Below, piece after piece: positions 1-34,827 of a DNA stretch of 34,827 nt (its first letter is position 1; each line of letters begins with the position of its first letter). The notes under the pieces are model-generated. The model searched no databases, was not told the DNA's origin, and was given only the letters and a program-made list of their open reading frames with translations. The DNA is from a virus, in the IMG/VR virus record IMGVR_UViG_3300032299_000208, positions 1 through 34,827 of that record. One strand, written 5' to 3'. The position numbers were made by a program, and so were the translations under genes.

Positions 1-123
1 CAGCATGGCTGTTTTGGTCATGTAAAGGCTTGTCGCTAAACATCTTAGTATCAGGATCTACTGCATAACGATAATGTCGCAATGCTTGTAGTCCTTCTGC
101 ACATTTGTTCTGATCGAAATAAC
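1..123. repeat. Terminal direct repeat, left copy (circular overlap)
   Basis: Bases 1-123 are identical to 34705-34827. The repeat lies inside the terL coding frame, and joining the two copies restores an unbroken terminase. It is best read as the overlap left by assembling a circular or circularly permuted genome, with a unit length of about 34,704 bp. A true packaged terminal repeat is possible but less likely inside this gene. Confidence 0.93.
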
Positions 124-1162
124 AACGATTCATCAACATACGAGCAGCATTAATACCATCAGCAATAGACAGTTTAGGAGTAATCCTAACTGGTAATCCC
201 ATTGCTTCAATAATCTCTTTTGTGCTACGGCCTGTCATATTCTTATGCTCTGCATCATGTGGCAGCCAATGATCTCTATAAGTGTAGCCCTTTTCTTTTA
301 AAAGAGTTACATAAAAATCTATTGTCTTTTGGCAGTCTTGGTAGAAATCTATGATCCTAACTTCGCCACCTGGCAATGTCTGAACGAACCAAATACTCGT
401 CATATCCGACCAGCCAAGATCCCAAAATGTACTTACTAATATTGCCTTATCCACAGGAACATCTTTAATCCTGTTTTCTTCCATTGCTTTACGCAACTCA
501 GTAGCATATACAGCGCCATCTAATACTTGTCTTGTATTGCCTTCCCATACATTGAGAAAGGCATCCATATCTCGTTCTTTGAGATCTTCCATCTCTGTTC
601 TGAGTACGCTTGGAAACCAAGGATTGTCAGACCAGTTTACTTTTACTACCTTTGCAAAGCTCGGAGGATGAGCTACAAAGCGTTTATAGGTTTCATCCGT
701 ATCCAACTCAGGGTTAAATGTTACCCAGATCTCTGAGCCTTCTTTACGGATAGTAGGGATTAATATATCCCAAGAAGATTTAGATGTAGTTTGGGCTTCT
801 TCTACCCAAGCTATATCTATACCCTCAAACGACTTAATTTTAGTAATATTGTGCTTTAAACCAGCAAATAGGAACTCAGTCCCATTTGTACCAAAGATAC
901 TGGTATTTTGTACAGTATAGAAATCCTCTAAGCCCATGCCCTTAATCTGATCTGCAAGCAACGCATGAACAGAGTCTGAAATAGAGTTCTGAAACTCTCT
1001 AGCGCATAGCACCCTTAGTTTCTTCATCCTACCTAAGACTAGCAGTACCCTGGCTACAGTCCAAGACTTAGAGCTTCCTCGCCCACCATAGATGATCTTC
1101 ATCCGATGGGGTTCTAGTAAACACTCTAACTTCTCAGGGATCTCAATACTAAACTTTGTCAT
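1..1162 (-). CDS. terL: Terminase large subunit (N-terminal 387 residues; gene continues at the right edge)
   Basis: ATP-driven DNA packaging motor and headful nuclease. Translating the minus strand from the ATG at 1162 gives a continuous frame to the left edge. It shows Walker A GGRGSSKS (residues 26-33), an acidic Walker B-like stretch IDIAWVEEA (about 115-123) and a coupling motif TFNP. The start of the RNase H-like nuclease domain follows (FWDLGWSD, then LPHDAEH). This layout fits the Terminase_3 (PBSX/Sf6-like) type. The start overlaps the small-subunit stop as ATGA. The reading frame runs through the left edge and resumes at 34704 of the circular molecule, giving about 417 residues in all. 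The gene is therefore split by the linearisation point, not truncated. Role and family are clear; the exact packaging type (headful) is inferred. Confidence 0.95.
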   Translation of the reverse strand, partial: MTKFSIEIPEKLECLLEPHRMKIIYGGRGSSKSWTVARVLLVLGRMKKLRVLCAREFQNSISDSVHALLADQIKGMGLEDFYTVQNTSIFGTNGTEFLFAGLKHNITKIKSFEGIDIAWVEEAQTTSKSSWDILIPTIRKEGSEIWVTFNPELDTDETYKRFVAHPPSFAKVVKVNWSDNPWFPSVLRTEMEDLKERDMDAFLNVWEGNTRQVLDGAVYATELRKAMEENRIKDVPVDKAILVSTFWDLGWSDMTSIWFVQTLPGGEVRIIDFYQDCQKTIDFYVTLLKEKGYTYRDHWLPHDAEHKNMTGRSTKEIIEAMGLPVRITPKLSIADGINAARMLMNRCYFDQNKCAEGLQALRHYRYAVDPDTKMFSDKPLHDQNSHA

Positions 1163-1479
1163 TCTGGCCGTTTGATAACGAACTCGATCTGACTAATCTC
1201 TATTGCATTGCCATCTGCGCCACTAATCTCTGTAGCCTGTACAGCTTTACCATCCACTCTATCTATTACTTCTTTGATAGCCCAAGGCTCACCCTGTTCA
1301 GCAGCATCTACTAGCTTTTGTGCAATTGTGCGTAATTTACGGCTATCTTCTTGAACCAAAGCTACTCTGAGCTGGTTGTAGAACAACTTTCCCTTCTTGC
1401 CGTTCTGATTGCCTATAGGCGCTCCACCCTTATTGGTTGAAGCAACTTCTAAATCTTTGTTTTCTGTAGAACTTTCCAT
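1159..1479 (-). CDS. terS: Terminase small subunit candidate (DUF5681-like)
   Basis: 106 residues. The N-terminal part has the GGAPIGNQNGKKGK signature, followed by helices (RVALVQEDSRKLRTIAQKL) and AIKEVIDRVDGKAVQ. This pattern is common in short phage proteins encoded immediately before terL (DUF5681-like: GGAPxGNxNA then IKEIxDRLDGKP). The stop overlaps the terL start as ATGA, so the two are translationally coupled. The protein would recognise the packaging site and regulate TerL. The assignment rests on motif resemblance and position; no structural hallmark beyond that is visible. Confidence 0.72.
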   Translation of the reverse strand: MESSTENKDLEVASTNKGGAPIGNQNGKKGKLFYNQLRVALVQEDSRKLRTIAQKLVDAAEQGEPWAIKEVIDRVDGKAVQATEISGADGNAIEISQIEFVIKRPE

Positions 1480-1530
1480 TCCATTCCCTATGGGTTGATG
1501 GTTGATGATGTCGTTATTCTACAACAGTTT

Positions 1531-1800
1531 TCACCACTTTACTTTATCTGCCCAGTAAGCAGCGCTCATTTTGCCTTTAGCAATGTTGCTTGCATGACGA
1601 GCTTTGAATGATTTGTTTCTAGCGCTACCTTCTGGACTACCTTTAACGCCTTGCTGACCAAATCGAATTGTCTTTACCTTATCACCTTCTTTAGCCACAA
1701 CAACATGGCTTTTAGTAGGATGGCTAGGAGTCTTTTTTGGTTTGTTGTATCCAGCTACGCCTAACTTCTCAAACAGGCCAGCAGCTTCCCTTACTTTCAT
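1531..1800 (-). CDS. Small conserved phage protein, function unknown
   Basis: 89 residues, basic. The C-terminal half carries KARHASNIAKGKMSAAYWAD, a pattern I recognise from many unassigned phage proteins (a KARH...NI...SAAYWA...KVKW ending). There is no catalytic motif and no membrane segment. The start overlaps the upstream stop as ATGA (1797-1800), so it is part of the same operon. It lies just upstream of terminase, among other small basic proteins. Function cannot be given. Confidence 0.8.
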   Translation of the reverse strand: MKVREAAGLFEKLGVAGYNKPKKTPSHPTKSHVVVAKEGDKVKTIRFGQQGVKGSPEGSARNKSFKARHASNIAKGKMSAAYWADKVKW

Positions 1801-1958
1801 TTCTTATAACGAGCCATCTTGCTTGCTTCTGACATAGCAATAGCAATAGCTTGTTTAGGATTCTTTACGACCTTACCGCCCTTACCAGAATGTAGAGTAC
1901 CTTCTTTGTACTCACCCATGACCTTACCGATCTTGGCTTGCTTTTTGTTCATCTTCAT
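1797..1958 (-). CDS. Small basic phage protein (DUF6496-like)
   Basis: 53 residues, found by reading the gap between larger genes. It begins MKMNKKQAKIGKVMGEYKEG, continues through a glycine/lysine stretch (LHSGKGGKVVKNPKQAIAIA) and ends in SEASKMARYKK. This matches a very common tiny phage protein pattern (KVMxEYKxGxLxSGxGGKVVxxxKQAIAIALSEA) that I associate with DUF6496. An AAAGGA ribosome site precedes the ATG. The start overlaps the end of the glycosyltransferase gene by 35 bp and the stop overlaps the next ATG (ATGA). An alternative start is two codons later at 1952. Function unknown. Confidence 0.8.
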   Translation of the reverse strand: MKMNKKQAKIGKVMGEYKEGTLHSGKGGKVVKNPKQAIAIAMSEASKMARYKK

Positions 1959-2676
1959 ACATTTCCTTTAAATCGTACTTACACCATATCAACGGAGCTT
2001 CTTCGCAATCTGCTAACCCTCTAGCAGTATGTTGTTGTATATTTACAACATTAGCTTCTAGGTTACTTAGGCCGTCTGCCATATTAGGGTAAACCCTAGA
2101 CTGAAATCTTTTTTCGTTTGCTTTGCTTGCTTCTGTTTCACCATTGGCATCGTAGCCGTTTGAATCATGGTCTAGAGCGATAAAAGTACCATCCCTATAC
2201 CCAAGTGGCAGACCTACTGATTCAAGCCTCTTAGCAAGATCTGTGTCCTCGTAACCCCACCCCCAATAAGTATTAGAGTATCCATTACAGGCTTCAAAAT
2301 GCCATTTCTTCATTAGCGCTACAGCAGCGAGTCCATATCTCTGTGCTTTTACTGCTCTATCTGTGCCATGCCCTACTGGTCTTGTATCCATGCCATGCCA
2401 GATAATTCTGCTTGGCAAACTAGGCTCTGAGTAGTCTGCCCACATTGGCAAGTAATCTACATCGTGCAAACAAACATAATCTACAGTACCAGCAATTGCT
2501 GCATAAGCATGGTTTATGAGAGAGCCACGATTAAATGGGCTATCGTCTACTTGTTCTGCGATACAGAACAGAGGCTCAATATTGGTATTTCTACGAAAAA
2601 AGCTAACAGTATGAGGAAGCATCTTAGTTAGATGCTGCTCTCTATCTCTATAGGGGATTATTATCCCTAATCTCAC
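1924..2676 (-). CDS. Glycosyltransferase, GT7 (beta-1,4-galactosyltransferase) type
   Basis: 250 residues. Hallmarks of the beta-1,4-galactosyltransferase fold are visible in order: IIPYRDREQHL (6-16), FNRGSLINHAY (48-58), the metal-binding DVD in CLHDVDYLP (69-77), and the acceptor/catalytic loop WGWGYEDTDLAKRL (138-151). GT7 enzymes transfer galactose (or GalNAc/xylose) from UDP-sugar to a glycan end. There is no signal peptide or membrane segment, so it acts in the cytoplasm. It sits in the late operon close to terminase, so it may decorate virion or host surface sugar. The donor and acceptor are not known. A broader GT-A fold enzyme with related motifs is the main alternative. Confidence 0.85.
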   Translation of the reverse strand: MRLGIIIPYRDREQHLTKMLPHTVSFFRRNTNIEPLFCIAEQVDDSPFNRGSLINHAYAAIAGTVDYVCLHDVDYLPMWADYSEPSLPSRIIWHGMDTRPVGHGTDRAVKAQRYGLAAVALMKKWHFEACNGYSNTYWGWGYEDTDLAKRLESVGLPLGYRDGTFIALDHDSNGYDANGETEASKANEKRFQSRVYPNMADGLSNLEANVVNIQQHTARGLADCEEAPLIWCKYDLKEMYEDEQKASQDR

Positions 2677-2825
2677 TTTTTCTTAGACTTTGCCGTCTTT
2701 GCTGCTTGTTTAAAGTCTTTAGCTGTAGGAGCAGCTTTGCTACCTACTTTATTCATCTTCTCGCCAGAGCCTTCGGCTATACGCTTACGCTTGGCATGAA
2801 TGTTTGCATAAAGCCCAGCTTTCAT
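2673..2825 (-). CDS. Small basic phage protein, function unknown
   Basis: 50 residues from the ATG at 2825, which overlaps the upstream stop as TAATG. A longer frame extends to 2867, but the coupled ATG is the better start. The sequence MKAGLYANIHAKRKRIAEGS followed by GEKMNKVGSKAAPTAKDFK and a lysine-rich tail is a pattern seen in many phages (YANIHxKRxRIxxGSGEKM). Highly basic, probably nucleic-acid binding or a structural accessory. It overlaps the glycosyltransferase start by 4 bp. Confidence 0.8.
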   Translation of the reverse strand: MKAGLYANIHAKRKRIAEGSGEKMNKVGSKAAPTAKDFKQAAKTAKSKKK

Positions 2826-3259
2826 TAATCTTGTTCCTGTTCTTCTGCTTCTTCCCAAGATTCGCAAACACGCAAATTATGGCAAATAAACTCGTATTTA
2901 TGGCAGAAACCACGCCCACCACCATTGCGATCAAACTCGTTCTCTGGAACAACTTTCATTGCTTTTAATGCTTTAGGGCTATTATCAAAATATTCGCAAT
3001 TAGCGCAATATCTGTTTGCCGTCATTTCTTCTGGTAATCCCCAGAACTCTACTAATTTAACCCAAAAATCCCCAGGATTAGCTGGATCTTTAGCGCCCAA
3101 ATGACGAGTTTCCATCAGGGTCTTAGTCATTCTATCGTTAGATTCTTTAGTAATAGGGTACTCAGACTCATCTACCATTGGCTCATCTAGCAAGCCCATG
3201 CCTTCTGGCATTTCTTTATCATCTTCTTTGGGAGCTAGTAGTCCGATAGCGATTTTCAT
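2825..3259 (-). CDS. Conserved phage protein with a four-cysteine C-terminal domain
   Basis: 144 residues. The N-terminal half is acidic and methionine-rich. The C-terminal half has CANCEYFDN (CxxC), then GFCHKYEFICHNLRVCESWE, giving five or six cysteines that could bind zinc or an iron-sulfur cluster. This arrangement (YCxxCxYF...GxC...C...VCxxW) occurs in unassigned phage proteins encoded near structural genes. No enzymatic motif is seen. It is translationally coupled (TAATG) to the next gene. Function unknown. Confidence 0.82.
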   Translation of the reverse strand: MKIAIGLLAPKEDDKEMPEGMGLLDEPMVDESEYPITKESNDRMTKTLMETRHLGAKDPANPGDFWVKLVEFWGLPEEMTANRYCANCEYFDNSPKALKAMKVVPENEFDRNGGGRGFCHKYEFICHNLRVCESWEEAEEQEQD

Positions 3260-3306
3260 TTAGTAACCTTAATACAGAAATTTTGGGCAAAGTTTCCCTA
3301 GCCAAA

Positions 3307-3486
3307 TTATAAATGTGTTTTTCGATCTGCACAAGATTGGCAGATAAAACGCTCATTCATGCCATTATTATAAATTTCGTATATTCCTTCAGCCGTTGTC
3401 TTTTTTATCTTGCATTTTGAGCAATTTCGAATAGTGTGCTGATTTTGTTTTTTTATCCAGTTCGTGCTGGAGTCGTTTTTTTGCAT
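3307..3486 (-). CDS. Short zinc-ribbon protein overlapping the Q-like gene
   Basis: 59 residues from the ATG at 3486, in a different frame from the Q-like gene, whose last 98 bp it overlaps. The translated core has CSKC and, about 25 residues later, CQSC, a two-knuckle zinc ribbon. The N-terminal part is basic (NWIKKQNQHTIRN). Without this gene, 3260-3388 would be empty. Small CxxC...CxxC proteins of this shape are common in phages. The large overlap is unusual and no separate internal start is available, so the exact N-terminus is uncertain. 3260-3306 holds no gene. Confidence 0.6.
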   Translation of the reverse strand: MQKNDSSTNWIKKQNQHTIRNCSKCKIKKTTAEGIYEIYNNGMNERFICQSCADRKTHL

Positions 3487-3796
3487 TGTCTAAATCTACT
3501 TCTAGCCGATGTGGTGAAATTCTAAGAGCATGGGCTAATTGTCCTGTAGAAGCGTAAGGGTGACTTACATAGCGCATTTTAAGAGTTCTACGCAGCTCTA
3601 ATGGCAAATTCTTGATTGCTTGTTCTATGAGATCTCCGTCTACATGATCTGGCTCGTAATGTGGCTCAGATTCAGCATATAGATTACCTAGTTCTGGAAT
3701 GTAATTCTTTTCAAAACTACGGCAAGTAGTATCTGGCTGTGGAGATACAACCCCATAAGATACATACCAAGCCCAGTTTTTTAATCTAGATTCCAT
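3389..3796 (-). CDS. Q-like late regulator with sigma-region-4-type helix-turn-helix
   Basis: 135 residues. The N-terminal part resembles phage late regulators (LKNWAWYVSYGVV..., followed by a tyrosine/proline-rich stretch). The C-terminal half has LPLELRRTLKMRYVSHPYAS then GQLAHALRISPHRLEVDLDN, the layout of a sigma-70 region 4-like HTH (acidic/leucine helix, then recognition helix, then a basic AKKRLQHEL tail). Proteins of this build lie upstream of late genes in many phages and are called antitermination protein Q or sigma-like regulators. Here it is the first gene of a minus-strand run that continues through terminase into all structural genes, which supports a late-switch role. The function is inferred. 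Confidence 0.65.
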   Translation of the reverse strand: MESRLKNWAWYVSYGVVSPQPDTTCRSFEKNYIPELGNLYAESEPHYEPDHVDGDLIEQAIKNLPLELRRTLKMRYVSHPYASTGQLAHALRISPHRLEVDLDNAKKRLQHELDKKTKSAHYSKLLKMQDKKDNG

Positions 3797-3858
3797 CGTG
3801 TCTTTTATATTTAATATAATTATTGTATTATATTCAATATCTTAAAGCAAAGGTAGAC
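3797..3858. promoter_or_regulatory. AT-rich divergent promoter region
   Basis: The gap between the divergent Q-like gene and the metallophosphoesterase is almost all A/T. It contains a perfect TATAAT on the plus strand (3815-3820) and a perfect TATAAT on the minus strand (3827-3832). No convincing TTGACA box is present at 16-18 bp from either, so a host sigma-70 promoter with an activator, or UP-element-like AT tracts, is possible. The call rests on position between two outward genes and on the -10 boxes. Confidence 0.45.
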
Positions 3859-4833
3859 ATGAAACAACCTAACGAATTGGATAAAAAGTTTATCGAGGCT
3901 TGGCAAAGATTAGGATCTCCGACCCTAGTTGCTAAAGAATTAGGGATGAATCCTAGAAGCGCACTTAATCGTAGAGCAAGCCTAGAGATTAGATATGACC
4001 TTAAATTGCCGACCCATAACTCTTTGCGAGAAAAACCAAAACCTAAAAAAATAGAACAAACTCCGCACAATGTACGCAGAGGCATAGATGTAGATAAAGT
4101 CAAACGAGTTATTGTGTTCTCAGATGCTCACTTTACAGATACTACGACTACTGCTTTTAAAGCATTACTGCTTATGATTAAGACATTTAAGCCAGAAGTA
4201 ATTATTTGTAACGGAGATGCTTTTGATGGGCAAGTTCTTAGTAGATTTCCATCTATCAATTACGACCAAAAGCCTACAGTCTTAGAAGAACTTAACGCTT
4301 GCCGTTGGCACTTAGATGAGATAGAAAAAGTAAGGCCACCTGGCTGTCGTTTGATATGGACTCTTGGCAATCACGATATGCGCTATGAGGCTTGGCTAGT
4401 TAATAAAGTGCCTGAGTATTCTGGTGTAGATGGATTCAGCCTTAAATATCACTTTCCTAATTGGGAAACTTGCTGGTCATTTTGGATTGGTGAAGATACA
4501 GTAGTAAAACACCGATATAAAGGTGGCAGAACTGCTGGATACTCTAACTTAGTGGCTGCTGGTAATACAAATATCATTACAGGCCATACCCATGTTCTCT
4601 GTTGCAGTCCAATCTCAAATTATCAGGGAACTTTTTTTGGCGTTCAAACAGGATGCCTAGCAGACCCAATGTCAGCCACCTTCGAATATTGCGAGGATAG
4701 CCCTAAAGATTGGCGTAGTGGATTTGTAATGCTTTCATTTGACCAAGGCCGTATGTTAATGCCTGAGTTAATTATGGTTAGTGATGAACAAAATGGAGAG
4801 TTTGAATTTAGAGGCTGTATTAACAAAGTATGA
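3859..4833 (+). CDS. Calcineurin-like metallophosphoesterase with N-terminal helix-turn-helix
   Basis: 324 residues from the ATG at 3859, preceded by AAAGGT. A longer frame with a TTG start at 3823 has no ribosome site. The five metallophosphoesterase blocks are present: SDAHF (D89, H91), NGDAFD (G119-D120), GNHD (170-173), H218, and GHTH (242-245). The first 50 residues look like a DNA-binding segment (FIEAWQRLGSPTLVAKELGM, then NPRSALNRR). Such proteins hydrolyse phosphodiesters using two metals; phage members may act on DNA ends or nucleotides. The gene overlaps the SprT-like gene by 4 bp (ATGA). Together they form a two-gene plus-strand island. Confidence 0.88.
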   Translation: MKQPNELDKKFIEAWQRLGSPTLVAKELGMNPRSALNRRASLEIRYDLKLPTHNSLREKPKPKKIEQTPHNVRRGIDVDKVKRVIVFSDAHFTDTTTTAFKALLLMIKTFKPEVIICNGDAFDGQVLSRFPSINYDQKPTVLEELNACRWHLDEIEKVRPPGCRLIWTLGNHDMRYEAWLVNKVPEYSGVDGFSLKYHFPNWETCWSFWIGEDTVVKHRYKGGRTAGYSNLVAAGNTNIITGHTHVLCCSPISNYQGTFFGVQTGCLADPMSATFEYCEDSPKDWRSGFVMLSFDQGRMLMPELIMVSDEQNGEFEFRGCINKV

Positions 4834-5183
4834 AGTTAAATTCTGATGTTGTTAAACATCTCTATTCATCACTTTATTGCTGTTATCCATTTACAAAATG
4901 GAAGATGCCATTGCCAGAAGAAGTAGATTTTATTGTTACTATTGACCCAGAAGTTATGGGAACTTATTTATATGATACTGGCGATGATTACGAGCATACC
5001 ATTACCATATCCTCTGGTAGATGTGGACACTATTACACGCTGCTAATTACGCTTTGCCATGAAATGATCCACATGAGCTTTCATAGACAAAAGGGAGATA
5101 AGTGGATGCAACATGGTAAAGCCTTTAGAACTCGTTGCAAGATGGTGGGCAATGAGCTTGGGCTAGACCCATTAGAATTGTAG
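4830..5183 (+). CDS. SprT-like zinc metallopeptidase
   Basis: 117 residues. The zinc-protease motif is HEMIH (77-81), followed by a third histidine in QHGKAF (H95), the HExxH...HG.xF spacing of SprT-like proteases. SprT/Spartan proteins cleave proteins bound to DNA, such as DNA-protein crosslinks. The C-terminal zinc ribbon of full SprT is absent, so this is the catalytic core only. It overlaps the upstream metallophosphoesterase by ATGA, which suggests the two act together on DNA ends or adducts. The stop abuts the stop of the convergent gene on the other strand with no spacer. Confidence 0.8.
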   Translation: MKLNSDVVKHLYSSLYCCYPFTKWKMPLPEEVDFIVTIDPEVMGTYLYDTGDDYEHTITISSGRCGHYYTLLITLCHEMIHMSFHRQKGDKWMQHGKAFRTRCKMVGNELGLDPLEL

Positions 5184-5957
5184 CTACTCAGTACAATCAC
5201 ATGGCAAATCAAAACCAATAAAAGGTAATGTCATTTGCGATTTGTGCATCTGTATTATTTCAGACCAAGCATAATTTCTTCCCAATCCTTTAATGGTAGT
5301 TAAATTTGCTTGTTTTTCAATAAATAATGCTCTTTCCAGTAAATTTGGATATTTTTCATATAAATCAACTATTTCTTTTGGCTTAGATGATGGGCAAAAA
5401 AAACAAGCTGATTTTCCAACATTTGTAATTCCATGCTTTTTAATAATATCTAAACAATCTTCTCTTTCCCATTGCCACTTAATTAATGGGTATTCATAAT
5501 CATATTTTGGATCATCTCTTTTTGCAGCATTTTCTGCTCTATGTGACTCTCCAGCATCATATCCAATATATTTAACGCATTTTTCTCCAGATTTCCACCA
5601 ATCTATTGCTGGCTGCCAATGATTACAATACTTATCTTGCGGAGCAATTTTATGTTTTTGTGAGCATCTTTTATACCCATAAGCAATTGATGGCAAAGTA
5701 TTTGATCTTAAACATTCTTCTTCTAAATTTTCATAACTTCCATCTTTGCGAACTCTTTTTACAACAGTAATCTTAGGCAATCCATTATCAACAAGCCATT
5801 TACTAAAATTTTCAATATGAGCATAGGTTTCTGGTCTTTCTCCACCAGTATCTGCAAATAAAATTAAATCTATTGGTAATCCTTTTTCATACAGACCAAG
5901 AATCATAGCGGTACTATCAACTCCACCACCAAAAGCAACTATATGTGGTGCTCTCAT
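5184..5957 (-). CDS. PAPS-reductase-family PP-loop ATPase-like protein
   Basis: 257 residues. The N-terminal FGGGVDSTAM (9-18) is a PP-loop (SGGxDS type) that binds ATP or a nucleotide phosphosulfate. FADTGGERPETYAHI (34-48) matches the family substrate pocket. Cysteines lie at KRC (98) and CFFCPSS (185-191), possibly an iron-sulfur site. It belongs to the phosphoadenosine-phosphosulfate reductase/adenine-nucleotide alpha-hydrolase superfamily. Phage members are often annotated as PAPS reductase without proof. DNA modification by sulfur (DndC belongs to this superfamily) is another option, but no other Dnd gene is seen. Starts one base after the stop of the next upstream small gene. Confidence 0.82.
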   Translation of the reverse strand: MRAPHIVAFGGGVDSTAMILGLYEKGLPIDLILFADTGGERPETYAHIENFSKWLVDNGLPKITVVKRVRKDGSYENLEEECLRSNTLPSIAYGYKRCSQKHKIAPQDKYCNHWQPAIDWWKSGEKCVKYIGYDAGESHRAENAAKRDDPKYDYEYPLIKWQWEREDCLDIIKKHGITNVGKSACFFCPSSKPKEIVDLYEKYPNLLERALFIEKQANLTTIKGLGRNYAWSEIIQMHKSQMTLPFIGFDLPCDCTE

Positions 5958-6134
5958 TTAGTGATTGCCTGGTAAACAAGAGTGTCCGTCTATACGGCCT
6001 TTTAGAATTATATTTTCATCTTCAAGTTTGTTTATTAATGCAATGGCAGCATATAAAACTTCTGCATCTTTGTAGCTAATCTCACGACTTGTAAATAAAT
6101 TTATAAGATCATTTATTGTTTGTTTGTTGTTCAT
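5958..6134 (-). CDS. Small hypothetical protein, 58 residues
   Basis: Found in the gap between the PP-loop gene and the Ref-like gene. Translation begins MNNKQTINDLINLFTSREIS and includes a helical, leucine/alanine-rich centre, ending in a CLPGNH tail. Its start overlaps the upstream sigma-4-like stop (ATGA) and its stop is directly followed by the ATG of the PP-loop gene. This tight packing is the main evidence that it is real. No family recognised. Confidence 0.65.
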   Translation of the reverse strand: MNNKQTINDLINLFTSREISYKDAEVLYAAIALINKLEDENIILKGRIDGHSCLPGNH

Positions 6135-6274
6135 AAAATATCTTCCAGCTTTAAGCCTTTTAATAATAATGCTTTGCGTATTTTCATCATTGCTCGCTCT
6201 AATATCTCATGAACAGCTTGGTGGCTTATTCCTTCTGCTTCAGCTATTTGTCTTAGTGTCATTGGCTCGTTCAC
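6131..6274 (-). CDS. Mini sigma-region-4-like helix-turn-helix protein
   Basis: 47 residues. The translation MTLRQIAEAEGISHQAVHEI followed by LERAMMKIRKALL matches the sigma-70 region 4 pattern (TLxEIAxxLGIsxxxVxxIexrAlxKLR). It is essentially a stand-alone HTH. A GTG start at 6274 overlaps the Ref-like stop as GTGA and has GGGAG upstream; the internal ATG at 6262 is the alternative. The stop overlaps the next ATG (ATGA). It may recruit or redirect RNA polymerase, or simply bind DNA. Confidence 0.72.
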   Translation of the reverse strand: MNEPMTLRQIAEAEGISHQAVHEILERAMMKIRKALLLKGLKLEDIL

Positions 6275-6558
6275 TTATCTCCCTCTCCAATTTTTTGACT
6301 GACTCGCTCCAACAGCTCCTCACAGGATATTCCCCATTTTTTTTCAAAACCTTTGATACCCAATCCGTGAACGCCAGAGTTTCCCCGATGATGCTCTGGG
6401 CATAAAGGCAAGATTGGGGATGCAGTCCGCTTAGCTCCATATCTTCGCACATGATGGAGTTCTGACGGAGTGCCTGTAAACCCAAGGACTTCGGAGCATA
6501 AAATACATCCGAGTTCTGCAATCTTGTTAAGGCGCTTCTTTTCATCTTTGGTTGCCAC
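6271..6558 (-). CDS. Ref-type RecA-dependent nuclease (HNH-like)
   Basis: 95 residues. Metal-binding and catalytic residues are laid out as in phage P1 Ref: CILC (18-21), LHHVR (34-38), PLCPEHHRGNSGVHGLG (51-67). The paired histidines and CxxxHH resemble an HNH ββα-metal fold. Ref cuts DNA at RecA-made displacement loops and promotes recombination. Small phage versions are usually encoded near recombination or replication genes, as here. Whether this copy needs RecA is not known. It shares one base with the preceding stop at 6558. Confidence 0.82.
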   Translation of the reverse strand: MATKDEKKRLNKIAELGCILCSEVLGFTGTPSELHHVRRYGAKRTASPILPLCPEHHRGNSGVHGLGIKGFEKKWGISCEELLERVSQKIGEGDK

Positions 6559-6884
6559 TATTGTGTAGCCCTGTCTATAGTACGATTAGTAGCCTCTTGG
6601 CTTCTCCATATTTCTATTCTAGCTTGGGCTGCTATTAGTTGCCATTTTAACTTCTCCTCTACTTCTACCGCCTCTTTAAGCCCTTCTAAGAGCTTTACAT
6701 AATCATCAGTAGCGTAGGCTTCCATTTCTTTTGCAGCAATGCTAGATGCCGTAGATTCCAGCATAAGACGGCTTTTAGCAGATCGCAAATAGTTTTCTAT
6801 ATAAGTTCTATTTGCTTTGGCTGCTGCATAGACACTTGATTGTTTGATGATGAACTCGACTGCTTTGTTCGGGCTAATTTCCAT
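6558..6884 (-). CDS. Conserved helical phage protein, function unknown
   Basis: 108 residues, predicted to be almost wholly alpha-helical and charged, with a coiled-coil-like second half (KLLEGLKEAVEVEEKLKWQL then IAAQARIEIWRSQEATNRT). This pattern, ending in AQARIExWRxQEAxNR, is common in phage early regions next to methyltransferase and Ref genes. It overlaps the upstream gene by 88 bp in another frame, more than is usual; both copies look conserved in style, so both are kept. Function unknown. Confidence 0.78.
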   Translation of the reverse strand: MEISPNKAVEFIIKQSSVYAAAKANRTYIENYLRSAKSRLMLESTASSIAAKEMEAYATDDYVKLLEGLKEAVEVEEKLKWQLIAAQARIEIWRSQEATNRTIDRATQ

Positions 6885-7036
6885 AATCTTTCCATTTCGT
6901 CTTGTAGCTTTAACCTAGCTTCCCACCCTCTTTTTTGCTGCACTAGGTCTAACTGTTTTCTTCTTGCTGCTAAAGGCCAACTAAGCAACTCTTTTGCCTC
7001 ACATTCATTGCGCCATTCCTCGCTGCTCGTATTCAT
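6797..7036 (-). CDS. Small conserved phage protein, function unknown
   Basis: 79 residues. The start EEWRNECEAKELLSWPLAAR followed by RKQLDLVQQKRG resembles a frequent small phage protein found next to DNA methyltransferases (EWRxxCEAR...LxxVxxKRG). The C-terminal 25 residues are serine/glutamine-rich and lie in the overlap with the next gene. It also overlaps the end of the methyltransferase gene by 32 bp. No catalytic motif is visible. Function unknown. Confidence 0.7.
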   Translation of the reverse strand: MNTSSEEWRNECEAKELLSWPLAARRKQLDLVQQKRGWEARLKLQDEMERLWKLARTKQSSSSSNNQVSMQQPKQIELI

Positions 7037-8027
7037 TTATTCTTTCACCAATCCATCTCATTACTGGTACTGCCATAGAATTACCAAGTGCTTTGTATCT
7101 ATTGCCGTCAGGACAGTTTTCTTTAATATTTGTGTAATTATCAGGAAAACCTTGCAATCTTTCACATTCAATTGGAGTTAATTTACGGATTGCACCAATG
7201 TTTGCAATGGCTACCTGGTTATCTCCCATATCTGCCCTTAATGTTGGAGAAATTTCTTCACTAAATCTATTTGGGTTTCCTTCTCTTTTTGTAATTCCTG
7301 GTTCAAAACCATATGTTTGCACAAAAGGAATATTGCCTCCACCAGTTCCCCAACTGCTTGTAACTGTTTGACAAATTTCACCCATTTCTTTTACTCGACT
7401 GTCAGATGGGTGATTTTCATAGACAATGCTTTTTGCAACATTTTTGGCAGTATTTTGTTTCTTTCTTTTGCCCTTCTCAATATTCCCTCGCAGGCTTTCT
7501 GACTCAAATAATACTTTTGCGGCAGACTCCCAACTTCCAAGACATCCGACAACAAACACTCGTCTGCGTCTTTGTGCGACTCCGAAGTTTTGAGCGTCAA
7601 GCACCCGATAGCTGAACCCATACCCGAGTTCGCCCAACGCCCCAAGGAAGGCTCCAAAATCCCTTCCTTTGCCACTACTGAGGACACCTGGCACATTTTC
7701 CCAAACGCACCACTTGGGTCTAAACTTGTCAAGAATTCCAACATAGGTAAGGGCAAGGTTTCCTCTTGGATCTTCAAGTCCTTTACGCAATCCAGCAACG
7801 CTGAATGATTGACAGGGAGTTCCTCCGACCAAAAGTCCAACTGAGTCATTTATATTCCATTCTTTGTATTTAGTCATATCACCAAAATTGGTGGTTTGTG
7901 GATAATGATGTGCAAGAACTTGACTTGGGAATTTTTCTATTTCAGAAAATCCTACTGGCTTCCAACCCATGTGATGCCACGCTACTGTCGCAGCCTCTAT
8001 TCCAGAGCATACTGATAAATAGTTCAT
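7005..8027 (-). CDS. dcm: DNA (cytosine-5-)-methyltransferase
   Basis: 340 residues. Motif I SAM site SVCSGIEAATVA (5-16), motif IV PCQSFS with catalytic C72, motif VI ENVPG (110-114), motif VIII QRRRRVF (152-158) and C-terminal motifs (LTPIECERLQGFP, then YKALGNSMAVPV) are all intact. The enzyme methylates C5 of cytosine, probably to protect phage DNA from host restriction; the target sequence cannot be read from the protein. There is no partner endonuclease gene. The start overlaps the upstream gene by ATGA. A second open frame lies inside this gene (7391-7849). Confidence 0.95.
   Translation of the reverse strand: MNYLSVCSGIEAATVAWHHMGWKPVGFSEIEKFPSQVLAHHYPQTTNFGDMTKYKEWNINDSVGLLVGGTPCQSFSVAGLRKGLEDPRGNLALTYVGILDKFRPKWCVWENVPGVLSSGKGRDFGAFLGALGELGYGFSYRVLDAQNFGVAQRRRRVFVVGCLGSWESAAKVLFESESLRGNIEKGKRKKQNTAKNVAKSIVYENHPSDSRVKEMGEICQTVTSSWGTGGGNIPFVQTYGFEPGITKREGNPNRFSEEISPTLRADMGDNQVAIANIGAIRKLTPIECERLQGFPDNYTNIKENCPDGNRYKALGNSMAVPVMRWIGERINEYEQRGMAQ
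7391..7849 (-). CDS. ORF overprinted on the methyltransferase gene
   Basis: A 152-residue frame on the same strand as dcm, in another phase, covering roughly residues 60-212 of the methyltransferase. Its sequence is not random-looking: DPSGAFGKMCQ, WANSGMGSAIGCLTLKTSES, then LSDVLEVG...KYYLSQKACEGILRRAKERN. I recognise this order (PSG...WxNxGxGSxxExLTL...LSDILE...YYLSxxAxxGILRRAxxRGxxLP) from separately annotated phage proteins, which suggests a conserved overlapping gene. Caution: database copies may themselves be overcalls of this same alternate frame. No function is known. Confidence 0.45.
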   Translation of the reverse strand: MTQLDFWSEELPVNHSALLDCVKDLKIQEETLPLPMLEFLTSLDPSGAFGKMCQVSSVVAKEGILEPSLGRWANSGMGSAIGCLTLKTSESHKDADECLLSDVLEVGSLPQKYYLSQKACEGILRRAKERNKILPKMLQKALSMKITHLTVE

Positions 8028-8410
8028 GTTTGTTCCTCAAGCTGCTTGATCCGTTGGCTGATCCTTGCTCTCCATTGCTGCCATCCTTCTCCAGCATACG
8101 CTTGAACACCTATCTCTTGTGCTTTTTTTATTGTTAATTCTTCTGAGCTATACCAAGGCAACTCAGGCCGTTTATTTGCTTTAGGTTCTTCTATTACTAT
8201 TTCATCCTCAAACCGATACTGCCCTATCCAAGTACTTGCATGGGGTATGAACTCCATCTCAGTATTTTTAGATTTCCAATATTTAATATGGATTGGCAAT
8301 GCCTCTAATGCCAGCTTTTGCTCATCTGCTCTTAGCGCCTCAAACCTACGCTGCGCTACTCTTTTGCTAACTTTTCTAGGATACAAATCCCAAAACTCAT
8401 CAAACATCAT
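8024..8410 (-). CDS. DnaT/replication-O-like protein
   Basis: 128 residues. The opening FDEFWDLYPRKVSKRVAQRR matches the FxxFWxxYPRKxxKxxA motif of the C-terminal domain of phage replication O proteins and primosomal DnaT-like proteins, which help load the replicative helicase. HASTWIGQYRFEDE in the middle matches the P.AS.WL....W.DE continuation of that domain. The usual N-terminal winged-helix origin-binding part is absent, so this is the stand-alone domain. No phage helicase or polymerase gene was found; the phage probably borrows the host replisome through this protein. Confidence 0.72.
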   Translation of the reverse strand: MMFDEFWDLYPRKVSKRVAQRRFEALRADEQKLALEALPIHIKYWKSKNTEMEFIPHASTWIGQYRFEDEIVIEEPKANKRPELPWYSSEELTIKKAQEIGVQAYAGEGWQQWRARISQRIKQLEEQT

Positions 8411-8417
8411 TTCCCCT

Positions 8418-8627
8418 TCACGAAAAATAATAGGTTACTACACCATAAGCATAAAACGCAACAGCTACAAACTCTACTAAAAATAATGGTATATCCCTTT
8501 GGTATATACCAACAAATGCCCATATACCGCTTCCTACAAGCCCATACCAAAGATTAGATGGATAGACATTCATGCTTGTTAAGGCAATGCCGATAAGACA
8601 TAGAATTGTTCCAATCCATTTAAGCAT
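8418..8627 (-). CDS. Small membrane protein, about three transmembrane helices
   Basis: 69 residues, strongly hydrophobic: WIGTILCLIGIALTSM, LWYGLVGSGIWAFVGIY and FLVEFVAVAFYAYGVVTYYF are likely membrane spans. Similar tiny proteins (IGxxLTxxxxYPxNxWxxxxGxxxWxxVGI...RD) occur widely in phage and cyanophage early regions without assigned function. The start lies inside the end of the upstream 39-residue gene. It is far from the lysis cassette, so a holin role is unlikely. Confidence 0.78.
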   Translation of the reverse strand: MLKWIGTILCLIGIALTSMNVYPSNLWYGLVGSGIWAFVGIYQRDIPLFLVEFVAVAFYAYGVVTYYFS

Positions 8628-8739
8628 TTCGATGATATATATCTTTTTTATTATTAATCATGCTAATAATTAGCTCGTCTATGCTAAAAAACCATTGAAT
8701 TTCTTTCATTCCATCTGATTTATAGATAGTGAAGCTCAT
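8620..8739 (-). CDS. Small hypothetical protein, 39 residues
   Basis: The translation starts MSFTIYKSDGMKEIQWFFSI and ends in a lysine/asparagine-rich helix. It begins directly after the stop of the 110-residue gene (stop 8740-8742) and overlaps the start of the membrane protein by 8 bp. A GGGGGATAA ribosome site overlaps the end of the upstream gene. Tight packing supports it; no family recognised. Confidence 0.55.
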   Translation of the reverse strand: MSFTIYKSDGMKEIQWFFSIDELIISMINNKKDIYHRNA

Positions 8740-9072
8740 TTATCCCCCTAATGCTTTAGTTTTTAATTCAATCAATTGTTTTGCAAGATCATCTGCTTCT
8801 ACAATATCTAGCAGCTTTAGATGGTCAGAAGTTTTACATTTTCCATCTTTGTATAGTGACCCAGTTACGCAATCCATCATGTACTTTGTTTCATTTGTAT
8901 CAGAAACCATAACGACAGGAGTTACAACAATATCACCTTCATTGGTAATGCCTTTGTAAAGTAATCTATCTTTTAACCAAGCTAGTTTTAATTTTTTGAC
9001 TTGCCAGGATGGGAATACGCTAGAAGCATCAGCGCACATATAGTTCATTGCTTTTTTAATTTTTTTACTCAT
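8740..9072 (-). CDS. Hypothetical protein, 110 residues
   Basis: A lysine-rich protein with two cysteine-bearing stretches (NYMCADASSVF; MDCVTGSLYKDGKCKT). The C-terminal third is helical (LLDIVEADDLAKQLIELKTK). The central part (GDIVVTPVVMVSDTNETKYM) is predicted beta. No known motif, signal peptide or membrane helix. It lies in the minus-strand early region between the DUF268 protein and small genes. 9073-9108 holds no gene. Function unknown. Confidence 0.7.
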   Translation of the reverse strand: MSKKIKKAMNYMCADASSVFPSWQVKKLKLAWLKDRLLYKGITNEGDIVVTPVVMVSDTNETKYMMDCVTGSLYKDGKCKTSDHLKLLDIVEADDLAKQLIELKTKALGG

Positions 9073-9108
9073 TTATAAATATTAAACGACAATCATCTAC
9101 AAATGCAA

Positions 9109-9759
9109 CTACTTTTTTATAAAATGAAAACATCCACAAGCATAGGGCAAATCTAGCTCTGTAACCTCGGTAACTAAAGGATCTCTCCCATCATTAGGAA
9201 TAAGATAAAAAACGCAATCATACTCACTAAACAGATCACGAATATAGACAGGACTATAAATGCGGTGTGCGTTAAACGCAACAAGTGGCCTTCCAACTGG
9301 TACAACAAAAAACAAATGTTTGTTTGCCATCTTTTTAAGGTTCTCAATTGCTTTGAGATCTCCATCGTTGTCCAAATCATCTCCGTATCTCCCTAATCCT
9401 ATATGTTCTACAACATGACAGCATGAAACGCTTTCTACTGGTGAAAGAGCGTGTTTAGTTAAATCGTATTGCGCTACTAACAAATTTGGTACTGACAGCT
9501 TTGGCGCTCTAAAATCGTAAAATGTTGTTGGTACTATGGCTGCTGCACAAGTAGACAAATGTAAGCTAGACCCAATATCTACATGGCTTCTAGGGTTTAT
9601 CTCTTTAATTTTTCTTAACGCCCAGGCTACATGGTAAATGTAGTGTTGATCGAATCCATGACCAGAATCATCGTTCAAACAAGGAAATGCAGATAACTCA
9701 AATCTACTTTCATGCTGCATGAATTTAGTAGCTTGATCTATGTATTCTTGTTCTGTCAT
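9109..9759 (-). CDS. DUF268-type methyltransferase-like protein
   Basis: 216 residues. The stretch CCHVVEHIGLGRYGDDLDND with GDLKAIENLKKM following is the signature of DUF268, a class I SAM-dependent methyltransferase-like family; FFVVPVGRPLVAFNAHRIYS continues the fold. The motif-I region, HVDIGSSLHLSTC, is present but altered from the usual ExGxGxG. DUF268 proteins are often found in sugar and surface-polysaccharide clusters. Here the gene has no sugar neighbours, but the genome carries three glycosyltransferases elsewhere. The acceptor is unknown. The gene-free structured segment lies just upstream. Confidence 0.78.
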   Translation of the reverse strand: MTEQEYIDQATKFMQHESRFELSAFPCLNDDSGHGFDQHYIYHVAWALRKIKEINPRSHVDIGSSLHLSTCAAAIVPTTFYDFRAPKLSVPNLLVAQYDLTKHALSPVESVSCCHVVEHIGLGRYGDDLDNDGDLKAIENLKKMANKHLFFVVPVGRPLVAFNAHRIYSPVYIRDLFSEYDCVFYLIPNDGRDPLVTEVTELDLPYACGCFHFIKK

Positions 9760-9779
9760 AGTATTAAAGTCTTTAGTAA

Positions 9780-9974
9780 GGTTACTGCTCTTTCGGTGAA
9801 CGAACCTAGCCTACCTAGATTCGCCTTCATCTGCTCCATCGGAGTTACAGAACCCGTCAGTCGTTCAAGGAATAGGCACTAACCTCGCCACCTATATTGC
9901 GCTGTTTCATCCTTTACCCCCAGTAGCGCTGTAATCGTAAGTCGCTGGTATGTCGTTAGAGCCTCCAACTTACG
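9780..9974 (-). ncRNA. Candidate structured non-coding RNA
   Basis: Between the DUF268 gene and the nuclease gene there is no credible protein, the composition is visibly less AT-rich than the neighbours, and hairpins are stacked end to end. Pairings (plus coordinates): 9968-9974 with 9936-9942 (7 bp, perfect); 9925-9929 with 9899-9903 (5 bp); 9891-9895 with 9872-9876 (5 bp); 9848-9854 with 9780-9787 (7 bp, one bulge), enclosing 9841-9844 with 9834-9837 and a 9-bp hairpin 9815-9823 with 9801-9809. The last hairpin has a G-U pair if read on the minus strand but a C-A mismatch on the plus strand, favouring minus transcription with the flanking genes. No known RNA family recognised. Confidence 0.45.
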
Positions 9975-9989
9975 AACTTATACTATAAC

Positions 9990-10301
9990 TTAAAATTCGA
10001 ACTCTTTGTAGTCGTATCTGCCATTTTCTTTTTTATACCATCCAATCACGATGATTCGCCAGCCAGATCTTACGATCTCGGTAAAGAAATCCGAGTCTGC
10101 AATTTTCTTGATTCGGCTGGACATATTGCTTTTGGATGTAAGCTGAATACCTATTGTTTCTCCGTTTCCAATAGCCACGATGTCGAAAATGCCAAACAAA
10201 TCTTTTTTTCGCTTTGTAAAGGCATTGTAACTTTCGACTACATCGCATTTATAGCCTTTAGACTCGTATAAAGCGATTGTGCGGACATTTTGACTAGCCA
10301 A
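9990..10301 (-). CDS. PD-(D/E)XK nuclease-like protein
   Basis: 103 residues. It opens like small resolvase-type nucleases (NVRTIALYESKGYKCDVVES) and has KDLFGIFDIVAIGNGETIGI followed by QLTSKSN, the D...QxTS-K core seen in phage Holliday-junction/VRR-like endonucleases (E23, D40, Q53, K57 as candidate active residues). A role in cutting branched DNA or processing concatemers is plausible. It overlaps the HTH gene by 8 bp and is transcribed with it. A second PD-(D/E)XK candidate lies at 13468-13941. Confidence 0.7.
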   Translation of the reverse strand: MASQNVRTIALYESKGYKCDVVESYNAFTKRKKDLFGIFDIVAIGNGETIGIQLTSKSNMSSRIKKIADSDFFTEIVRSGWRIIVIGWYKKENGRYDYKEFEF

Positions 10302-10479
10302 GATGTTCTGCCGTCAATCTGCCTTCGGAAGCCTCTATGATGGCGCTATGCCATTTCTTAGGGATTCCGTTACGCATCTTCCAGGCATAGGCCGTAACAT
10401 ACTTAACGCCAATCTTGTCGCATAGGTTCTTGATTGAGCCAAACTCTGCCATTAGATTATCAAATGCTGTTTTTTCCAT
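10294..10479 (-). CDS. Cro/YdaS-like helix-turn-helix regulator
   Basis: 61 residues. FDNLMAEFGSIKNLCDKIGV followed by KYVTAYAWKMRNGIPKKW is a compact HTH of the Cro/YdaS type (residues about 13-44), with PKKW before the last helix. It has an AGGAG ribosome site and faces the plus-strand early operon across a 166-bp control region. Its position makes it the likely regulator of both divergent promoters. No integrase or second repressor is present, so the genome gives no proof of lysogeny. Confidence 0.78.
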   Translation of the reverse strand: MEKTAFDNLMAEFGSIKNLCDKIGVKYVTAYAWKMRNGIPKKWHSAIIEASEGRLTAEHLG

Positions 10480-10501
10480 GATTTCTCCTAGTTGATCGTT
10501 T

Positions 10502-10529
10502 ATTCTACATTAGTGAAAAAAAACAACAA
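10502..10529 (-). promoter_or_regulatory. Candidate leftward early promoter
   Basis: On the minus strand a TAGAAT box (plus 10502-10507, 5 of 6 matches to TATAAT) lies 16 bp from TTGTTG (plus 10524-10529). It is 23 bp upstream of the HTH start codon. The element TCTACATT (plus 10504-10511) overlaps the -10 box and resembles the palindrome at 10582-10595. The call is inferred from consensus and position. Confidence 0.4.
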
Positions 10530-10545
10530 GTGTGCAAAAGCAACA

Positions 10546-10562
10546 CTAGGGAAAGTACCTAG
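10546..10562. promoter_or_regulatory. Inverted repeat in the divergent control region
   Basis: CTAGG (10546-10550) and CCTAG (10558-10562) form a 5-bp inverted repeat with a 7-bp centre. It lies between the two candidate promoters and could be a third binding site for the HTH regulator or a host protein. Short, so chance is possible. Confidence 0.25.
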
Positions 10563-10572
10563 AAAATAATAT

Positions 10573-10602
10573 TTGCAAATCTCTACATTTGTAGATTAAT
10601 AT
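10573..10602 (+). promoter_or_regulatory. Candidate rightward early promoter
   Basis: TTGCAA (10573-10578) and TAATAT (10597-10602), 18 bp apart, each match 4 of 6 consensus bases. It lies about 40 bp upstream of the first plus-strand gene. The 14-bp palindrome occupies the spacer, a classic repressor position. Weak consensus, so the call leans on context. Confidence 0.35.
10582..10595. promoter_or_regulatory. Palindromic operator candidate
   Basis: TCTACATTTGTAGA is a near-perfect 14-bp palindrome (TCTACA / TGTAGA with a TT centre), within a looser AATCT...AGATT pair. A related half-site, TCTACATTAGTGA, covers the leftward -10 box (10504-10516). Two similar sites on the two divergent promoters suggest control by the HTH protein encoded next door. 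Confidence 0.5.
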
Positions 10603-10645
10603 TTATCCATGCAGTACTTTTCAACAACTCGTGAAGGAGTAGCAA

Positions 10646-10726
10646 ATGAAAGTAACTTTAATTGATTGGATTGGTGTAGTAATCCTGGGTATTATTCTTG
10701 GCTCTATGGTTGGATTGGGGATCTAA
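10646..10726 (+). CDS. 26-residue single-span membrane peptide, first gene of the early operon
   Basis: Short frame with a strong AAGGAG ribosome site seven bases before the ATG. The translation is MKVTLIDWIGVVILGIILGS followed by MVGLGI: a charged start and one hydrophobic helix. It is the first gene after the rightward promoter; its stop is one base from the next ATG. Too short for database recognition, but the ribosome site and placement are better than those of most genes here. Function unknown; a membrane peptide acting on the host envelope is possible. Confidence 0.6.
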   Translation: MKVTLIDWIGVVILGIILGSMVGLGI

Positions 10727-10727
10727 T

Positions 10728-11009
10728 ATGTACAACAACAACTCCTACTATGAAGCACCATACGATGACCAAGAAGATGCAGAGCGCATTGCAGAGGAAG
10801 CATACTGGATGGTCAAGAACGATCCGAACTATGATCCTACAGATCTCTCCAAACTTGGAGAAGCAATTGGTCAAGACTGTGATAATGTAGAACTTCAGCA
10901 ATTCATTCGAGATTGTGTAGAGCAAAAAGATTGGGCAAAACTTGGTCTAAAACTTTATACAGTTTCGTTTGAATACTGGGAATCAACAGCACAACATCAT
11001 TTAGAGTGA
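10728..11009 (+). CDS. Hypothetical acidic early protein
   Basis: 93 residues from the ATG at 10728, which has GGGG ten bases upstream; the frame is open further upstream, but there it overlaps the membrane peptide. Acidic and asparagine/aspartate-rich at the start (MYNNNSYYEAPYDDQEDAER), followed by helices (LSKLGEAIGQDCDNVELQQF). No motif recognised. It precedes the annealing-protein gene by 10 bp in the early operon. Confidence 0.7.
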   Translation: MYNNNSYYEAPYDDQEDAERIAEEAYWMVKNDPNYDPTDLSKLGEAIGQDCDNVELQQFIRDCVEQKDWAKLGLKLYTVSFEYWESTAQHHLE

Positions 11010-11019
11010 AGGAATAAAG

Positions 11020-11571
11020 ATGAACAAATATTTAGAATTAAGAAATGTAGATGTATCAGACAAAATAGAGAAGAAAAACAATCTTAGCTATTTATCATGG
11101 GCATGGGCTGTAGATACATTGTTGCAACATGACCAGAGCGCTACATGGACTTATGGGCAGCCTGTAATGTTTGGGGATACATTGATGGTCTTTTGTACTG
11201 TTACGGCCTTTGGAAAGTCTATGACTGCCCAGCTACCAGTAATGGACTACCGCAATAAGGCTATACCTAACCCTGATGCGTTTGCCGTAAATACTGCTAT
11301 GCAGCGTTGCCTGGCTAAAGCAATTGCCTTACATGGTCTTGGATTAAGCCTGTATGTAGGCGAGGATCTTTGGGATGATGTAGATACAGGAGGTGCGTTA
11401 GATGCCGATATTTTGGAAATCAAGACGCAAAAAACCCCTGCCGAACTCAAGGTGGCCTTTGCTAAATTATACAAGAAGTATCAAGGCAAACCAGCGCTAT
11501 TACCCCCAATAACCAATGCTTATAACTTAATGAAAGAGAAATTCAATGAAGTTAGCCCAGGAGCAGCCTGA
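11020..11571 (+). CDS. Single-strand annealing protein (DUF1071 / Sak3 type)
   Basis: 183 residues. The opening NNLSYLSWAWAVDTLLQHDQ is the DUF1071 signature (YLSWAxA...L), and AIPNPDAFAVNTAMQRCLAK with AIALHGLGLSLYVGEDLW is the second conserved block. DUF1071 proteins are the Sak3 group of phage single-strand annealing proteins, which pair complementary DNA strands in RecA-independent recombination. A lambda-type exonuclease and an SSB-like protein follow in the same operon, completing a Red-like module. Strong AAGGAATAAAG upstream. The C-terminus overlaps the next gene by 26 bp. Confidence 0.83.
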   Translation: MNKYLELRNVDVSDKIEKKNNLSYLSWAWAVDTLLQHDQSATWTYGQPVMFGDTLMVFCTVTAFGKSMTAQLPVMDYRNKAIPNPDAFAVNTAMQRCLAKAIALHGLGLSLYVGEDLWDDVDTGGALDADILEIKTQKTPAELKVAFAKLYKKYQGKPALLPPITNAYNLMKEKFNEVSPGAA

Positions 11572-11746
11572 TAATGTTTGCTCCGAATGTGGAGCTTTAT
11601 GGGGGGTTCACAGACCCAAAAACCACGAGTATCGTATATGGATAGACAAGTGCGATGTTTGTTTCGATATGAGAGCAGTAAGCGATGCTTCAGAGTTTGG
11701 ATATTTAAAAGAGGGTTGGGATGGTGGAACGGAGGTGGTGTGTTAG
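11546..11746 (+). CDS. Zinc-ribbon protein
   Basis: 66 residues. Two knuckles, CSEC (12-15) and CDVC (36-39), with PKNHEYRIWID between them, form a zinc ribbon; an acidic C-terminus ends in EVVC. Overlaps the annealing-protein stop by 26 bp and the next small gene by 26 bp in a different frame. Likely a DNA- or protein-binding accessory of the early operon. Function unknown. Confidence 0.68.
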   Translation: MKLAQEQPDNVCSECGALWGVHRPKNHEYRIWIDKCDVCFDMRAVSDASEFGYLKEGWDGGTEVVC

Positions 11747-11876
11747 TTGTCAGGTTCTTAGGCCGACTGCTGGTTTTAAGTTGGTAAAACTTAATAAAAC
11801 AAGCAGATGGAAATGTGGAGTTTGTTTAAATCGTGAAGCAGAAAAAACTTATGGGAAAAAAAATGAAAAAAGATGA
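11721..11876 (+). CDS. Second short zinc-ribbon protein
   Basis: 51 residues from the ATG at 11721. It contains WCVSCQV (CxxC) and, 22 residues later, WKCGVCLN (CxxC), with a basic middle (GFKLVKLNKTSRW) and a lysine-rich end. Two CxxC knuckles at this spacing are unlikely by chance. It overlaps the preceding zinc-ribbon gene, and its stop lies 14 bp inside the next gene. Ribosome site GGGTTGGG is poor; coupling to the upstream gene is likely. Confidence 0.6.
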   Translation: MVERRWCVSCQVLRPTAGFKLVKLNKTSRWKCGVCLNREAEKTYGKKNEKR

Positions 11877-12069
11877 TTATATCTATAGCAAAGCTGGAAC
11901 AGATATTACTATCCGTTGGAAGAAGTTATACAACTATGTGCCAGCAAGCGAACAAGCTCAGTACATTAAAAAGTGGGCTGATTTTAGAGAGATGTGTGCT
12001 AGAACATTAGATGATCTTCAGCCTACATTTAGCCAAGATGTTGTTAATTTAAGGTTTAAACAAAAATGA
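11863..12069 (+). CDS. Small basic hypothetical protein
   Basis: 68 residues from the ATG at 11863, which has GGGA six bases upstream. The frame stays open to a GTG at 11833 and an ATG at 11851, so the N-terminus is uncertain. The sequence KKDDYIYSKAGTDITIRWKK with YVPASEQAQYIKKWADFRE is basic and helical. No motif recognised. Its stop overlaps the next ATG by 4 bp. Confidence 0.62.
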   Translation: MKKDDYIYSKAGTDITIRWKKLYNYVPASEQAQYIKKWADFREMCARTLDDLQPTFSQDVVNLRFKQK

Positions 12070-12269
12070 TTAATAAACTTTGCCTAGAGGCTTTTAATAA
12101 CTTAGACAAGTCTGTTTACCATCCACAAGAATATTTTATGCTAGGATGGAACGCTGCTATTGATGCTATGTCAGCCGAGTTTGCAAGGAAATGGGAAATG
12201 AACGAACTTGCAGATGTGCCACTAGGACAAGGCTATATTGACCCAAATATGGAAGAAGATAAAGAATGA
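12066..12269 (+). CDS. Small hypothetical protein, 67 residues
   Basis: Acidic, helical. LCLEAFNNLDKSVYHPQEYF then MLGWNAAIDAM; ends PNMEEDKE. ATGA overlaps link it to both the preceding and following genes. It belongs to the run of tiny genes between annealing protein and exonuclease. No family recognised. Confidence 0.65.
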   Translation: MINKLCLEAFNNLDKSVYHPQEYFMLGWNAAIDAMSAEFARKWEMNELADVPLGQGYIDPNMEEDKE

Positions 12270-12430
12270 ACGATTATTCAGAAATTTATTTAGATGCAAT
12301 GAAAACCCTTAAGAGCTTTTATAACCATGAGCTTAAAGAAGATCATGTAGAGGCAGCAATTGCAGCAGCAGAAGTAAGCGCATTGGCTAGTCAGCTAAAA
12401 GTAATATCCATGCAGAAAGCAGAGATATGA
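12266..12430 (+). CDS. Small alpha-helical hypothetical protein, 54 residues
   Basis: Translation MNDYSEIYLDAMKTLKSFYN then a helix rich in alanine and glutamate (VEAAIAAAEVSALASQLKVI). It starts at the ATGA overlap with the preceding stop and ends at an ATGA overlap with the exonuclease start, so it is locked into the operon at both ends. Function unknown. Confidence 0.65.
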   Translation: MNDYSEIYLDAMKTLKSFYNHELKEDHVEAAIAAAEVSALASQLKVISMQKAEI

Positions 12431-13038
12431 TTGTGCAAGGAACAGTAGAATGGCATTTGCAACGGCTAGGCAAAGTAACAGCAAGCCGTATAGCAGATGT
12501 ACTTTCTAAGGGCAAGTCTGGGGAGTCTGCCAGCCGTAAGAACTATCGCACAGAATTGGTAGTTCAGAGGCTTACAGGAGTGCCAGGAGAGTCTTTTACC
12601 AATGCAGCAATGGAATGGGGTACAGCAACAGAACCACTAGCTAGGATCGCTTATGAAGCAAAAATGGGAATATTCGTTGATGAAGTCGCTTTTATTAGCC
12701 ACCCTAGTATCAGTAATTTTGGTTGTAGTCCTGATGGGTATATTGCTGACAATGGATTGCTCGAAATAAAGTGTCCAAATAGCAGTACGCATATAGAGTA
12801 TTTGACGGATGATAAACCGCCAACTAAATATATCCCTCAAATGCAATGCCAAATGGCAGTAACAGGCCGTCAATGGTGCGATTTTGTATCATTTGACCCT
12901 AGACTACCAGAGGACTTACAATTGTTTGTAGTGCGCCTTGAAAGGGATGAGGAATACATCAAGGCAATGGAAGCAGAAGTAGAGAAGTTTTTGAGTGAAG
13001 TTGAGGAAATGTTTACAAAATTGAAAGAGAGAAAATAA
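12427..13038 (+). CDS. YqaJ/lambda-type 5'-3' exonuclease
   Basis: 203 residues. The lambda-exonuclease core is visible: [20 protein letters not shown] (start), [24 protein letters not shown] with D103, and LLEIKCP with E113 and K115; a helical C-terminus follows. This PD-(D/E)XK fold degrades one strand of double-stranded DNA from 5' ends to give 3' tails for the annealing protein. It works with the DUF1071 protein five genes upstream. The stop is joined to the SSB-like gene by TAATG. Confidence 0.9.
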
Positions 13039-13295
13039 TGGCTTACGAAATGAAGGAAGGTAGCGGATCGCTATTTAAGAACACCAGGAAGGAAAAAGAC
13101 ACGCATCCAGACTACGCTGGCTCAATCATGGTTAATGGAAAAGAGCATTGGCTAAGTGGATGGATTAAGGAAGGGAAGAACGGCAAGTTCTTTAGTATTG
13201 CTATTGGGAAAGAGAAAGAGCGTAGTAACTTTACGCCCAGAGGCAACGATGAGATGCCTAAAAATACCATCGTAGATGACGATATTCCATTCTGA
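13038..13295 (+). CDS. Small SSB-like protein with a canonical acidic tip
   Basis: 85 residues. [20 protein letters not shown] then [20 protein letters not shown] is a short, conserved phage domain (GSLFKN...PDYxGSIxxxGxxxWLSxWxK). The C-terminus ends [16 protein letters not shown] is exactly the host-interaction tail of bacterial single-stranded DNA-binding protein. It follows the exonuclease with a TAATG overlap. A role as ssDNA-binding partner in recombination is inferred. It is too short for a full SSB OB fold with tetramer arms, so it may instead mimic the SSB tail. Confidence 0.72.
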
Positions 13296-13305
13296 GGAGA
13301 ACAAG

Positions 13306-13443
13306 ATGAAAAAACTATTACTAGCAGCAGTAACATTTATGTTATTAAGTGCAACAGCTTATGCTTGCCAAACGCAAACAGTTATTGTTAATGGCAAAAT
13401 GACTGTATGTACAGTATGTGGCAATGTAGTTAATTGCTTCTAA
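13306..13443 (+). CDS. Small exported cysteine-rich protein
   Basis: 45 residues with a GAGGAG ribosome site. A signal peptide (KKLLLAAVTFMLLSATAYA) ends in AYA before a cysteine; it lacks a lipobox, so signal peptidase I cleavage is likely. The mature part of about 25 residues has four cysteines (CQTQ, then CTVCGNVVNC) fit for disulfides. Small secreted Cys peptides of this kind appear in some phages of beta-proteobacteria. Its early position suggests an envelope task during infection. Function unknown. Confidence 0.68.
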   Translation: MKKLLLAAVTFMLLSATAYACQTQTVIVNGKMTVCTVCGNVVNCF

Positions 13444-13467
13444 CTTAACCCCAAAGAGATCTGCTTG

Positions 13468-13941
13468 ATGTCCTTCACGAGGAGCGCCACCCCCTACAGA
13501 TCAGGTGGCATTACCAAGAAGTTTAACCAGCAACTTCACGACCAGTACGATCCACCAGCGAGGAAAGCAGTCAGCGAGTGGATGAAGATGAAGTGGGGAC
13601 TGAATTGCATCCCAAACCCTAATGAGTATGGAGTTGATCTAATCGCTTTAAGAGGAGAAAATCCAGTTGGCTTTGTTGAAGTTGAAGTGCGTAGCTGGGC
13701 TTACTGCCACTATCCCACCATTCACATAGGACAGCGTAAAGATAAGCTATTTCAGCAAGATCTCCCTGTTCTATTTTTTGCACTAACTCAAGATCTAGGC
13801 CATGCGTATTGGTGTAGAGCTGATATTGCAAAGAAGCACCCCATAATAGAAGTTAAGAACTTTGAAGTTCCAAGTGGGGAATTATTCTACGACATTCCAG
13901 TTAAGGAATTTAGGTATGTCTGCCTTACCGACCAGTTTTAG
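13468..13941 (+). CDS. PD-(D/E)XK endonuclease-like protein
   Basis: 157 residues from the ATG at 13468 (an in-frame TTG lies one codon earlier), with AAAGAG nine bases upstream. NEYGVDLIALRGENPVGFVE then VEVRSW gives the nuclease core D...ExE; HIGQRKDKLF follows, as in restriction- and resolvase-like PD-(D/E)XK folds. Last gene of the plus operon; its final 17 bp overlap the convergent Rz gene, leaving no room for a terminator. It may act in DNA degradation, recombination or packaging. Confidence 0.6.
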   Translation: MSFTRSATPYRSGGITKKFNQQLHDQYDPPARKAVSEWMKMKWGLNCIPNPNEYGVDLIALRGENPVGFVEVEVRSWAYCHYPTIHIGQRKDKLFQQDLPVLFFALTQDLGHAYWCRADIAKKHPIIEVKNFEVPSGELFYDIPVKEFRYVCLTDQF

Positions 13942-14347
13942 ATACTTCTACAATCCATTCTTGCAGAGATACTAATTGTTGCGTAGTATAGGAGCAAGTA
14001 AGTTCAAGGTTGGTGGCTTTTCCATCAAGACCGATGGTGGTACTGGGTAAGGTGGACAAGCCGTTGGAACTGGACTGCTGGCGCAGCCCACCATAATAAG
14101 ACTTAAGAGAATTGAGCTTATTTTCATAATCAGACCTTATAGATTTGCCGATAATATCTTGTTGTTTCTTGGTTGCTTCATTGATTGCTTCTTGTGCTTT
14201 TACTTGTGCCTGTAAATCGGCTTTAAAGGTGTCAAAGCGCTGTTTTTCGCCTGAGTAGCCCTTGTAGTAGCCAGCACCATACAAAGCGCCTACAAGCACG
14301 ATTACACCAATTATTTTAGCAAATGGAGAAATTAGGATGTCGAGCAT
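13925..14347 (-). CDS. Rz: Rz-like inner-membrane spanin
   Basis: 140 residues. One N-terminal membrane helix (KIIGVIVLVGALYGAGYYKG) is followed by a long charged coiled coil (RFDTFKADLQAQVKAQEAIN and on), the layout of i-spanins. It links the inner membrane to the outer-membrane lipoprotein and fuses the two membranes at lysis. Rz1 is nested inside it in another frame (13972-14127). The start overlaps the endolysin stop by 16 bp; last gene of the lysis cassette. Confidence 0.88.
   Translation of the reverse strand: MLDILISPFAKIIGVIVLVGALYGAGYYKGYSGEKQRFDTFKADLQAQVKAQEAINEATKKQQDIIGKSIRSDYENKLNSLKSYYGGLRQQSSSNGLSTLPSTTIGLDGKATNLELTCSYTTQQLVSLQEWIVEVSKTGR
13972..14127 (-). CDS. Rz1: Rz1-like outer-membrane lipoprotein, nested inside Rz
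   Basis: 51 residues, +1 frame within Rz. It begins MKISSILLSLIMVGC, with a short hydrophobic signal and lipobox IMVGC (C15 would be lipidated). The mature chain is proline-rich (SSPVPTACPPYPVPP), the classic o-spanin composition. The mature peptide is only 37 residues, close to lambda Rz1. The nesting of Rz1 in Rz is the lambda arrangement. An automatic gene caller would probably miss it. Confidence 0.88.
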   Translation of the reverse strand: MKISSILLSLIMVGCASSPVPTACPPYPVPPSVLMEKPPTLNLLAPILRNN

Positions 14348-14790
14348 TTTATGTATTCTTCCTGTCTGCGTTTAGTTAGCCCAGGAAGTCTTTGGCCTTT
14401 GAATTTATCCCATCTAAGGATTTCTTGACACGCTCCTTCATAGTCTTGTCCGTTGAGCTTTTTAACCAAAGTGCTGCTGCAAAAATTGCCAGAGCCAATA
14501 TTGTAAGAAAGACTAATGTAAGCATCGTATTCTCCTTGTGTGAGTGGCACTTTTACACATTGTTTTAATGCGCCCTCAAAATTGTTAATATTCTTTAAAG
14601 CATCCTGGAGAGCTTTTTCTGGAGAAGTTCTATCTCCCAGCTTAACTCCAGATGTAGTTCCAAAACCAATTGTAGGCTTATCTCCAGCCAAGGGTAAATA
14701 AGCATTTTCTCTATATCCCTCATGTAGTGCAATAGCAACTAAAGCTGATGCAGATAAGCTAATAGCTGCTATATCGGATCTTTTAAACAT
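14332..14790 (-). CDS. GH24 lysozyme, SAR endolysin
   Basis: 152 residues from the ATG at 14790, which overlaps the holin stop by 8 bp. The open frame extends further upstream through the holin gene, but that part is the holin region in another phase. The N-terminal SDIAAISLSASALVAIAL is a weakly hydrophobic, Ala/Ser-rich signal-anchor-release segment. HEGYRENAYLPLAGDKPTIG follows, with catalytic E24 and T40. The position of the T4-type aspartate (nine after E) is proline; D37 is shifted. This variation is seen in related phage endolysins. The enzyme cuts peptidoglycan glycan chains. Confidence 0.87.
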   Translation of the reverse strand: MFKRSDIAAISLSASALVAIALHEGYRENAYLPLAGDKPTIGFGTTSGVKLGDRTSPEKALQDALKNINNFEGALKQCVKVPLTQGEYDAYISLSYNIGSGNFCSSTLVKKLNGQDYEGACQEILRWDKFKGQRLPGLTKRRQEEYIKCSTS

Positions 14791-14986
14791 TGTGTTGATA
14801 TACCACCCTAGAAATACCAGAGCCAATAATGCAAATAATAATAAGAGCTGTAAATGTTTCCCTAGAAATGACATCTGTATAAAATGGCAGAATAACTGAA
14901 ACACATTCTAAAATAAGCGCTATTAATAAAAACTTAAGCGACCAAGCTTCTTTTAGAATTGTTTTCCAATTGTCATACAGCTTCAT
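14783..14986 (-). CDS. Small holin-like membrane protein
   Basis: 67 residues: MKLYDNWKTILKEAWSLKF then two hydrophobic spans (LLIALILECVSVILPFY; FTALIIICIIGSGISRVVY) and a short tail. The KLYDNWK start and two-helix plan match a common holin group encoded directly before endolysins. It would form inner-membrane lesions, or control release of the SAR endolysin. Joined to the upstream gene by TAATG and to the endolysin by an 8-bp overlap. Confidence 0.72.
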   Translation of the reverse strand: MKLYDNWKTILKEAWSLKFLLIALILECVSVILPFYTDVISRETFTALIIICIIGSGISRVVYQHNV

Positions 14987-15198
14987 TACTTATGAAATAT
15001 AAAACTACTAATCCAAGCAATAAATGCGCCAGCTACAGAAGCCACTCCCATTAATGCCCATAACGAACCCTTAGAGCGTTCAGCCATAGCGACCAACATT
15101 TTTATGTCGGACTCCATTGTGTCGATCTTTTTTTCCATTGCTTCGAACTGAGCTACTAGCTTTCCGTACTTGTACGGATCTAAGAATTGTTCGGACAT
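14986..15198 (-). CDS. XhlA-like protein (coiled coil plus one membrane helix)
   Basis: 70 residues. A coiled coil (YGKLVAQFEAMEKKIDTMES DIKML...) is followed by one C-terminal membrane helix (LWALMGVASVAGAFIAWISS) and HK at the end. This is the build of haemolysin XhlA-type lysis accessory proteins. First gene of the lysis cassette, translationally coupled to the holin. It may act as holin partner or regulator. The exact role is inferred from shape and position. Confidence 0.7.
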   Translation of the reverse strand: MSEQFLDPYKYGKLVAQFEAMEKKIDTMESDIKMLVAMAERSKGSLWALMGVASVAGAFIAWISSFIFHK

Positions 15199-15213
15199 TT
15201 TAAAACCTTATTG

Positions 15214-15612
15214 TTATGGAGCTATCTCTACCCAAGAGGCCGTTGCCTCATTCCATCCGTACATTTTTCCATCTGTAGGATAAGGAATAGGAGGATTCCA
15301 TAACCATGTAGGAGCGCCAATAGTCCAGCTATTGCATACTAGGCCATTCATATCTAATGGTCTTTCAGAATAAAATACATCATTTACTGAGTCGTATGTA
15401 TAGCTAATACCAGCATAGTTAGCTCTTAGAGCTTTTGACTGATCTGGACTTGGCTCTGGAGGATTGCTATCAGGAATGTAATAGATACCGCCTCTTGTAT
15501 TGTAAGAAGTTTGTACCCATCCATGACCAACAACACCAGAATCAATAAATTCTTGATCTGCCTTAATGACTTCTTTTACGATGCCATTTTCTACTTTTGC
15601 ATAAGTTCCCAA
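15214..15612 (-). CDS. Tail-fibre-associated conserved phage protein
   Basis: 132 residues. The opening GTYAKVENGIVKEVIKADQE then FIDSGVVGHGWVQTSYNTRG is a well-known phage pattern (YAKIxNxxVxxVIVAxxxFI...GxWxQTSYN) encoded next to tail fibre genes, especially in aquatic phages. The rest is beta-rich and tryptophan/proline-rich. It may be a minor virion or fibre-assembly protein; no proof. Sits between the lysis cassette and the glycine-rich fibre gene. Confidence 0.75.
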   Translation of the reverse strand: MGTYAKVENGIVKEVIKADQEFIDSGVVGHGWVQTSYNTRGGIYYIPDSNPPEPSPDQSKALRANYAGISYTYDSVNDVFYSERPLDMNGLVCNSWTIGAPTWLWNPPIPYPTDGKMYGWNEATASWVEIAP

Positions 15613-15624
15613 TTTAAAACTCCT

Positions 15625-18063
15625 TTAAGCTGTATAAGTACCAGAACTGGTATAGGTTAATATTGTATTAGAGCCGCTTGTGGTTACAGTTGGTGATCCA
15701 GTAGTTGTTCCAGAATAGCGAGTTGTTGCAATAGAGATAATTACTACACCAGAACCACCAGCTCCAGATGCAACACTACCAGTACCTCCACCACCACCAC
15801 CACCACCAGTATTTGCAGTTCCATTTGTACCAGCAATTGTAGACCCTTTGCCTCCAGTACCACCACCACCAGCACCGCCAGCACCGCCAGTACCAGTATC
15901 AGCGCCACCGCCACCACCGCCAGCATAGGTTACGCTAGAGCCAGTAATTGAACTTGCTGTACCAGCTCCTCCTACACCACCAACCCCTAATATTCCAGTT
16001 CCTCCATTGCTACCAGCAGCTCCAGCACCACCACCGCCAGCGCCTTGAGAATAAGTAGCACCATCGGTAACGCCATTTCCACCAGCATTGCCTTGGCCAG
16101 ATGTTCCAGCAGCGCCAGATTGACCGCTACCAGATCCATTATTTCCAGCACCGCCACCGCCAGAACCGCCTGTATTTGGTGTTGCATTAAGCGCTCCACC
16201 ACCACCACCGCCTGTAGATGTTACTGTTGATATTCCAGTTCCACTTAATACGGAATTAGAACCATTATTACCCCTAGTAGAGCCACCTGATGCTATAGCA
16301 GTTCCACCAGCACCAACAGTAATTGTGTATTGAGTACCCTTAATAAAATTGCCAGCACCAGTTAATAATCCTCCAGCGCCACCACCACCTTCATAACCAC
16401 CGCCTGATCCACCACCAGCAACTACCAAATATTGAAAATAACCACCAGTTAATGATCCAGATGAAGTAAATGTGTGAATAGTATTTCCACCAGATGATGT
16501 AACAGTACCGCCTGAGAATACTTGGCTACCAGCGTAAGAGATAATTACAACTCCAGAACCGCCATTACCGCCTGTATTACTCCACTCAGATCCACCACCA
16601 CCACCACCGCCTAAATTAGCAGAACCATTAGATCCATTTGCATTTGTTCCTCCACCAGCGCCACCACCACCAGCACCGCCAGATCCAGCTCTTGTTCCAT
16701 TATGTGTTGCTCCACCACCGCCACCAGCATAGGTTACGGATGATCCTGTAATGGAGGATGCAGTACCAGCACCACCATCGCCTCTAATTGCAGTATTAGC
16801 ATCATTGTATGAAACACCTACAGCACTTGCGCCACCGCCACCACCGCCAACATCTAAATTATTATTAGTATCTGTTCCACCTTGACCACCAGCAAAACCT
16901 TGTCCAGAAGTTCCAGAGCCACCAGCACCAGTAGGAATAGCTCCACCACCACCAGAACCTCCTGTTGATCCAGCTAAACCACCAGCAACTCGATATGATC
17001 CTCCACCACCACCACCAATAGTGCTAGTAGAAATAATGCTAAATGCAGAGCTTGTTCCATTTGAGCCAGAAGCGCAAGCACCACTTGTGCCTGTAGGAGC
17101 GCCAGCTCCACCAGATCCTACTGTTACTGTATATATGGAATTTGTATCTAATAATGTAGTTGATGCAAGTAAACCACCAGCACCTCCACCACCAGCAGAT
17201 TGAGTTCCACCACCACCACCACCAGCTACAATTAAATAGCTTGCAGATAAAGAACTTAAAGGACTTAGTACACCACTAGATGTAAAGGTGTGAATAGTCT
17301 TACCACTAGCTGTAGTGATTGTTCCACCACCAAATTGTTGTGCGCCTGTGTAAGAGATGATGACAATACCAGAGCCTCCAGAACCAGCGTATGTAGAAAT
17401 TCCACCACCACCACCACCACCAGTATTGGATGTTCCGTTAGTACCAGATGCAAACGCTCCATTACCACCACCGCCAGCACCGCCAGAACCGCTTGAACCA
17501 CCTTGACCAGCTCCACCACCGCCACCAGCGTAAGTTACAGAAGATCCAGAGATAGATGAAGCTAAACCAGCTCCTCCATTACCGCCATTGCCAACAGCAG
17601 ATCCATTAGAGCCAGCAGCACCAGCTCCACCGCCACCACCTCCGTTAGAACCACCAGAATCAGATGCAGAATTACCGCCAGCGTTTCCTTGACCAGATGT
17701 TGCAGCACCACCAGTAAATGCTGATGCAGAAAAATAAGTTGCTGCACCACCACCAGAACCGCCTGATGTTCCATTTGCATTAAATCCAGCGCCTTTACCG
17801 CCTCCAACAGAAGCAGTTAAAGTTCCAAATTGAGAATTAGATCCATTTGTATTAGCAGATCCTCCAGCTCCTACGATAACTGTATAAGATGAAGATAAAG
17901 AAAGCAATGTTGTGCTTGTTTGTAATCCACCAGCACCGCCACCAGAAATTGATGCTCCACCACCACCAGCAACTACAAGGTAATCAGCAGTAATAGCAGC
18001 AGCGCCTCCAGTAAAACCAAATGCTGCTAGGCAAGCTGCGCCAATTTTAGATAAGCGAGGCAT
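15625..18063 (-). CDS. Glycine-rich tail fibre/adhesin of three tandem modules
   Basis: 812 residues, dominated by Gly, Ser, Ala and Asn. After a hydrophobic start (KIGAACLAAFGFTGGAAAIT) come three related modules, residues 28-264, 276-536 and 545-808. Each opens YLxVAGGGG, has YTVxVGxGG about 30 residues on, SSVTYAGGGGG in the middle, and closes with GSGxVIISxxG...IHTFTSSG (module 3: ILTYTSSG). This is the Gly-rich repeat domain of phage fibres, where glycine tracts pack as polyglycine-II helices and loops contact the receptor, as in phage S16 adhesin. Receptor binding is the likely role. The hydrophobic N-terminus is unusual and may be an attachment segment. Confidence 0.82.
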   Translation of the reverse strand: MPRLSKIGAACLAAFGFTGGAAAITADYLVVAGGGGASISGGGAGGLQTSTTLLSLSSSYTVIVGAGGSANTNGSNSQFGTLTASVGGGKGAGFNANGTSGGSGGGAATYFSASAFTGGAATSGQGNAGGNSASDSGGSNGGGGGGAGAAGSNGSAVGNGGNGGAGLASSISGSSVTYAGGGGGAGQGGSSGSGGAGGGGNGAFASGTNGTSNTGGGGGGGISTYAGSGGSGIVIISYTGAQQFGGGTITTASGKTIHTFTSSGVLSPLSSLSASYLIVAGGGGGGTQSAGGGGAGGLLASTTLLDTNSIYTVTVGSGGAGAPTGTSGACASGSNGTSSAFSIISTSTIGGGGGGSYRVAGGLAGSTGGSGGGGAIPTGAGGSGTSGQGFAGGQGGTDTNNNLDVGGGGGGASAVGVSYNDANTAIRGDGGAGTASSITGSSVTYAGGGGGATHNGTRAGSGGAGGGGAGGGTNANGSNGSANLGGGGGGGSEWSNTGGNGGSGVVIISYAGSQVFSGGTVTSSGGNTIHTFTSSGSLTGGYFQYLVVAGGGSGGGYEGGGGAGGLLTGAGNFIKGTQYTITVGAGGTAIASGGSTRGNNGSNSVLSGTGISTVTSTGGGGGGALNATPNTGGSGGGGAGNNGSGSGQSGAAGTSGQGNAGGNGVTDGATYSQGAGGGGAGAAGSNGGTGILGVGGVGGAGTASSITGSSVTYAGGGGGGADTGTGGAGGAGGGGTGGKGSTIAGTNGTANTGGGGGGGGTGSVASGAGGSGVVIISIATTRYSGTTTGSPTVTTSGSNTILTYTSSGTYTA

Positions 18064-18073
18064 TTATAAATCC

Positions 18074-18811
18074 TTAAGCGAATTTAGTAACAGATGCAAA
18101 AATGGTAAATGCAACAGAACCAGTTTTTACAACGACATAAGTATAAACATCTACAGAACTAGCATTACCGCTAGTAGGAGCTGTTCCACCTTGCCATTTA
18201 GGAGTTACTGAATTTCCGTCTACAGTTACAGCAGAGTTGTAATAAGCAGTAGATCCATTTGTTACTAAGAAAGTAGCAGAAATAGACTCGCCTGTAGCCA
18301 TTAAAGTATTTAATGATGTAGTACCATCACCTCTAAAATTGAGTGTGAAGTTACCAGAAGCATTAGTTGTGTAATACAGAACAGACTGTGTAATTACATC
18401 AAAAGCAATAGTTCCTGTAGCAGCAGTAGCAGATACAGTAGCAGTTTCTAGAATATTGGGGAACTTAGAAGAACCGCCTGTAGAGTTGCTAAATGTCTGT
18501 TTTGCAGTAAATGTATTAGCTACAGCAGTACCAGGAACGGCTAGATTTGTACGAGCATCAGCAGCAGTAGAAGCTCCTGTACCGCCATCAGCTACGGCTA
18601 GATCGGTAATCCCAGTAATAGTACCGCCAGTAATCTTAACTGCAGTCATGGTATATGTACCATCACGCAGACCATCGCCACAATCACGAATCTGCGCCAT
18701 CATATCACGCATAGTATCGTTTACGGCTGATGGGAGCATTCCCTCTGGAGCGCCATCTGGAGGAGCAGCATTATTAGATGCTGGAGTAAGGGAGTATTTT
18801 GTATATGCCAT
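18074..18811 (-). CDS. Tail fibre protein
   Basis: 245 residues. The N-terminal part (NNAAPPDGAPEGMLPSAVND, then TMRDMMAQIRDCGDGLRDGT) is the phage tail-fibre opening that anchors to the tail. It is followed by ITGGTITGITDLAVADGGTG (the GGxITGxTxLxVADGGTGAS fibre repeat) and beta-strand rich segments. The C-terminal half resembles a small globular head (FTLNFRGDGTTSLNTLMATG). The glycine-rich protein follows directly downstream, so the two may form one fibre, with this as the stalk. Confidence 0.85.
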   Translation of the reverse strand: MAYTKYSLTPASNNAAPPDGAPEGMLPSAVNDTMRDMMAQIRDCGDGLRDGTYTMTAVKITGGTITGITDLAVADGGTGASTAADARTNLAVPGTAVANTFTAKQTFSNSTGGSSKFPNILETATVSATAATGTIAFDVITQSVLYYTTNASGNFTLNFRGDGTTSLNTLMATGESISATFLVTNGSTAYYNSAVTVDGNSVTPKWQGGTAPTSGNASSVDVYTYVVVKTGSVAFTIFASVTKFA

Positions 18812-18838
18812 AATTGTTCCTATTATATCTATATTGCG

Positions 18839-20698
18839 TTATTCTGATAAGCCAAAAGCAGCACCATAACCAATATTTATTGCTTTCTTCTGCAATTCTT
18901 TGCTTAGTGGTTCTACATTTGTATTAGATGCTTTTGTTAATAGCTTTGATGCAAGTTTTGGGTCTAACATAGACTGAACAAGCAATTCTCGGATTTGATC
19001 GTCTGTTCCGTTGTACAGCCAATTTAAAGGCGCAACGGCCTTATTAACGGCAGATGGCACTTCTCCAAACATTTGCTTACCAATAATTCCACCAATGACA
19101 TTGGCAGTAGATAGGTTTTTAAATGTATCCGATCCTGGCACTTTTCCAGAACGATTTAAAACGCCATCATCTAAATCACGACCAACTTTCTCAAGCACTC
19201 GAACTTGCATTTCAGATAATTTAGTATCTTTAGCAGTAGAACGGATAGCCCTTTGGAAACTAGGTTGAGAGATCATGTAATCGCCAACATTGATAGGGTC
19301 AGGAGTTGTAGACAATACTTTAGATCTAAATGTCTGTGCAGCCTCTAACTTCTCGATTCCTTTACTTGCTTGAGCGTATTTAGATAAATAATCCTTATAT
19401 CCAGGAGCAGAGGAATCAATAACATCATCTACAGAACGAATAACATTCTCTAATTGTCCTTTTGCTTGGCTATAGGCAGAGCCGTCTTTATCTAGCAATC
19501 CTTGTGCAGCAGCCCTTAAATCCTTACGAACCTCATATAAAGAGCCTACTGTATCTGCACGATTTACAGAATCTCTTGCAAAAGCCATCGCTTTTTGTAC
19601 TGTAGCCCGTTTACCAGCGTCAGATGCCAAAATATCATCAATATTCTTATTTACTACCAAAGATATTGCAGATTGGATTTGTTCTGGAGTCTGTGTAGAT
19701 GCAGCAAAAGCAGATTCACGCAATGGAGCAGTTACTTCATCACGCTTTGCAATGGCTTGGGTTACAGCATCTTGGTCTTTAGCCATACGATCTAAAATGG
19801 TCATACGAGCTTTATTGGCCTGAGATGCTTGAGCAGCAAACTGCCCTGTAGTATCCATAGCACGAATAGGAGCTTCAGCAGCAATCAATCCTACATCTCT
19901 ACTTGCTTGTGCAGTAGTAGGTTTATATCCACCGATAGTTGGTTGATATTCTTCTAAGCGTTGAGCCAATCCTTTTGGCGCATTAGCCAATTGCTCTAAC
20001 ACTTTGCCAACAATAGCTTCTCTACCGCCTTGAGTAAATGGCCTTACTAATTCTTTTCCAGCACGACCAGCTACTTGTGCGCCACCAGATATACCACTAG
20101 GTGCTACCATTCCACCCAATAGAGCTAATCCAGCTTGACCACCAGCGCCCACATCAGCATATTCTCTACCAGCAGCAGAAGCACCAGCACCACCTACAGC
20201 AGCACCAGCTTGCAATGGAATATTCTCTGTTAGGAAGCGAGTTAATACATTAGGATCTATGCCTCTTACGGCTGCTGCTGGAGCAGCTACGCCTGACATA
20301 GCAGAGGCTACATCTTGCACTACACGCTCAGTCTTAGTGGCTGGCTCTGGCAATCCAGCGCTTGTTAATGCGCCTTTTAATGCTTGGCTAGGCATTTGCA
20401 ATACTTGTTTGCCAGCAATCATATTAATAAGGCTATTTAGAGCATCACCAGCCATAACAGGCAAACCAGCAGCGCCAGTTACGGCAGCTCTAGCAGTTAA
20501 TCCCAATTGACGAGGAATATCTCGTACACCAGCTTCTACATCTTGAGCTACAGAAGTTTTTACTTCCTTTTTAGGCGCTGGAGCTTCACCGCCACGCAAA
20601 GATGCTACACGATCACGCAACTCTTTAGAATTAGGATCGACTGTATCAGGGATATTATCAATCGTAATTCCATCTTCTGTAGTAATGGAATATGGCAT
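18839..20698 (-). CDS. Internal virion / DNA ejection protein
   Basis: 619 residues. The first 35 residues (MPYSITTEDGITIDNIPDTV and on) form a short conserved N-terminal segment seen in several phage ejection proteins. It is followed by a glycine/alanine-rich membrane-active region (about 60-220: AAVTGAAGLPVMAGDALNSL; GGMVAPSGISGGAQVAGRAG) and a long helical, coiled-coil part. It is the last of four adjacent genes of this kind, matching the P22-type gp7/gp20/gp16 ejection set. It probably enters the host envelope to build the DNA channel. No lytic domain seen. Confidence 0.7.
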   Translation of the reverse strand: MPYSITTEDGITIDNIPDTVDPNSKELRDRVASLRGGEAPAPKKEVKTSVAQDVEAGVRDIPRQLGLTARAAVTGAAGLPVMAGDALNSLINMIAGKQVLQMPSQALKGALTSAGLPEPATKTERVVQDVASAMSGVAAPAAAVRGIDPNVLTRFLTENIPLQAGAAVGGAGASAAGREYADVGAGGQAGLALLGGMVAPSGISGGAQVAGRAGKELVRPFTQGGREAIVGKVLEQLANAPKGLAQRLEEYQPTIGGYKPTTAQASRDVGLIAAEAPIRAMDTTGQFAAQASQANKARMTILDRMAKDQDAVTQAIAKRDEVTAPLRESAFAASTQTPEQIQSAISLVVNKNIDDILASDAGKRATVQKAMAFARDSVNRADTVGSLYEVRKDLRAAAQGLLDKDGSAYSQAKGQLENVIRSVDDVIDSSAPGYKDYLSKYAQASKGIEKLEAAQTFRSKVLSTTPDPINVGDYMISQPSFQRAIRSTAKDTKLSEMQVRVLEKVGRDLDDGVLNRSGKVPGSDTFKNLSTANVIGGIIGKQMFGEVPSAVNKAVAPLNWLYNGTDDQIRELLVQSMLDPKLASKLLTKASNTNVEPLSKELQKKAINIGYGAAFGLSE

Positions 20699-20699
20699 C

Positions 20700-21857
20700 T
20701 TAGTAATTAACCTTAATGTTTTTGCTTGGCATCTTAGCTGGTGCGCCTAATGCACGATTGGCATTTAAACCATAATCAGCGCCCATTTGCTCAAATTCAC
20801 CACGCTTCTGATTATAAGCGCCTGTAGCTGTGCTAAATAAATCAGTTGATAACTTTTCAAAATCTTTACGCTGATCTTCTGTTAGCTTAGTTCCAGAAAT
20901 ACGCATTTGTGCATAGTTTTTAGCACGATCTAATGCTCCTGATGCAGCCATTGCCATACCTAATTCAGATTCACGAACTACTGAGCCTGGATCAAGCAAC
21001 TTCATAAACTTGGTTGCAGCAGCCAAATCTCCAGCAGGACTTTTTGCTTTTAATGAGTCTGTAATCTGACCATAAGCAGATTGCATTTCTCCATAAGCCT
21101 TATAAACAGGCTCTTGTGAAAATGCTTTCTTTAATCCCATTTCATTATCAAAGCCTTTTTGACCGCCTGTCATATCTACTATTGTTCTTGGAGCGCCAGC
21201 AGATTTCTGAGCTAATTGAAAATCTTGGAATGTGCCTTTATATCCTTGACCTACTGCAAATTGATATTCTTTAATAGCTGCTGGTACGGCCTCAGGCTTT
21301 GTAGCAGTTAATTCTAAATACTTTGCTGGATCTGTAGCTCGTAGATAATCTAATGCTGCTTGGTTTGCTTTGCCAGAATCTACAGTTTCTCTCATTGGCA
21401 AGTTAGCTTTTAAAGCACCAACAGTTTCAGCATCAGCCATTCCACCACCAAACTCAGGTCTAGATAGCATTTCTAACTGAGATCCTTGTCCTTGAGCCAT
21501 TGCAAGACTTTGTGGTTGTCTTGTAGTAGCTCCAGCAAGAGCTTGCTCATACTTTCTACGAGCATCTGCTTTAGATTTGTATTCTTGCATTTGCTGACCA
21601 GCAATCATCTGCTTAAGCGTATTATCAAAAGACCCTTGATATGCTCCAGAACCAGCTCCTAATGCAGCGCCTAAAGCCTGTCCTGTGCTTATTGGAACTG
21701 CTTGTTTTCCAGACATACCAAGCATGGTTACGGCACTAGCTAATAGAGCCTGTTTAGCAGCGTTAGAGTTAATTGCTTGGATTTGTTCTGGAGATAGTGA
21801 TCCAGACATATCAGGAAATTGTCCGAATACTCCAGGTGCGATATCTTGAAATGCCAT
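20700..21857 (-). CDS. Putative ejection/internal virion protein
   Basis: 385 residues. The N-terminus (APGVFGQFPDMSGSLSPEQI) leads into AASAVTMLGMSGKQ-like Ala/Gly helices and GQALGAALGAGSGAYQGSFD, then coiled-coil charged helices. Glutamine- and alanine-rich, no enzyme motif. Composition and place between two other ejection-type genes are the evidence; no family can be named. It ends one base before the next start (20698). Confidence 0.58.
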   Translation of the reverse strand: MAFQDIAPGVFGQFPDMSGSLSPEQIQAINSNAAKQALLASAVTMLGMSGKQAVPISTGQALGAALGAGSGAYQGSFDNTLKQMIAGQQMQEYKSKADARRKYEQALAGATTRQPQSLAMAQGQGSQLEMLSRPEFGGGMADAETVGALKANLPMRETVDSGKANQAALDYLRATDPAKYLELTATKPEAVPAAIKEYQFAVGQGYKGTFQDFQLAQKSAGAPRTIVDMTGGQKGFDNEMGLKKAFSQEPVYKAYGEMQSAYGQITDSLKAKSPAGDLAAATKFMKLLDPGSVVRESELGMAMAASGALDRAKNYAQMRISGTKLTEDQRKDFEKLSTDLFSTATGAYNQKRGEFEQMGADYGLNANRALGAPAKMPSKNIKVNY

Positions 21858-21861
21858 GTTC

Positions 21862-23520
21862 TTATCCTAATAATGATGTTCTAGTAGATGTTTTTGGTGC
21901 TAATAAATTAAGGATTCCAGAGTAATCTACCATTCCTTTGGGTACAAATGATCCACCAGCAGCGCCAGGAACTCTTGCTCCGCCACCGCTACCACCGCCT
22001 CTACCTAGCGCTCCCATACCTAGCATTGTTCCTAGATTTCCTAACCCGCTAAACCAGCTAGTAGGCGTTGCGTAATCAGCAGCAGTTAAAGCACGATCTA
22101 ATGCAGCTTCTTGGTCAGCAGTTAAACCGCCACGACCAGCAAACTCAGCACGATTAATATCTACTCCTGATGCTTGTGAAAGTGCTTCAGCAGTATTAGC
22201 TAATCCAGCAGTATTGTAGTTAAGGTTAGGGTTTAAACCTATTCCACCATATAACTGCTGAATTGCTGGGTCTAAGCCAATTCCACTATATCCACCAACG
22301 CCATAACCACCACGATTAGTAATATATTCTGGGCTTAATACATCATAGCCACCACCAGTTCTTACTTCTGGGTTAAGCCTTAAGTCTGTGTAATTATCTC
22401 CAGCATAGCCCATGTTTTGAACATTGCCATATTTAATCTTATCAAAAAAATCTGTAGATTTTCCAGTAGTTCTTAATACATCTTTTTGATCTGCCCATCT
22501 TGGCGCTTCGCCTTCTCTACCAGTAACGCTAGTTGGTGCAGTTGGGAAAAAGTATTCTGATCCAGCACCTATAGTACCGCCCAATGCGCCACCATAAAGA
22601 ATGTTTTTCTTTAGATCGCCACCGCCTAGCAATGTGTTAATTGCACCACCAGCAGCTCCACGACCAGCGCCTAATAAGCCACTAGCAGCAACAGATCCTT
22701 TAGCTGCTTCTGCAACACCAGGGAACAATGCAGCTTCACCACCACCTAAGATACCGCCAGTAGCGCCACCAATCAAAGCGCCTTTAAGAGCATCTTGACC
22801 AGTTAATAGGGAAGTAGCTCCGCCTGTTAAAGCGCCCATTCCAGAGCCTTTTAACGCAGATAAAACTATAGGGTTTGATAGTAACCCTACTTCTCCTGTA
22901 GATGCTAATACTGGAGCGCCAGCAGCAGCACCGCCAGCAGCACCAGCGCCAATTAAACCAAGAGCACCTAAACCAGTACCAGCAGCACCAGCAAGAACTA
23001 ATCCTGGAATTAATTTTTCTGACAAAAAATCATTAAATCCCCCTGATGGCCTCTCTTTTGGTAAATTAATAGGATTACCAGACTCATCTAATAAAAATCG
23101 GCCTGTTTTTGGATCTACAACATATTCGCCAGCAAACTCGCCAGATGCGTTAAAAATACCAGCGTAAGGTGTGTTTTGATATCCATAAGCAATATTCTCA
23201 GGTCTTACAGTAGCAAGAAGATCCTCTCTTGAATATGGAGCTGCATACCCCATACTTACATAAGATTCTGGGCTTACAAAGTTCTCAGCATAATATGTTT
23301 GCCCATCGCCACCTGTATAAGCCTTTAGTCCTGAGTTCCAATATGTAGGATCTTCATATATAGGATTATCAATTGCTTGTGGAGGAAGTCCTCCACCATA
23401 TTCAGCTTGCCCAGCATTAACTTGTTCAACATAACGATTGTAATCAGCTACTGCTTCTGGATTAGTCGCAATGGTAACTTCATCAGGCGCACCCGTCATC
23501 TCCCAATTGTAATCTGCCAT
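21862..23520 (-). CDS. Putative ejection protein with glycine-zipper membrane region
   Basis: 552 residues. The N-terminal 150 residues are tyrosine-rich and soluble. Residues about 170-330 are glycine/alanine zippers (GLVLAGAAGTGLGALGLIGA; GSGMGALTGGATSLLTGQDA; LKGALIGGATGGILGGGEAA), typical of proteins that insert in membranes. The C-terminal part is tyrosine/glycine-rich (GGYGVGGYSGIGLDPAIQQL). It belongs to the same block of virion ejection genes. The role is inferred from composition and position. Confidence 0.62.
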   Translation of the reverse strand: MADYNWEMTGAPDEVTIATNPEAVADYNRYVEQVNAGQAEYGGGLPPQAIDNPIYEDPTYWNSGLKAYTGGDGQTYYAENFVSPESYVSMGYAAPYSREDLLATVRPENIAYGYQNTPYAGIFNASGEFAGEYVVDPKTGRFLLDESGNPINLPKERPSGGFNDFLSEKLIPGLVLAGAAGTGLGALGLIGAGAAGGAAAGAPVLASTGEVGLLSNPIVLSALKGSGMGALTGGATSLLTGQDALKGALIGGATGGILGGGEAALFPGVAEAAKGSVAASGLLGAGRGAAGGAINTLLGGGDLKKNILYGGALGGTIGAGSEYFFPTAPTSVTGREGEAPRWADQKDVLRTTGKSTDFFDKIKYGNVQNMGYAGDNYTDLRLNPEVRTGGGYDVLSPEYITNRGGYGVGGYSGIGLDPAIQQLYGGIGLNPNLNYNTAGLANTAEALSQASGVDINRAEFAGRGGLTADQEAALDRALTAADYATPTSWFSGLGNLGTMLGMGALGRGGGSGGGARVPGAAGGSFVPKGMVDYSGILNLLAPKTSTRTSLLG

Positions 23521-23533
23521 ATATTCTTTCTAA

Positions 23534-24433
23534 TTAAGCAAAGCCACCAAGCAAACCACCACCTAAAGCACCGATACCAGCACCTAGCATTGAGTTACCA
23601 AATGCACCACCAATAGATGATCCTAATAATCCACCGCTTAATGCACCACCAATAGCGCCTACAGTTGGATTGGTAGACATATTTTGGCTAGTTGTGCCAT
23701 AGCTTGCAGTAGGAGAGCCATATACAGATGATAAGTAGCCTGATAACTGTTGGTACGGCAATTGCTGACCAAAAGAATAACGCTGCATAGCTTCTTGTAA
23801 TGGTTGTGCTGCAATCGCTTCTCTTTGTGCGCCAACTTGAGCCAATTGCTGAGATGGCAGATATTGTTGAGCATAGATGCCAGGAGCAGCTTGGGCTAGA
23901 TTGGTTAAACCCATCATAGCTTGCTGCTGTCTGCCACGCTCTTGATCGTATTGTGTTCCTACGATATTAGCTGAAACATCACCTAAAGCACGCCCATATT
24001 GCTCAGTAGCTTGTCCTAATGCGCTTTGCATAGCGCCAGATCCATAGCGACCTGATTTAGAGTAAAGACTAGCAATACCTGGCAATACTTGATTACTATA
24101 TTGACTTACCAATGGTCTGGTAGCAGCTTCAATCATCTGTTGCTGATAAGGATTTCCTTGTAAGAATCCACCAGCAGCAGTATTGGACAAGCCACCATAA
24201 GATTGCAAGTAAGCATTTTGAGCAGCTTGCAATGAAGGGCTTTGCTGCTGAGCAATGTTTTGCTGTTGTTGCAGCGCAGTCATTGTTTCATCAGATGGGC
24301 TTACATAAGTCTGCCCTGGATACATTGATGGCTGTTGATCGCCCAAGAATAGAGTTTTAGCTCGCTCTAGACCAGTTGTGATATAGGGCAATATGCCTGG
24401 ATCAATTGACGATGTTGTGCTTACTGTTGCCAT
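23534..24433 (-). CDS. Putative ejection/DNA transfer protein
   Basis: 299 residues. The first 210 residues are glutamine-rich and helical (ALQQQQNIAQQQSPSLQAAQ; GRYGSGAMQSALGQATEQYG). The C-terminus (GAIGGALSGGLLGSSIGGAF, then GNSMLGAGIGALGGGLLGGF) is a double glycine zipper ready to insert in a membrane. Similar proteins occur upstream of ejection genes in podoviruses. First gene of the four-gene block after the needle-like protein. Confidence 0.68.
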   Translation of the reverse strand: MATVSTTSSIDPGILPYITTGLERAKTLFLGDQQPSMYPGQTYVSPSDETMTALQQQQNIAQQQSPSLQAAQNAYLQSYGGLSNTAAGGFLQGNPYQQQMIEAATRPLVSQYSNQVLPGIASLYSKSGRYGSGAMQSALGQATEQYGRALGDVSANIVGTQYDQERGRQQQAMMGLTNLAQAAPGIYAQQYLPSQQLAQVGAQREAIAAQPLQEAMQRYSFGQQLPYQQLSGYLSSVYGSPTASYGTTSQNMSTNPTVGAIGGALSGGLLGSSIGGAFGNSMLGAGIGALGGGLLGGFA

Positions 24434-24444
24434 GACTTTTCCTT

Positions 24445-25227
24445 TTATCCTACTATTACATATTTATAAGTTTTGCTTGCCGTACTGTTGGCAAAATGAG
24501 TAATTACTGCACTTCCGTTTGCTTGTGAGCTGATATATACATTATCCATAGCATTAGGAGCAACATATTGCATAGTTGCTATAACTGATGGTGTTGCTGG
24601 TCTTGTTGGGCTAGATTCTGCTGGTGTTTGTTCTAATGTAACGCCTGTATTTTCTGTTCTCCATACAATCTCTACATAATCATTTGCTGCTAGTTCTACA
24701 AAATAATTTATAGCTCCAATAATATGACCATAAACACCAGCACTTTTTCTTGCTGGAACAGTAAACTTACTATTTGATGCTGTAATATTAGTGCCGTTTT
24801 TTCTAAACCAAATATCTACATCATGCTGTGCATTATCTGTATTTTCTAGCTGTACGCTAAATTGCAGATTGTAAATACCAGCATTTCTGACATTCAAACG
24901 ACTACTATTAGATAAATAAACACCATTAGAAAAATCTGTAGTGTTAAATGTCATTGGATATGCGACTGTAGTGCTTGCTGCCGATTGATCTGTAGAGTCT
25001 TGAAATGCGCCATAAGGTGCAGTATCAGCAAAAGCAGCAGCAGATTTTGGAACTAATAATATAACGCTATCTATACCAATACGAGCATCTGTAATGGTAG
25101 TTGTTGTTGCATTGCCTGTTGCTAGTGTTACAGAGCCAGTATTATTGGTCTTGCCATCCATAATATTATTAACGACTTCAGCGACTGCACGCTGATCTCC
25201 ACCAAAAGGGGGTAATCGTCTAAACAT
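24445..25227 (-). CDS. Tail needle/knob-type protein with C1q-like domain
   Basis: 260 residues. The start MFRRLPPFGGDQRAVAEVVN is typical of small podovirus tail tip proteins. Residues 30-75 (TNNTGSVTLATGNATTTTIT, then DARIGIDSVILLVPKSAAAF) are a beta motif repeated in many phage fibres. The central part (NVRNAGIYNLQFSVQLENTD; ASNSKFTVPARKSAGVYGHI; VELAANDYVEIVWRTENTGV) reads like a C1q/TNF-type jelly roll. The gp10-like tail gene is directly upstream in the operon (starts 1 bp overlap), so a tail tip plug or fibre is likely. Confidence 0.7.
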   Translation of the reverse strand: MFRRLPPFGGDQRAVAEVVNNIMDGKTNNTGSVTLATGNATTTTITDARIGIDSVILLVPKSAAAFADTAPYGAFQDSTDQSAASTTVAYPMTFNTTDFSNGVYLSNSSRLNVRNAGIYNLQFSVQLENTDNAQHDVDIWFRKNGTNITASNSKFTVPARKSAGVYGHIIGAINYFVELAANDYVEIVWRTENTGVTLEQTPAESSPTRPATPSVIATMQYVAPNAMDNVYISSQANGSAVITHFANSTASKTYKYVIVG

Positions 25228-26669
25228 TATCTAGTTCCTAAACCATTGAGCTCTATGTCCATTCCAATCGCAGTAGTCCACGATCCTGTAGGTGATAATT
25301 GTAAACGATGAAAGCGACCTACGCTACGAATACTTACACGATTTTCAGAATCAGAAGATGCTGCCGTTCCATAAGTAATGGTTTCATTTAATAACCTACG
25401 AGTTGCTACTGCCACATTAGCAGAACCATTATCTACAAGTGGCTTAACCATAGTAATAGCAGATGTAGCCCCTGGCACTTCAATATCACCAGTTTCTAAA
25501 TAGGCTGTTGCATTAGCTCCAGTAAATGTAACAATCTTTGTACCATTTACGCCAGCTAATTGTAATCTACCGCCTAACCATAGACGGCTATCAAAACTAG
25601 TCATAATGGTGTCTAGATTGCCGTAAGCATTCATACCTTCTAGCGTTACTGCTGGTGTAGAAGTTGTTGCAATGCGATCTGCTGTTGTAGTGCCACTAGA
25701 CCATTTTTGAGTCTGAAAATTGTAAATAATTAACTTATCTACTGTTGCTGAATTTTGAGAAGCATAAGCCCAAATAATGAGCTTTTTAGCTGGATCTACA
25801 GCAGCAGACATTAATCCAATAGTGCCTTGATCTACATCATTAAAAAAGAAACGATTTACTTTTTCATTTCCAATAGGTAGGATTGTTTGTCCATCACAAG
25901 CATAGAATCCATCATCCCCAAGGAAGAATGTCATTCCAGCGTACTGTATTACAGAATTAGCCTCATAACAGCCCAAATTACGAGTAATGTTATCAAACTG
26001 GAATACTAATGGGCTACCAACATAAGACATACGATAGATAGAGCGATCCATTAAAATCAGTCCAAATTCGCCACCAGTTATGCCAACTACTGATCCACCA
26101 TCAGGTATTTCTTGAAAGTCTGCCTGAGTTGTTGCACTTGTAGTCCAACTAGATTCATCGTTTAATGCTGACCATTGAACCCGATTAGGATTGCTTGGCT
26201 GAATATTTCCAGATACTACAAAATCACGCACAATCGTTACAAACTTAGCAGCGGGAGCATCAGCAGCCAAATCAGCAAATAAAGATGCTGAATTAATATT
26301 AAATCCTTGTAACTTGTCATATCCGTTAGCAGCAATAACGACATTTCCAAACTGGGTAAATCTCCAACGCTGGTCTGTAGGAGTGGCATATCCACCAGTT
26401 TTAGATACATTGTCCATAGACAAATCTGCTGAATCTAGCTTAAATAGCTTAGTAGCTCCACCCGCAAACAAGATAGTACCGCCAACAGTAGTACGACCAG
26501 CTACTACATTATTAAGGGATTCAGAAGCAGCAGCAGAATAATCTACTACAGTAGGAATTGCACCATAACCATTAGCTTGAGGAAATACATTTTCAGCTCT
26601 TTGTAAGCCATTTGTAAGACCTGGCTGGTCTGGAGTCCATTCTCCTAATGTAATTCTACTTAGCGCCAT
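25227..26669 (-). CDS. Tail hub/DNA-stabilisation protein (P22 gp10-like)
   Basis: 480 residues. The protein opens ITLGEWTPDQPGLTNGLQRA with ENVFPQANGYGAIPTV, the hallmark of P22 gp10-type packaged-DNA stabilisation proteins, followed by a beta-propeller-like series (RDFVVSGNIQPSNPNRVQWS; FGLILMDRSIYRMSYVGSPL; TFFLGDDGFYACDGQTILPI). It forms the tail below the portal and adaptor and blocks DNA leakage. Length close to P22 gp10 (472). This protein strongly supports a podovirus tail. Confidence 0.85.
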   Translation of the reverse strand: MALSRITLGEWTPDQPGLTNGLQRAENVFPQANGYGAIPTVVDYSAAASESLNNVVAGRTTVGGTILFAGGATKLFKLDSADLSMDNVSKTGGYATPTDQRWRFTQFGNVVIAANGYDKLQGFNINSASLFADLAADAPAAKFVTIVRDFVVSGNIQPSNPNRVQWSALNDESSWTTSATTQADFQEIPDGGSVVGITGGEFGLILMDRSIYRMSYVGSPLVFQFDNITRNLGCYEANSVIQYAGMTFFLGDDGFYACDGQTILPIGNEKVNRFFFNDVDQGTIGLMSAAVDPAKKLIIWAYASQNSATVDKLIIYNFQTQKWSSGTTTADRIATTSTPAVTLEGMNAYGNLDTIMTSFDSRLWLGGRLQLAGVNGTKIVTFTGANATAYLETGDIEVPGATSAITMVKPLVDNGSANVAVATRRLLNETITYGTAASSDSENRVSIRSVGRFHRLQLSPTGSWTTAIGMDIELNGLGTR

Positions 26670-27613
26670 GTTTCGCTTCCAATATTGTTATTTGTCCAAG
26701 TGTCGCTAGATTCTGTAACTGGAGTCCAATCTTCTGATCCGCTAGTAACTAAAGTCCATGTATCTGTACTTGGCTCAATTCCTGTCCAAGACTCAGAGCC
26801 AGCAGTTTCGTTTGTCCAATTATCGCCTAATCTATTGCCAGCGCATACTACTAAAGCTGTGCTGTTTATTGTGCCATTTCCAGCATAGATAGCTCTAGCT
26901 TCTGCATCTACATAAGCCTCGCAAACTACTGCGCCATCTCCAGAATACTCAACGCCTCCGTTAGCAGTTACTAACGCAGTTGCTTCTATTTGTCCTTCGG
27001 CTGTTCTTTCTCTGAGGGCATCTGCGCTAACTGTTCCGCTTGCCTCAATTGCACCGACAGAAGTGCGTATCCGTATGCCAGTTGATTCTGCGCTTCCCGA
27101 ACAATTGATAACGCCCGATCCCGAAAGTATTGCTGTTGCTTCTGCATTAACGCTTGCTGATCCATTTATTTGTCCTTCCCCTACCGCTACCCTTGCTCCA
27201 GCAGCTACAACGCTTGCAGAGCCTTCTATTGAGCCTGATGACTCTCTAATCCTATAAGCCTCAGATTCCACTTGAGCATTTGCAGTAATGGTTGCTTCTG
27301 CTACCGCTACTCTAATGCCAGCAGCATCTACTGTGGCATCTGCCGTAATATTTGCTACGCTAGATCTTATACGAGATCCGTCAGCGACCACATCTGCGCT
27401 TGCAGATACGGCAGCTCCTGGGAACTTAACGCATAAAGTAGTCCATACAGCATCATCAAACGATATATTGAGTTGATCTAGATTCCCTAAAGAATCCATA
27501 TCCTCCAATCGCCAATTACCACATACTTCGTCTACTTCCCAGTTGTGGTCAAATGAGTATGGTACTTGCTCTAAAGTCCCGAACTGATCTAGCTGTTCGA
27601 GAGTTAAAGCCAT
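26660..27613 (-). CDS. Virion-region protein made of three kinds of tandem repeat
   Basis: 317 residues. Residues 5-57 hold two related blocks (LEQLDQFGTLEQVPYSFDHN; LEDMDSLGNLDQLNISFDDA). Residues 71-250 are nine exact 20-residue repeats, [A/G/S]-x-A-x-V-x-A-x-x-x-R-[I/V]-x-x-x-x-x-x-I-[E/N/T], with a partial tenth. Residues 266-316 have tryptophans every ten residues (266, 276, 286, 296, 306, 316) in a WTxxxxxSxx unit. The middle would make a beta-solenoid. Lies between the gp10-like gene and the small tail protein, with overlapping stop and start codons. Not recognised; a tail or fibre component is inferred. Confidence 0.75.
   Translation of the reverse strand: MALTLEQLDQFGTLEQVPYSFDHNWEVDEVCGNWRLEDMDSLGNLDQLNISFDDAVWTTLCVKFPGAAVSASADVVADGSRIRSSVANITADATVDAAGIRVAVAEATITANAQVESEAYRIRESSGSIEGSASVVAAGARVAVGEGQINGSASVNAEATAILSGSGVINCSGSAESTGIRIRTSVGAIEASGTVSADALRERTAEGQIEATALVTANGGVEYSGDGAVVCEAYVDAEARAIYAGNGTINSTALVVCAGNRLGDNWTNETAGSESWTGIEPSTDTWTLVTSGSEDWTPVTESSDTWTNNNIGSETWR
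26669..26818 (-). repeat. 30-bp coding repeat, five copies (WT-box)
   Basis: Encodes the C-terminal WTxxxxxSxx units (residues 266-315) of the preceding protein; tryptophan codons (TGG) fall exactly every 30 bp. Sequence between copies varies, so it was kept by selection for protein spacing and not by recent duplication. Confidence 0.8.
26864..27403 (-). repeat. 60-bp coding repeat, nine copies
   Basis: Encodes the nine 20-residue units (residues 71-250). Spacing is exact with no indels, but nucleotide identity between copies is low. This is an old, constrained solenoid. Confidence 0.8.
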
Positions 27614-27999
27614 TATGCCAATGTAACAGTTAAGCTACCTGATGCAATCTTGAAAATATCGCCAGAGTCAATAGTTTTAGATGTTGTCAATGGTGTGTGA
27701 TACAGCATATTGCCTGTAGAAGAATTATCCCAAATACCAATATGAGTAATTGTTCCCCATGATGCAGTAGCTTGGTCAAAGGTTACATCAGCAGAAGTAG
27801 CTGATACGCCATTACTAGGAGCAGCAAAGGTTGCAGCTTTACGAACATAAGAGCCACCACTAACTTCTGTGCCTGTGCCAGCATCAGTAGGATCAGCAGT
27901 ATGCAAGCTGACATAAACTGTAGCTGGAGATGTATAAGATGTATTTCTCAAAGTTGCGTTGATTAACGCATTTTCGAGGTAGTTTGACATTTCAGCCAT
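27613..27999 (-). CDS. Small tail protein, conserved
   Basis: 128 residues: MSNYLENALINATLRNTSYT then SPATVYVSLHTADPTDAGTG and GGSYVRKAATFAAP, GTITHIGIWDNSSTGNMLYH. This pattern (NxLENxxLNxxLRNTxYTxPxxVYVxLxTxxPTDxGTGTEVSGGSYxR) occurs in many phages next to tail and fibre genes, usually as hypothetical or putative tail fibre protein. Beta-sandwich likely. It follows the adaptor gene and shares one base with the repeat protein. Confidence 0.75.
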   Translation of the reverse strand: MAEMSNYLENALINATLRNTSYTSPATVYVSLHTADPTDAGTGTEVSGGSYVRKAATFAAPSNGVSATSADVTFDQATASWGTITHIGIWDNSSTGNMLYHTPLTTSKTIDSGDIFKIASGSLTVTLA

Positions 28000-28008
28000 T
28001 TTGATTCC

Positions 28009-28629
28009 TTATCTAGAAGTAACACGCATTGTTAATGGAACACCTGAGTATTCCGAATTTTGGTCAGAGCTATTAATGTTTTGTATGGCTCTATTATATA
28101 AGTCTGCCCAAGTTGCTACTCTGGCATCGTTAATTAGGTATGGCTCTGCTTCTAAAAGAGAAGCATATAGCAAAGCGTCAGGATAGTTAGCCAAAAAAGC
28201 ATTAGAGCTAACGCTGTCAGACATAGGGGTAGGTTTAGCAAAATAAAGGATCTCCACTACATAAGCTGTATCAGGCTTTGGTGCAAACTCAAACTCTGCT
28301 CCTAATACTGTGTAAAAAACTGGTAAGCCAGACTCATCTGCTCTAGCATCACGCATAAATGCGCTAGGAGAAAGATAAGTAACAGGCATACGAGGATTGC
28401 CCTGAGTGTAGATATTACGCATCTCAAGGAAATCAGAAGGCAATGCCATTTTGCCATCACCAGCAGTCATTGTTGAAGTGGCAGATGCTAACATCTTACG
28501 AGTACGCAAATCACGAGATAAGCGTAATTCTGCCAATGTAACAAATGTAGGAATCTTGCTTGTTAGGTCTGAACGGCCTAAATAATCAGCAATCTCCGTT
28601 TTTAATGCAGAATAGCTAGTGAATGACAT
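28009..28629 (-). CDS. Head-tail adaptor (SU10 adaptor-like)
   Basis: 206 residues. FTSYSALKTEIADYLGRSDL then VTLAELRLSRDLRTRKMLAS matches the phage adaptor pattern (LxxxIxxWLxRxDL...IxLAExRLxRDLR), and LPSDFLEMRNIYTQGNPRMP with AEFEFAPKPDTAYVVEILYF is the conserved middle. Such proteins form the ring below the portal in SU10-like phages. Length and position fit. Interposed between glycosyltransferases and tail genes. Confidence 0.82.
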   Translation of the reverse strand: MSFTSYSALKTEIADYLGRSDLTSKIPTFVTLAELRLSRDLRTRKMLASATSTMTAGDGKMALPSDFLEMRNIYTQGNPRMPVTYLSPSAFMRDARADESGLPVFYTVLGAEFEFAPKPDTAYVVEILYFAKPTPMSDSVSSNAFLANYPDALLYASLLEAEPYLINDARVATWADLYNRAIQNINSSDQNSEYSGVPLTMRVTSR

Positions 28630-28637
28630 AATCGCCT

Positions 28638-29270
28638 TTAATCTTTACTAATATTTTCCCAGCTATAAACATAGCTACCAATATGCTTTATGCCCATAGA
28701 TAAGTCGTGATCTACCCAAGTATCTATGCCAACATCTTTAGCTTTGATACAGAAATAGATATCCTCACCCAAAATCTTCTCATTTGGCAATTGCTCAAAG
28801 TAGAAGTAAGGCCGTTCAATCTTTTTAAATACTGATGTCTTAATTAAAAGAATCCCACATCCAATGCCGTCTACCTTGCTAATTCCCTTCATCTTGTTAG
28901 AGTAAACAGGAAGCCAGGTTATAGATCCATTCTCATTAATCTGAATATTCTTAGCCGTAGGGATTACTGGCTCAGATCTAGTTGTAGCATTTACACCAAC
29001 AATGTCTTTATTATGGGACATTAGAATCTTTAAGGTATCCTTTGGAAACCTCATATCTGCATCAATAAACAGCACATAGTCTGCTTTTGTTTCTAATGCA
29101 GTCTTAACCAAATTATTGCGCTGGTCAAATATAAGCGTTCCAGCAGCCGTAAAGATGTCTAGATCGTGTTTAGAAGTCTTGATGGTGTAACCTACTAGCG
29201 CTGCTAAATCAAACGCTGTAGCCACCTCCATTTGACCCCTAGCTGGTATACAGATAGCAATTCTGCTCAT
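28638..29270 (-). CDS. Glycosyltransferase, GT2/GT-A type
   Basis: 210 residues. RIAICIPARGQMEVATAFDL opens a GT-A fold; FDQRNNLVKTALETKADYVL precedes the DxD motif FIDADMRF (69-76, D70 and D72). LGEDIYFCIKAKDVGIDTWV near the end is the ED...C acceptor loop. Related phage enzymes follow the capsid gene in several uncultured aquatic phages. Sugar and acceptor unknown. Overlaps the preceding gene by ATGA, so co-transcribed with the fucosyltransferase cassette. Confidence 0.83.
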   Translation of the reverse strand: MSRIAICIPARGQMEVATAFDLAALVGYTIKTSKHDLDIFTAAGTLIFDQRNNLVKTALETKADYVLFIDADMRFPKDTLKILMSHNKDIVGVNATTRSEPVIPTAKNIQINENGSITWLPVYSNKMKGISKVDGIGCGILLIKTSVFKKIERPYFYFEQLPNEKILGEDIYFCIKAKDVGIDTWVDHDLSMGIKHIGSYVYSWENISKD

Positions 29271-29596
29271 ACTGTACCCCCACGAGTACGAAATACCCTA
29301 TTATCAGGATCATTTAGCCATTTCTTCATAGCCTTTTGATCCATGATGTAATAACCACGCATGATGCCTTTTGTATTGAGTTCATTAATGATCTCTGTAG
29401 GCAAAGAGGCAATCTTGTTCTTACGATCAATGGGGTTATCACCCCATCCAGTAGTTCCGCTATTGTCGTTAAACTGAGCCTTTGTATGCTCTATGAAGTC
29501 TGTTAGATCTGTAGAGTGCTTAATTAATAAGCCACCATTACCATCATCGTATGCTGTTCTAACAACGCCATTTTCAACTTCTAGTATTTTTTTCAA
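29267..29596 (-). CDS. Conserved structural-region protein
   Basis: 109 residues. The C-terminal part (KIASLPTEIINELNTKGIMR, then KKWLNDPDNRVFRTRGGTV) matches a small phage protein family placed after capsid genes (IPxxxxxxW...G.....LNDPDxxxFRTxxGxv). The middle has an alternate DLTDFIEHTKAQFNDNSGTT stretch. No enzymatic motif. It is coupled by ATGA on both sides, placing it inside the glycosyltransferase cassette. Function unknown. Confidence 0.75.
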   Translation of the reverse strand: MKKILEVENGVVRTAYDDGNGGLLIKHSTDLTDFIEHTKAQFNDNSGTTGWGDNPIDRKNKIASLPTEIINELNTKGIMRGYYIMDQKAMKKWLNDPDNRVFRTRGGTV

Positions 29597-30291
29597 ATCT
29601 TAATCCACCTATCAGGAATCAAATCCGTTGTATCAAGGCCATTGGTAAACCAATCTCTAGGAGCTACTACTGTATCTCCATCGGCTAACCATGCACCCCA
29701 CCAGGCAAAACTACTATTAGCTATTATATGATTTTTAAATGATGCCAGTAAAGCTAAATCTACAATTGCTGGATTGCCTTTTACAACTACATCTGCCCAT
29801 TCTAGGTTTTGTTCGCACCACTCAGGATCATCAGAAAATACTACAAAAGTAGCATCTGGGAACACTTCTCTAGCATCCCCATAATATTCTTCATCTAGAT
29901 TGTGGAACACATCGCCAAGCGCTAGATAATCTCCACGCCTAATGGATACTGCCACCATATCTGAATCTATGTCATGTTTTGGCAGCTTGAACTCTTGTCT
30001 GATCTTATCAGCAATATGCTCAAAATACTTCTCTGATTGCCAGTAACCTACCATAGTCCCAGATTGGGATATTTCTTGAAATTTAAAGCCCTTTTCTAAT
30101 ATTGGCGTAGATATTTGTTGCGCTATTTGTGCCGATATTGGGAAAGAACCTAGTTCGTACTGCCTATGCTTATGATGATTGTAGAAAGTGTTGTCTATAA
30201 ACAACGCTTCTTTTAGTCGTTCAGCTACCCCAAGTCCAGAAGCATACTGGAACATTTGGTTGCCTAAACCACCTTGAAGGTAAGTAATCAT
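29593..30291 (-). CDS. GT11 alpha-1,2-fucosyltransferase-like glycosyltransferase
   Basis: 232 residues. Glyco_transf_11 motifs are present in order: GGLGNQMFQYASG (7-19), VSIRRGDYL (115-123), VVFSDDPEWC (150-159) and NSSFAWWGAWLA (192-203). GT11 enzymes use GDP-fucose to make alpha-1,2 links. The protein is short (bacterial members run near 290), with a compact N-terminal half. It begins just behind the MCP terminator. Within the virion-structural block, so capsid or tail decoration, or host-surface change, is possible; not shown. Confidence 0.85.
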   Translation of the reverse strand: MITYLQGGLGNQMFQYASGLGVAERLKEALFIDNTFYNHHKHRQYELGSFPISAQIAQQISTPILEKGFKFQEISQSGTMVGYWQSEKYFEHIADKIRQEFKLPKHDIDSDMVAVSIRRGDYLALGDVFHNLDEEYYGDAREVFPDATFVVFSDDPEWCEQNLEWADVVVKGNPAIVDLALLASFKNHIIANSSFAWWGAWLADGDTVVAPRDWFTNGLDTTDLIPDRWIKI

Positions 30292-30292
30292 A

Positions 30293-30319
30293 GAAAAAGG
30301 GGTGAGTTATCCCACCCCT
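30293..30319 (-). terminator. Rho-independent terminator after the major capsid gene
   Basis: On the minus strand, AGGGGTG (plus CACCCCT, 30313-30319) pairs perfectly with CACCCCT (plus AGGGGTG, 30298-30304) across an 8-nt loop, followed by TTTTT (plus 30294-30298). The stem is GC-rich in an AT-rich setting. It lies between the capsid gene end (30341) and the fucosyltransferase start (30291). It would keep capsid mRNA abundant and reduce read-through to downstream genes. Confidence 0.8.
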
Positions 30320-30340
30320 GATTCTACTTAAAACTACTAC

Positions 30341-31288
30341 TTATGACAAGTCAAATGCACCGCCATGAGCAGCTTCGTTACGAACTTCGAGTGTTAATTC
30401 AGCCAAGATTTGTGTCTTGTCTGCATCGCCAACTTTTGCCAATTCGATTGTTTGGAATGGGCGCAAGTATGCCAAAGCTGCATACTCTGGATCGAGTACG
30501 AGGGCATCACGAGTACGCATGAAGCGGTTTGGAACGATCTGCAATACACCGAAATCAGATTGATACAAATCAGCACCAGCTAGGATAGTAGCTTGTCCGT
30601 TTGTAGGAACTTGATAACGCTGTGCAGCTAGACCAGTAAAGCCACTAACTACTTGCTTGAGAGCTGGGCTAACAAACAAAGTTGTAGGTGTGCCACCAGA
30701 AGTAAACACTTTAGAGATAACATCTTTGAGGATGGTTTCTGTGAAAGTGCGTGTTGTACCATCAGTACGAGTAGAAACACCGATAGTTACTGGATCTACA
30801 CCAGCAGTTGTACCAGAGCCTTCATTGCTGTTGGTTTTGATGTAAGACAGGAGTGAACCCAGTTTACGAGCAGTAGAACCGCTTGAACCAGCAGATTGAC
30901 CTTGGTTAGATGTGATGATAGCTTCGATATCACGCTTGATTTCAGCAGATGCTTTAGCCAATTGATAAGCCATTTCAGACTTACGACCAGCTTTGTCTAC
31001 TGCTTCCAAAGTGCCAGAAACCATAACTGTCTTACCAACGATCTGTGTGTAGTTGCCTAAACGAGTTGTTGGTGAAAGAGTGGCTTCAGATGCAGAAGCA
31101 CCTTCGATCAATGCGTTAGAAGTAGTAGCTGCAGCTAGGCTGTCAGTCTGCCACTCATGGTAAACACCAGTAGCCTTAGTCTTGCCAATAGATGACATGA
31201 TTGGGGTATCGGTAGGGGAGATGTCATAAATAACATCGGATAAATCTTCACGAGCGCCAATTGCGCTGTAACGATCATAAGCTGCCAT
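30341..31288 (-). CDS. Major capsid protein (SU10/DUF5309 type)
   Basis: 315 residues. YDRYSAIGAREDLSDVIYDI then SPTDTPIMSSIGKTKATGVY is the DUF5309/SU10 major capsid opening, and the HK97-like body follows (YQVPTNGQATILAGADLYQS; VLQIVPNRFMRTRDALVLDP). HK97-fold shell subunit, several hundred copies per head. The gene is set between the scaffold and a strong terminator. Well supported by position and sequence. Confidence 0.9.
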   Translation of the reverse strand: MAAYDRYSAIGAREDLSDVIYDISPTDTPIMSSIGKTKATGVYHEWQTDSLAAATTSNALIEGASASEATLSPTTRLGNYTQIVGKTVMVSGTLEAVDKAGRKSEMAYQLAKASAEIKRDIEAIITSNQGQSAGSSGSTARKLGSLLSYIKTNSNEGSGTTAGVDPVTIGVSTRTDGTTRTFTETILKDVISKVFTSGGTPTTLFVSPALKQVVSGFTGLAAQRYQVPTNGQATILAGADLYQSDFGVLQIVPNRFMRTRDALVLDPEYAALAYLRPFQTIELAKVGDADKTQILAELTLEVRNEAAHGGAFDLS

Positions 31289-31305
31289 GATTTAATTCCT
31301 TAAAA

Positions 31306-32283
31306 TTATAAAAATCGTTCAAATAACTTAGCTGCATCACGCTTGTTGCCTGTTTTGCGTAACTGAGCAAAGTCTTTCTTTTTTGCTTCTTGTTCGGAAC
31401 TCTGCGGATTAGATGTCCCTGGTTTGAGTGTTTTAGGTGCTGATGCTACCTTTTTGGTTGCTCCAGCCTTACCAGCTACCAGCTTCTCATACTGCATAGC
31501 CTTATAAAGCGTTTGTACAGCACGACTGTCATAAACCTGAGAAAGCTCTTGGTCAGAGAATCCAATGGATTTTGCGTAGTTACGAATATCCCTACGGATT
31601 ACTTCTGCCTTGGCTTCATCCTTGAAATCAGGAATGGCGCTCTTTAGCTTCTCTTGCTCGGCTTGAATATGCTGTTGCAAGCGCTGTCCTTGTAGAGCTT
31701 GTTGTTCTTGTGAAACACGCTGGCGCTCTGCTTGAACTGCTTGTAACTGCTTTTCCCTTTCACTACGCTCTGCTACCTTAATTGCATAAGCAATTGGATC
31801 TGATTCCTTCAATTCCTGTAGGTTTTCAGTATCCTGAGTGCTTAACAATTGCTCGATAACTTGGAGTCGTTGTGCATAGGTATCTCTAGTCTTTGCTGCT
31901 TCATCAATCTTTACTCGCTCTGCTTCTACAGCTTTGCGTTGTTCCGCTAAAGATTGAGTCTTTTTCTGATAGTCGGCAGTCCTACTGTAACCATTCAAAA
32001 GTTCGTCTAGACTTACTTCCAATTCCTCGCCATTTGCTTTGACTCGGTACTTGGGAGTTTCTTCTTCAACTTCTTCCTGGTATTCAGCTTCTTCCGCACT
32101 TACATCTGATTCCTCGGCCTGTGGCTCATCATAGCTAGTTTCCTCGCTATCTGAATCATCTGCACGAACCTCTGGGTCAGCTTTCGCTTCCTTGGTTTGT
32201 GGGTCAAGAATAGACATAAATGCGTTAGCTGCACCGCCTATCGTGTTATCTACACTCCCTTGTGGGTTGGTGTTTTCGCTCAT
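31306..32283 (-). CDS. Scaffolding protein
   Basis: 325 residues. An acidic N-terminus (AEESDVSAEEAEYQEEVEEE) with ELEVSLDELLNGYSRTADYQ, the phage scaffold hallmark, is followed by a long glutamine-rich coiled coil (LQAVQAERQRVSQEQQALQG) and a basic C-terminus (KKKDFAQLRKTGNKRDAAKL) that would bind the capsid. It sits directly before the capsid gene, as in P22 and SU10. It directs shell assembly and leaves the head. Confidence 0.88.
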   Translation of the reverse strand: MSENTNPQGSVDNTIGGAANAFMSILDPQTKEAKADPEVRADDSDSEETSYDEPQAEESDVSAEEAEYQEEVEEETPKYRVKANGEELEVSLDELLNGYSRTADYQKKTQSLAEQRKAVEAERVKIDEAAKTRDTYAQRLQVIEQLLSTQDTENLQELKESDPIAYAIKVAERSEREKQLQAVQAERQRVSQEQQALQGQRLQQHIQAEQEKLKSAIPDFKDEAKAEVIRRDIRNYAKSIGFSDQELSQVYDSRAVQTLYKAMQYEKLVAGKAGATKKVASAPKTLKPGTSNPQSSEQEAKKKDFAQLRKTGNKRDAAKLFERFL

Positions 32284-32303
32284 GTTTTACCTTTTATGGG
32301 TAG

Positions 32304-32534
32304 TTAAAAAACCTTAAATCGCTTCTTATCGATGTCTGCTTGTTGCAAGATTGATCTCAAAGATGCTTCAAAATCTTCAATAGCTCTTAGTTTTACTAAG
32401 GCTCTTTCTCTGCCTTCTACATCATGTTCTGGCGAGTTAAATACATAAGACTTGTACAAGTCCTTCTGAGCTTCTAATAGCTCTACAAAGAACTCATCGT
32501 TTAAATAATTTCTTGCTCGTTCTGCTCTATTCAT
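32304..32534 (-). CDS. Small helical protein between portal and scaffold
   Basis: 76 residues, charged, helical (AERARNYLNDEFFVELLEAQ; VKLRAIEDFEASLRSILQQA). Small proteins of this length and composition often sit here in podoviruses with P22-like portals. It shares one base with the portal stop (32534). No known motif. Function unknown. Confidence 0.75.
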   Translation of the reverse strand: MNRAERARNYLNDEFFVELLEAQKDLYKSYVFNSPEHDVEGRERALVKLRAIEDFEASLRSILQQADIDKKRFKVF

Positions 32535-34612
32535 TACATAATGCCTTTTTGCATCATTGTATTGGCATTTTCCATTGCTTTCAATTGCACATCAACATTG
32601 TGTTCTGCTTGCTTTAGTTGCAAATCGCCAGCAGCCTTATCTCGTTGCAACTGAAGTTCAGCAGCAGCCTTTTCACGCTGTAATTGAATTTCGGCAGCAG
32701 CTTTATCACGCTGTAACTGAATGTCGGCAGCAGCTTTAATTTTGTCTGCTTCCATCTTGGCAGCCATCTTAGCTTGCTCACCTTGGATCTGAGCTTGAGT
32801 CTGAGCCATGTAAGCCTGTACTGCTGGATCTACTGGAGCTTGCTGTGGTGGTGGAGGCTGAGAAATAGCAGCATCCAACTCAGGACTAATTTCCTTAAAG
32901 AACTCGTTAGAGTCTTTGTAACCAGCAGCTTCAATAAAGCGACCAAGAGTGTTGCGATATTGACCAACAGTAACCAATGGGTTTGCAAAGCCTTGTGTAC
33001 CAAGGATCTGCTCTTGCTTTTGTAGAACCATAGCAGCCATCGCCATTTGTTGATCTTTGTTACCAGTACCTAGTCCGACATTGATAGAAACATCGTAATT
33101 GGTTTTCCAGTTACGAGGATCTACAGATACATACTTACCACGCAAACGCAGTACACGCTCTTTGTCTTGGTATTTGCATAACAAGTGGAAGATGCCAGCA
33201 AACAAGTCTTTTACGCCTGTATCAGCAAAGATACGAGCAATCATTTCTAAACGACCAGAGCCAGCCTGTTGCATTGCTGCAATAGCTGTAGCAGTCGTGT
33301 TTTGTAGAATGTTTGCATCTAAGCCTTGGCTTGTCTGTGTAACACCAGAACGCTTCTGTAACACTTGATCCATATAGTCAAGCATTGGGAACGACTGAGC
33401 TGCTGTAGGTGGAACTGTTAGGGCTTGTACTGCACCCTGGGACTTCATACGAACTACTCCGTTAGGAGCAACAGTTAGCAAGTCATCCATATTTACTTGA
33501 CCATCAATAGCTGTCATACGAGGCATATTGGTTAGGTACAAGTTATCTAGGATCTGACGAGTAATCGTAGACTTGATTAACTGGATGTCCATTGCACGAT
33601 CAGCTAAAGACTGACCAAAGAACTTGTGTGGCATAGGGATTGGGCAGATAGAAGCAAACGGAATATGGTCTACTTCTTCTTGATCCAAGATCTCTGTCAT
33701 GCCAGCATAGGTTACTTTTACCAACTCAGCCATACCATCATCATCTACATCGGTACGGATATAGCACTCGTACACTTCAATCTCTTGCATTGAGAAGTCT
33801 AATGATTGTGTTTCATCAGGCATCTCGCCACGCTCATATCGAGCAATACGCTCTGGAGTATATGTCAGATCGCTATATGCTGGCAGATTATCTACGACAT
33901 CTTTCTTGTATCCAGCAGCAATTAAGTCTGACCTAGACATCATTACACGATGAGCGCAGAATCTTGCATCTTTGATGCTCTTATCACGCTTGGAGATCAA
34001 GAACTCCTCTGGTGGAACGCACTCAATTTTTACTCGACCAACTTCTTTTTTCTTCTTAATGGTTACATCGTAAGCCATTAAAGGCAGACCCATTGGATCT
34101 ACGCCTACTTGTGTAGTATCCTGGCTTATAACTTCCATCTGACCATCTGCAAGCAATAGGGTTAATTCATCAGCATTGAGATTTTTATACTTTTCCTTAA
34201 TAGGATCTTCGCTATCTTCCCACCAGTATTTAACAATGCCGTTCTTTTGTAAAAGTGCATCCTTAAACCAATTGTGCATCAAGATAACACCATCGTTATC
34301 ATGGAAAAATACTAGATTGCAATAGTCAGTAGCTTGTTTAGCACCTTCTTCATCGCCCTGTCCTTTAGGCTCAAAGCGCACCAACTCGTCTGATTGAGTA
34401 AAGATACGCAGCAATTGTGGCAATGCACCATCAACTACTTCAGCTACTTCACCAGTAACAATAGATGAACGGCCTTCTACTTCATTGCCGTATGGCTCAC
34501 GATTGTAGTAAGTCAGCGCTTTTCTACGAGCTTCGGTTGTTTCGGTATCTACAAAGCCGATAGAGTTCTCTATCTCGCTATCTAATATACCTTTTAACTT
34601 ATTGTCATCCAT
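32534..34612 (-). CDS. Portal protein (P22-like)
   Basis: 692 residues. LTYYNREPYGNEVEGRSSIV then TGEVAEVVDGALPQLLRIFT is the opening of P22-type portals. VEVYECYIRTDVDDDGMAEL-like and FFGQSLADRAMDIQLIKSTI belong to the body. The C-terminus is a long coiled coil of near-exact 11-residue repeats (residues 624-666) plus DNVQLK-type helices, like the P22 portal barrel. It forms the 12-subunit ring through which DNA enters and leaves. It begins right after the terL stop (34613-34615). Confidence 0.92.
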   Translation of the reverse strand: MDDNKLKGILDSEIENSIGFVDTETTEARRKALTYYNREPYGNEVEGRSSIVTGEVAEVVDGALPQLLRIFTQSDELVRFEPKGQGDEEGAKQATDYCNLVFFHDNDGVILMHNWFKDALLQKNGIVKYWWEDSEDPIKEKYKNLNADELTLLLADGQMEVISQDTTQVGVDPMGLPLMAYDVTIKKKKEVGRVKIECVPPEEFLISKRDKSIKDARFCAHRVMMSRSDLIAAGYKKDVVDNLPAYSDLTYTPERIARYERGEMPDETQSLDFSMQEIEVYECYIRTDVDDDGMAELVKVTYAGMTEILDQEEVDHIPFASICPIPMPHKFFGQSLADRAMDIQLIKSTITRQILDNLYLTNMPRMTAIDGQVNMDDLLTVAPNGVVRMKSQGAVQALTVPPTAAQSFPMLDYMDQVLQKRSGVTQTSQGLDANILQNTTATAIAAMQQAGSGRLEMIARIFADTGVKDLFAGIFHLLCKYQDKERVLRLRGKYVSVDPRNWKTNYDVSINVGLGTGNKDQQMAMAAMVLQKQEQILGTQGFANPLVTVGQYRNTLGRFIEAAGYKDSNEFFKEISPELDAAISQPPPPQQAPVDPAVQAYMAQTQAQIQGEQAKMAAKMEADKIKAAADIQLQRDKAAAEIQLQREKAAAELQLQRDKAAGDLQLKQAEHNVDVQLKAMENANTMMQKGIM
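32615..32743 (-). repeat. 33-bp tandem repeat in portal C-terminus
   Basis: About four copies of a 33-bp unit encode 11-residue repeats with the core [K/R]xKAAA[E/D]xQLQ (residues 624-666). Eleven-residue period fits a right-handed coiled coil. Copies are close in nucleotide sequence, so copy number may vary between relatives. Confidence 0.85.
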
Positions 34613-34827
34613 TTATACGATCCATGAAGTTTTAACATCTAATGCCTTATCCCAGGTATAAGGCTTCTCGTCTAACCCTACAGCCACATAACGCCAAGCA
34701 TCGGCAGCATGGCTGTTTTGGTCATGTAAAGGCTTGTCGCTAAACATCTTAGTATCAGGATCTACTGCATAACGATAATGTCGCAATGCTTGTAGTCCTT
34801 CTGCACATTTGTTCTGATCGAAATAAC
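34613..34827 (-). CDS. terL: Terminase large subunit, C-terminal end of the gene begun at 1-1162
   Basis: Minus-strand continuation of terL. From 34704 it supplies the last 30 residues (AADAWRYVAVGLDEKPYTWD onward) and the stop at 34613-34615. Bases 34705-34827 repeat the part already present at 1-123. The conserved HDQNSHAADAW nuclease end (histidine/aspartate of the RNase H fold) spans the circular join, which is strong proof that the ends belong together. The portal ATG follows directly. Not an independent gene or pseudogene. Confidence 0.93.
   Translation of the reverse strand, partial: YFDQNKCAEGLQALRHYRYAVDPDTKMFSDKPLHDQNSHAADAWRYVAVGLDEKPYTWDKALDVKTSWIV
34705..34827. repeat. Terminal direct repeat, right copy (circular overlap)
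   Basis: Identical to bases 1-123. See the left copy: it marks the circular join inside terL and gives a genome length near 34,704 bp. Confidence 0.93.

Follow-up and report, generated by a model that had tools for sequence, protein, structure and literature searches.

Can a single stretch of phage DNA encode both part of a complete cytosine methyltransferase (MTase) and, in another frame of the same strand, a second conserved protein? The question is raised by IMG/VR virus record IMGVR_UViG_3300032299_000208, of which we analyzed positions 1 to 34,827 (34,827 bases, referred to here as the window). An initial annotation had noticed a frame of 152 codons lying within dcm, a dcm-type C5-cytosine DNA MTase gene, and this frame is indeed present on the same strand, inside the 340-codon dcm ORF (Table 1). 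Specifically, it starts 178 nt into dcm, which places it in the +1 frame of that gene. The MTase that hosts it is matched by PF00145 over model positions 1–323 of 324 (E 6e-61), by TIGR00675 to the end of the model (E 1e-60) and by phrog_116 (E 3e-94), and on the first two of these matches it carries the full motif set itself. The neighboring genes encode a portal protein, an endolysin, a RecE-like exonuclease and a Sak-like annealing protein, and thus the window belongs to a tailed phage.

Table 1. Features of the overlapping reading frames, in coordinates of the window.
Feature	Position	Strand	Basis or remark
C5-cytosine DNA methyltransferase, dcm-type, 340 aa, complete	7005..8027	-	host frame of the overlap
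Overprinted ORF, 152 aa, ATG to stop (predicted second gene)	7391..7849	-	+1 frame of dcm; open frame, stop avoidance, synonymous constraint, dNN/dNS 0.40
Putative start codon of the overprinted ORF, ATG	7847..7849	-	start kept in 62/62 relatives
In-frame TAA directly before the ATG	7850..7852	-	sequence
Shine-Dalgarno-like site, AAAGAA, 10 nt before the ATG	7860..7865	-	dcm codons Lys55-Glu56
Conserved C-terminal module of the overprinted ORF, LSDVLEVG..KYYLS.KACEGILRRAKERNKILPKMLQKAL	7409..7552	-	near-invariant columns, pLDDT, dNN/dNS 0.25

Relatives were gathered in two ways, either by the ORF or its profile, or by the MTase protein through amino-acid patterns that take no account of the second frame, and all selection and stop-codon statistics given here rest on relatives selected in the latter way. 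Among these, the +1 frame is free of stops over the whole stretch in 61 of 62 near relatives and in 76 of 78 DMCA-like relatives, and not one of the same sequences is stop-free in +2. As a null model, the synonymous codons of each gene were reshuffled with the dcm protein kept; the expectation is then that 0.31 of 53 near relatives would be open in +1, where 52 are observed, and 6.1 of 77 DMCA-like relatives, where 75 are observed. Stops per sequence number 0.02 in +1, 9.0 in +2 and 3.2–5.8 in the antisense frames, leaving only +1 open. The distant MM1-like MTases are informative because they split into two kinds: 41 with the ORF, in which 0.41 stops are observed and 4.9 expected, and 15 C5-MTases without it, in which 9.4 stops (range 5–17) are observed in that frame and 9.3 expected. 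That these 15 lie at the expected level indicates that MTase motifs are not enough to hold the +1 frame open. Frequent stops among dcm homologs had been named in the initial annotation as grounds for dismissing the second frame, and among the relevant homologs that frame is nearly stop-free. As a separate observation, three loci (L038, L069 and L091) each have one stop codon in the overprinted frame, at a shared position (KAC*GIL), possibly marking losses of the second gene.

The second frame also leaves its mark on the synonymous sites of the first. Across 62 non-redundant relatives, the fraction of synonymous codon differences at conserved residues of dcm is 0.50 before the overlap (codons 1–59), 0.26 inside it and 0.52 after it; within the overlap it amounts to 0.09–0.24 over codons 136–195 and is lowest, at 0.09–0.19, over codons 151–195. 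An independent DMCA-like set gives 0.62, 0.41, 0.26 and then 0.63 along dcm, and MM1-type sets show a weaker drop (0.55, 0.51, 0.33, then 0.62). There is no drop in the 15 control C5-MTases that have no ORF (0.60, 0.63, 0.60 and 0.60). Hence the synonymous-rate comparison that the initial annotation had put forward as a check came out in favor of the second frame, with the drop confined to the overlap and seen nowhere else in dcm.

To separate the two frames, dNN/dNS and dSN/dSS were estimated by counting, in the manner of OLGenie, with intervals from codon resampling that are approximate because sequence pairs are not phylogenetically independent. Within the overlap dNN/dNS is 0.40 (0.30–0.54) and dSN/dSS is 0.21 (0.11–0.72), which is the purifying selection on the second frame, given the first, that characterizes an overprinted gene; the flanks lie at about 1, with dNN/dNS of 1.23 (0.68–2.49) and 0.84 (0.67–1.01) and dSN/dSS of 1.25 and 1.24 with wide intervals. 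The signal is strongest in the C-terminal part of the ORF, where dNN/dNS has an interval of 0.16–0.39 around its value of 0.25. In this part, changes that are silent in the ORF and alter dcm (dNS 0.45) exceed those that are silent in dcm and alter the ORF (dSN 0.24), and the mean pairwise amino-acid identity of the ORF (0.74) is higher than that of dcm (0.69). This pattern is expected of a second frame that codes for protein, and not of an RNA element or an echo of dcm motifs. These evolutionary tests on both frames support the earlier suggestion that one DNA stretch encodes two products: the ORF is very probably a second protein-coding gene in its own right, overprinted on that of the phage C5-MTase and selected as a protein.

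The region around the start of the ORF is also patterned. In the 62 non-redundant relatives the codon at this site is ATG in 49, TTG in 10 and GTG in 3, and in 47 of them a stop lies immediately 5′ of it. Upstream, the Lys-Glu pair of dcm at the Shine-Dalgarno-like site is written AAG-GAG in 31 of 59 cases, compared with 4 of the 103 Lys-Glu pairs that these genes have at other sites; the window has the weak AAAGAA form of the site, and AAGGAG, a strong Shine-Dalgarno match, is found in half of the relatives. On the strength of these signals, namely a kept start codon, a stop immediately 5′ of it and a Shine-Dalgarno-like site upstream, we infer that the overprinted ORF would be translated by internal initiation at its own start codon, from the same mRNA as dcm.

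It is worth considering whether these patterns could arise in other ways. The possibility raised at the outset, that the shadow frame is a passive echo, kept open and similar by dcm motifs and codon bias with nothing translated from it, does explain part of what is seen. In ordinary cellular C5-MTases the ORF finds weak "ghost" matches over its N-terminal ~100 residues, and its N half is about as alike in +2 (0.63) as in +1 (0.64). However, in a search across one phylum these matches proved to be limited to that N-terminal portion and mostly broken by stops, the ORF was present in 0 of the 30 top PF00145 loci of the phylum-wide sample, and the MTases that lack it show both stops in this frame and no synonymous constraint. 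Nor does an echo account for the C-terminal half, where conservation is higher in the ORF than in the dcm frame. Because the synonymous drop is specific to the overlap and absent from the control MTases, we consider this explanation refuted, with a negligible probability left to it. Synonymous constraint by itself cannot separate a protein from an RNA, and the constraint might therefore act on the nucleic acid, as an RNA structure or a regulatory or recombination element. Against this stands the frame specificity of the signal: dNN/dNS is far below 1, stops are avoided in +1 alone and the start codon is kept. Furthermore, Streptococcus phages share an amino-acid profile with Caulobacter or Mycobacterium phages at sites where the dcm residues change, and a nucleic-acid element in place of a second protein is accordingly very unlikely. 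The product could also be made by programmed +1 frameshifting out of dcm and not from a start of its own, which would fit its position in the +1 frame of the same strand; the kept start codon and the frequent in-frame stop directly 5′ of it argue against this, and we give frameshifting hardly any credence.

The overprinted frame is found well beyond the window. Copies of the ORF are present in the dmt gene of phage P1, in phages of Vibrio, Pectobacterium, Caulobacter, Roseobacter, Pseudanabaena, Mycobacterium and Akkermansia, and in gut phages, with divergent copies in Streptococcus phages and in Methanobacterium virus Drs3. Copies also occur in bacterial contigs of several phyla, which are probably often prophages. 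Within one phylum, a clear copy (E below 1e-10) was found in 6 of 398 genomes, one of them with an in-frame stop; in the same sample, some C5-MTase was found in 88 of 150 genomes. The register between ORF and MTase is invariant, with an offset of 1 in all 400 loci tested first and in all 19 loci fetched later that had a match to the ORF profile. The initial annotation had also proposed looking for the ORF in phages without dcm. This search turned up no free-standing copy, as every candidate overlapped a C5-MTase frame at offset 1.

Two candidates for exceptions were considered and rejected. In Curvibacter phage PCA1 (locus L160, 1500–2812) an apparent fusion or relocation comes down to a single indel that puts both reading frames, that of the MTase and the overprinted one, out of register; in this partial genome, the indel is either a sequencing error or the sign of a pseudogene. 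Likewise, gp104 of Mycobacterium phage Thibault (81 aa), the best Foldseek match, is not a free-standing copy and is instead the C-terminal module of the ORF, cut off by an HNH insertion and annotated as a separate gene. In Thibault (L565, 6539–8340) and in KashFlow (L564, 821–2705) the C5-MTase gene is interrupted by an HNH endonuclease ORF, which sits immediately after motif VIII and within the overlapped region. In Mycobacterium phage Dove (L158, 1787–2905) the C5-MTase is split into genes 107 and 108, with the overprinted ORF in the first. Several hosts of the module are large fused or long MTase genes that carry it in their C5 part, namely P1 dmt (L143, 1409–3325) and the genes at L562 (1481–3394) and L563 (1403–3913); among them, the CobraSix MTase is noted as an N6-adenine MTase.

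The arrangement is not without precedent. The window ORF matches phrog_16143 (E 2e-11), as do 75 of 82 window-type members, and ORF14 of Streptococcus phage MM1, the "C5 methyltransferase beta subunit", matches the same family over its full length (5.5e-82); profile-profile comparison by hhalign of the window ORF family with the MM1 "beta subunit" ORF gives a probability of 99.9% (E 1e-36). As judged from these sequence matches, the window ORF is homologous to MM1 ORF14. The earlier remark that the ORF resembles separately annotated phage proteins was thus right about the resemblance, but these relatives are not free-standing genes, as MM1 ORF14 itself lies inside an MTase gene. MM1 ORF14, the 5093-group Streptococcus thermophilus phages and Tn5252 share with the window a small ORF in a C5-MTase gene, on the same strand and in the +1 register. 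The MM1 type differs from the window and P1 type in that it ends shortly after KYFLS, lacking the C-terminal helical module ACxGILRRAxxRxKxLPxxLxxAL. The window ORF does not end in the MM1 manner, and we regard its extra conserved helical module as a difference of subtype, making it a variant within the family. A study of S. thermophilus phages published in 2017 called it "striking" that two C5-MTase frames overlap totally, cited MM1 and Tn5252 likewise and described the overlap without a test for selection (PMC5601072). In the literature that we searched, which was of limited coverage, we found no report of its spread to P1 or Gram-negative phages, or of such a test. The overlap had hence already been noticed in streptococcal elements, and our analysis extends it beyond these, to P1 dmt and other Gram-negative phages as well as to gut phages and an archaeal virus. 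Annotations of phages from many bacterial phyla mostly lack the second gene.

In phage P1, the open +1 frame of dmt is 163 codons long, and in the C5-MTase half of Dmt it carries the overprinted C-terminal module with 62.7% identity to the window over residues 84–142; no second ORF is annotated in dmt in the P1 record. P1 departs from the window in two respects, in that Dmt fuses C5 and N6 MTases and that its overprinted frame differs in the N-terminal part. C5-MTases made of two polypeptides are known. M.EcoHK31I is reported to consist of alpha and beta polypeptides, of which the small one supplies motif IX, and M.AquI consists of two polypeptides split between motifs VIII and IX (PMC3404938). 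The window resembles M.AquI in that two polypeptides would come from one MTase locus, but its catalytic protein is whole and not split; likewise, compared with M.EcoHK31I as described, its large protein has the full motif set, and motif-IX complementation of that kind is rejected. In the two known enzymes a small subunit provides what the large one lacks, and since no motif is missing from the window MTase, filing the window ORF as a subunit of this kind is not justified. Dove, with its split MTase, also has an overprinted ORF.

In an alignment of 82 diverse members of the ORF family, the near-invariant residues lie mostly in the C-terminal half. The AlphaFold2 model is likewise confident for only ~40 C-terminal residues (pLDDT 87–95 over residues 111–140), with two confident helices at residues 117–129 and 136–147, whereas most of the protein outside the C-terminal module is below 60 and the mean pLDDT is 58.8. 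Comparison of the sequence with Pfam, NCBIfam, PADLOC and PDB sequences gave no informative family, and structure searches of PDB and BFVD with this model, of which the N-terminal part is too poor, gave no significant match.

The role that we find most likely, although with slightly less than even confidence, is that of an accessory ("beta") protein made together with the MTase, which would bind the enzyme or its DNA through the basic helix-loop-helix of the C-terminal module; the overlap would keep the two proteins always co-inherited and co-expressed. An argument against this is that the MTase has all its own motifs, leaving nothing obvious for a beta subunit to supply. It is a substantial possibility, though we would not bet on it, that the protein is real and has a job unrelated to the MTase, such as host takeover or anti-restriction, and resides in dcm only through having originated there. 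Overprinted genes often gain independent functions, and a small, basic module that matches no family informing its function would suit such a job. The persistence of the ORF with very divergent MTases (about 38–45% identity) speaks against it, as does the failure to find any copy that escaped dcm. As the overlap itself forces linkage to dcm, such linkage cannot decide between an accessory and an independent role. We tentatively propose, at somewhat under even odds, that a single ancient overprinted gene arose once and resides in the C5-MTases of tailed viruses across many bacterial phyla, P1 included, and of an archaeal virus, where its product would be an essential or regulatory partner of the MTase, largely missed by annotation.

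To our knowledge, DNA phages seldom have long same-strand overlaps in which one gene is fully embedded in the other and both frames show strong evidence of selection. The ORF overprinted on dcm is widespread and is directly testable in phage P1, and in many phage C5-MTase genes a second conserved protein would go unnoticed because gene callers discard it. Related MTases that lack the ORF provide a natural control for asking how a single DNA segment can serve two proteins. There is also a practical side, in that mutagenesis of ORF-bearing MTase genes designed to be silent in the enzyme would unwittingly alter the second protein.

Other features of the window may be mentioned. A DUF7696 protein (PF24751; 6797–7036, minus strand) overlaps the 3′ end of dcm by 32 nt. 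On the same strand, two long ORFs in different frames (6240–6545 and 6271–6558) overlap almost completely, and the 95-aa member of the pair matches RecA_dep_nuc (PF16786) and phrog_1588. A PAPS-reductase-like protein, a common phage auxiliary gene product, is encoded at 5184–5957 (minus strand) and matches phrog_424 (E 4.5e-39).
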